From contig JAOTVL010000018.1 of the NCBI GenBank assembly GCA_029863525.1, positions 1 through 37,337 on the forward strand: a DNA stretch of 37,337 bases. Direction: 5' to 3'. Below are positions 1 through 37,337 of this stretch, piece by piece. Source of the stretch: Gemmatimonadota bacterium (GTDB taxonomy: Bacteria > Gemmatimonadota > Gemmatimonadetes > Longimicrobiales > Gaopeijiaceae). The notes beneath the pieces are model-generated. The model did no database searches, was not told the DNA's origin, and worked only from the letters and a program-made list of their open reading frames with translations. Each line of letters opens with the position of its first letter. The first letter of the stretch is position 1. The position numbers were made by a program, and so were the translations under genes.

Positions 1-1230
1 CGCAAGGAGGTCCGACAGGGCCAGATCGGAGCCACGTGGGAGGGCACCTTTGGCTCGACCGCTCTCGAGGTCGCCACGTGGGGCATCCGGCGCGAGCTCT
101 TCAATCCGATTCCGGGGCGGGTCGTCGACCTGAAACGCAACGCGGGCGGGGTTCGCGGAACCATCGGCGGGGGTTTCGGCATGAGCAACGGCTCCTTCCA
201 GTGGCGCGCGGGCGGGGAGGCGGAGATCCAGGACGACGACCGTAAGAACTTCGACAACGACGGAGGGGATCCTGGAGCGCTGATTCTCGACCAGGACGAG
301 CGGGTGCGTGCTCTCGCCTTCTTCGGGCAAGCGCGGTTGGACTCGGGTGACGCGATCTCGATCCTCGCGGGATTCCGCTTCGACAACGTCGGCTTTTCCG
401 TCTCTGATCGGTTCATCGCGGCGGGCGATCCCGACGATTCGGGCTCACGCACCATGCCCTCGTTCAACCCGTCTATCGGCGTCGTGTTCAAGCCGGTGGA
501 CCGGGTCGAACTGTTCGGCTCGCTGTCGCGCGCGTTCGAGACGCCGACCACCACCGAGCTCGCGAACAGTCGGGCCGGCTCCGGCGGATTCAACCCGTTC
601 CTCGAGCCTCAGGTGAGCCTCACCCTCGAAGCTGGATTTCGTGGCCGGAATTCCCTCGGTTCCGTCGAAGCGTCGATCTTCTCAACCGAATTGACCAACG
701 GGCTCGTGCCGTTCGAGGTCGAGACCGATCCCGGTCGCACGTATTACCGCAACGCGGGCCGCTCGTCGTACATGGGTTGGGAAGTCTCCCTCGACGGCCG
801 CGTTACGCCCGACGCGTCGGTCCGCATCGCGTACACGCGCATCAATGCCGAATACGTCCTCTTCCGCACCGACGACGCCCGCTTCGACGGCAACCGGATT
901 CCGGGGCTCGCACCCAGGAGAATCGACGGCGTCGTCAATTACACCCCGGGGCTCGGCTTCGTCGAGCTGCGCGGTCTTTGGCAGGACCGTGTTCCGGTCG
1001 ACGACGCGAACCTCGCTCGTGCGTCGCCGTACTTCCTGATGGACCTCACCGTCGGTGCGGACGCGGTTCGCTTCGGAAACGTGGGGGTCAGCCCCTTCAT
1101 CGGGATCTCGAACCTGACGGATTACGAATACACCGCGTCGGTCGTGCCCAATGCCTTCGGAAGCCGCTATTTCGAGCCGGGCCCCGGCCGCACGTACCGC
1201 GTGGGGCTAGGCGTCACCTGGGGCGGTTGA
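1..1230 (+). CDS. TonB-dependent outer-membrane receptor, C-terminal part
   Basis: The frame is open from the first base of the window, so the start, signal peptide and plug domain lie upstream; about 409 residues are visible. They look like the strand-and-loop pattern of a TonB-dependent receptor beta-barrel: alternating hydrophobic/polar strands, a GVVFKPVDRVELFGSLSRAF-like strand, then SLTLEAGFRG, and a last strand reading TYRVGLGVTWGG. The aromatic-poor end with terminal Gly is slightly atypical, but the FxxGPGRTY element before the last strand is typical of the family. Such proteins import siderophores, cobalamin, metals or glycans across the outer membrane using ExbBD-TonB energy. The substrate cannot be told from the barrel alone. 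The gene converges on the following minus-strand gene with only 6 bases between stops. Confidence 0.85.
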   Translation, partial: RKEVRQGQIGATWEGTFGSTALEVATWGIRRELFNPIPGRVVDLKRNAGGVRGTIGGGFGMSNGSFQWRAGGEAEIQDDDRKNFDNDGGDPGALILDQDERVRALAFFGQARLDSGDAISILAGFRFDNVGFSVSDRFIAAGDPDDSGSRTMPSFNPSIGVVFKPVDRVELFGSLSRAFETPTTTELANSRAGSGGFNPFLEPQVSLTLEAGFRGRNSLGSVEASIFSTELTNGLVPFEVETDPGRTYYRNAGRSSYMGWEVSLDGRVTPDASVRIAYTRINAEYVLFRTDDARFDGNRIPGLAPRRIDGVVNYTPGLGFVELRGLWQDRVPVDDANLARASPYFLMDLTVGADAVRFGNVGVSPFIGISNLTDYEYTASVVPNAFGSRYFEPGPGRTYRVGLGVTWGG

Positions 1231-1236
1231 GCCGAC

Positions 1237-2169
1237 TCAGAACCGACAGCCGGAGGGCTTTCGAACGAGCGCCAGTGCGTTCACGACAGGCCGTTCGCCG
1301 GTGACGTCCGAGGGGCGGTTCATCGTCCCTGACGCGAGGACCAACGCGCTCGACCCGCCCCCATCCAGGTTCAGCGCCTCTTCCACCCCGAGAGCCTCGA
1401 AGAGAGACGCGAGCTCGGGCAGCGTCATCCCGGCCGAATACGGGGTCTGACGCCCGTCGACCACCACGAGCCAGACGGTGCCGTCGGCATCGTCGAACCC
1501 CACCGCGGTTCTCGGATGCCTCGCGGCGGCGAAGGACGGTCGCCCGTCGACCTCCAGGTCGCCGACCCTTCGGCCCCGGTCGATGAGATCGGGGAAGCCA
1601 CCGATCGCTTCGGTCTCACCGTCGCCCCGGCGGCGGTCCACGGGCCACCCGAACAAAACGGCCCTTCCGTCGGACACGGCGGTGCCCATCCAGGGATCCG
1701 CACCCGCACGCCACGCGAAGCTCGGGCGGGCGGTCCACGAACCGACCACCCCGTCGACGACCTCGACTCCCAGAGGCGCGCCCTGAGGAGTGAAGAAGTC
1801 CCCGTTCACCGCGGCAAGCACGGTCGGTCCCGTGTCCTCTACCATTTCCGAGACCCGCGCCCGGCCTTGTCCTCCACCCCACCGCACCGTCGGTCGCAAA
1901 ACCTCGAAGGCGAGGTCGCACCGCCCACGGATGCCCGCCTCGACCACATGCACGCCCCAGGGACCACGAGGCGACCACAGGTAGTGGTAGCTCACGCCCG
2001 GATAAATCGTGGCGGTCCGCACCGAGTCGGGGCGCAACAGTGAAAGCGCCGCGGGAGGGATCCCCCTGGGCCGGCCCGGTCTGTCGGGTGCAGCGCACGC
2101 TGAAAGCACCGCGAGCCCCAGCAGCACGTAGACCCACCTCCGTGCGCTGCCTATACTCCGGCGGCTCAT
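1237..2169 (-). CDS. Phosphodiester glycosidase (NAGPA-domain) lipoprotein
   Basis: A 310-residue protein with an N-terminal helix and lipobox LSAC (Cys25), so probably a lipoprotein of the periplasm or outer membrane. The mature part matches the NAGPA-type phosphodiester glycosidase domain (human uncovering enzyme, bacterial YomE-like proteins). It has NGDFF at about residues 122-126, HPRTAVGF in the middle, VDGR then SxGMTLPELA, and a terminal LNLDGGGSS at about 266-274. The family hydrolyses sugar-phosphodiester bonds; in bacteria the substrates are mostly cell-envelope polymers and are unknown here. The frame stays open upstream to 2832, but the ATG at 2169 is chosen because it gives a clean lipoprotein signal and the upstream part is low-complexity. 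It is divergent from the next gene. Confidence 0.85.
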   Translation of the reverse strand: MSRRSIGSARRWVYVLLGLAVLSACAAPDRPGRPRGIPPAALSLLRPDSVRTATIYPGVSYHYLWSPRGPWGVHVVEAGIRGRCDLAFEVLRPTVRWGGGQGRARVSEMVEDTGPTVLAAVNGDFFTPQGAPLGVEVVDGVVGSWTARPSFAWRAGADPWMGTAVSDGRAVLFGWPVDRRRGDGETEAIGGFPDLIDRGRRVGDLEVDGRPSFAAARHPRTAVGFDDADGTVWLVVVDGRQTPYSAGMTLPELASLFEALGVEEALNLDGGGSSALVLASGTMNRPSDVTGERPVVNALALVRKPSGCRF

Positions 2170-2250
2170 CCCCGAATGGTCACCACCAGTGCACCCCACC
2201 CCACGCTGGGACGACGTTCCCGAATCCACGTGAAGCGATTCCCACGGCCG

Positions 2251-2763
2251 ATGGCACGATACGAGCGCACACTTTTGCTCATGCTCGCGCTCGGAGCGCC
2301 GGTGCTCCTCGGAGTACCGGCCTCCGCGGCAGCGCAGGCGCCGGGTGCCGGAGACGGGGTCCGATTCGGCGTCTCGTTCGGGGGCATCAGCACGGTGGCC
2401 CTCACGGTCGAGCTCTTCAGGGACAGCCGAAGTCTCGATATCGGGCTGGGCACGTGGTCGTTTCGGGATCTGAGCCTCTCCGTGGTGGCGAAACACTACT
2501 TTGGCGCGGGCGCGGCGCGACCGGTCATGGGAGCCGGCCTGTGGACCGTGACGTCGTGGAGCGGTGAAGAGAGACCCGGCTTCGCGGTCGTGTTCCGAGC
2601 GCCGGTCGGCGTCGAATGGGTCATTGACGGCCCTCACGCCGTCGGCGCCCTGCTCAACGTCAATCGGGGCCTCTGGGTACGCCGCTCGGACCCTGAGGAC
2701 GACCTGCCCCTGAATCGGCGTCTGGTGCCGCTTCCCGAGGTGTATTACCGCTACCGCAGTTGA
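2251..2763 (+). CDS. Small exported protein, possibly a beta-barrel
   Basis: A 170-residue protein that I do not recognise. The ATG at 2251 begins a clear signal peptide (MARYERTLLLMLALGAP, then Ala-rich to an AxA-type site near ASAAAQA). An in-frame ATG at 2176 would add a 25-residue basic extension and spoil the signal, so it is not preferred. The mature part alternates hydrophobic and polar residues with many Gly (GVSFGGISTVALTVELF, then GTWSFRDLSLSVVAKHYFGAG), which suggests outer-membrane or periplasmic beta strands. It ends in VYYRYRS, an aromatic terminal strand. It is divergent from the glycosidase lipoprotein and convergent with the gene after it. Confidence 0.6.
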   Translation: MARYERTLLLMLALGAPVLLGVPASAAAQAPGAGDGVRFGVSFGGISTVALTVELFRDSRSLDIGLGTWSFRDLSLSVVAKHYFGAGAARPVMGAGLWTVTSWSGEERPGFAVVFRAPVGVEWVIDGPHAVGALLNVNRGLWVRRSDPEDDLPLNRRLVPLPEVYYRYRS

Positions 2764-2804
2764 ACGGGCCGGGTCGGAAGAACCGGCTTCGGACCTGCGG
2801 TGTT

Positions 2805-3059
2805 TCACCAGTCGCCGCTCGGCTCGTCCCAACGCTCGGACCAGAAGCGCTCTTCCTCCTGCTCGATCTCATCGAGGTCCAGCGGCTCGTCCTCCTCGAT
2901 GAAGACTTCCCCTCGTTGGATGATCTGCTCGATCAAGTCGTCGTCGACCACCGGAGCTCCGCCGAACGCGTCACGGCGGCGCGCACGCAGCGTGACCCCT
3001 GCCGCCACCATGAGCGCGGCGAATCCGATACCGAAAACCAACCAGAAGAAAGCGATCAT
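2805..3059 (-). CDS. One-helix membrane protein with acidic tail
   Basis: An 84-residue protein of unknown function. Residues 1-24 form a transmembrane helix (MIAFFWLVFGIGFAALMVAAGV), followed by a basic stop-transfer stretch LRARRRD that places the remainder in the cytoplasm. The tail is strikingly acidic (EEDEPLDLDEIEQEEE) and ends in a Trp-rich segment (FWSERWDEPSGDW). It starts 4 bases after the threonine synthase stop on the same strand, so it is very probably the last gene of the CPBP-protease/threonine-synthase operon. The tight spacing supports it being a real gene despite its size. Confidence 0.65.
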   Translation of the reverse strand: MIAFFWLVFGIGFAALMVAAGVTLRARRRDAFGGAPVVDDDLIEQIIQRGEVFIEEDEPLDLDEIEQEEERFWSERWDEPSGDW

Positions 3060-3063
3060 GCGA

Positions 3064-4248
3064 TCAGTCGATCGGGGTCATCCCCACGTATTTGAGCCCG
3101 CTCCCAGTGTTGAATAGGACGACCTCGTCCTGTTCATCGATGAGGCCCATCTCCATCAGCATGGGGACGGCCGCCGCAGTCGCGCCACCCTCCGGGGCCG
3201 TGAAGATCCCCGTGTCGATCCCGAGCTTCGCGACCCAATCGGCCATGACGTGGTCGGAGACCGCGACCGCACCGCCGCCGGACTCACGCAACGCCCGCAG
3301 GATAAGGAAGTCTCCGACCGCTCCTGGAACCCGCAGGCCGGACGCGTACGTCTGTGCGCCCTGCCAGGTCTCCGCGTGCTCGTGACCCTCTTGCCAGGCC
3401 CGAACCATCGGCGCGCAGCCCGTAGCTTGTACCGTGAACATCTTCGGCCGGTCGGAGCCGATCCAGCCCAGTCGCTCCATCTCGTCGAACGCTTTCCACA
3501 TCCCGATGAGCCCGGTGCCCCCTCCTGTCGGATACACGATCGCGTCCGGTAGCCGCCCGCCGAGCTGCTCGGCGAGCTCGTATCCCATCGTCTTCTTCCC
3601 CTCGACGCGGTACGGCTCCTTGAGCGTCGACAGGTCGAACCAGCCGTGCTCTTCGACCCCCTGTCGCACGACTCTCCCGCAGTCGCTGATGAGCCCGTCC
3701 AAGAGCTGGAGGTCGGCGCCGAGTGCCGTGATCTCCTCGAGAATCGGAGCAGGCGTGTCGGACGGCACCACCACGTGCACCGGCAGGCCCGCGGCCGCGC
3801 CGTACGCCGCGGCCGCGCTCCCGGCATTGCCAGCGGAGGGAATGGCGAGCTCCTCGGCGCCGAGCTCGAGGGCTCGCGAGACCGCGAGACAGAGCCCGCG
3901 CGCCTTGAAGCTGCCGGTCGGGTTCTGTCCCTCGTCCTTGATCCAGACTCTTCGGACACCGAGGCGGGCGGCAGTGCGGGGCGCGTCGATGAGCGGCGTC
4001 CATCCTTCTCCCAAGGAGATGCGCGCCTTCGGATCCCGCACGGGCAGCACTTCGGCGTAGCGCCACAAATCGGCTCGGCGCGTCGCCACCGTCGCCATGT
4101 CGAAGCCCTCGATGGCGTCGAGGTCGTACCGCGCGAACAACGGCTTCCCCACGGTGGAAAGACCGATGAGCTGTTCGCTCTCGAAGGTCTCGCCGGTGCC
4201 CGTGCACTCGAGATGTGTGGCCCCGGCGAGAACGGTGGTATGGCTCAT
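3064..4248 (-). CDS. thrC: Threonine synthase
   Basis: This 394-residue PLP enzyme of fold type II would convert O-phosphohomoserine to threonine and phosphate. The PLP lysine is Lys115 in NPTGSFKARG, preceded by WTPL and a conserved WIKDEGQNP segment. The AGNAGSAAAAYGAAAGL loop and a phosphate-binding TGGGTGLIGMW stretch follow, and NTGSGLKY closes the protein. The length suits the bacterial/plant-type enzyme. The extreme N-terminus keeps one Cys (LECTGTGE) where many homologues carry a CxxC pair, so the small metal-like motif is degenerate. The start codon overlaps the stop of the upstream CPBP-protease gene as ATGA, implying translational coupling. Other pathway genes (hom, thrB) are not in this window. 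A related threonine dehydratase is less likely given the N-terminal domain. Confidence 0.88.
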   Translation of the reverse strand: MSHTTVLAGATHLECTGTGETFESEQLIGLSTVGKPLFARYDLDAIEGFDMATVATRRADLWRYAEVLPVRDPKARISLGEGWTPLIDAPRTAARLGVRRVWIKDEGQNPTGSFKARGLCLAVSRALELGAEELAIPSAGNAGSAAAAYGAAAGLPVHVVVPSDTPAPILEEITALGADLQLLDGLISDCGRVVRQGVEEHGWFDLSTLKEPYRVEGKKTMGYELAEQLGGRLPDAIVYPTGGGTGLIGMWKAFDEMERLGWIGSDRPKMFTVQATGCAPMVRAWQEGHEHAETWQGAQTYASGLRVPGAVGDFLILRALRESGGGAVAVSDHVMADWVAKLGIDTGIFTAPEGGATAAAVPMLMEMGLIDEQDEVVLFNTGSGLKYVGMTPID

Positions 4249-5090
4249 GGATCGAGGGTGGAGGTTCCGGTGTCGCCTCGTTCGAGAGGCAGCGTTGGCA
4301 AGAGTATACGAAGTCCCGCGGCAAACGCGATGCCACCCACAACGACGGCGGCCAACGGAGGTGGCGCCCCAGGGTCCGCGAAGCTCTCGGCGATCGCCGG
4401 AGTCGAGGCGAGAAACACGATCGACGCGTTATTGACGAGGTGCATGACGACGCCGATCCAGATCGATCCGACATGCCACACGGCCCAGGCGATCAGACAG
4501 CCCAACACGGCGGTCGGGAGGAAACGCACCACGGTCGAGAGCGAAAGATGAAACGCACCGAATACGACGCCGTTGAGTAGAATCGCGCGCCAGGGTGTCA
4601 ACGTCTTCGTGCTACCCAGCAAGACTCCCCGAAACACCAGCTCCTCGCAGATTGCCGGAGTCACCGCGAGCATCAGCAGAAGCCAGAGAAGTCGGGTGGG
4701 TGAGTCCGCGGTCACCAGCTGCTCCAGCCCCTCTAGCACGTCGACCGGCACCGGCAAAACAAAGGTCTGAAGCCAAGCGACGACCCAAATCAGGGGCAGC
4801 GCGCCGGCCGCGAGGACCGACGCTCCCAAGACGTTCCGCGAGCGTGGCCGCCGTAGCGACAACGTCTCGATCGGGTCGACCCGCGTCACGAGAACAAAAA
4901 GGGCCGACGGCACGAAGAGAAGGAGCCATTCGGCCGCCAACAGCCCGGGCTCTCCCAGAGCAGCCTGCAGGACAATGGCACCCATGAAGAAGAGGCCGGC
5001 GACTACGGCGATGAACGCGCCCGCCGTGCGGGCGCCGGGGACCCTCCCCGATCCCGCCGCCGGCCGCCCGGAGCCACCCGCTTCGATCAT
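4245..5090 (-). CDS. CPBP-family intramembrane metalloprotease
   Basis: A 281-residue multi-pass membrane protein of the CPBP (CAAX protease/bacteriocin-processing, Abi) family. The catalytic motifs are all visible: EELVFRG with Glu149, Glu150 and Arg154, FGAFH with His181, and HLVNN with His217 and Asn220/221. About seven hydrophobic segments run from residue 24 to the C-terminus. Members cleave within membranes, for example in prenyl-protein maturation or peptide-pheromone processing and self-immunity; the substrate is unknown here. It is the first gene of a minus-strand operon with threonine synthase (4-base overlap). That link is probably incidental to function. The start at 5090 leaves a divergent region shared with the ECF sigma gene. 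Confidence 0.85.
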   Translation of the reverse strand: MIEAGGSGRPAAGSGRVPGARTAGAFIAVVAGLFFMGAIVLQAALGEPGLLAAEWLLLFVPSALFVLVTRVDPIETLSLRRPRSRNVLGASVLAAGALPLIWVVAWLQTFVLPVPVDVLEGLEQLVTADSPTRLLWLLLMLAVTPAICEELVFRGVLLGSTKTLTPWRAILLNGVVFGAFHLSLSTVVRFLPTAVLGCLIAWAVWHVGSIWIGVVMHLVNNASIVFLASTPAIAESFADPGAPPPLAAVVVGGIAFAAGLRILLPTLPLERGDTGTSTLDP

Positions 5091-5155
5091 CGATCCTCGT
5101 CAACTGCTGGGTCTTCGGTGCCGGAGCGGATCGCGAACACCGAACCGCGCTCCCG

Positions 5156-5175
5156 TGTAGGAGCAGCAGCCTACA
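5156..5175. promoter_or_regulatory. Inverted repeat in a divergent promoter region
   Basis: TGTAGG (5156-5161) and CCTACA (5170-5175) form a perfect 6-base dyad with an 8-base spacer. It sits between the CPBP-protease start (5090) and the ECF sigma start (5255). The location and symmetry fit an operator for a dimeric regulator, but a chance dyad is possible. Confidence 0.3.
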
Positions 5176-5254
5176 GTGCGCCCCATCTGGCGGCCAGCGC
5201 ACAAGGATCCCGCCAAGGCAACCCTTCCCCCCCGACCGGCGTCGAACGGGTGAC

Positions 5255-5836
5255 ATGAGCACTGATGCGTTGACCAGCCCCGAACACCGGCTCATCCGGC
5301 TCGCGGCCGACGGAGACGCGGCGGCGATCCGAGCGCTGTACGACCGGTACGCGCCCCGGGTGTACGCCGTCGTCCGTCGGATCGCCGGCGACGACGACCT
5401 GGCGCAGGACTACGCCCAAGAAGCGTGGATCCGCGCGATCCGGGCCTTGCCTTCGTTCAGGGGAGATTCCCGCTTCTCGACATGGCTCCACCGCATTGCG
5501 GTGAACGCGGCGCTCCAGGCGCTCCGCAAGGCCGAAACGCGACGCAAGCGAGAGGGCCCGGCACCGGACGAAGTGCCGATCGCACCAAAGCACCGGGACG
5601 CTCTCTTGCAGCAGAGACTGGAGGACGCCCTCGACGGGCTACCACAAGGAATGCGGCAGGTGCTCATCCTCCACGATGTGGAGGGCTATACACACGAGGA
5701 AATCGGAGACGTCCTCGGCGTGACCGCGGGGACGTCCAAATCACAGCTATCGAAGGCGCGCGCCAAGATGCGAGCGATGCTCGCCGATCTCGACGGCGCG
5801 GCGCAGGAACACGGAGCAGAAACATGGAGCATCTGA
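5255..5836 (+). CDS. ECF-family RNA polymerase sigma factor
   Basis: A 193-residue sigma factor with only regions 2 and 4, the hallmark of the ECF group. Region 2 spans roughly residues 24-90 (LYDRYAPRVYAVVRRI, a DDLAQDYAQEAWIRA core-binding helix, then FRGDSRFSTWLHRIAVNAA). Region 4 follows at about 128-180 (LPQGMRQVLILHDVEGYTH, then a helix-turn-helix EEIGDVLGVTAGTSKSQLSKA). It would direct RNA polymerase to stress or envelope promoters once freed from the anti-sigma encoded next. That gene overlaps this one by 13 bases, so the two are coupled. A 164-base divergent region lies upstream; autoregulation is typical for the family but I cannot assign a promoter. Confidence 0.92.
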   Translation: MSTDALTSPEHRLIRLAADGDAAAIRALYDRYAPRVYAVVRRIAGDDDLAQDYAQEAWIRAIRALPSFRGDSRFSTWLHRIAVNAALQALRKAETRRKREGPAPDEVPIAPKHRDALLQQRLEDALDGLPQGMRQVLILHDVEGYTHEEIGDVLGVTAGTSKSQLSKARAKMRAMLADLDGAAQEHGAETWSI

Positions 5837-6486
5837 GCCTCGAAGCATTGGCTAGGCTCGTCGACGAACGACCCACGGCCGAAGAGGCCGGACACGTCGC
5901 CACGTGCGACGCGTGCTCGTCCGAACTCGAGGAATTGCGGGCGCAGACGAGGGCACTCGGCTCCCTCCCGGAGATCTTGCCGCCGAAGGGCGATTGGTTC
6001 GCCATCGAGGCTCGTCTCAGGTCGGAGGGTTTGGTGCGGGACCCGGGACTGTTCCGCGCTCTCGGGCTCGCGCGGACACCCACGTGGATGAAAGCCGCCG
6101 CGGCCGTGCTCCTCTTCCTGGGAGGCACGGGCACCGGAGTCGCCATGGCGAATTCGGGCGCGCTTGGTCCCGTGGGTCCGTTCTACGGCGCTGACCGCAT
6201 CGCCAGCGTGCAGGAGGCGGCGAATGCGGTTCGGTCCGCCGAGGAGAACTACGTAAGCGCGGTTTCGCGCTACCGAGAGTTGCTCGCCCAAGACGGCGGC
6301 GAAGATCTGGGCGGCGGCGACCCGATCAGCCGGGTGGCCGCGCTCGAGCATCTGGTCGCGGTCAGCCAGGCGGCGGTTCGTCAGGCCCCGGGTGACCTCT
6401 TCCTCAACGGATTTCTCGCCTCCGCGCTGGCGGAACGCGACGCCGCGCTGAGGCTGGTGTCGTCGGGTCAGGACAATTGGTTCTGA
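5824..6486 (+). CDS. Zinc-motif (ZAS-type) anti-sigma factor
   Basis: A 220-residue protein whose ATG lies inside the end of the sigma gene. The N-terminal domain carries H24-x3-C28-x2-C31 (GHVATCDACSSE), the zinc-containing anti-sigma signature. A single transmembrane helix follows at about residues 89-109 (WMKAAAAVLLFLGGTGTGVA). The rest, probably periplasmic, is helical with repeated Ala/Glu/Leu segments (EAANAVRSAEENYVSAVSRY) that could sense a signal. The expected role is to hold the upstream ECF sigma at the membrane until a signal triggers release. The position, motif and topology agree. Its stop overlaps the next start as TGATG. Confidence 0.85.
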   Translation: MEHLSLEALARLVDERPTAEEAGHVATCDACSSELEELRAQTRALGSLPEILPPKGDWFAIEARLRSEGLVRDPGLFRALGLARTPTWMKAAAAVLLFLGGTGTGVAMANSGALGPVGPFYGADRIASVQEAANAVRSAEENYVSAVSRYRELLAQDGGEDLGGGDPISRVAALEHLVAVSQAAVRQAPGDLFLNGFLASALAERDAALRLVSSGQDNWF

Positions 6487-7754
6487 TGTCGACCGGCCGC
6501 CGCACGACGCGACCAGCCCCGGGACGGGTCGCCCGCTCCGCAGGGCGGACGCTGCTCGTCGCGGCACTAGCCTCGGCCACGCACGCGGTTTCTGTGCCCG
6601 GGCTGGACGCACAGGAGCAGTCGACACGGCAACGAGCCGAGCGGGGCTGGATCGGCGTATCCTTCGAATTGACCGGTAACCGGCGGGAACGCGCACCCGT
6701 GATCCTGATCACCGACGTGAGCGCCGGGAGTCCCGCGCAGGCGGCCGGTCTCCGAGCCGGAGACCGGGTTCTCGCCATCAACGAAGTGCGGCGACCCGAA
6801 GAACTGGCGTCGCTCTCGGAGATCTTGCAGCTGCGGACCGGGGACGAGGTCGTGATCGAGATCGAGCGAGACGGGCAACGCCGCATGCTCCGCCTGCACG
6901 CCGCGCCGCGCCCGAGTGGTTTCTATCCGAGTCGTCGTGTCGAGATCTCGATGGAAGCGGATTCCCTGGTCGAGACGTGGTCCCGCTCCATGGACTCGAT
7001 GCGAGTGGAACTGACCCAGGCCGAAGGCGGGAACTTCCGAGTGCGGGCGTTCCGCCCCACCCAGGGCGTGCCGCGGGTGACCGGTGTCTCGGGCGAGTCC
7101 GACCGGGTGGTGCGGACGCCTTTCGAGTTCTTCGTCTTCCGCGGAGAAGCACACGACTCGCTTCAGCGGGAGATGGTCGAGCTCAATCGCCTCGTCGTGG
7201 AGATCGAGGACCGTATCGGTGAACGAGAGAGGGACCTACGCCTTCGCTTCGGCGCCCGGGATCGGCGCGTCACCGCGGACTCGCAGCTTCGCGGCTTGCG
7301 CTCCGAGCTGGAGCGGGCATCCGATCGGAGCGTACAACTGATGACCGCGATGGCCGAAGCGGCGCGCGCGACGGCCGGCTTCGAGTATGGCTTGGCGCCC
7401 GCACCGGCGATCGGAAACGAAAACGACGAGCGACCTGCGATCGCGGGCGAGTTCAGACCTCTAACGCCCTACCTGCTCGGTCGGAATCGAGTCGCGGGTG
7501 CCGAGGTGATCGATCTCCGCCCCGAGCTCGCAGAATACTTCGAAGTCACGAATGGGGTTCTCGTCACGGACGTCGCGCCCGGTACACCGGCCGCGATCGC
7601 AGGCCTGGTTCCTGGCGACGTCATCACACGGATCGACCAGGTGGTGATCCGCTCGGTCGAGGACCTGCGCCTCGGGGTGTCGCGAGCCGACGATGCGCTG
7701 CCGCTCACCCTGATCCGTCAGGGGGCGAGTCGTCAGGTCCTCTTGAGGCGGTAA
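6486..7754 (+). CDS. Exported protein with two PDZ domains
   Basis: A 422-residue exported protein beginning with a basic stretch and hydrophobic segment (LLVAALASATHAVSVPGLDAQ), probably a signal peptide. PDZ 1 is near residues 52-140 (GWIGVSFEL, then AGSPAQAAGLRAGDRVLAIN). PDZ 2 is near 335-422 (TNGVLVTDVAPGTPAAIAGL, then PGDVITRIDQVVIRSVEDL). The middle is a charged, coiled-coil-like region (LQREMVELNRLVVEIEDR). No GNSGGP serine-protease core is present, so this is a PDZ adaptor or sensor rather than a DegP/DegS enzyme. The ATG at 6486, overlapping the anti-sigma stop as TGATG, is chosen; a TTG three codons upstream is also in frame. As third gene of the sigma operon it may present misfolded envelope proteins or tune the anti-sigma, which is inference. 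Confidence 0.82.
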   Translation: MSTGRRTTRPAPGRVARSAGRTLLVAALASATHAVSVPGLDAQEQSTRQRAERGWIGVSFELTGNRRERAPVILITDVSAGSPAQAAGLRAGDRVLAINEVRRPEELASLSEILQLRTGDEVVIEIERDGQRRMLRLHAAPRPSGFYPSRRVEISMEADSLVETWSRSMDSMRVELTQAEGGNFRVRAFRPTQGVPRVTGVSGESDRVVRTPFEFFVFRGEAHDSLQREMVELNRLVVEIEDRIGERERDLRLRFGARDRRVTADSQLRGLRSELERASDRSVQLMTAMAEAARATAGFEYGLAPAPAIGNENDERPAIAGEFRPLTPYLLGRNRVAGAEVIDLRPELAEYFEVTNGVLVTDVAPGTPAAIAGLVPGDVITRIDQVVIRSVEDLRLGVSRADDALPLTLIRQGASRQVLLRR

Positions 7755-7759
7755 AACGC

Positions 7760-7787
7760 GCCCGAGGAGAGCCGGCAGGCTCCGGGC
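7760..7787. terminator. Imperfect hairpin between convergent genes
   Basis: GCCCG (7760-7764) pairs with CGGGC (7783-7787) and an inner GAGCC/GGCTC stem (7769-7773, 7778-7782) closes a GGCA loop. It lies in the 32-base gap between convergent stops, where a shared terminator would be expected. There is no T-tract, so this is only a candidate. Confidence 0.28.
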
Positions 7788-9001
7788 TATTCGTACCGGA
7801 GTGCGTCGATCGGATCGAGGATCGCGGCCCGCCGGGCAGGCCAGAGACCGAAGAAGAGCCCGACCGCGGCGGAGAAGACGATCGCGGTGATCACCGCCTC
7901 CGGAGCCACCGACGTGTCCCATTCGGCGAGCCGGGTTACGGCCTCGGACGCGGCATAGCCAGCGGCCACGCCGAGGAGTCCTCCGAGCGTGCACAAGAAG
8001 AGCGCCTCGACCAAGAACTGGGTCATGATGGCCCGCTTCGTGGCCCCCAGCGCCTTTCGAATACCGATCTCCCTCGTCCGCTCGGTGACGGAAACCAGCA
8101 TGATGTTCATGATCCCGATGCCGCCGACCAGGAGACTGATCGCGGCGATGCCGGCGAGCAGCAGCGCGAACGTCCTGTTCGCCTCGTTTCGGGTCTCCAA
8201 GAGGTCGGCCGAGTTGCGTACGTTGAAATCCGCGTCCTCTCCGACTTTGATCCTGTGCTCCCGGCGCATGATGCGGTCGATCTCCGCGAACCCCACGTCG
8301 AGCTCGTCGGGCGTCTCGGTGGCCGCGTAGATCGAGTTCAGGCGGTCGCGTCCCCCCATGACCCGATACTGAGCGGTCGACTGGGGAATGAAGATCTGGT
8401 CGTCGGGGCGCACCCAGGCCGCGTCCCCCTTCTCCTCGAGGATCCCGATCACCTCGAAGATGATGCCGCGAATCTGGATGTTCGCACCCACGAGGAGCTC
8501 GGGCGGGGTGTCGCCCAGCGTTTCGGGCAAGTTGGCCCCGAGCACCGCGAGGCGCCGTCTCCCCTGCACCTCGCCCTGGTCGAACCAGCGACCGGACTGC
8601 AGCTCGTGGCCGTACATCTCGAAATACTCGGGCCACACTCCCATGATCTGGGTGTTCGAGTTCCACCGGCCGTACGTGACCTGCATGCGGCTCTGTTGCT
8701 CGGGCGAGACGCGGAGCAGCCCATTGGACTCTGCACGGAGCGCGATCGCGTCGTCGATCGAAAGCTGAGCGTCGCCGCGTGAAACACCGCCCCACATCTG
8801 CTGACCGGGACGAATCGTGAGGATGCTGGTCCCCATGCGGTTGATCTCTTCCTGAACGCGTTGCTGGGCGCCCTCACCCAACGCGACCATCGTGATCACC
8901 GCCGCGATGCCGATGACGATACCGAGCGTGGTGAGCGCCGAGCGAAGCACGTTGGCACGCACTGCACCCATGGCCACCATGATGATCTCGAAGAGAAGCA
9001 T
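7787..9001 (-). CDS. MacB-type ABC transporter permease (FtsX fold)
   Basis: A 404-residue permease of the MacB/LolCE group. The N-terminal helix is at about 18-42 (RSALTTLGIVIGIAAVITMVALGEG). A large periplasmic MacB core domain runs to about 270. An FtsX domain of three helices follows (ALLLAGIAAISLLVGGIGIMN, then the LVSVTERTREIGIRKALGA cytoplasmic motif and two more helices), ending in DPIDALRYE. In these mechanotransmission transporters ATP hydrolysis moves the periplasmic domain to drive export of peptides, toxins or lipoproteins through a MacA-like adaptor. The adaptor gene lies 11 bases upstream on the same strand and the ATPase precedes that. Because the nucleotide-binding domain is separate, this is a split MacB. 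The substrate is unknown. Confidence 0.9.
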   Translation of the reverse strand: MLLFEIIMVAMGAVRANVLRSALTTLGIVIGIAAVITMVALGEGAQQRVQEEINRMGTSILTIRPGQQMWGGVSRGDAQLSIDDAIALRAESNGLLRVSPEQQSRMQVTYGRWNSNTQIMGVWPEYFEMYGHELQSGRWFDQGEVQGRRRLAVLGANLPETLGDTPPELLVGANIQIRGIIFEVIGILEEKGDAAWVRPDDQIFIPQSTAQYRVMGGRDRLNSIYAATETPDELDVGFAEIDRIMRREHRIKVGEDADFNVRNSADLLETRNEANRTFALLLAGIAAISLLVGGIGIMNIMLVSVTERTREIGIRKALGATKRAIMTQFLVEALFLCTLGGLLGVAAGYAASEAVTRLAEWDTSVAPEAVITAIVFSAAVGLFFGLWPARRAAILDPIDALRYE

Positions 9002-9012
9002 GAGGTCGACCC

Positions 9013-10572
9013 CTATCGGCCCCGAGGGCCGCCGCCCCCACCGCCGAACGGACTTCCGCCTCCCATGCGTGACCTCATCTGCTCCAGGAAGGCATCCTGC
9101 TGGGCCTGGAGCTGCGCGGGTCCGACCACCACCAACGTCTCGTCGCCTTCCAGACCGCTCACGATCTCGACGCTGTCCCAGTCGCCGATTCCGAGTTGAA
9201 CGAGCCGCGGCTCCGGAACACCGTTCGCGCCAAGAACGAACACCGCCGCCGGTCGTGTTTCACGCACGGAGCCGGCTGCGTCGCCACCTCCCGCGGCCTG
9301 ACCGCGGAAGCCGCCTCTGCCTCCACCCCCGGTGCCCCTGAGGCCTTGCATCACCGTCCGCAGCGAGTCCTGCGAAATCTCGCCGGCTTGAACCTGTGCC
9401 CGGAGAGCCTGAACGCGTGCCATGGCGTCCCCCGGTGCCCGACCTTCCGCGTCCGGCGTCGCTCCGGGGCGAGCGGCCTCCTCGCGGCTACCCTGCTGAC
9501 CCTCCGTTGGGGATGCATCCGCTCCGGCCCGGCCAACTCCGCCGCCGCGCGCTCCACCGCGCGCGCCGAAGCCACCTCGTCCTCCGGCCATGAACTGCGA
9601 CATGTCCAAATCCTCGACCTCGAGGCCGAGCGCCATCGCGGCCGGCCCAACGTCGCTCGTTTGAACCACGGCGTTGTTGGGGACGATCACGACATCGATC
9701 GCACTGTCGATGAAGATCTGGACTTCGGCGTTCATCCCCGGCTTGAGAAGCCCCGACCGGTTATCGAGGGAGACGATGACGGGAAACATCGTCACGTTCT
9801 GCTCGACGGTCGCGAGCGGCTCGATCTTCTCGACCACACCTTCGAAGGTGCGATCGGAGAAGGCCTCGACCCGCACCGACGATGCGAGTCCCGCCTTCAG
9901 GTCGCCCACGTCGGTCTCGTCGACGAGCGTACGTACCTGCATCTCGTCGAGGTTCGCCATCACGAAGAGCGCCGTCCCGCCTGACACGTTCGAGGAGGCG
10001 GACTGGATGACCACGCCCTCCTCGACGTTCTTCTGGATGATCGTCCCCGCCATCGGTGCACGAATGCTCACGTCCGCGAGCTGAAGTTGGGCAAGGTCGT
10101 GGCTCGTCTGGGCGCGAACGAGCGAAGCCTGTGCGTTCGCGAAGGAGAGCGTGGAGTTTTCGAACTCCGCCTGCGTAATGACCTGCGCCTCGAGCAGCTG
10201 CCTCTGCCGCGCCAACTGTGCCTCGGCGATCTGGAGCTGCGCCGTCGCCACAGCCAAGTCCGCCTCGGTTTGATTGAACCGGTTCGCCACGTCGCGAGGG
10301 TCGATCTCGGCGAGGAGCGCGCCGCGCTCGACCTGGTCACCGACGTCGACGAAGAGCCTGAGGATCTCGCCCGACGCCTTCGACTTCACCTCGACCTCGC
10401 GTACCGGCTCCACCGTCCCTGTCGCTTCCGCGCTCAGTTCCAGGTTTCCGCGTGACGCCGCGGCCGTCAGGTATCTCGGGCCGGACTCTTCGGCCGCCTC
10501 GCCGGTCTGACAGGCCGCGAGGGCCAACACCCCGAGGCCCGAGAGGAGGAAGCCGAATCTCTTGTGGGTCAT
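9013..10572 (-). CDS. MacA/HlyD-type periplasmic adaptor lipoprotein with Gly-rich insert
   Basis: A 519-residue membrane-fusion protein. The lipobox LAAC gives Cys21. A lipoyl-like half follows ([19 protein letters not shown], residues 52-70), then a helical hairpin around 95-170 rich in Ala, Gln and Leu. The second lipoyl half is near 170-195 ([11 protein letters not shown]) and beta-barrel segments extend to about 300 ([13 protein letters not shown]). Residues about 305-440 are an unusual Gly/Arg-rich, low-complexity insertion before the terminal domain ([20 protein letters not shown]); the C-terminus is also Gly-rich. MacA-like proteins bridge the permease and an outer-membrane TolC channel. 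The start overlaps the ATPase stop as ATGA. No TolC gene is in the window. At 519 residues it is longer than the usual 370-400. Confidence 0.88.
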
Positions 10573-11279
10573 GCCCTGGTCTCCACGTGCTCGTTGAGGA
10601 AATCCTGCTCGATCATGCCGTCCTTGAGGTGCACCTGGCGCCTGGCGTGCTGGGCGATGTCGCGCTCATGCGTAACCAAGAGGATCGTTTGGCCGCTTTC
10701 GTTAAGCTGCTCGAGCTGTGCCATGATGTCCTGGCTCGTCACGGAGTCGAGGTTCCCCGTCGGCTCGTCAGCCAGGAGGAGCGCGGGTTCGTTCACGAGC
10801 GCCCGCGCGACCGCCACTCGCTGTCTTTGCCCGCCCGACATCTCGGGTGGCTTGTGGCCCATCCGGTCTCCGAGCCCGACGAGCTCCAGCTTCTCCCGGG
10901 CGCGTCGCTGACGTTCCTTGCTCCCGACCCCAGCGTAGATCAAGGGCAGCTCCACGTTGTGCAGCGCCGTGGCTCGGGGCAGGAGATTGAACGTCTGGAA
11001 GACGAAGCCGATCTCCCGGTTCCGCACCCGGGCGAGCTGGTCGTCCGATAGGTCGCTGACGAGCTGGCCGTTGAGCCAATAATCACCTTCGGTAGGCGTG
11101 TCCAAACACCCGATCATGTTCATGAACGTCGACTTTCCGGAACCAGACGGACCCATGATCGCGACGAATTCGCCGCGCTCGATCACGAGGTCGACGCCAC
11201 GCACGGCTCGTACCGTTTCCGCACCCAGCACGTAGTGCTTGGTGAGCCCGCGGGTACGGATGATGACTTGGTCTTTCAA
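10569..11279 (-). CDS. ABC transporter ATP-binding protein (MacB/LolD type)
   Basis: A 236-residue ATPase with Walker [10 protein letters not shown] at about 43-51, signature [15 protein letters not shown], and Walker [13 protein letters not shown]. The Q-loop [21 protein letters not shown] is characteristic of the MacB/LolD subfamily. It energises the permease encoded two genes downstream. I chose the TTG at 11279 because a purine-rich GGGAGGGAG sits just upstream with suitable spacing and the protein then begins directly with the conserved strand. An ATG at 11360 would add a 27-residue unconserved extension. Its stop overlaps the adaptor start. It follows the ECF operon on the same strand after a 184-base gap. 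Confidence 0.9.
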
Positions 11280-11406
11280 AGCTCCCTCCCGAAAATCGCC
11301 GCCAGCCCCGCCCGAGCGATTGAGTGGTCGTATCGCGTCGTGATCAGACGGCGCAGCCAACCGTGGCCGTCTGGAATCCTACGGGCGCAGGAGCACAGCG
11401 GTGCCA

Positions 11407-11443
11407 GCCTGCGAGGCAGGCGGAGGTGCGGGCCGGAGCCCGC
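11407..11443 (-). terminator. Two tandem hairpins between the ECF operon and the ABC operon
   Basis: GCCTGC-GAG-GCAGGC (11407-11421) and GCGGGC-CGGA-GCCCGC (11428-11443) are two perfect 6-base stems in the 184-base gap after the Spy-like gene. Neither is followed by a T-tract on either strand, so classical intrinsic termination is uncertain. Attenuation, processing or partial termination ahead of the ABC genes is possible. I see no other gene in the gap. Confidence 0.35.
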
Positions 11444-11463
11444 GTTGAATTGTGCATCGAAAG

Positions 11464-11907
11464 TCAGTCCCTCTCGTCACCGTTCTCGCGTTCAGTAGCG
11501 CGCTCCGCGTCGAACTCGTCGAGGAGGCGCTGGTACTCGGCGGCCTGCTGAGCCGTGAGCACCGATTTGATCGCTTCCCGCGTGTCGAGAAGGATAGCCC
11601 GGGCACCCGTGCGGTACTCGGCACTCAGCTCTTCGTCGAGCGCGTTGGTGCGTGCTCGATGCTCCCGTACGATGGAGTCGATGCGTGCGAGCTGAGATTC
11701 GTTAGGTCCGACTTCGTGATAAAGGCGACGTCGTTCGGCTCTTGGCGTCTCCTCATCCGGATCTGTCGTGTCCGAGTTTTCCGCGACCTCTTCGGCGGTG
11801 CTCGCACCGAGCTCACTGTCGGCGGCGAGCCCAAGGAGAACCCCCGCGCCGAACACCGAAAAGAGCAGGCCCGCGGTCAGGAGACGCGTCCGACTGCTCT
11901 GTCCCAT
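11464..11907 (-). CDS. Spy/CnrX-like periplasmic coiled-coil protein
   Basis: A 147-residue protein with an N-terminal signal or anchor helix at about 10-28 (LLTAGLLFSVFGAGVLLGLAA) and an acidic linker. An amphipathic helical domain follows (LARIDSIVREHRARTNALDEE, then ARAILLDTREAIKSVLTAQQAAEYQRLLDEF). This arrangement resembles the Spy/CpxP and CnrX/heavy-metal-sensor superfamily, in which an alpha-hairpin senses metals or unfolded proteins in the periplasm. The LTAQQAAEYQRLLDEF ending is typical of that group. No His/Cys-rich metal site is obvious. It is the third gene of an operon with an ECF sigma, overlapping the preceding stop as TGATG. A sensing role for that sigma is inferred from position. 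Confidence 0.65.
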   Translation of the reverse strand: MGQSSRTRLLTAGLLFSVFGAGVLLGLAADSELGASTAEEVAENSDTTDPDEETPRAERRRLYHEVGPNESQLARIDSIVREHRARTNALDEELSAEYRTGARAILLDTREAIKSVLTAQQAAEYQRLLDEFDAERATERENGDERD

Positions 11908-12317
11908 CAGAAGACGTCCGGGTTCAGCGACGCGAAGATCACGGGTGCGTCATCGGCCAAGAGCGCCGACGCCGTCGACGCCGGAATGTCCGTCACCAGC
12001 AACTCTGCGACACTACCGGGCTCCAGCGCCGTCCCCGATCCGGCGCGGACGAGCATGAGTGCCGCCACCGCGGCAGCCAACATCGCCGTCGGGACAACGG
12101 TCCGGGACCACGACGCCAACACGTCGGAGATCGTGAGTTCGACCATTCGCCGACGGCGTGCGAGCTCTCTGCCCGCACCGGCCATGACGCGATGGTGGAA
12201 TCGGAACCAGTAGTTCGGATCCTGGCTGGCCGGATCGAGCGACTCGAGCGCCCGCGCCACGACCATGTCCCGGCCCGCATCGTCTTCGCCCTTGGCGTTC
12301 CTCAACCAGTTCATCAT
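11907..12317 (-). CDS. One-helix membrane protein, candidate anti-sigma factor
   Basis: A 136-residue protein that I cannot assign by sequence. It has a basic cytoplasmic half (GAGRELARRRRMVELTISDV), a single transmembrane helix near residues 75-92 (VVPTAMLAAAVAALMLV) and a periplasmic tail of about 40 residues. An H-x3-C-x2-C zinc motif is absent and the protein has no Cys at all. Its position directly after the ECF sigma gene, with overlapping ATGA stop/start, is where an anti-sigma is normally encoded. Its one-helix topology fits. FHHRV at about 40-44 is a short His pair in the cytoplasmic part. The anti-sigma role is inference from context. Confidence 0.6.
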   Translation of the reverse strand: MMNWLRNAKGEDDAGRDMVVARALESLDPASQDPNYWFRFHHRVMAGAGRELARRRRMVELTISDVLASWSRTVVPTAMLAAAVAALMLVRAGSGTALEPGSVAELLVTDIPASTASALLADDAPVIFASLNPDVF

Positions 12318-12886
12318 AGTGCTTTCCTTAATATTTCCGGCACCCCGGGCTCGCCTTCCAAGGCTTGCCGCAGCGCCTTCCTCGCGAAGTGGAGATGGGA
12401 CCGCACGGTCCCCGACGGGAGATCCAGTCTCTTCGCGATCTCTCTGTGTTTCCAGCCCTCCAAGTCATGCAGCAATACGATCTGCCGTTGGACTTCAGGC
12501 AGCACCGCGAGAGCCCCTTGCAGCAACTCTCTCAGCTCCAGGTTCTCCGTCACCTTGTCCGGCGTTGGAGCCCTGGATCTGGCTCCCGGAGGAACCTGGT
12601 CCGTCTCGCGCAGCGACTCCCGACGGATGAGATTCTTGGACCGGTTGCGGACGATGGTCATCAACCATCCCCCGAAACGGTCCGGGCTTCTGCACTCTTC
12701 CAAACGGGACAGCGCAACCAAGAACGACTCCTGAGCCGCATCTTCCGCATCTTCGTGTCGACCCGTGACGGACAGAGCGACCGCGTAGGCCGGCCGTTGG
12801 TACCGCTTCACCAGGAGCCCGAACGCAGCTTCGCTGCCGTTTCGCGCCTGGCGAACCAACTCTCCATCCGTCGGTGTGTCGGACAT
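12314..12886 (-). CDS. ECF-family RNA polymerase sigma factor (second)
   Basis: A 190-residue ECF sigma. Region 2 is at about 12-80 (LVKRYQRPAYAVALSVTGRH, then EDAEDAAQESFLVALSRLEE and FGGWLMTIVRNRSKNLIRR). Region 4 is at about 125-175 (LPEVQRQIVLLHDLEGWKH, then REIAKRLDLPSGTVRSHLHFARKAL). It differs clearly from the sigma at 5255 and belongs with the RpoE-like DAEDAAQE group. The ATG at 12886 is preferred; a GTG four codons upstream (12898) is in frame. The stop overlaps the next start, so sigma and candidate anti-sigma are coupled. The MacAB-type pump lies downstream on the same strand and is a plausible target or co-operon member. Confidence 0.9.
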   Translation of the reverse strand: MSDTPTDGELVRQARNGSEAAFGLLVKRYQRPAYAVALSVTGRHEDAEDAAQESFLVALSRLEECRSPDRFGGWLMTIVRNRSKNLIRRESLRETDQVPPGARSRAPTPDKVTENLELRELLQGALAVLPEVQRQIVLLHDLEGWKHREIAKRLDLPSGTVRSHLHFARKALRQALEGEPGVPEILRKAL

Positions 12887-13063
12887 CCTAAAGGACACTG
12901 ATCCGCTGAAAGGTGTTGAAGGATCGGCATCCCGATCGCTCCGGCGTGGGGCGACCGACCGACCTGGCCGCCCGTGGCCACTCCCAGGCGAAGGTAGAAG
13001 CGACGCGCCGGGCGCGCATCGACCCGAAACTGCACGCGGGCTCGCAGACCACCAGGGGGCGCC

Positions 13064-13621
13064 TCATCGAGCCCCATCCCGTCCCTTTCGCGCTCCGCGC
13101 TTCCGGCCGGGCGCGGCCTCGCGGACTCGGTCCGCCGGAGAGAGCGGTGTGGTGGGCGTGACCGAAGCACCGAAGGCCATCTCGAGCTGCTCGGTTGACA
13201 GCTCCGCCAACGCCCGCGCAACGACCAACGCCTCTCGCGCGTGGGCTCGTTCGGCATCCCCGCGGGGCCAGAACCCCAGAAGGAGAAGCGGGGTGGCGGA
13301 GAGCCCCGAGCCACCGGCGCGACCCACGACCCGGATGACCCATTCCTGGCCCTCGACCACGATCGTCGCGTGATCCAGGTCTGGATCGACGGGCTCCGGG
13401 AGGGATTCGACCACGGCCGTGGCTCGCACCGGCGTCGGCTTGTGACGCTCCTCCACACCGGGCTTCACCGGCCTCGGCGGGCGGCTCCTCCCTGCGCCGG
13501 ACCGACGCACTTCCGCTTCACCGGGTCTGGGCTCGGGACGCGCGGGCGGCAGCCGCTCCTCGCCCGGTCGAGCGGATAGCCCGTCGGCTCCTTCTCGATC
13601 GTCGAAGTCGCTCATCGCCAT
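13064..13621 (-). CDS. Uncharacterised protein with disordered N-terminus
   Basis: A protein of about 185 residues that I do not recognise. The first half is rich in Pro, Arg, Glu and Gly and probably disordered (PPARPEPRPGEAEVRR). A compact domain follows with strands WVIRVVGRAGG and TPLLLLGFWP, and a helix REALVVARALAELSTEQLEMAFG. The tail is basic (GRKRGARKGRDGAR), which could contact nucleic acid or membrane. No signal peptide is seen. The ATG at 13621 is chosen over a GTG at 13651; ATG 13615 is equally possible. It is divergent from the gene at 13708 with about 86 bases between them, so they may share a control region. Confidence 0.5.
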   Translation of the reverse strand: MAMSDFDDREGADGLSARPGEERLPPARPEPRPGEAEVRRSGAGRSRPPRPVKPGVEERHKPTPVRATAVVESLPEPVDPDLDHATIVVEGQEWVIRVVGRAGGSGLSATPLLLLGFWPRGDAERAHAREALVVARALAELSTEQLEMAFGASVTPTTPLSPADRVREAAPGRKRGARKGRDGAR

Positions 13622-13628
13622 CAGGTGG

Positions 13629-13659
13629 TTGCAGGGCCGGAGCGAAGCCACCTTATTAC
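13629..13659 (+). promoter_or_regulatory. Candidate sigma-70-like promoter
   Basis: TTGCAG (13629-13634) and TTATTA (13653-13658) are separated by 18 bases and lie about 50 bases before the ATG at 13708. This is one of the few A/T-rich spots in the region, in a divergent gap. It is a weak consensus match and may be chance. Confidence 0.25.
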
Positions 13660-13707
13660 CTTCGCGCCGAAAGAACCATCATAGCGGCCCACCCCATCCG
13701 AGGCAGC

Positions 13708-14181
13708 ATGGCCGACGGAACCGACACGGAGCGACAGGCGAAGCGGGAGTACCGCCAACTCCTGCGCCTCCATGAGCAGATCCTCAGTCAGTTTGCGAGG
13801 GCGCGCGACGAGCTTCTGGCTCCGGGCACCGACGCGTTGGTCAAGGGCATCAAAGGGCGAACCGGTTCCGCGCCAGATCTGACCGAACTGAAGACTGCGG
13901 TGGAGGAGGCGATCCGGGCGCTCAAGCTCTCCCAGTCGTCGATCGAAGCGTCGGTCGCGACGGACGTCGCCACTTCGCATGAAGTCGAAGGCATCACCAA
14001 CCTCCCTCCCTACCTACAGCGCTTCCTGGCGGAACGCGCGGGGCAGCCAGGGTTCAGCTACGAGGTGGTCCAGGACCCGGTGCGCGGTTGGATCATCTGC
14101 TGGAAGGAGTTCACGAGCCGCGGGACGGTCCGAGGCTACGGACAAATCTGCGAGCGCCCCTACGCCTGGCTGGAGGACTGA
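13708..14181 (+). CDS. Uncharacterised helical protein
   Basis: A 157-residue soluble protein of unknown function. Residues 5-40 and 50-85 are probably helical (REYRQLLRLHEQILSQFARA; LTELKTAVEEAIRALKLSQS), followed by a conserved-looking C-terminal part. That part contains ITNLPPYLQRFLAERAGQPG and VRGWIICWKEFTSRGTVRGY, and ends QICERPYAWLED. A GAGG ribosome site lies just before the ATG. The gene ends inside the 3' end of the HNH gene on the other strand, a 22-base tail-to-tail overlap. No catalytic motif is visible. Confidence 0.65.
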   Translation: MADGTDTERQAKREYRQLLRLHEQILSQFARARDELLAPGTDALVKGIKGRTGSAPDLTELKTAVEEAIRALKLSQSSIEASVATDVATSHEVEGITNLPPYLQRFLAERAGQPGFSYEVVQDPVRGWIICWKEFTSRGTVRGYGQICERPYAWLED

Positions 14182-14753
14182 CGCGCGCCTCTCGAGGCCT
14201 CGACGGCCTCCAGGGCGTCTTCTCCGTAGAACATCCGGATGTACTTCGCTTGCGGGTCCGTGATGCGGCGAACCACCCAAGTGAGATGCACGTGGTTGGG
14301 CTCCCCGGGCTCCGAGAGCAGCCTCAGCCCGGCTTCTGAGGGTAGGCGACCGCCCTTTCGGTTGTTACACGGCGAGCAGCTGGTGACGACGTTCTCCCAC
14401 GTGTTGTCCCCACCCCGTGAGACAGGGAGAATGTGGTCCCGGGTCAGGAACTGACGGCCCCGGAGCTCGTGCTTGTGTCGACCGCAGTACTGGCAGGTGT
14501 AATCGTCACGCGCGAAGAGGAACGTGTTCGTCACCTGACGGCGAAAGCGCCGAGGTACGTGCACGAAGCGCACGAGTCGGATGACCGCCGGCCAAGGCAC
14601 GGTTTGGCGCTCGGAACGGAAACAGCGTTGACCGTCCTCCTCCAGCACCTCGGCCTTACCGTCGAGTACGAGGCGCACGGCCCGTCGCGGGGGCACGATC
14701 GTGAGAGGCTCGAAGGAAGCGTTCAGGGCCAGACAGCTCAAAGGATCAATCAC
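14160..14753 (-). CDS. HNH endonuclease
   Basis: A 197-residue HNH nuclease of the widespread type with a YTCQYCG knuckle. The zinc ligands are Cys87/Cys90 and Cys126/Cys129. The catalytic segment has Asp106-His107 (FLTRDHILP) followed by SRGGxNTWENVVTSC and CNNRKGGR, matching the H-N-H/N order. The N-terminal 80 residues (LALNASFEPLTIVPPRRAV, then HVPRRFRRQ) are the usual companion region. Its cellular role is unclear: no methyltransferase or other restriction gene adjoins it, and it lies between an unknown gene and priA. It would bind and cut DNA through a beta-beta-alpha metal fold. The start ATG is 78 bases from the priA stop. Confidence 0.9.
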   Translation of the reverse strand: MIDPLSCLALNASFEPLTIVPPRRAVRLVLDGKAEVLEEDGQRCFRSERQTVPWPAVIRLVRFVHVPRRFRRQVTNTFLFARDDYTCQYCGRHKHELRGRQFLTRDHILPVSRGGDNTWENVVTSCSPCNNRKGGRLPSEAGLRLLSEPGEPNHVHLTWVVRRITDPQAKYIRMFYGEDALEAVEASRGARQSSSQA

Positions 14754-14831
14754 CTCCTCACCGAGGCATCGAGTACATTCACCCGAAGCTACGCCGAAAC
14801 CCGGGGGCGCTCAATCCCTCAGGGCGCCACG

Positions 14832-17300
14832 TCAGAGCAACGCGACCGGATCACGGTCGATCGCCAGCCGGACGTCACCCGCCGGCGGCCGGAACCGTTC
14901 GCCCAGGGCACGCGCGACACGTCCCAATGCCCGGGGGGATCCGCTCCGCAGGAAGAAATGCCACCTGTAGCGACCGTGCAGCCGTTCGATCGGCGCCGGT
15001 GCCGGGCCGACGAGCTCGACGATGCCGGCGTCGATGTCGGAGGCGCGCCCCGCCGCACCCGGAATCGCGCGCAGCCATTTCGTCGCCTCCTCCGATGCCC
15101 GCACCGCCAGGCGCTGATCTGGGCTACTCACGACCACGTTGATCATGCGTACATGCGGGGGATATCGTGGCCGCGTTCGCTCCGCGAACTCGCGCTCGGC
15201 GAACGCCTCGAAGTCGTGCGACACGGCGGAACGGACCGCATAGTGATCGGGGAGCGAGGTCTGAATGTAGACCTCGCCACCGAGCGCACTGCGACCCGCG
15301 CGTCCGGCGACCTGGCTGAGAAGCTGAAACGTCCGCTCGCTCGCCCGGAAGTCCGGCAGATGCATGCCAACGTCGGCATTGACGACACCGACGAGTGTCA
15401 CTCGGGGGAAATCGAGCCCCTTCGCGATCATCTGCGTTCCCAGCAAGATGTCGACTTCGTGCCGCTCCACCCGTTCGAGAATGCGCTGATGCGCCCACTT
15501 GCCGGAGGTGGTGTCGACGTCCATGCGTGCAATCCGGGCCGAAGGGAACGTCTCGGCAGTGATGCGCTCTACCTGTTCGGTCCCGAGCCCACGATACGAG
15601 AGATCCTCACTACCACAGCGAAGGCAGCGCCGCGGCGCCGGCGTCTCGAAGCGGCAATGGTGGCACATCACCCGCTGCGTGAGCCGATGATAGGTCAGAG
15701 AGATCGAGCAGTTCTCGCACTGCTCGACCTCGCCGCACTCTCGGCACTGCACGAAGGAGGCATAGCCACGGCGATTGAGGAGCAAGATCACCTGCTCCTC
15801 CTTGCGTAGCCGTACGTCGACGGCGTTCACCAACGGCTCGGCGAGCACGCCCCGGCCCCGCTCCTCGCGCGCAGCCTTTCGCTTCCGCTCTTTGCGGAGG
15901 TCCACGACGTGGACATCCGGGAGGCGCCCTCCGCCCACCCGCTCGGGCAGTTCCGAGCGGAGGAATTTTCCGCTCCGGACGTTGTGCCAGCTTTCCAGCG
16001 AGGGGGTCGCGCTGCCCAACACACAAACCGCGCCGTGTGCCCGGGCCCGCACCACCGCGAGATCGCGAGCGTGGTACCGGGGGGCCTCGGACTGCTTGTA
16101 GCTCCCGTCGTGCTCCTCGTCGACCACGACCGCGCCGATACGTTCGAGAGGGGCGAACAGGGCGGAGCGGGCGCCCACGGCGATGCTGCGATCGCCCGAC
16201 CGAAGGGCCCGCCACGCGTCGTACCGTTCCCCGTCCGACAGCCCCGAGTGGAGGACCGCCACGGCGTCACCGAAATGGGACCGGAATCGTGAGACCGTTT
16301 GGGGCGTGAGCGAGATCTCCGGGACGAGGACAATCGCGGTGCGCCCCCGGCGAAGCACTTCCCGCAGGAGCTCGATATACACGAGGGTCTTCCCCGACCC
16401 GGTGATCCCCTGAAGGAGGTGCGGCGTGGGGCGCCCCGTATCCAAGGAGGCGACCATGGCGTCGAGGGCCACCCGCTGGTCGGGCGTCGGCGTCAGGTCC
16501 GGCGGCGGCTCGGGGGGCATGTCGACGAACGGATCCCGCATCTCCTCTTCGTCGGCGACCGCCACCAGCCCCTTCACCTCGAGCCCGGTCAGGACGCTCC
16601 GGCTGAAGCCTTCCGTTCCGGTCAGGTGAGCCAGTTCCACGGAGCCACCCGCCGCCTCGAGGACCTTGTACGCCTCCAGCTGCCTCTGAGCACGGCCGAA
16701 CACCTCGTCTCGTTCCCCGAGCGCCTCCAGGTGACGCACGATCCTGACCATACGGCGGGACTTCACGGATGGTCGCGGTGGTGGCACGGTCTCGTGGGAG
16801 ATCACCCCTCGATCCATGAGCGACCGGATCTCCGGCCACACCGACCCCATGCCGAGGGCACGACGGAGGGTTTGGACGCGTTGCGGCCCATTTCGGCCCT
16901 CCAGCCACGCGACGACCTGCCGCTCGCGTGGGCGCAGGTCGGCCGCAGCATGGTCGCGCAGCGTCAGGTAGTCACGAGAGACGTCCGAAAGCACCGCGGG
17001 CAGCGCAGCGCGCAAGGCGATACCGAGCGGCGCGACGTAGTAATCGGCCATCCAGCGACACAAGTCGAGAACGTCCGGCGGGACGGTCGGCTCCTGGTCG
17101 AGTACCGAAAGCACGGGCCGGAGCCCTTCGATCGCACCGGATTCCCCCGGCCCAACGACCCAACCGATCCACTCCTTGCGACGGAAGGGCACCAGGACGC
17201 GGGTCCCCACCGGAGGGGCCACGCCACGAACCTCATAGGTGAACGTTCGGTGGATCGGCAGCGGAAGCGCGACGTCGACGCGTGGGTGCGCCCGGCTCAC
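14832..17300 (-). CDS. priA: Primosomal protein N' (replication restart helicase)
   Basis: An 822-residue PriA that reloads the replisome at stalled forks. The N-terminal DNA-binding domain (VALPLPIHRTFTYEV) leads into helicase motif I GITGSGKT at 298-305 and motif II DEEH at 394-397. A zinc-binding region carries eight Cys as four CxxC pairs (519/522, 528/531, 546/549, 559/562). C-terminal helicase motifs include GTQMIAKGLDFPRVTLVGV and QVAGRAGRS. Length and domain order are typical for bacteria. The start overlaps the stop of the M24 peptidase gene by 4 bases (ATGA). The chain priA-M24 peptidase-methyltransferase is therefore probably one transcript, though the functions are not obviously linked. 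Confidence 0.95.
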   Translation of the reverse strand: MSRAHPRVDVALPLPIHRTFTYEVRGVAPPVGTRVLVPFRRKEWIGWVVGPGESGAIEGLRPVLSVLDQEPTVPPDVLDLCRWMADYYVAPLGIALRAALPAVLSDVSRDYLTLRDHAAADLRPRERQVVAWLEGRNGPQRVQTLRRALGMGSVWPEIRSLMDRGVISHETVPPPRPSVKSRRMVRIVRHLEALGERDEVFGRAQRQLEAYKVLEAAGGSVELAHLTGTEGFSRSVLTGLEVKGLVAVADEEEMRDPFVDMPPEPPPDLTPTPDQRVALDAMVASLDTGRPTPHLLQGITGSGKTLVYIELLREVLRRGRTAIVLVPEISLTPQTVSRFRSHFGDAVAVLHSGLSDGERYDAWRALRSGDRSIAVGARSALFAPLERIGAVVVDEEHDGSYKQSEAPRYHARDLAVVRARAHGAVCVLGSATPSLESWHNVRSGKFLRSELPERVGGGRLPDVHVVDLRKERKRKAAREERGRGVLAEPLVNAVDVRLRKEEQVILLLNRRGYASFVQCRECGEVEQCENCSISLTYHRLTQRVMCHHCRFETPAPRRCLRCGSEDLSYRGLGTEQVERITAETFPSARIARMDVDTTSGKWAHQRILERVERHEVDILLGTQMIAKGLDFPRVTLVGVVNADVGMHLPDFRASERTFQLLSQVAGRAGRSALGGEVYIQTSLPDHYAVRSAVSHDFEAFAEREFAERTRPRYPPHVRMINVVVSSPDQRLAVRASEEATKWLRAIPGAAGRASDIDAGIVELVGPAPAPIERLHGRYRWHFFLRSGSPRALGRVARALGERFRPPAGDVRLAIDRDPVALL

Positions 17301-18490
17301 TCGTCGAGAAGCGTGAAGATCTCGCGCTGAGGCTGCGAGGGCGTGACCTCCGGCCCGGCCTCACCCCAGTGGACGTTGACCTCACTCCGGATGCCGATGT
17401 CGTCCTCGATGTAGATCCCCGGCTCCACGGAGAACGCCACACCCGGGAGCAGTCGGCGATCATCGCGACTCTCGAGGTTGTCGAGATTCGGCCCGCTCCC
17501 GTGGAGGTCGGTGTCGATAGAGTGTCCCGTGCGGTGCACGAAGTATGTGCCGTAACCTCGCTCAGAGATAAGCTGGCGAGCGACATCGTCGACTTCGAAT
17601 CCACGGACCTCTTCGCCCGCACCGTGTCGTTTCCGGAGGAAGTCGATCGCGGCGTCTCGGGCGTCGCGCACCGCCTCCCAGATCTCCTGGGTGCGATCGT
17701 CAACCGAGGGCGCCATGACGCCCATCCACGTCTGATCCGCGGGGACCGAGCCCTGGAACGCACCCCACAGGTCGATGAGCAGCAAGTCGCCCCTGTCGAT
17801 GGTCTCTCCATCCCCCAAGGGGGCGTAGTGCGAGTCCGCCGCCTTCGGTCCGATCGCCACGATGCACGAGACCTGGTCCACCAGCCCCTGCGCCTGGAGC
17901 GTCGATACGATCCACTCGGACAGTGCCCCCTCGGTCGTCGGTGAACCGGAGCGAATGGCGTCGGCGGCGCGCTCGAACGCCGCGCGCGCAGTATCACGCA
18001 CGATCACCGCGGCCTGGCGATGCTTCTCGAGCTGCGCGTCCGAAACGACCGAATGGAACGCGGACACGAGATCTCCGGAGCTCGCGATCTCCACGCCATG
18101 GGAAAGCAGGACACCGGCGATCCCCGCGGGTACGTAATCGAGCGTGGGAACAGCGGCTCCAGGTGAGACTTCCATGGCCAGCCGGGTCCGACCCTCGACG
18201 AGCTCGGCGATCTGCTCCTCCATGTCTCTCCAACCCGAATACGATCGGCGCTGAAAGGGCCAATGCCGCCACGAGGAGGCTTCGATGGCGTGGATCAACG
18301 CGACGGGCTCCCCCGCTGCCGGAATCAACACGAAGGCACGCCGCGTCGTCTTTCCGAGCCCGAGCAGGGCGACGGGCACTGGGTTCAGGTGATGAAACTC
18401 GTAGAGTAGCCATCCGTCGAGCTCGAGCTCACGGAGCGCGGCCTGAACCCGTTCGACGCCCTCGCGGGTGCACAGCAGCGGCTCGCTCAT
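17297..18490 (-). CDS. M24-family Xaa-Pro aminopeptidase-like protein
   Basis: A 397-residue pita-bread metallopeptidase with an N-terminal creatinase-like domain. The five metal ligands are all visible in order: Asp in LLLIDLWG, Asp in PADQTWMG, His in HRTGHSIDTDLHG, Glu in FSVEPGIYI and Glu in IRSEVNVHW. These fit aminopeptidase P or prolidase activity on cytoplasmic peptides. The first Asp is followed by an unusual Leu-Trp-Gly in place of the common DxGxxxxGYxSD spacing, so exact substrate choice is uncertain. The start overlaps the methyltransferase stop and its stop overlaps the priA start, both by 4 bases. No signal peptide is seen. Confidence 0.88.
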   Translation of the reverse strand: MSEPLLCTREGVERVQAALRELELDGWLLYEFHHLNPVPVALLGLGKTTRRAFVLIPAAGEPVALIHAIEASSWRHWPFQRRSYSGWRDMEEQIAELVEGRTRLAMEVSPGAAVPTLDYVPAGIAGVLLSHGVEIASSGDLVSAFHSVVSDAQLEKHRQAAVIVRDTARAAFERAADAIRSGSPTTEGALSEWIVSTLQAQGLVDQVSCIVAIGPKAADSHYAPLGDGETIDRGDLLLIDLWGAFQGSVPADQTWMGVMAPSVDDRTQEIWEAVRDARDAAIDFLRKRHGAGEEVRGFEVDDVARQLISERGYGTYFVHRTGHSIDTDLHGSGPNLDNLESRDDRRLLPGVAFSVEPGIYIEDDIGIRSEVNVHWGEAGPEVTPSQPQREIFTLLDE

Positions 18491-19560
18491 TCCCTGCTCT
18501 CCTCTCGATCCGTCCGGGGTGTGGTCGCGGGCTCGTCGCCGTCATGGGTCTCGTCCGCGTCGCCGAAGAGAGGAAGGCCCACGGTGTCGGCATGATCCTC
18601 TCGAGTGTCGCCCTCTACTTCCTGGCCCGAGTCGCTCGGGGCTCGCCCCCCGACGGGTGTCTCCCCCTCGATCGACGGGGTCGAAGCCGGACGGGGCTCC
18701 GCCACCGCCGCCGGCGCGACCTCGGGCGCTTCTTTCCCCCCCGCCTTGCGGCCGCGAAGCAGATCCAGCCCGAGGATCCGCTCTCCGGTCAGCAGATTGT
18801 GCACCGCGTTCTCGCGCGCGATCGCCGAGCTGACCCCCCTCCAGCCCCAGCGCTTCCACGCGCGCTGCAGAATCGACATGCGCTCACCGAGGGAGAACAT
18901 CTCGGCGAAATCCGGGAACGGCTTCACGACCGTCGGGCGAAACGACGTCTCCTCGTCGGACCAGTCCTCCACGTGCACGTCCTCGACGCCAGCCTCCCGC
19001 AGGAGACGCTTCCACTCCACCACCATGAGTGGCCGTGCACCCAGGTGCTCGGAGAGGACGGCGCGTCGCTCTTCGTCGACCGGTGCCTTCCACACGAGCT
19101 GCACCAGAACGATGAATCCGCCGGGCTTGGTGACGCGCACGAGCTCTCGGATCGCGTCCTTCGGGTGACAGTGGTTCGCAAGCCCGATCTCACCGATGGC
19201 AACGTCGAAGATCTCGTCGCGGTACGGGAGCGCGTCGGACCGGCCGGACTGGAACTGAAGGCGCTGCCCAGCGCCCAGTTCGCGACTCCACTCGTCGGCC
19301 TCCTCGACCATGGTCGGATCGATATCGACTCCCGACGCGGTGACCCCGAATTCCTTCACGAAGTACTCGAGCGGGACGCCCTTTCCGGAGGCCACATCCA
19401 ACACCTCGAGCCCGGGGGACATGTCGGTGAGCAGGGCGATCTGCCGATAAAGCTCCGCGCCGCCCGGAGGAAACAGTCGCTTCCGACTCAACCGAACCAG
19501 GTCGAGCATCGAGGGCACGAGGGACGTATGTCCTTCGCGGCCGGCTTGGTGGGATGGCAT
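18487..19560 (-). CDS. SAM-dependent methyltransferase with acidic tail
   Basis: A 357-residue class I methyltransferase. The SAM-binding glycine motif is VLDVASGKGVPLEYF, followed by SGVDIDP (acidic ribose ligand), a DVAIGEIGLANHC motif IV and the VTKPGGFIVLVQLVW strand. The fold resembles sterol/ubiquinone-type methyltransferases; the acceptor is unknown. After about residue 260 the protein becomes a disordered, Glu/Pro/Ala-rich tail ending in RTDREESRE, which is unusual for the family. ATG 19560 is chosen; the frame is open to 19623 but the extra residues are not conserved-looking. It is the first gene of the operon with the M24 peptidase and priA. Confidence 0.8.
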   Translation of the reverse strand: MPSHQAGREGHTSLVPSMLDLVRLSRKRLFPPGGAELYRQIALLTDMSPGLEVLDVASGKGVPLEYFVKEFGVTASGVDIDPTMVEEADEWSRELGAGQRLQFQSGRSDALPYRDEIFDVAIGEIGLANHCHPKDAIRELVRVTKPGGFIVLVQLVWKAPVDEERRAVLSEHLGARPLMVVEWKRLLREAGVEDVHVEDWSDEETSFRPTVVKPFPDFAEMFSLGERMSILQRAWKRWGWRGVSSAIARENAVHNLLTGERILGLDLLRGRKAGGKEAPEVAPAAVAEPRPASTPSIEGETPVGGRAPSDSGQEVEGDTREDHADTVGLPLFGDADETHDGDEPATTPRTDREESRE

Positions 19561-19642
19561 GGGTGAGAAAGGTACGGAGGTGGCCGTCGAGGGCAACGCG
19601 CGCCCGATCCCGCCATCGGGCAACCTCCAGAGGAACGGCGAC

Positions 19643-20623
19643 TTACAGGGTCGGTGTCTCCAACCCCGCGAGCGCGCGAATCACGCTGACAGCACCCTCG
19701 CCGAGGCGCTTCGGATCGTAGCCTCCCTCGAGGAGCACGACCAACCGACCGTCACAGTGCAGCCGCGCGACATCCATCACCCGCCGCGTCATCTCGAAGA
19801 GGTCGTGCGGCTCCAGGAGGAAGCCTCCGAGCGGATCGCCCGCCATGCAGTCGAATCCGGACGATACGAGCACGAAATCGGGGATGAGCCGATCGAGCGC
19901 CGCGTCGAGCGCTCGGTCGAAGTGGACGCGGTATTCGTGTACCGGCACGCCGGCCGGGAGCGGAACGTTGAGCGTGTACCCCTCGCCATCGTCGAGGCCC
20001 GTTTCGCCCGAGGCGCCGGTGCCCGGGTAGTGGGGCGCCTGGTGCAGGGAGAGGAAGAAGACCGTCGGGTCGTCGTAGAAGGCGTCCTGCGTACCGTTCC
20101 CGTGGTGGACGTCCCAGTCGACGATCAACACGTTCTCCGCGGCTGATTCGGCCTGCAGCCAGCGCGCGGTCACGGCTACGTTGTTGAAGAGGCAGAAACC
20201 CATCGCCCGATCCGGCGTAGCGTGATGACCGGGAGGTCGCGTCGCCACGAAGGCGTTGCCGACCGCTCCCCCCACGACGTCCCGCGCTGCGGCGATCGAC
20301 GCGCCCGCGCTCCCCATCGCCGCCTCCCACGAAACCGACGAGACCTTGGTGTCCGCGTCGATCGCTTCGACGCGACCCGATGCCTCTGCCCGGGCACACA
20401 CGGTGCGGACCCCCGCCACTTGGCGGGCGGAATGGACGCGGAGCAGGTCTTCCTCGGTGGCTTCGGACGCCGCCCGCTGCTCGACGTGCCCGTGGAGGGT
20501 GAGCAGGTCTTTGCCGACCGTGGAGGCGAGCGCTCGGAGTCGCCCCTGATGCTCGGGGTGGCCCCACCCCGTGTCGTGGAGGGGGGAAGCGGGATGGAGG
20601 TAGAAACCGGTCGGCGAGCTCAA
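19643..20623 (-). CDS. Histone deacetylase-family (AcuC-like) deacetylase
   Basis: A 326-residue arginase-fold zinc amidohydrolase. All hallmark elements are present: RPPGHHA (His133, His134), GFCLFNN, DWDVHHGNGTQ with zinc ligands Asp171 and His173, SGFD with Asp258, and the catalytic Tyr302 in LLEGGYD. Bacterial members deacetylate acetyl-lysine in metabolic enzymes or small acetylated amines such as polyamines. With no accompanying acetyltransferase or acetoin genes here, the substrate cannot be set. The start is uncertain by a few codons. It lies alone, after carB on the same strand, with 214 bases in between, and 82 bases before the methyltransferase. Confidence 0.92.
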   Translation of the reverse strand: MSSPTGFYLHPASPLHDTGWGHPEHQGRLRALASTVGKDLLTLHGHVEQRAASEATEEDLLRVHSARQVAGVRTVCARAEASGRVEAIDADTKVSSVSWEAAMGSAGASIAAARDVVGGAVGNAFVATRPPGHHATPDRAMGFCLFNNVAVTARWLQAESAAENVLIVDWDVHHGNGTQDAFYDDPTVFFLSLHQAPHYPGTGASGETGLDDGEGYTLNVPLPAGVPVHEYRVHFDRALDAALDRLIPDFVLVSSGFDCMAGDPLGGFLLEPHDLFEMTRRVMDVARLHCDGRLVVLLEGGYDPKRLGEGAVSVIRALAGLETPTL

Positions 20624-20790
20624 GGATTCACCGGCGTTCCCAGGTCACGGCGGCTGGATTCTTGAGCCGGAGCCGGACCGTGCCGTCGGGAAGAATACCT
20701 CACCTGCCGCCGATCTTCGCCCCTCGAGCGGGTGCGACGGGGCGGGCGAGCACGTACGAGCGGATCCACGGTGGGTCAGTATTCGCCTCC

Positions 20791-20822
20791 CGACCGGACG
20801 GATCAAGCGTTTTGTCCGGCCG
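20791..20822 (-). terminator. Hairpin downstream of carB
   Basis: On the minus strand CGGCCGGAC pairs with GTCCGGTCG (one G-U pair) around a 14-base loop, starting 15 bases after the carB stop. There is no T-tract, but position and stem length fit an intrinsic-type terminator in a GC-rich genome. The rest of the 214-base gap before the deacetylase gene (20624-20790) shows nothing I can assign. Confidence 0.4.
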
Positions 20823-20837
20823 AGCCGCGCGGTCGTC

Positions 20838-23800
20838 TCACGCCTGACTCACAAGCTCGGGGGTCAGGCTTGCGATCCGCTCCTGGATCGAGCGCACCTC
20901 CCTCGAGCGTGCCTTGAGCGCGATCAGCGCGTCGACCGCGGCCGACGTCGCGGACATGGTCGTCAGATAAGGGACGCCGTAGGTGATGGCCGCGCGGCGC
21001 ATGGCGTAGTCGTCGTACTGCGACTTCTTACCCAGCGGGGTGTTGATGAGCAGCGCGATGTCGCCCGTCACGATGTGGTCGACGATGTTGGGGCGGCCCT
21101 CCCCGACCTTGTACACCATCTCGGACCGGACCCCGAGCCGAGCCAGATCCTCGCGCGTTCCCTTCGTCGCCAGGAGCTCGAACCCGAGGTCGCGGAGTCG
21201 CCTGAGCATGGGCGTGACCGTGTTGCGGTCGCGATCGTTCACGGTGACGATGACCTTGCCCTTCTCGGGAAGCACGTTTCCCGCCGAGACCTGCGCCTTC
21301 GCGAACGCCATGCCGAAGGAGTCGTCGAAGCCCATGCACTCCCCGGTGGAGCGCATTTCCGGACCAAGCAGGACATCGACATCGAAGCGGTTGAACGGGA
21401 AGACGGCCTCCTTCACGGCGACGCCGGGGACTGGCGGCTCTTCGGGAACCCCCAGGTCGGCGAGCGTCTCCCCGACCATGATGCGCGAAGCGAGCCGCGC
21501 GAGCGGCACCCCGGTCGCCTTGCTCACGAAGGGGATGGTCCGGGACGCCCTCGGGTTGACCTCGAGCACGTAGACGATGCCGTCGCGGATGGCGTACTGA
21601 ACGTTCATGAGGCCGCGCACGCCGAGCTCGAGCGCGAACTTGCGCGTCAGGGCGCGGATCTCGTGGAGTGCGTCGGCTGAAAGGAGGTACGGTGGCAGCA
21701 CGCACGCCGAGTCCCCGGAGTGGACGCCCGCGTCTTCGATGTGCTGCATGATGCCCCCGATCACCACATCCGTCCCGTCGCTGAGCGCGTCGACGTCTGC
21801 CTCGAACGCGTCCTCGAGGAAGCGGTCGATGAGGACCGGATGGTCCGGCGAAGCTCGCACCGCGTCCACGAAATACTGCTCGAGCGACGGCTCGTCGTAG
21901 ATGATGCGCATCGCGCGGCCGCCGAGCACGTAGCTCGGCCGCACCAGGACGGGGAAGCCGATTCGGGCCGCGACTTGGAGCGCCTGCTCCTCGCTCGTGG
22001 CGATTCCGTTCTCGGGCGTCCGAGCGCCGATCTTTCGGCATACCTCGTCGAACCGATCGCGGTCTTCCGCCCGATCGATCGCGTCGACCGACGTGCCCAG
22101 TACGGGCGCACCGTGCGCCTCGAGGGCCTCTGCGAGCTTGAGCGGCGTCTGTCCTCCGAGCTGCACGATGATCCCCTTCGGCTTCTCGAGATGTAGCACC
22201 TCGAGCACGTCCTCGAGCGTCAACGACTCGAAATACAGCTTGTCGCTCACGTCGAAGTCGGTCGAGACCGTCTCGGGATTCGAGTTGATCATGATCGTCT
22301 CGAAGCCCGCCTCGCGGAGCGCGAGCACGGCTTGGACACAGCAGTAGTCGAACTCGATTCCTTGCCCGATCCGGTTCGGTCCACTCCCGAGGATCACCAC
22401 CTTGTCCCGGTCCGAGCGCACGCTCTCGCTTTCGTCCTCGTACGACGAATAGTAGTACGGAGTCTGCGCGGGAAACTCCCCGGCGCACGTATCGACGACG
22501 TTGAACGTGGCGTGGATGTTCCAACCCCAACGGCGTGCGCGGACGGCCTGCTCGTCCTCCCCTCGCAGCGCGCCCAGTTGTAGGTCGCTGAACCCTTCGC
22601 GCTTCATCGCGCGCGTGAGTTCGGGTGTGACCTCGTCGGCTTCGGCGTAGCGCCGCTCCCACTCGAGAATCTGGACGAGCTGATCGAGGAACCAACGATC
22701 GATCTTGGTGGCCTCGAAGATCTCCTCGACGGTGACGCCCGCTTCGAGTGCGCGCTTGATCTGGAAGGGTCGATTCGGCGTCGGGCGCCTCATCGCGGCA
22801 ATGAGTGTTCGCGGTTCGTCGTCCCCGAGTCCGTCCTCTTTCAGGTCGGATCCGACCACCCACCCGTGGCGCCCCGTCTCGAGCCCTCGGAAGCCCTTCT
22901 GCCAAGCGCTACGGAAGGTACGCCCGATGGCCATCGTCTCCCCGACGGCCTTCATCTGTACGCCGAGGGTGTCGTCCACGTCCCCGAACTTCTCGAACGC
23001 GAAGCGCGGGATCTTGACCACGACGTAATCGAGGACCGGTTCGAAGGAGGCGGGCGTCGTCTTCGTGATGTCGTTGGGGAGCTCGTGCAGGTGGTACCCG
23101 ACCGCGAGCTTGGCCCCGACTCGGGCGATGGGAAACCCGGTCGCCTTCGAGGCGAGCGCGGACGAGCGAGATACGCGCGGGTTCATCTCGACGACGAGAA
23201 GCTCCCCGTCGTCGGGGTTCACCGCGAACTGGATGTTGCAGCCGCCGGCCGCGACGCCGATCTCCCGGATAATCGCGATCGCCGCGTCCCGCATCTCTTG
23301 ATACTCGACGTCGGTGAGCGTCTGCGACGGCGCTACCGTGATGGAGTCCCCGGTGTGGACGCCCATCGGGTCCACGTTCTCGATCGAGCAGACGATGATG
23401 ACGTTGTCGATCGAGTCGCGCACCACCTCCAGCTCGTACTCCTTCCACCCTATGACGGAGCGGTCGATGAGCACCTCGGTGATGGGCGAAGCGTCGAGCC
23501 CCTTCCGAACCTGGGCCTCGAACTCCTCCCGGTTGTAGGCGATTCCGCCGCCGGTTCCGCCGAGCGTATACGACGGTCGCACGATCGCCGGGTACTCCGT
23601 CGACTCGACGATCTCGAGCGCTTCTTCGAGCGTGCGCGCGAAGCCGCCGGTCGGGACCTTGAGACCGATCCGGTGCATGGCCTCGGTGAACTTCTCGCGG
23701 TCCTCGGCCATCTCGATGGAGCGTTCGTTCGCCCCGATGAGCTCGACGCCATGCTTCTCGAGGATGCCCGCGTGATGGAGGTCCATCGCGACATTGAGTG

Positions 23801-24083
23801 CGGTCTGGCCACCCATGGTGGGCAGGAGCGCGTCGGGCTTCTCACGCTCGATGACTTTCTCCACCCACTCGGCCGTGATCGGTTCGATGTAGGTTCGATC
23901 CGCCAGATCGGGATCGGTCATGATCGTGGCCGGGTTCGAATTCACCAATACGACCCGGTAGCCCTCCTCCTTGAGGGCGCGCACCGCTTGGGTCCCGGAA
24001 TAGTCGAACTCGCAGGCCTGGCCGATGACAATCGGCCCGGAGCCCAGGATGAGAATGGTGTTTAGGTCGTCGCGACGGGGCAC
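20838..24083 (-). CDS. carB: Carbamoyl-phosphate synthase large subunit
   Basis: A 1081-residue protein, full length for CarB. It begins [21 protein letters not shown] from a GTG codon; the match to the family start supports that choice. The first ATP-grasp half contains [16 protein letters not shown] and [11 protein letters not shown]. The second half repeats it ([28 protein letters not shown]). A C-terminal MGS-like allosteric domain ends the protein ([15 protein letters not shown], then [14 protein letters not shown]). It makes carbamoyl phosphate from glutamine-derived ammonia, bicarbonate and two ATP for arginine and pyrimidine synthesis. The small subunit carA is not adjacent or in this window. 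A 38-residue membrane-protein gene ends 42 bases upstream, so carB may be co-transcribed with it. Confidence 0.97.
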
Positions 24084-24125
24084 GGGGATCCCTGGGGCGT
24101 CGGCCGTCCTGCGAGAGACTCGGTG

Positions 24126-24242
24126 CTACCCATCCCCGTCCTTTCCGGATTCCTTACGGATGGCGGTGGAGAGCACCAGGAAGAAACCGCCCCATACGAA
24201 TGCCATGATCACGATCATGGTGATCCATGTCGATGGCGTCAT
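24126..24242 (-). CDS. 38-residue membrane protein, NSS-transporter small-subunit (MetS)-like
   Basis: A short gene read directly from the sequence: MTPSTWITMIVIMAFVWGG, then a hydrophobic FFLVLSTAI, and a polar tail RKESGKDGDG. One transmembrane helix spans about residues 6-28. The central WGG inside the helix and the charged C-terminus resemble MetS-type small subunits of neurotransmitter:sodium symporters. The ATG at 24242 has a GGAG ribosome site 8 bases upstream, which strongly supports translation. It sits between the lipoprotein gene and carB on the same strand. The only NSS transporter visible lies at 30455-31921. Family membership is inference from a short sequence; another one-helix accessory protein is possible. 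Confidence 0.6.
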   Translation of the reverse strand: MTPSTWITMIVIMAFVWGGFFLVLSTAIRKESGKDGDG

Positions 24243-24346
24243 GGGCGGATCTCCGGCTCGCGGCGGCCGATGTGGTCAGTGTTCGAGGGGGTTTCGGCGA
24301 GGCCGCGACTTCGTCCCCGCGAGGGTTCGAAAACGGCCCGCGTAAC

Positions 24347-24733
24347 CTAGCGCTCCGACCGGATCGTGACCAGCGAACGTCGTATCGCTTCATTGTCCCC
24401 GTTCGCGGCCGAGACCACACGCACCAATGGGCCTTCCATGCCCAGGTCGTCGACCTGCACGTCGAGGGCCATGGAGCCGGGTTCGGGGTCGATCATCACG
24501 ACGCGGTGCACGCCTTGACGACCCGCGACGGTCGCCGAGTAGACACGGGCGGACCCACGAGCGGTGAAGCTCCGAATGCCGGGGCCCTCCACCTCGAGCA
24601 CGACGCCGCCGAGTGATGGCCCCTCCGCGGTCAGCGTGATGGCGCCGGGGCCCTTCGGTCCCGAGTCGCACCCCGCGAGCCCCCCCACCCCAAGCAGCGC
24701 GAGCGCCGTCAGCGCCATGCGGACGCCCCTCAT
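24347..24733 (-). CDS. Small lipoprotein, unknown function
   Basis: A 128-residue lipoprotein with signal MRGVRMALTALALLGVGG and lipobox LAGC (Cys22). The mature part looks like a beta-sandwich: repeated short strands such as GGVVLEVEGPGIRSF and ARVYSATVAGRQGVHRVVMI. It ends in RRSLVTIRSER. I do not recognise the family; a cohesin-like or carbohydrate-binding-like fold is possible but not shown. The ATG at 24733 overlaps the M6 protease stop (ATGA), so it is translated with that protease and may bind, anchor or inhibit it. The 104 bases to the next small gene hold nothing I can assign. Confidence 0.7.
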   Translation of the reverse strand: MRGVRMALTALALLGVGGLAGCDSGPKGPGAITLTAEGPSLGGVVLEVEGPGIRSFTARGSARVYSATVAGRQGVHRVVMIDPEPGSMALDVQVDDLGMEGPLVRVVSAANGDNEAIRRSLVTIRSER

Positions 24734-27333
24734 GGGTGCCCCCCCGGATTCGGGCGCGAAGACGGCCAGGCGGCGTCGCCCGGGGAAGCCGGCTGCTCCC
24801 CGCGCGGCGGCGCCCCACCCTCCGTCGTCCCGACGATCACGGTCCGTCGGAACACCCCATCCCCCATCGACGCACTGAGCGGCAGGGTCGGGTCGGAGAG
24901 CACCCACTGCCTGAAATCACCGATGTCGTAGGGTGCCACGCGGTTCCCCTGTCGGTTCAGGAAGTTGATCTGGGCGGAAGTCAGCTGGGGTCCCGTGAGG
25001 AGGAACGGAGAGGCGAGCTGCTCGATCGACAATTCCGGCGCCACCAGCTCGAGCGTGACCGTTCCCGTCCCCGGGAGTCCGATCGCGTCGACGGCCTCGA
25101 GCGTCAGTGCGAACGTACCGAGGTCCAGCGCCTCGCCCGAGATCTCGCCGCCACGCGACAGGGTGAGGCCCGTAGGCATCGTACCCGCGACCACGCGCCA
25201 CGCGGCGGGCGCGGTTCCGTTTTCGATTTCCAGTTGGACCTGCAGCGGCGTCGCCGCCGGGAGCTCGACGCTCGTGTCGGGCACCCGGTAGACCAGCTCG
25301 AAGGCGGCGACGGCGGAGAGGGGCGCATTCATCGTGAACGATGCCGGATTCCCCTGCCCTGCGAGGTCTCCGCTCCAAGACTGGAAGAGGTACCCTGGCG
25401 TCGGAATCACTTCGAGCGTCACGGCGGCACCATCGGAGTACCAGAGGTCCTCGGAGGCGGGGTCGCTTTCGAACGTCGCCGGTTCGACGGCGTTCACCGC
25501 TCCACTCGTAGTCAACGTGAACTCGAACTGGGTCCCGCCGTAGTTGGCCACGAAGCTCGTGTCGGCGAGGGGTGTCACGATCGATCGGGAACGCGGCGCC
25601 AGGGTGTCGTCCGACCACTCGAGGAACGGGCGCCGCTCGCCGGGGCCCACGCTCTCGCCCGCCACGGCCTCGATGGTGTGAGACACGAACGGCGCCGACT
25701 GGAAGGCTGTTTCCGGAGGATCGACCTGCTGGCCGTTCACCGTGAAGATCCCGTCTGATCCCGCGGTCCCCTGCGCGTCGAGGGTAAGCGTCGTGAAGCG
25801 CGTGGATGCACGCAGCGAGACGTCGTCGCCGACGAGCTGGATGTCGAAGAGCGTCACGCCCGTGACCCCGCCGCCGAAGGAGATCGCGCCCGGGGTCGTC
25901 GTGGCGTGGAAGGCGGTATTCGACAGGGACCCCGGGAAGGGATCGGAGGAGTCGCCGCGGCCGAAGCCCGAGCCCAACTCGTCGAGGCCGTCCGCCTGCC
26001 GCAGCCAAACACCCTGGTGCTCGTTGGCGTTGACCCGGTTCGGCGGCCATCGGTCCAGGACCCAATCCTCGTCGATCTGCCACACGAGGAGCCCTTCATT
26101 GTAGACGTTCTGGTCGAAGCCGATCCGCTGACGGTTCTCGAGCAGGAAGTACTCCCCGGACCCGTCGTTCGCATCGATGCGATAGACCGTGCCGTCGGTC
26201 TCGACCGGGGGGATCGTGATCGTCCCGTGGTCCGTATCGGGGGCGAGCCCAACCACGTCGACCCAGCCGAGCATGGCCTTGCTCCAGGCGCCGAGGTGAC
26301 ACGGCAAATTCGGCGACGCGTTATTGCAGCCCCACGAACCCGACGCCATGAGGTCCCATATGCCCGCCCCACTCGTACGGGCGAAATCGTCCGGGCACTC
26401 ACTGCCGCCGTTGCACGTGTCGTACAGGTCGGGCAGGCCGAAGGCGTGCCCGAGCTCGTGCGTGAAGACGCCGATCTCGTTGAGCACTCCGCCCGTGCAC
26501 GCGATCGACGGCTGGATCGTGTAGTCGTTGACCCGGACGAACCCGCCCCCGGGTCGAGGGGTCGTCGTTTCGTAGATCGTCCCCACTGCGGATGCGAGCG
26601 ACCAGCGGTGGGACCAGATTCTGTCGTCGCTCCCCGACCCGCCGCACTCCCCACCCCGCGTGGGGTGGATGACCGCGAGGACGTCCACGTACCCGTCGTC
26701 GTCGCCGGAGTTGGGATCGCCGTCTGGCCCGTCATTGTCGTACTGACCCCAATCCACGCTCCCCGACTGGAGCTCGAGCAGCTCGTAGACGAAGTTGCCG
26801 GCTCCACCGCCTCCGAGTGCCCCGCCCACGAGTCCGCTCTCACCGACCGTGTACGCAGTGTCGGGCCGGGCGGTCTGGACCCAATCGAGGACGTCGCCGT
26901 TCAGCGTGGCCCGCCCGTTCGAGACCTCCGTGTAGTAGGCCGTGATCGTACCGGCTGCGGCCCCGAAGTAGGCGTCCTCGATCGTCGGCTGGTCGAAGGG
27001 TGGCGTACCGCCCGAGTTGCCGTACATGCCCAGTACGACCGGAATGCGATACGTACCGAGCACCGGGTCCCTCGGGCCGAGGCTCCTCGCGGGTCCCCCT
27101 CCACTCACACCCTCGAACGAGCGGAGATTCAGCGTCTCCGAGCCTCTCATCCCGCCCCGGAACTCGAAGGCGGTCGGGTCGGCCCGCTTCGTGCGCTCGT
27201 AACCGGCGGGCACCGGGGTCCCGTAGCGCTCGCCGAGCATTTCGACGTCTTGCGCCGAGACGCCGACGGCGGGCGCGAGGAGCGCGGTCGCGAGGAGCGC
27301 GGTCGCGACCAGAATCGAAAGAGTTCGGTGCAT
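24730..27333 (-). CDS. M6-family secreted metalloprotease
   Basis: An 867-residue exported protein with a signal peptide ending near VGVSAQ. The InhA/M6-type peptidase domain contains zinc motif HELGHAFGLPDLYD (His292, Glu293, His296, Asp302), preceded by FGAAAGTITAYYTEVSNGRA and an Asp-rich possible calcium site DNDGPDGDPNSGDDDGYVD around 199-217. The domain continues through CHLGAWSKAMLGWVD. The C-terminal third has a bacterial repeat of the InlB-B type (FQSWSGDLAGQGNPASF) and an Ig-like module (AAWRVVAGTMPTGLTLSRGG) that may bind surfaces. It is probably secreted or surface-attached and degrades extracellular protein. The start at 27333 is chosen for the signal peptide. It is co-translated with the following lipoprotein. 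Confidence 0.9.
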   Translation of the reverse strand: MHRTLSILVATALLATALLAPAVGVSAQDVEMLGERYGTPVPAGYERTKRADPTAFEFRGGMRGSETLNLRSFEGVSGGGPARSLGPRDPVLGTYRIPVVLGMYGNSGGTPPFDQPTIEDAYFGAAAGTITAYYTEVSNGRATLNGDVLDWVQTARPDTAYTVGESGLVGGALGGGGAGNFVYELLELQSGSVDWGQYDNDGPDGDPNSGDDDGYVDVLAVIHPTRGGECGGSGSDDRIWSHRWSLASAVGTIYETTTPRPGGGFVRVNDYTIQPSIACTGGVLNEIGVFTHELGHAFGLPDLYDTCNGGSECPDDFARTSGAGIWDLMASGSWGCNNASPNLPCHLGAWSKAMLGWVDVVGLAPDTDHGTITIPPVETDGTVYRIDANDGSGEYFLLENRQRIGFDQNVYNEGLLVWQIDEDWVLDRWPPNRVNANEHQGVWLRQADGLDELGSGFGRGDSSDPFPGSLSNTAFHATTTPGAISFGGGVTGVTLFDIQLVGDDVSLRASTRFTTLTLDAQGTAGSDGIFTVNGQQVDPPETAFQSAPFVSHTIEAVAGESVGPGERRPFLEWSDDTLAPRSRSIVTPLADTSFVANYGGTQFEFTLTTSGAVNAVEPATFESDPASEDLWYSDGAAVTLEVIPTPGYLFQSWSGDLAGQGNPASFTMNAPLSAVAAFELVYRVPDTSVELPAATPLQVQLEIENGTAPAAWRVVAGTMPTGLTLSRGGEISGEALDLGTFALTLEAVDAIGLPGTGTVTLELVAPELSIEQLASPFLLTGPQLTSAQINFLNRQGNRVAPYDIGDFRQWVLSDPTLPLSASMGDGVFRRTVIVGTTEGGAPPRGEQPASPGDAAWPSSRPNPGGHP
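27275..27304. repeat. 15-base tandem duplication in the M6 signal peptide
   Basis: GCGAGGAGCGCGGTC occurs twice without a gap (27275-27289, 27290-27304). On the coding strand it makes ATALL-ATALL in the hydrophobic core of the signal peptide, so the copy number changes its length in steps of five residues without a frameshift. Confidence 0.85.
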
Positions 27334-27373
27334 CAGAAACGTGAGAGGAGAGCGGACGACGGGCACCGGTCGG

Positions 27374-27448
27374 GTAGGACCCCTCGACCTACACGATCTG
27401 CGAGCGACGGGTTCCTGGCAGACGGCGGTCGACCGGTCCTCTGGTCGA
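27374..27448. promoter_or_regulatory. Two inverted repeats upstream of the M6 gene
   Basis: GTAGG/CCTAC (27374-27378, 27388-27392; 9-base spacer) and TCGACC/GGTCGA (27429-27434, 27443-27448; 8-base spacer) lie 41-115 bases before the M6 start. They may be operators or 5'-leader hairpins. The first arm is the same core as the dyad at 5156-5175, which may be coincidence. Nothing else is recognisable in the 216-base gap 27334-27549. Confidence 0.25.
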
Positions 27449-27549
27449 AGGTGCCTCATGGATGAATGTGTCACGCCGGGTGACCGGGTCGGAAGAATTT
27501 CGAATCCGCGCCGTGGGTACCCGGGTCTTCGCGGTGAGGACCCCGAGGG

Positions 27550-28119
27550 TCAGCCGCCGACGTCCTCGCCCCGTATTCCCAACTCGCTGGCAACGGTTCG
27601 CATGCCGTCGATCACATTCTGGATGTGCTCGGTCCGATCGATGCCGAGAAGCTCGATGCCGCGCTCCACCTCTTCCCGGTGCACGCCCGCGGCGAACGCC
27701 TTGTCTTTGAGCTTCTTCTTCACGGACTTCGGTTTCAGATCGTCGATCCCGGTCGGTCGCACGAGGCAAGTTGCGAAGACCAGGCCCGAAAGCTCGTCGC
27801 ACGCAACCAGGACCTTGTCGAGCTCGCTTTCCGGTTCGACGCCGGTGTAGTCAGACCGATGGGCAAGGATCGCCTGCAGCACCTCCTCCGGATAACCACG
27901 CTCGCGGAGGTGCTCGACAGCGGTGAGTGGATGGCGGTCGGGGTCCTTCTCCCAGTCGAGGTCGTGCAGCAGCGCGGCGAGGCCCCAAAGATCTTCGTCC
28001 GCCCCCTTCATGCGCGCGTAGTGTCTCACGGCCGCCTCGACGGCGTACATGTGCTTGCGGAGTCCCTCGTTCTCCACCCAGTCGTGCAAGAGGGTTACGG
28101 CGTCATTCCGGTTGGGCAT
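27550..28119 (-). CDS. HD-domain phosphohydrolase
   Basis: A 189-residue HD-superfamily protein. His23 (LRKHMYAVEAAVRHYARM) starts the metal site, and the HD pair is His52-Asp53 in LLHDLDWEKDPDRHP. Later His in ILAHRSDY and Asp in ACDELSGLV complete the usual set. Homologous short HD proteins hydrolyse nucleotides or other phosphoesters, but the substrate is unknown. The Lys-rich segment KPKSVKKKLKDKAFA is typical of this subfamily. It lies downstream of endonuclease III on the same strand with 112 bases in between, so it may be independently expressed. Confidence 0.85.
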   Translation of the reverse strand: MPNRNDAVTLLHDWVENEGLRKHMYAVEAAVRHYARMKGADEDLWGLAALLHDLDWEKDPDRHPLTAVEHLRERGYPEEVLQAILAHRSDYTGVEPESELDKVLVACDELSGLVFATCLVRPTGIDDLKPKSVKKKLKDKAFAAGVHREEVERGIELLGIDRTEHIQNVIDGMRTVASELGIRGEDVGG

Positions 28120-28159
28120 GTCGTCGGTGGTTCAGTGGATGGAAAAGCGAAGCTGGTCG

Positions 28160-28173
28160 GACCCGGCCGGGTC
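28160..28173. terminator. Perfect 14-base palindrome after nth
   Basis: GACCCGG/CCGGGTC is a perfect palindrome in the 112-base gap between the nth stop and the HD-protein start. As RNA it would fold as GACCC-GGCC-GGGTC. A short T-run appears about 15 bases later on the minus strand. It may be a terminator for nth or a regulatory dyad for the HD gene. Confidence 0.28.
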
Positions 28174-28231
28174 GGCAACCGTTCGAAGGGCGGCCACGAT
28201 CCAGCGCTTTGTCGCCCGCCGCCTCGAGTGC

Positions 28232-28882
28232 TTACACGCTCGAAGAGGGACATAAGTGGGACACGACACACGCCGGGCACTCCGGCTTCCGGGCGTCGCA
28301 GACCCGCCGACCGTGCCAGATGAGGAGGTGCGCGAGCAGCGTCCAACGCTCGTTCGGAAACAGCTCCATGAGGTCGCCCTCGACCTTCACGGGGCTGTCG
28401 TGCCGCGTGAAGCGCATCCGGTTCGAGAGACGCTTGATGTGCGTGTCGACCACGACCCCCTCGTTGATGTCGAACGCGTTCCCCAGGATGACGTTGGCGG
28501 TCTTGCGCCCCACACCGGGAAGGTCGGTCAGGAACCGCACGTCGGCCGGCACTTCGCCGTCGTGCTCAGCCATGAGACCGCGCGCGAACCCGATGATGTT
28601 CTTCGCCTTGCTCCGGAAGAAGCCGGTGGAGTGGATGATCTTCTCGACGTCTTCCTGTGCCGCGTTCGCCAGAGCCTCGGCATCGGGATACGCCTCGAAG
28701 AGAGCCGGCGTCACTTCGTTGACCCGTACATCCGTCGTCTGCGCCGAGAGGATCGTCGCGACGGCGAGCTGGAAAGGATCGACGAAGTCCAGCTCGCAGT
28801 GGGCATCGGGATACGCCTCGAGCAGCAGGTCGTAGATTTCGTTCGCACGCTCTCGACGGGCCTTCTTCGACTCTCTCGGCAT
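28232..28882 (-). CDS. nth: Endonuclease III (DNA glycosylase/AP lyase)
   Basis: A 216-residue base-excision repair enzyme that removes oxidised pyrimidines and nicks the abasic site. The helix-hairpin-helix LPGVGRKTANVILGNAF has catalytic Lys127, and the conserved Asp146 lies in VVVDTHIKRL. The [4Fe-4S] cluster Cys residues are Cys195-x6-Cys202-x2-Cys205-x5-Cys211, the canonical pattern. LSAQTTD is the usual active-site lip. ATG 28882 is chosen because MPRESKKARRERA is a typical start and the upstream frame is unconserved. The stop of the upstream unknown gene is 11 bases away, suggesting co-transcription. Confidence 0.96.
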   Translation of the reverse strand: MPRESKKARRERANEIYDLLLEAYPDAHCELDFVDPFQLAVATILSAQTTDVRVNEVTPALFEAYPDAEALANAAQEDVEKIIHSTGFFRSKAKNIIGFARGLMAEHDGEVPADVRFLTDLPGVGRKTANVILGNAFDINEGVVVDTHIKRLSNRMRFTRHDSPVKVEGDLMELFPNERWTLLAHLLIWHGRRVCDARKPECPACVVSHLCPSSSV

Positions 28883-28893
28883 CTGGCGGCGTC

Positions 28894-29679
28894 CTAAGCT
28901 ACGAGGGAGACACGTGTAAAAGGCAGCGCGGAAGCGCGCGGCCCCTCGCGATCGAGATCGGCGGGAGGCTGGAAACGCTGAGTTGCGTGCGGGGCGCTCT
29001 CGACGTAGGCGAAGAACCGTGCAAGCAGCATGAACACTTCGCCGGGCGTTTCGACCCCGTACAACCCGTCGATGTCGGAGCCGGGCAGGTCGGTGGAGAA
29101 GTCCCCGCCCTCTTCCCTCGCGTCGAGCTCCAGCCAAGTGGACGCGTCTTCGATCGGCGCTGCGGGGAGCGGCACGATGCCCAGGCCTGGCCGGTCGGGG
29201 CGAACCCCCGTAACGACCAACGTGTGGAGAACCCGAGCCCTCGAGGCGCACCAGAAGATCCCGTCGATCGACTCGGGCGCGTCTCCGGCGGCCGCGGTCC
29301 AGAAAAGGTGTTGTGGGAGCTGTAAATATCCTGCCGAAGGGTTCGGCCTGGGCTGTCCCGACGGCGCGCCTTCGACGAGGTACCGCGCCACGTGTGTGCT
29401 CACGAGGAATACGGGTTGGTCGGCCTCGTGGAATCGGACGCCGTGAAACGCCAGCGGCCCGAACCGCCGCAGCGCGGCCGGATCGTGCTCGGAGTCGGCG
29501 AGCGAGCGCACGAAGGTCTCGACCGCCCCCAACGTCATGAACCCGTCGAGGGTCTCCGGGTCGACGCCACGCGCCGCCCCTTCGATCCGAACGGCCTCCG
29601 CCAAGGGACCCGCCCGACCTTGCTCGGGGAACGCGAGCTCATACGGTGTCGTTCGGGCGTAGGCGTCGTGCAGTGACAT
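28894..29679 (-). CDS. Uncharacterised protein
   Basis: A 261-residue protein I do not recognise. It begins MSLHDAYARTTPYELAFPE with no signal peptide. The middle has strands such as PVFLVSTHVARYLVEGAP and AGYLQLPQHLFWTAA, then RVLHTLVVTGVRPDRPGLGI. An acidic stretch (LDAREEGGDF, DLPGSDIDGLYG) is followed by a helix EVFMLLARFFAYVESAPH. No known catalytic motif is visible. Its stop is 11 bases before nth on the same strand, so it probably shares a transcript with the repair enzyme. A structure search rather than sequence would be needed to place it. Confidence 0.7.
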   Translation of the reverse strand: MSLHDAYARTTPYELAFPEQGRAGPLAEAVRIEGAARGVDPETLDGFMTLGAVETFVRSLADSEHDPAALRRFGPLAFHGVRFHEADQPVFLVSTHVARYLVEGAPSGQPRPNPSAGYLQLPQHLFWTAAAGDAPESIDGIFWCASRARVLHTLVVTGVRPDRPGLGIVPLPAAPIEDASTWLELDAREEGGDFSTDLPGSDIDGLYGVETPGEVFMLLARFFAYVESAPHATQRFQPPADLDREGPRASALPFTRVSLVA

Positions 29680-29719
29680 GGTGTCAGCTACCCCGATCTC
29701 GGGGCCGGTTTCCGGGACG

Positions 29720-30448
29720 TCACGGATCGAGAGGTTGGGCCTCGGCCTCCCACTCGGCGACGGTAGGTCGGGTCAGTCCGAGGGTGCGCCTGAGGTTCTC
29801 CCACCATCCCGCCGAACGGACCACGACCAATTCGACTGTCCCATCGCGGTCCCCTAGGCCGTCGAGCAGCACGAAATGCACATCCGCCGCCTCCGCCGGG
29901 GTTGGAACCCGGTACCGTCGGCCTTCCCACTCGAACTCGATCGACGCGTCGTGCTCGAGCGCGTGGCCCGGGAGCTCCACCTCGATGTACCAGCTGCCCT
30001 CGACTTGATAGACGCCCGGCGATCGCTCTTCGCCGTGCTGGTAGTACCAGGGGTCGAACGGGTCTCCGTCGAAGCGCTTGAACGACTGGTCCGCCGCATA
30101 GTCGACACCTTCGAGCGCGTCGTCTCCCGCCAACGATTCTAGGTGATGCCTCAGCTCGTGCGTGAGCGTCTCCCATGCCTCGCCCTCCCAGTCGAAGTCC
30201 TCGTGCTGGTTGGCCAAGGCTCGGAAGGAGCCCCAGTAGAGCGCGATGACGGAGCGTGTGGTCTCGGCGCTCCCGTAGTCCGATAGATGCTCTTCCGTGA
30301 GGCACTCGCCGAGCGTGTACACACCCGGGTGGTCCGGATGCCTCGGTGCGTCTCGCGAAACCCTCAGGCCGTCCACACCGTCGCGGTACACGTCGGGTAT
30401 CTCGTCGTAAATCTCGCGCGCCATCCGCTCGAACGCTTCGAAGGTCAC
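29720..30448 (-). CDS. Zincin-like metallopeptidase
   Basis: A 242-residue cytoplasmic protein. The first 105 residues match minimal zincin-like metallopeptidases: MTFEAFERMAREIYDEIPD, an IALYWGSF strand, and the zinc motif THELRHHLESLAG with His97, Glu98 and His101. The family is usually about 120-150 residues. The additional C-terminal part (residues about 130-242), with an SWYIEVELPGHALEHDA strand and EWEGRRYRVPTP, is unlike the minimal form. Substrates are unknown for the family. It begins 6 bases after the NSS-transporter stop, so it is probably co-transcribed with the transporter. Confidence 0.75.
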   Translation of the reverse strand: MTFEAFERMAREIYDEIPDVYRDGVDGLRVSRDAPRHPDHPGVYTLGECLTEEHLSDYGSAETTRSVIALYWGSFRALANQHEDFDWEGEAWETLTHELRHHLESLAGDDALEGVDYAADQSFKRFDGDPFDPWYYQHGEERSPGVYQVEGSWYIEVELPGHALEHDASIEFEWEGRRYRVPTPAEAADVHFVLLDGLGDRDGTVELVVVRSAGWWENLRRTLGLTRPTVAEWEAEAQPLDP

Positions 30449-30454
30449 CGGCTG

Positions 30455-31921
30455 TCAATCGCCCGCAGGCTGCGCGCCTCCGGATTGCACGGCCGAGGCC
30501 AGTCGCTTGTTGAGCGTCAAAAGGACCACGAGAACGATCGCGAACTGGATGACCACCGAACCGACGTTGTACGGACTGAAGAGCGTCCACGTCTCGCGAA
30601 AGTCGTCACCGCGAGCAGCCCACAGGAACCAGACCGCGAGGAAGACCGCCTCGAAGGCCACCAGGCGGATCGCCCAGTCCCACCATCGACCGATGTGGAT
30701 GTCGGAGCCCTCCTGATTGATGAACGTCTCTCGCCACTTCGTCACCCCGTAGCGCAGGACGGCGAAAGCGAAGAAGAAGCCGCTCAGCATGAGCGCGACT
30801 CCCCACACCCAGTCCTGGTTCTGAAAGACCTCCAGCTTGAGCGCGCTCGGGATTCCGAAGAGGAGGCCCGCGGCGCCGACCACCTTGATGGCCGGCCCAC
30901 GCTCGACACCCAGATCCTGGAGGAGTCGGGAAGCCAGCTCGATCATCGCCACGAGGCTCGTCCACGCGGCGAACACGAGGGCGAGAAAGAAGAGCGCCTG
31001 GAAGAAGCGCCCACCTGGGATCTGCTGAAACAGTTGGGGCACCCAGATGAAGGTCAGGCCCTCATTGCCGGAGGTCGCCAGCATCTGCGTCGCCTCCGCG
31101 GCCGGCATGACCGAGAAGACGGTACAGAGCACCATGATCCCCGCGAGGAGCGACATGGAGTTGTTCCCGAACCCGATGACGAATGCGTTGAGCGCGGTGT
31201 CCTCGTTCGCGCGCATGTAGATCGCGTACGTGAGCACGAGACCCCAGCCCGCGCCGGTGTCCCACGCGTTCTGGGTGAGTGCCTCGATCCAGATCGAGTA
31301 GTTCGCCAGCTCCGAAAGGCTCGGCGTGAAGAGGAAGGTCAGCCCCGCCGACGCATTCGGGAGTGTCAGCGCCCGGACCGCGAGCACGATCACGAGCACG
31401 ATCAAGCTCGGGATCAGCACCTTGGCGGCGGTCTCGATGCCCCGGACACCCTTGGAGACCACGAAGAGCGCCATACCCATCGCGATCGCGTGCGTGACGA
31501 TAGCGCCGGGTGTCGAATGGAAGCCGTCCCAGAACGCGCTCGGTGTGGCGCCGGGTACCTCGCCTGTGAGCGTGCCCACGAAGAAGCGGATCGTCCACCC
31601 CATGACCACGCTGTAGTAGAACATGATCGCCGTGGCCACGAAGGCGATCCACGCGCCCATCCACGCGAAGGCCGGACCGAGCGTCTTCACGAAGGCCCCG
31701 ATCGAGCCCTGGCGCGTTGCCTTGCCCATCCCGAATTCGAGGATCAGCAAGGGCACGGACCACGCGAGGAGGAATACGACCCAGGCGACGAGAAAGCTGC
31801 CGCCGCCGTTGCTCGCGGCAATGCGCGGGAAGCGCCAGATGTTACCCGTCCCCACCGCCATGCCGAGCATGGCGAGGAGCATGCCCCATCGGGAGCTGAA
31901 GACTTCGGACTTCGACGACAC
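30455..31921 (-). CDS. Sodium-dependent transporter (NSS/SNF family)
   Basis: A 488-residue transporter with about twelve hydrophobic helices. Helix 1 carries the unwound sodium and substrate site GMAVGTGNIWRFPR, and GGGSFLVAW follows in helix 2. Helices 6-8 carry the expected NAWDTGAGWG, GFGNNSMSL and LAGIMVLCTVFSVM segments. It should import an amino acid or related amine with sodium. The GTG at 31921 is chosen: GGAG lies 7 bases upstream, and the protein then begins SSKSEVFSSRWGML, the usual family start. An in-frame GTG at 31960 would add 13 basic residues. The likely small partner subunit is not adjacent; a candidate lies at 24126-24242. Confidence 0.92.
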   Translation of the reverse strand: MSSKSEVFSSRWGMLLAMLGMAVGTGNIWRFPRIAASNGGGSFLVAWVVFLLAWSVPLLILEFGMGKATRQGSIGAFVKTLGPAFAWMGAWIAFVATAIMFYYSVVMGWTIRFFVGTLTGEVPGATPSAFWDGFHSTPGAIVTHAIAMGMALFVVSKGVRGIETAAKVLIPSLIVLVIVLAVRALTLPNASAGLTFLFTPSLSELANYSIWIEALTQNAWDTGAGWGLVLTYAIYMRANEDTALNAFVIGFGNNSMSLLAGIMVLCTVFSVMPAAEATQMLATSGNEGLTFIWVPQLFQQIPGGRFFQALFFLALVFAAWTSLVAMIELASRLLQDLGVERGPAIKVVGAAGLLFGIPSALKLEVFQNQDWVWGVALMLSGFFFAFAVLRYGVTKWRETFINQEGSDIHIGRWWDWAIRLVAFEAVFLAVWFLWAARGDDFRETWTLFSPYNVGSVVIQFAIVLVVLLTLNKRLASAVQSGGAQPAGD

Positions 31922-32035
31922 GGACGCACTCCGGCGGGCGGTGAGCAGACGCCTTCGCACAGTGGCGCGGAGGCTGATTCATCGATGACGGTGTTCCGTC
32001 ATGCCGATGACGTCGGAACGGCGGAGAGTATAGGC

Positions 32036-32052
32036 GGGGGCCGGGGCGGGGG
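32036..32052 (+). repeat. G-rich tract at the 3' end of the TPR gene
   Basis: Three runs of 5, 4 and 5 G with 1-2 base spacers lie directly beside the stop of the TPR gene (32053). The plus strand could form G-rich structure; the transcript of the minus-strand gene is C-rich here. No other feature is seen in the gap 31922-32052. Confidence 0.4.
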
Positions 32053-34389
32053 CTACCGGCCGGCGGTCGCCTTCAGCTGCTCGACGCGGGCACGAATCGC
32101 CACATCCTGTGGTGACAGCCGTTCGTCCACAGCTCCTCGCATCGACAGGTACCATTCATATTTGTAGATCGCTCGGTCCGCATCGCCGAGGGCGTCCGCC
32201 AGCCTGCCCGCTTCCCGGTTTACCGTAGAGTGTGCAAAGGGTACCGAGACATTACCCGAAGTGTACCCCGCGACTCGGGCGGCGGCGCCGAGATCTCCCT
32301 CGCCCTCGAGAATCCAGGCGAGCTCGAGTGACGACCATTGGAGTACGGTGGAGGGCCCCTGGTCCAGGACCTCGGTGAGCTGCGCCACGAGCCGACCCGC
32401 TTCCGGAGCGTTGCTTCGGTGCGCCGCAACGGTCTCGAGCGTCAGGGCGCATAAGGCGTTCTGGCCGTGCGCCGGATCGGGATCGTCGGCACCGGCTCTC
32501 AGCCGTTCCACCGTGCGTGCGACCGTCGACGTATCTCCGTCACGAAGCCGCCAGAGCTCGAGCGCGCATGCGTCGCGGCCCCCTCGGGCCCATTCGAGCG
32601 CCTCGGTGCCCGACCCGACCTCCCTCGCGAGGGTAGCCGCGGCCGCTGCAGCCGGTTCACGGAGACCATCCCAGTAGAGAAACGCCTCGACCCACGCTCT
32701 CGGCCGATCAACGGTCGCGGCCTCCCAAGTGCGCAGTGCGTCATCGGCTTCCGCGGACCGGCCGGCGCTCCGCAGATATCGGTACCGCAATTCGAGCGTC
32801 TGGTCTCGGTCCCCCGCCGCGATCGCGCTCCGCTCCAGGCGGTCGAAGGCACGATCCACGTCTGCGATCGGCATCCTGGAACCAGGGAAATCGAGGGCGA
32901 ACACAACCATTTGCGCGTCCGCGTACGAAAGGCGCTCCAGGTTGGCCCTGATCCACTCTTGCTGCTCTGGATCGTTCAAGTGATAAGCGAGCGCACCCCG
33001 AGCCATGATGGAACCACCGGTGGCACCCGTCTGCTCGAGATACTGCGTGAGCCTGTCGCGGAGGCCAGTCGTGTCGCCGCTGAGGAGGTGGGCGTAGATG
33101 AGGTGCTCATCGAGGATGGTGAGCCCCGGATCGAGTTCCTTGGCTCGTTCGAACGCCTCGAGCGCACGGTCCTGCCAGTCCCGCTCCGCGACCCGCCACG
33201 CCGCATGAAAGAGCTGGTCCCCGTATACGTACCACGCCTCCGCCTTGTCGGGCATTCGGCTCACCATCTGTGAGCCGCTCTCGCGGACAAGCTCCGTCGC
33301 ACTCCTCCGGTACGGGCGAGAAAGCCACAACTCGACGAACTCGCGGTCCCGTGGAGGGAGCCGATCGAGGTGGTCTCGGAGAAGCCGGTTCGCTCGGGTC
33401 CCGAGGCCCAAGCGATCAGCGTCGAGTCCCATCTGAACCGCTTCCCAGGCACCGAGCGCGGCCAGGGCGAACGTGCTGTCCTCGTCCAGAGCCCGCGAGA
33501 ACGCGGTGCGGGCCTCGACCCAGGCCGTTCTGCGGTAGGCTCGTCGACCTTCCAGATAGGCTTCCAGAGCGCCCAGGGGTACGTCGGACAAATAGTCGAT
33601 CTGTCCCTGGCCGACGCCAGCTTCCATCGACAGCACCTGCCCGGCCAATTGCGACAGCGTCTCACGGAGACCGTCCGCCGAGCCGTCCACCGACGCATCT
33701 CCGATCAAGGCACCGTCCGGGACACTCAGGAGCCGTGCGTTCAGAACGAAGCTCTCGGCGCTACCCACGACCGACCCGACCAGCGCACGTCCTGCTCCGA
33801 GTCGACGCGCCAACTCCACTGCCTGCCCTTCACTGAGCTCCATCGACTCATCACCGGCGATGAACACGCGCCAGGCGCTGATCATCGCGCCGGTGTCGAC
33901 GATCCGCGGCGACCGCGAGAAGACCGGCGCGAGCATGTCGATCACACCCTCGCGAAGGATGGCCACCCGCTCGTCGGGGGACGAGACCCGAAACGGCACC
34001 ACCGCGATCAGCCCCGGATCGATCCCTTCCTCTCCGACGGGATCAGGATCACGACCATCCGAGAACTGCCAGTACCCGACGCCGGCCGCGGCGATGACCG
34101 CCGCACCGATCACGACGGGCCCGAGTCGACGACTCCCGGCCCCGGCCGCCGAATCGGCGGCTCTCACCCCTTCCGGGGTCACGTCGAACGCCCACGCCAG
34201 CGCGACAGCGATCGGGAAGCCCGCGAGCCCGATCATCAACAAGATCCGGTACGCCGCGTCGGGGAGTCCCAACGGCTCGAACGTCAGATCCGCGACCTGG
34301 AGCACGACGAAGAGCGCCGCCGCGTACGCCAGGGCGACCCGAACGACGCGTCGTCGCTTCAGCTCTCCCCAGATCTCGTCAGGCTTCAT
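32053..34389 (-). CDS. TolB-like/TPR membrane protein
   Basis: A 778-residue protein. The N-terminal motif EIWGELKRRRVVRVALAY and following helices (ALFVVLQVADLTFEPLGLP; IGLAGFPIAVALAWAFDVTP) are the two-helix module that in many bacteria precedes kinase, cyclase or TolB-like parts. A third helix is near residues 91-110. A TolB/FlgO-like domain follows (GLIAVVPFRVSSPDERVAI through GRALVGSVVG). The remaining 500 residues are tetratricopeptide-type helical repeats (EARTAFSRALDEDSTFALAA; ALEAFERAKELDPGLTILDE). It is probably membrane-anchored with a large periplasmic scaffold. ATG 34389 replaces a TTG at 34398 in the same frame. No effector domain is present. Confidence 0.8.
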   Translation of the reverse strand: MKPDEIWGELKRRRVVRVALAYAAALFVVLQVADLTFEPLGLPDAAYRILLMIGLAGFPIAVALAWAFDVTPEGVRAADSAAGAGSRRLGPVVIGAAVIAAAGVGYWQFSDGRDPDPVGEEGIDPGLIAVVPFRVSSPDERVAILREGVIDMLAPVFSRSPRIVDTGAMISAWRVFIAGDESMELSEGQAVELARRLGAGRALVGSVVGSAESFVLNARLLSVPDGALIGDASVDGSADGLRETLSQLAGQVLSMEAGVGQGQIDYLSDVPLGALEAYLEGRRAYRRTAWVEARTAFSRALDEDSTFALAALGAWEAVQMGLDADRLGLGTRANRLLRDHLDRLPPRDREFVELWLSRPYRRSATELVRESGSQMVSRMPDKAEAWYVYGDQLFHAAWRVAERDWQDRALEAFERAKELDPGLTILDEHLIYAHLLSGDTTGLRDRLTQYLEQTGATGGSIMARGALAYHLNDPEQQEWIRANLERLSYADAQMVVFALDFPGSRMPIADVDRAFDRLERSAIAAGDRDQTLELRYRYLRSAGRSAEADDALRTWEAATVDRPRAWVEAFLYWDGLREPAAAAAATLAREVGSGTEALEWARGGRDACALELWRLRDGDTSTVARTVERLRAGADDPDPAHGQNALCALTLETVAAHRSNAPEAGRLVAQLTEVLDQGPSTVLQWSSLELAWILEGEGDLGAAARVAGYTSGNVSVPFAHSTVNREAGRLADALGDADRAIYKYEWYLSMRGAVDERLSPQDVAIRARVEQLKATAGR

Positions 34390-34470
34390 GGTGGCCAAGG
34401 TGCCTTCGACAAGGACGGGGCAGCAAGCGATCCCCGGGGATTCACTCGCCCCCCCGACATTCGTGACCGA

Positions 34471-34914
34471 CTATTCGAAGATGTAGCCGACCGCCTGCGC
34501 GGCCTGCTCGAGCGTCTCCACGGTGAGCGTCGCCAGCGCGTCGAGCTCCTTGAGCGCATGGATGTGCTCCTCGGCTCGGACCAGCAACAGCGGCAGCCCG
34601 CTCGCAACGGCCGCCCCGGCGTCCGATGCGGTATTCCACTGCTTGTACTTGGGTCCGAAGAAGGCGATGCACAGGTCGGCCCGCTGCATGAGCACGCGCG
34701 TGCGAAGCGTGTTCACCCGCGCGCCCATGAGATCACGGTAACGTGGACCTGGTTGTGTCCCGAGAATGTCCTCACCCACCGAGTCCGAACGGTCGTGGGC
34801 CTCTTGGGGCCCGACGACCTCCGCCTCGATGCCCAGACGCTCCAAGTAGCCTCGGAGCTCTTCTCGCCAATCGGAGTGGATCTCTCCCGCCGCGTAGATC
34901 ACGATGTCGCCCAT
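34471..34914 (-). CDS. ytoQ: YtoQ-family protein
   Basis: A 147-residue protein strongly resembling Bacillus YtoQ. It has the AGEIHSDWREEL start, GPQEAHDRSDSVGEDILG, NTLRTRVLMQRADLCIAFFG, and FGPKYKQWNTASDAGAAVA, ending in AVGYIFE. The fold is of the nucleoside 2-deoxyribosyltransferase-like type (Rossmann-like with AD pockets), but its reaction is not known. The length matches the family. Its ATG overlaps the glycyl-tRNA synthetase stop as TAATG, so the two are translationally coupled. A link between YtoQ and tRNA charging is not established; the coupling may only reflect compact packing. Confidence 0.9.
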   Translation of the reverse strand: MGDIVIYAAGEIHSDWREELRGYLERLGIEAEVVGPQEAHDRSDSVGEDILGTQPGPRYRDLMGARVNTLRTRVLMQRADLCIAFFGPKYKQWNTASDAGAAVASGLPLLLVRAEEHIHALKELDALATLTVETLEQAAQAVGYIFE

Positions 34915-36230
34915 TACGCCAGCCGTTCACGAATCCAAGACACGACCTGATCACCCGAGATCCGCACCTGCTCCAACGAGTCTCGGTCACGGACGGTGAC
35001 CGTCCCATTCTCGACGGTCTCCCCGTCCACCGTGACGCACCACGGCGTTCCGACCTCGTCCTGGCGCCGGTAGCGACGTCCGATGGCTCCGGACTGGTCG
35101 TAGAACGACGGGATGGCCGCGGCCCTCAAGTCCTCGCTGAGCTTCTGAGCGATCTCGGGCATGCCGTCCTTCTTCACGAGCGGAAACACGGCTGCCTTGG
35201 TCGGCGCAAGCGAAGGATTGAGCGCGAGTACGACGCGCGTCTCTCCCTCGATTTCCTCCTCGCGATACGCGTCTGCGAGAACCACGAGCGCGGTGCGATC
35301 CACGCCCATCGATGTCTCGATGACGTACGGGATGAACCGCTCGTTCGTCGGCGCATCGATGTACTCGAGGCGCTTGCCCGAGAACTCCTGATGTCGGGAC
35401 AGGTCGTAATCGGTTCGATTGTGAATCCCCTCGAATTCCTTCCAGCCGAACGGGAACTCGTACTCGATGTCGAAGGCCTTCTTGGCGTAGTGCGCGAGCT
35501 CGTCGGATCCGTGCTCGTGGAAGCGGAGCTTGTCCGCCCGGATGCCGAGGTCCTTGTGCCACTGCATTCGGATCTGCATCCAGCGCTCGAACCACTCCTC
35601 GTCGTCCCCCGGCTTCACGAAGAACTGCATCTCCGCCTGCTCGAACTCGCGTGTACGGAAGATGAAGTTCCCGGGCGTGATTTCGTTGCGGAACGCCTTC
35701 CCGATCTGTGCGATGCCGAAGGGGACCTTCTGCCGAGAAGCGCCCTGGACGTTGAGGAAGTTCACATAGATGCCTTGGGCGGTCTCTGGCCGAATGTAGA
35801 CCGTCGCCGACGAGTCCTCGACGGGCCCCATGAACGTCTTGAACATGAGGTTGAACATTCGGGGCTCGGTGAACGCCTCCTTCGTTCCGCACACCGGGCA
35901 CTGTCCACCCTCGACCTCGGGCAAGTCTGCCCGAAAGCGTCGGTGGCAGTTCGTGCACTCCACCAGCGGGTCCGTGAAGCCGTCGACGTGGCCGGACGCC
36001 TCCCACACCCGTGGGTGCATCAGGATCGCGGCGTCCAGCCCCTCGATGTCGTCCCGCTCGTGCACCATCGACGACCACCAGCGGTCCTTGATGTTGCGCT
36101 TCAGCTCCACACCCAGCGGACCGTAGTCCCAGACCGATCCCGTACCGCCGTAGATCTCGGAGGACTGGAAAACGTATCCGCGTCGTTTGGCCAGTGAAAC
36201 GAGCTTGTCCATCAGGTCGGCGTCGGCCAT
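34914..36230 (-). CDS. glyS: Glycyl-tRNA synthetase (dimeric, eukaryote-like type)
   Basis: A 438-residue class II synthetase charging tRNA-Gly. It starts MADADLMDKLVSLAKRRGYV, with GSVWDYGPLG motif 1 region and Zn-type Cys92/95 and Cys111/114. Class II motif 2 is FRNEITPGNFIFRTREFEQ and motif 3 is MGVDRTALVVLAD. The C-terminal anticodon-binding domain contains LNPSLAPTKAAVFPL. This is the single-chain alpha2 form, not the alpha/beta tetramer of many proteobacteria. The start ATG at 36230 has a 206-base divergent region to nfuA. The stop overlaps ytoQ by one base. Confidence 0.96.
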   Translation of the reverse strand: MADADLMDKLVSLAKRRGYVFQSSEIYGGTGSVWDYGPLGVELKRNIKDRWWSSMVHERDDIEGLDAAILMHPRVWEASGHVDGFTDPLVECTNCHRRFRADLPEVEGGQCPVCGTKEAFTEPRMFNLMFKTFMGPVEDSSATVYIRPETAQGIYVNFLNVQGASRQKVPFGIAQIGKAFRNEITPGNFIFRTREFEQAEMQFFVKPGDDEEWFERWMQIRMQWHKDLGIRADKLRFHEHGSDELAHYAKKAFDIEYEFPFGWKEFEGIHNRTDYDLSRHQEFSGKRLEYIDAPTNERFIPYVIETSMGVDRTALVVLADAYREEEIEGETRVVLALNPSLAPTKAAVFPLVKKDGMPEIAQKLSEDLRAAAIPSFYDQSGAIGRRYRRQDEVGTPWCVTVDGETVENGTVTVRDRDSLEQVRISGDQVVSWIRERLA

Positions 36231-36293
36231 GAAGCTTGATTTTTCGGGGGTTTCCGGGAGCGGGCGAGCCGCGAAAGGTACCGGCCCCCTGAA

Positions 36294-36330
36294 GGCCGAT
36301 CAACGGCCGTGTGCCCTGCTGCCGGGGCAC
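36294..36330. promoter_or_regulatory. Tandem hairpins upstream of glyS
   Basis: GGCCG-ATCAA-CGGCC (36294-36308) and GTGCCC-N8-GGGCAC (36311-36330) are two perfect stems 64-100 bases upstream of the glyS start, in the divergent region with nfuA. They could form a leader structure on the glyS transcript. The sequence does not show the conserved T-box core, so a tRNA-sensing riboswitch is not claimed. Confidence 0.28.
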
Positions 36331-36436
36331 GCGGCGGGCGCCGGCGCGCTGCAGAACCCCAGGGCTCGGCCGGTGTAGATTGTCCGATCTAGGTTAGCGT
36401 GTTGCATCCGTTCTCGATCACTTCGCCAAATCCGAC

Positions 36437-37024
36437 ATGATCTCATTCACCGACCGCGCTCGCGAAATGCTCCAGACCTTCCTCGGCGACGACGAGGGGC
36501 AGGCGTTGCGCATCCGCGTCGGCGGCCCCGCCAGCGCCCCGACGTTCGATCTCTCGCTGGTCTCGATGGACGATCAAACCGCCGAAGAAACTGCACTGGA
36601 CGGGGACGGCATCAAGGTGCTGGTGGACCAGGAGCGGTCGAAGCTGGTCGACGGTGCCACCGTCGACTATGTCGAGCGTGTCAACGAGAGTGGATTCGAG
36701 GTCCGTCCGCCGGAGGGGGCGGTGCCCGACCGGGTCGGCCGGAGAGCGGACGGCGAGCCGGAAGGTCCCATCGCGGAACGCGTCCGCGAAGTTCTCGACA
36801 GCCAGGTCAATCCGGCGATCGCCGCGCACGGCGGCATGATCGCGCTGGTCGACGTGGAAGACACCGAGATCTACGTGGAGATGGGCGGCGGCTGCCAAGG
36901 GTGCGCGCTGTCTCGCATGACACTGCGACAGGGGGTCGAGCGGATGCTTCGTGAAGCGGTACCGGAGCTCACCGCCGTGCACGATGTCACGGATCACGCG
37001 TCAGGCGAGAACCCTTACCTCTAG
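36437..37024 (+). CDS. nfuA: Fe-S biogenesis protein NfuA
   Basis: A 195-residue two-domain Fe-S carrier. The N-terminal domain (ISFTDRAREMLQTFL, then LRIRVGGPASAPTFDLSLV) is an A-type/IscA-like fold that, as in E. coli NfuA, lacks the cluster cysteines. The C-terminal NifU domain ends with GGGCQGCALS, Cys153 and Cys156, which bind and transfer a [4Fe-4S] cluster between two subunits. The linker includes NPAIAAHGGMIALVDVED, a strongly conserved NifU element. It would supply clusters to enzymes such as endonuclease III, itself encoded in this window. It is divergent from glyS. Confidence 0.93.
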   Translation: MISFTDRAREMLQTFLGDDEGQALRIRVGGPASAPTFDLSLVSMDDQTAEETALDGDGIKVLVDQERSKLVDGATVDYVERVNESGFEVRPPEGAVPDRVGRRADGEPEGPIAERVREVLDSQVNPAIAAHGGMIALVDVEDTEIYVEMGGGCQGCALSRMTLRQGVERMLREAVPELTAVHDVTDHASGENPYL

Positions 37025-37063
37025 TACCTCTAGCCAGCCCACCGGAGGGCCTGTGAGCCCGGG

Positions 37064-37337
37064 ATGAACCGAGCCCAATTCGGCGCCCTCGCGACCTTCG
37101 TCGCCGGGGCAACACTATGCCCGGGTCCGATCGACGCTCAGACGTGCTCGGTCCCCTGCGTCGGACCAGCCCGGGGTGCCGTGATCGCCGCGGGCGGTGG
37201 AAAGCTCGCACCATTGATCTACCAGCGGTTCGTGGAGCTCGCCGGTGGTGAGGACGCGCGCATCGTGCTCATCCCCACCGCCGGCACCGAGTTCGGAAGT
37301 CACGATGGATGGACCGCCATCGAGCGTCTCCGGGAAG
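37064..37337 (+). CDS. S51-family peptidase (cyanophycinase-like), N-terminal fragment
   Basis: An open frame of 91 residues running off the window edge, read directly from the sequence. It starts at ATG 37064 with a short hydrophobic segment (FGALATFVAGATLCPG), perhaps a signal peptide. The mature start GAVIAAGGGKLAPLIYQRF, then ARIVLIPTAGTEF, is typical of peptidase S51 proteins: dipeptidase E and cyanophycinase. The catalytic Ser lies beyond the window, so activity cannot be checked. A GGAGG at 37044-37048 lies 15 bases upstream of the ATG, slightly far for a ribosome site. It follows nfuA by 39 bases. Confidence 0.78.
   Translation, partial: MNRAQFGALATFVAGATLCPGPIDAQTCSVPCVGPARGAVIAAGGGKLAPLIYQRFVELAGGEDARIVLIPTAGTEFGSHDGWTAIERLRE

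What the first reader, a model, noticed from the sequence alone, without database searches (positions are those of the whole stretch)
24126..24242. Orphan MetS-like small membrane subunit between a lipoprotein gene and carB
A 38-residue, one-helix protein with a WGG helix core and a GGAG ribosome site is encoded in a place where no NSS gene is adjacent. The only NSS transporter in the window is 6 kb away on the same strand. Small subunits of this type are normally next to their transporter, so either the partner is distant or this is a new type of short membrane protein co-expressed with carB. Seen: the frame, ribosome site and motif. Inferred: the family.
Basis: partly seen in the sequence, partly recalled or inferred. 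Interest (0 to 1): 0.6.

Follow-up and report, generated by a model that had tools for sequence, protein, structure and literature searches.

The report
Transporter helper gene parted from partner
The 38-residue membrane protein is a real, conserved gene, most likely the small helper subunit (MetS type) of the sodium-driven amino-acid transporter encoded 6 kb away; the two genes have drifted apart on the chromosome but are kept and lost together, which ties a lone tiny gene to its partner.

Summary
A 38-codon ORF lies on the minus strand (24242..24126), with GGAG 8 nt before ATG, one hydrophobic helix and a WGG core. It is real: orthologs occur in 95 of 298 sampled genomes of the phylum (uncultured Gemmatimonadota), with synonymous changes well above nonsynonymous. 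It scores full length on the NCBIfam MetS-like model (23.5 bits, cut-off 25); several orthologs pass. The small gene is found with the ortholog of the window's NSS transporter in 93 genomes; 2 have only the small gene, 2 only the transporter, 201 neither. In two other Gemmatimonadota families, in KSB1 and in some Acidobacteriota it sits within about 35 bp downstream of that same transporter. In three relatives transporter and small gene are both cleanly missing, from two sites a few kb apart, with genes between them in place. carB stays when the small gene goes, so a carB function is unlikely. In Acidobacteriota the pair has parted separately: the small gene stays between thiE and aroK while the transporter lies elsewhere. 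Physical binding and substrate are inferred, not shown. Known family; unusual arrangement.

The parts
24126..24242 (-). MetS-like small subunit gene, 38 aa, one helix (about residues 6-28), WGG core, basic C-terminal tail RKESGK
24251..24254 (-). GGAG ribosome-binding site, 8 nt before the ATG; G-rich site at this place in most relatives
30455..31960 (-). NSS (SNF family) sodium-dependent transporter, inferred partner of the small subunit
   Evidence: PF00209 E=5e-55; NF037979 93 bits, cut-off 50; co-occurrence and synteny
20838..24083 (-). carB, carbamoyl-phosphate synthase large subunit; neighbour of the small gene in this family, not its partner
   Evidence: NF003671 1644 bits; stays when the small gene is lost
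24347..24733 (-). lipoprotein gene (LAGC lipobox), no known family; immediate upstream neighbour
24730..27474 (-). M6-type metalloprotease gene; lies between NSS and small gene
   Evidence: TIGR03296 and PF05547
27550..28119 (-). HDIG-domain protein gene between NSS and small gene
   Evidence: TIGR00277
28232..28900 (-). endonuclease III-like (nth) gene between NSS and small gene
   Evidence: PF00730
28894..29679 (-). gene of unknown family between NSS and small gene, conserved in the cluster
   Evidence: no Pfam hit; syntenic in relatives
29720..30448 (-). zincin-like metallopeptidase gene directly after NSS; joins glyS directly where NSS is deleted
   Evidence: PF06262, just under cut-off
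34914..36230 (-). glycyl-tRNA synthetase-like (glyS) gene, upstream flank of the NSS site in relatives; name from my reading of the sequence
   Evidence: synteny

Best explanation
The ORF encodes a one-helix MetS-type accessory subunit of the NSS sodium-coupled (probably amino-acid) transporter encoded 6 kb upstream on the same strand. Shown: the gene is real and under purifying selection; its presence tracks this one NSS subfamily; in other lineages the same two genes are immediate neighbours; and they are lost together even from separate sites. Inferred: the two proteins form a complex, in which the helix (basic tail presumably inside, by the positive-inside rule) packs through its WGG face against the transporter and is needed for its assembly or activity, as I recall for MetS with MetP in Corynebacterium. 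In this family the genes have been separated: other genes lie between them and the small gene sits before carB. Co-transcription along the co-directional array is possible but untested. The substrate is unknown.
For: Profile: NF033493 full length, 23.5 bits, E=3.2e-5; other orthologs pass the cut-off, e.g. 29.7 (G037), 30.4 (family f4), 38.9 (KSB1); all 38 aligned members hit it at E<=1. Co-occurrence with the window-NSS ortholog in 298 phylum genomes: 93 both, 2 small only, 2 NSS only, 201 neither, Fisher p=2e-72 (relatedness not removed); the four exceptions are assemblies in 230-830 contigs. Canonical adjacency, small gene within about 35 bp of the NSS: families f5 and f6, Acidobacteriota and KSB1. 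Joint loss: in G205, G040 and G045 glyS abuts the zincin gene without NSS, and the small gene is missing before carB, with nth and HD between them in place; in G027, G035 and G039 the NSS next to the zincin gene is a 44-46% divergent type and no small gene is found. On a carB tree the losses need 8 changes; in supported independent pairs they go together in about 4 and never oppositely. 17 of 18 genomes with the NSS ortholog reached through named records, in three phyla, have exactly one small gene.
Against: The window protein is 1.5 bits under the NF033493 cut-off and well under PF16951 and NF033494. The genes are not adjacent here, and in G052 (one 4.1 Mb contig) they lie about 950 kb apart. 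NSS orthologs with an insert near residue 290 (families f6, f7, part of f3) have no detectable small gene. The phylogenetic sign test has few independent pairs (p about 0.125). One genome that holds the NSS (G348) had no small-gene match. No biochemical data.
Confidence: 0.88

Rival explanations
1. A carB-linked small membrane protein: it anchors or regulates carbamoyl-phosphate synthase or is simply co-expressed with carB.
For: All 30 best orthologs lie directly upstream of carB, and the linkage holds across families f1, f2 and part of f3.
Against: carB and its upstream neighbours stay when the small gene is lost (G205, G309, G027, G277, G014, G040). The small gene is found without carB next to it in f5, f6, f9, G065, Acidobacteriota and KSB1. 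Its presence follows NSS instead.
Confidence: 0.04
2. It serves several NSS transporters of the cell, or a different NSS paralog, not mainly the one in the window.
For: The window's genome shows 8 NSS match pieces, so probably about 4 NSS genes, and only one small gene.
Against: Genomes with only other NSS types (G027, G035, G039, G277, G028, G047) lack the small gene, and where it is adjacent to an NSS the neighbour is the ortholog of the window's NSS (49-62% identity, against 31% for the paralog on contig C14).
Confidence: 0.07
3. A spurious ORF inside an intergenic region.
For: Short; below the curated cut-off.
Against: Protein-level conservation across phyla, mean pS 0.48 against pN 0.10, conserved ribosome site, profile hit.
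Confidence: 0.01

Closest known systems
MetS family NSS transporter small subunits (NCBIfam NF033493; the MetP/MetS pair of Corynebacterium glutamicum, Trotschel et al. 2008, Biochemistry, doi 10.1021/bi801206t, cited in PMC3219685 and PMC5105988)
   Same: One-helix protein of 36-45 aa, full-length alignment to the model, WGG core, found with an NSS transporter; immediate neighbour of that transporter in related lineages.
   Different: In this Gemmatimonadota family the gene is 1.5 to over 30 kb (once about 950 kb) from the transporter and next to carB; shorter than the C. glutamicum type (the MetS equivalog model has 53 positions); window copy 1.5 bits under the subfamily cut-off.
Pfam PF16951 MaAIMP_sms, putative methionine and alanine importer small subunit
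   Same: N-terminal half aligns (profile positions 2-30 of 60).
   Different: 15.9 bits against a cut-off of 26.2; the second half of the model is absent.
Other tiny one-helix accessory subunits of membrane complexes (class comparison from general knowledge)
   Same: A single short helix that goes with one large membrane protein.
   Different: No sequence relationship tested or claimed.

Membership tests
NF033493 MetS_like_NSS small subunit | Score over the curated cut-off of 25 bits | tested here: inconclusive
   Window copy 23.5 bits, full length. Of ten relatives scanned six pass (25.1, 28.2, 29.7, 30.4, 31.7, 38.9), two fall just short (22.4, 23.0) and two well short (13.1, 13.5)
NF033493 MetS_like_NSS small subunit | Short one-helix protein with the conserved core | tested here: met
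   38 aa, one hydrophobic segment about 6-28; W17 G18 G19 invariant in 38 orthologs
NF033493 MetS_like_NSS small subunit | Occurs with an NSS transporter | tested here: met
   93 of 95 small-gene genomes carry the window-NSS ortholog
NF033493 MetS_like_NSS small subunit | Gene next to the NSS gene (usual, not strictly defining) | tested here: not met
   6.2 kb away in the window; adjacent in f5, f6, KSB1 and part of Acidobacteriota
NF033493 MetS_like_NSS small subunit | Physical subunit needed for transport | not testable with these tools
   No biochemical data; complexes cannot be folded here
NF033494 methionine/alanine import subunit MetS (equivalog) | Score over 70 bits | tested here: not met
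   15.8 bits
PF16951 MaAIMP_sms | Score over 26.2 bits | tested here: not met
   15.9 bits, half of the model
NSS/SNF transporter (partner) | PF00209 over cut-off | tested here: met
   187.6 bits, cut-off 27

The most novel reading that the evidence does not exclude
The separation is functional: by sitting before carB (Gemmatimonadota) or before aroK (Acidobacteriota), the small subunit came under the control of biosynthetic genes, so that synthesis of the tiny subunit alone switches the distant transporter on or off with nitrogen, pyrimidine or aromatic metabolism.
Probability: 0.07. Interest if true: 0.6.

Novelty: new variant of a known kind. Interest (0 to 1): 0.4.

Why it matters
Accessory subunits this short are missed by annotation and are usually recognised by sitting next to their transporter. 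Here the pair is separated in two phyla yet kept and lost together. That is genetic evidence, independent of operon structure, that the helix belongs to one NSS subfamily. It also offers natural contrasts (small-bearing NSS against NSS types without a small gene) for finding what the small subunit does, which as far as I know is largely open for bacterial NSS proteins.

Tried and rejected
A link to carB: rejected by loss with carB intact and by placement elsewhere. A second small gene in the genome: none. G082 as the one genome with small gene but no NSS: spurious, inside a longer ORF. The insert in NSS orthologs without a small gene as a fused small subunit: the insert looks soluble, not a helix with WGG. 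Solved structures: none of a MetS-like chain; the only weak hits are short stretches of ammonia monooxygenase subunit B; the NSS matches bacterial and animal NSS entries such as 4us3 and 2a65. Promoter and terminator scan across NSS to carB: uninformative, one promoter-like match against 0.6 expected. A genome-contig search with the small-protein alignment was not possible, so the NSS was used. Literature searches gave the C. glutamicum MetPS citation but no account of separated pairs.

Full report
Observation. The stated coordinates hold a 38-codon frame on the minus strand (24242..24126): MTPSTWITMIVIMAFVWGGFFLVLSTAIRKESGKDGDG. GGAG stands 8 nt before the ATG. The frame starts 104 nt after a lipoprotein gene and ends 42 nt before carB. 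One hydrophobic segment spans about residues 6-28; the C-terminal tail is basic. Of 71 ORFs of 30-60 aa in the window it is the only one with such a segment.

Family. NCBIfam NF033493 (MetS family NSS transporter small subunit) matches over its whole length, residues 1-30, E=3.2e-5, 23.5 bits against a cut-off of 25; Pfam PF16951 gives a weak half-length match. All 38 aligned orthologs hit NF033493 at E<=1. Of ten relatives scanned one by one, six reach the cut-off (25.1 to 38.9 bits), two fall just short (22.4, 23.0) and two well short (13.1 and 13.5, both directly adjacent to the NSS).

Reality of the gene. Orthologs occur in 56 of 98 close relatives (after removing G082). Mean pairwise pS/pN is 0.48/0.10 in the genus and 0.58/0.22 in the family; codon position 3 varies most. 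W17, G18, G19, A27 and E31 are invariant in 38 orthologs. The genome is an uncultured Gemmatimonadota; the nearest named matches are Gemmatimonadales/Longimicrobiales MAGs.

Neighbourhood. In the window's family (f1) the order glyS - NSS - (zincin) - unknown - nth - HD - (M6 - lipoprotein) - small - carB is largely conserved, on one strand, with the NSS mostly 1.5 to 12 kb upstream. It can be further: about 33 kb in G041 and about 950 kb in G052. In f9 the cluster holds NSS and small gene, but carB is not next to it. In f4 the two lie from a few to tens of kb apart or on different contigs. In f5 and f6 the small gene follows the NSS directly, and likewise in KSB1 (18 bp) and four Acidobacteriota loci (9-27 bp).

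Co-occurrence. In 298 genomes of the phylum, 93 have both the ortholog of the window's NSS and the small gene, 2 the small gene only (G209, G326), 2 the NSS only (G015, G276), 201 neither. I classed an NSS as ortholog if it matched in one piece at about 480 bits or more, or, for G321, as a 67% fragment at a contig end; weak matches covering only 20-23 positions (family f7) were not counted as small genes. These choices were made after seeing the tables. A further 35 relatives fit the same pattern apart from exceptions in incomplete or fragmented assemblies: G010 and G089 (small gene only) and G024, G050, G055, G080 (NSS only); G077 has the small gene with an insert-bearing NSS.

Joint loss. 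In G205 glyS (ending at 8887) is followed directly by zincin (8919), with no NSS, and the lipoprotein gene (14713) by carB (14858), with no small gene; nth, HD, M6 and lipoprotein are all in place. G040 and G045 also lack both, with nth and HD in place. In G027, G035 and G039 an NSS of a different, 44-46% identical type sits beside the zincin gene, and no small gene is found. On a carB tree (quick method) presence of each gene needs 8 changes; in supported independent pairs they change together in about 4, never oppositely; with so few pairs the sign test cannot reach 0.05. This is the strongest evidence, because a shared neighbourhood does not easily explain two separate clean gaps with the genes between them in place.

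A second separation. The Acidobacteriota genomes searched whose NSS ortholog has no small gene nearby all have one elsewhere. Where the NSS is adjacent, the order is accC - thiE - NSS - small - aroK (L243, L244, L245, L255); in others it is accC - thiE - small - aroK (L284, L285, L288), with the NSS at another place in the genome. So there the transporter appears to have moved and the small gene stayed.

Mechanism. Shown: a real gene, a profile resemblance, and a tight genetic link to one NSS subfamily. Inferred: a physical complex in which the helix is required for assembly or activity of the transporter, by analogy with MetPS; my memory of that work was not checked in full text, and the open papers only cite it as a two-subunit NSS system. 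Substrate and membrane topology are inferred at best. The position before carB in this family looks like a neighbourhood accident, though shared expression is not excluded.

Limits. E-values in whole-genome searches are per genome. Many genomes are incomplete. The Fisher test does not remove relatedness. NSS orthologs with an insert near residue 290 lack the small gene almost throughout, which I cannot explain.

Noticed in passing
L164-L173 (G113, G107, G137, G165, G178, G316, G327, G130, G061, G300): NSS orthologs about 50-66% identical to the window's carry an insert of roughly 35-100 residues after about residue 288, in what should be extracellular loop 4; none of these ten genomes has a detectable small gene. 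G077 has both.
   Followed up: partly
L281-L288: In Acidobacteriota the lone small gene lies beside shikimate kinase (aroK), with thiE and accC upstream where the locus is complete; the NSS lies elsewhere in the genome.
   Followed up: yes
L175, L176, L177: A 44-46% identical NSS of another type occupies the glyS/zincin site in three relatives that lack the small gene, as if the transporter was replaced in place.
   Followed up: partly
L137, L138, L141 (family f7): Weak MetS-like short frames follow a different NSS (23-27% identical to the window's), the usual arrangement for the family.
   Followed up: no
window 28894-29679, minus strand: A 261-residue protein with no Pfam match is conserved across the cluster.
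   Followed up: no
window 24347-27474, minus strand: An M6-type metalloprotease gene and a short lipoprotein gene of no known family mostly occur together in the cluster and are both absent from some relatives.
   Followed up: no
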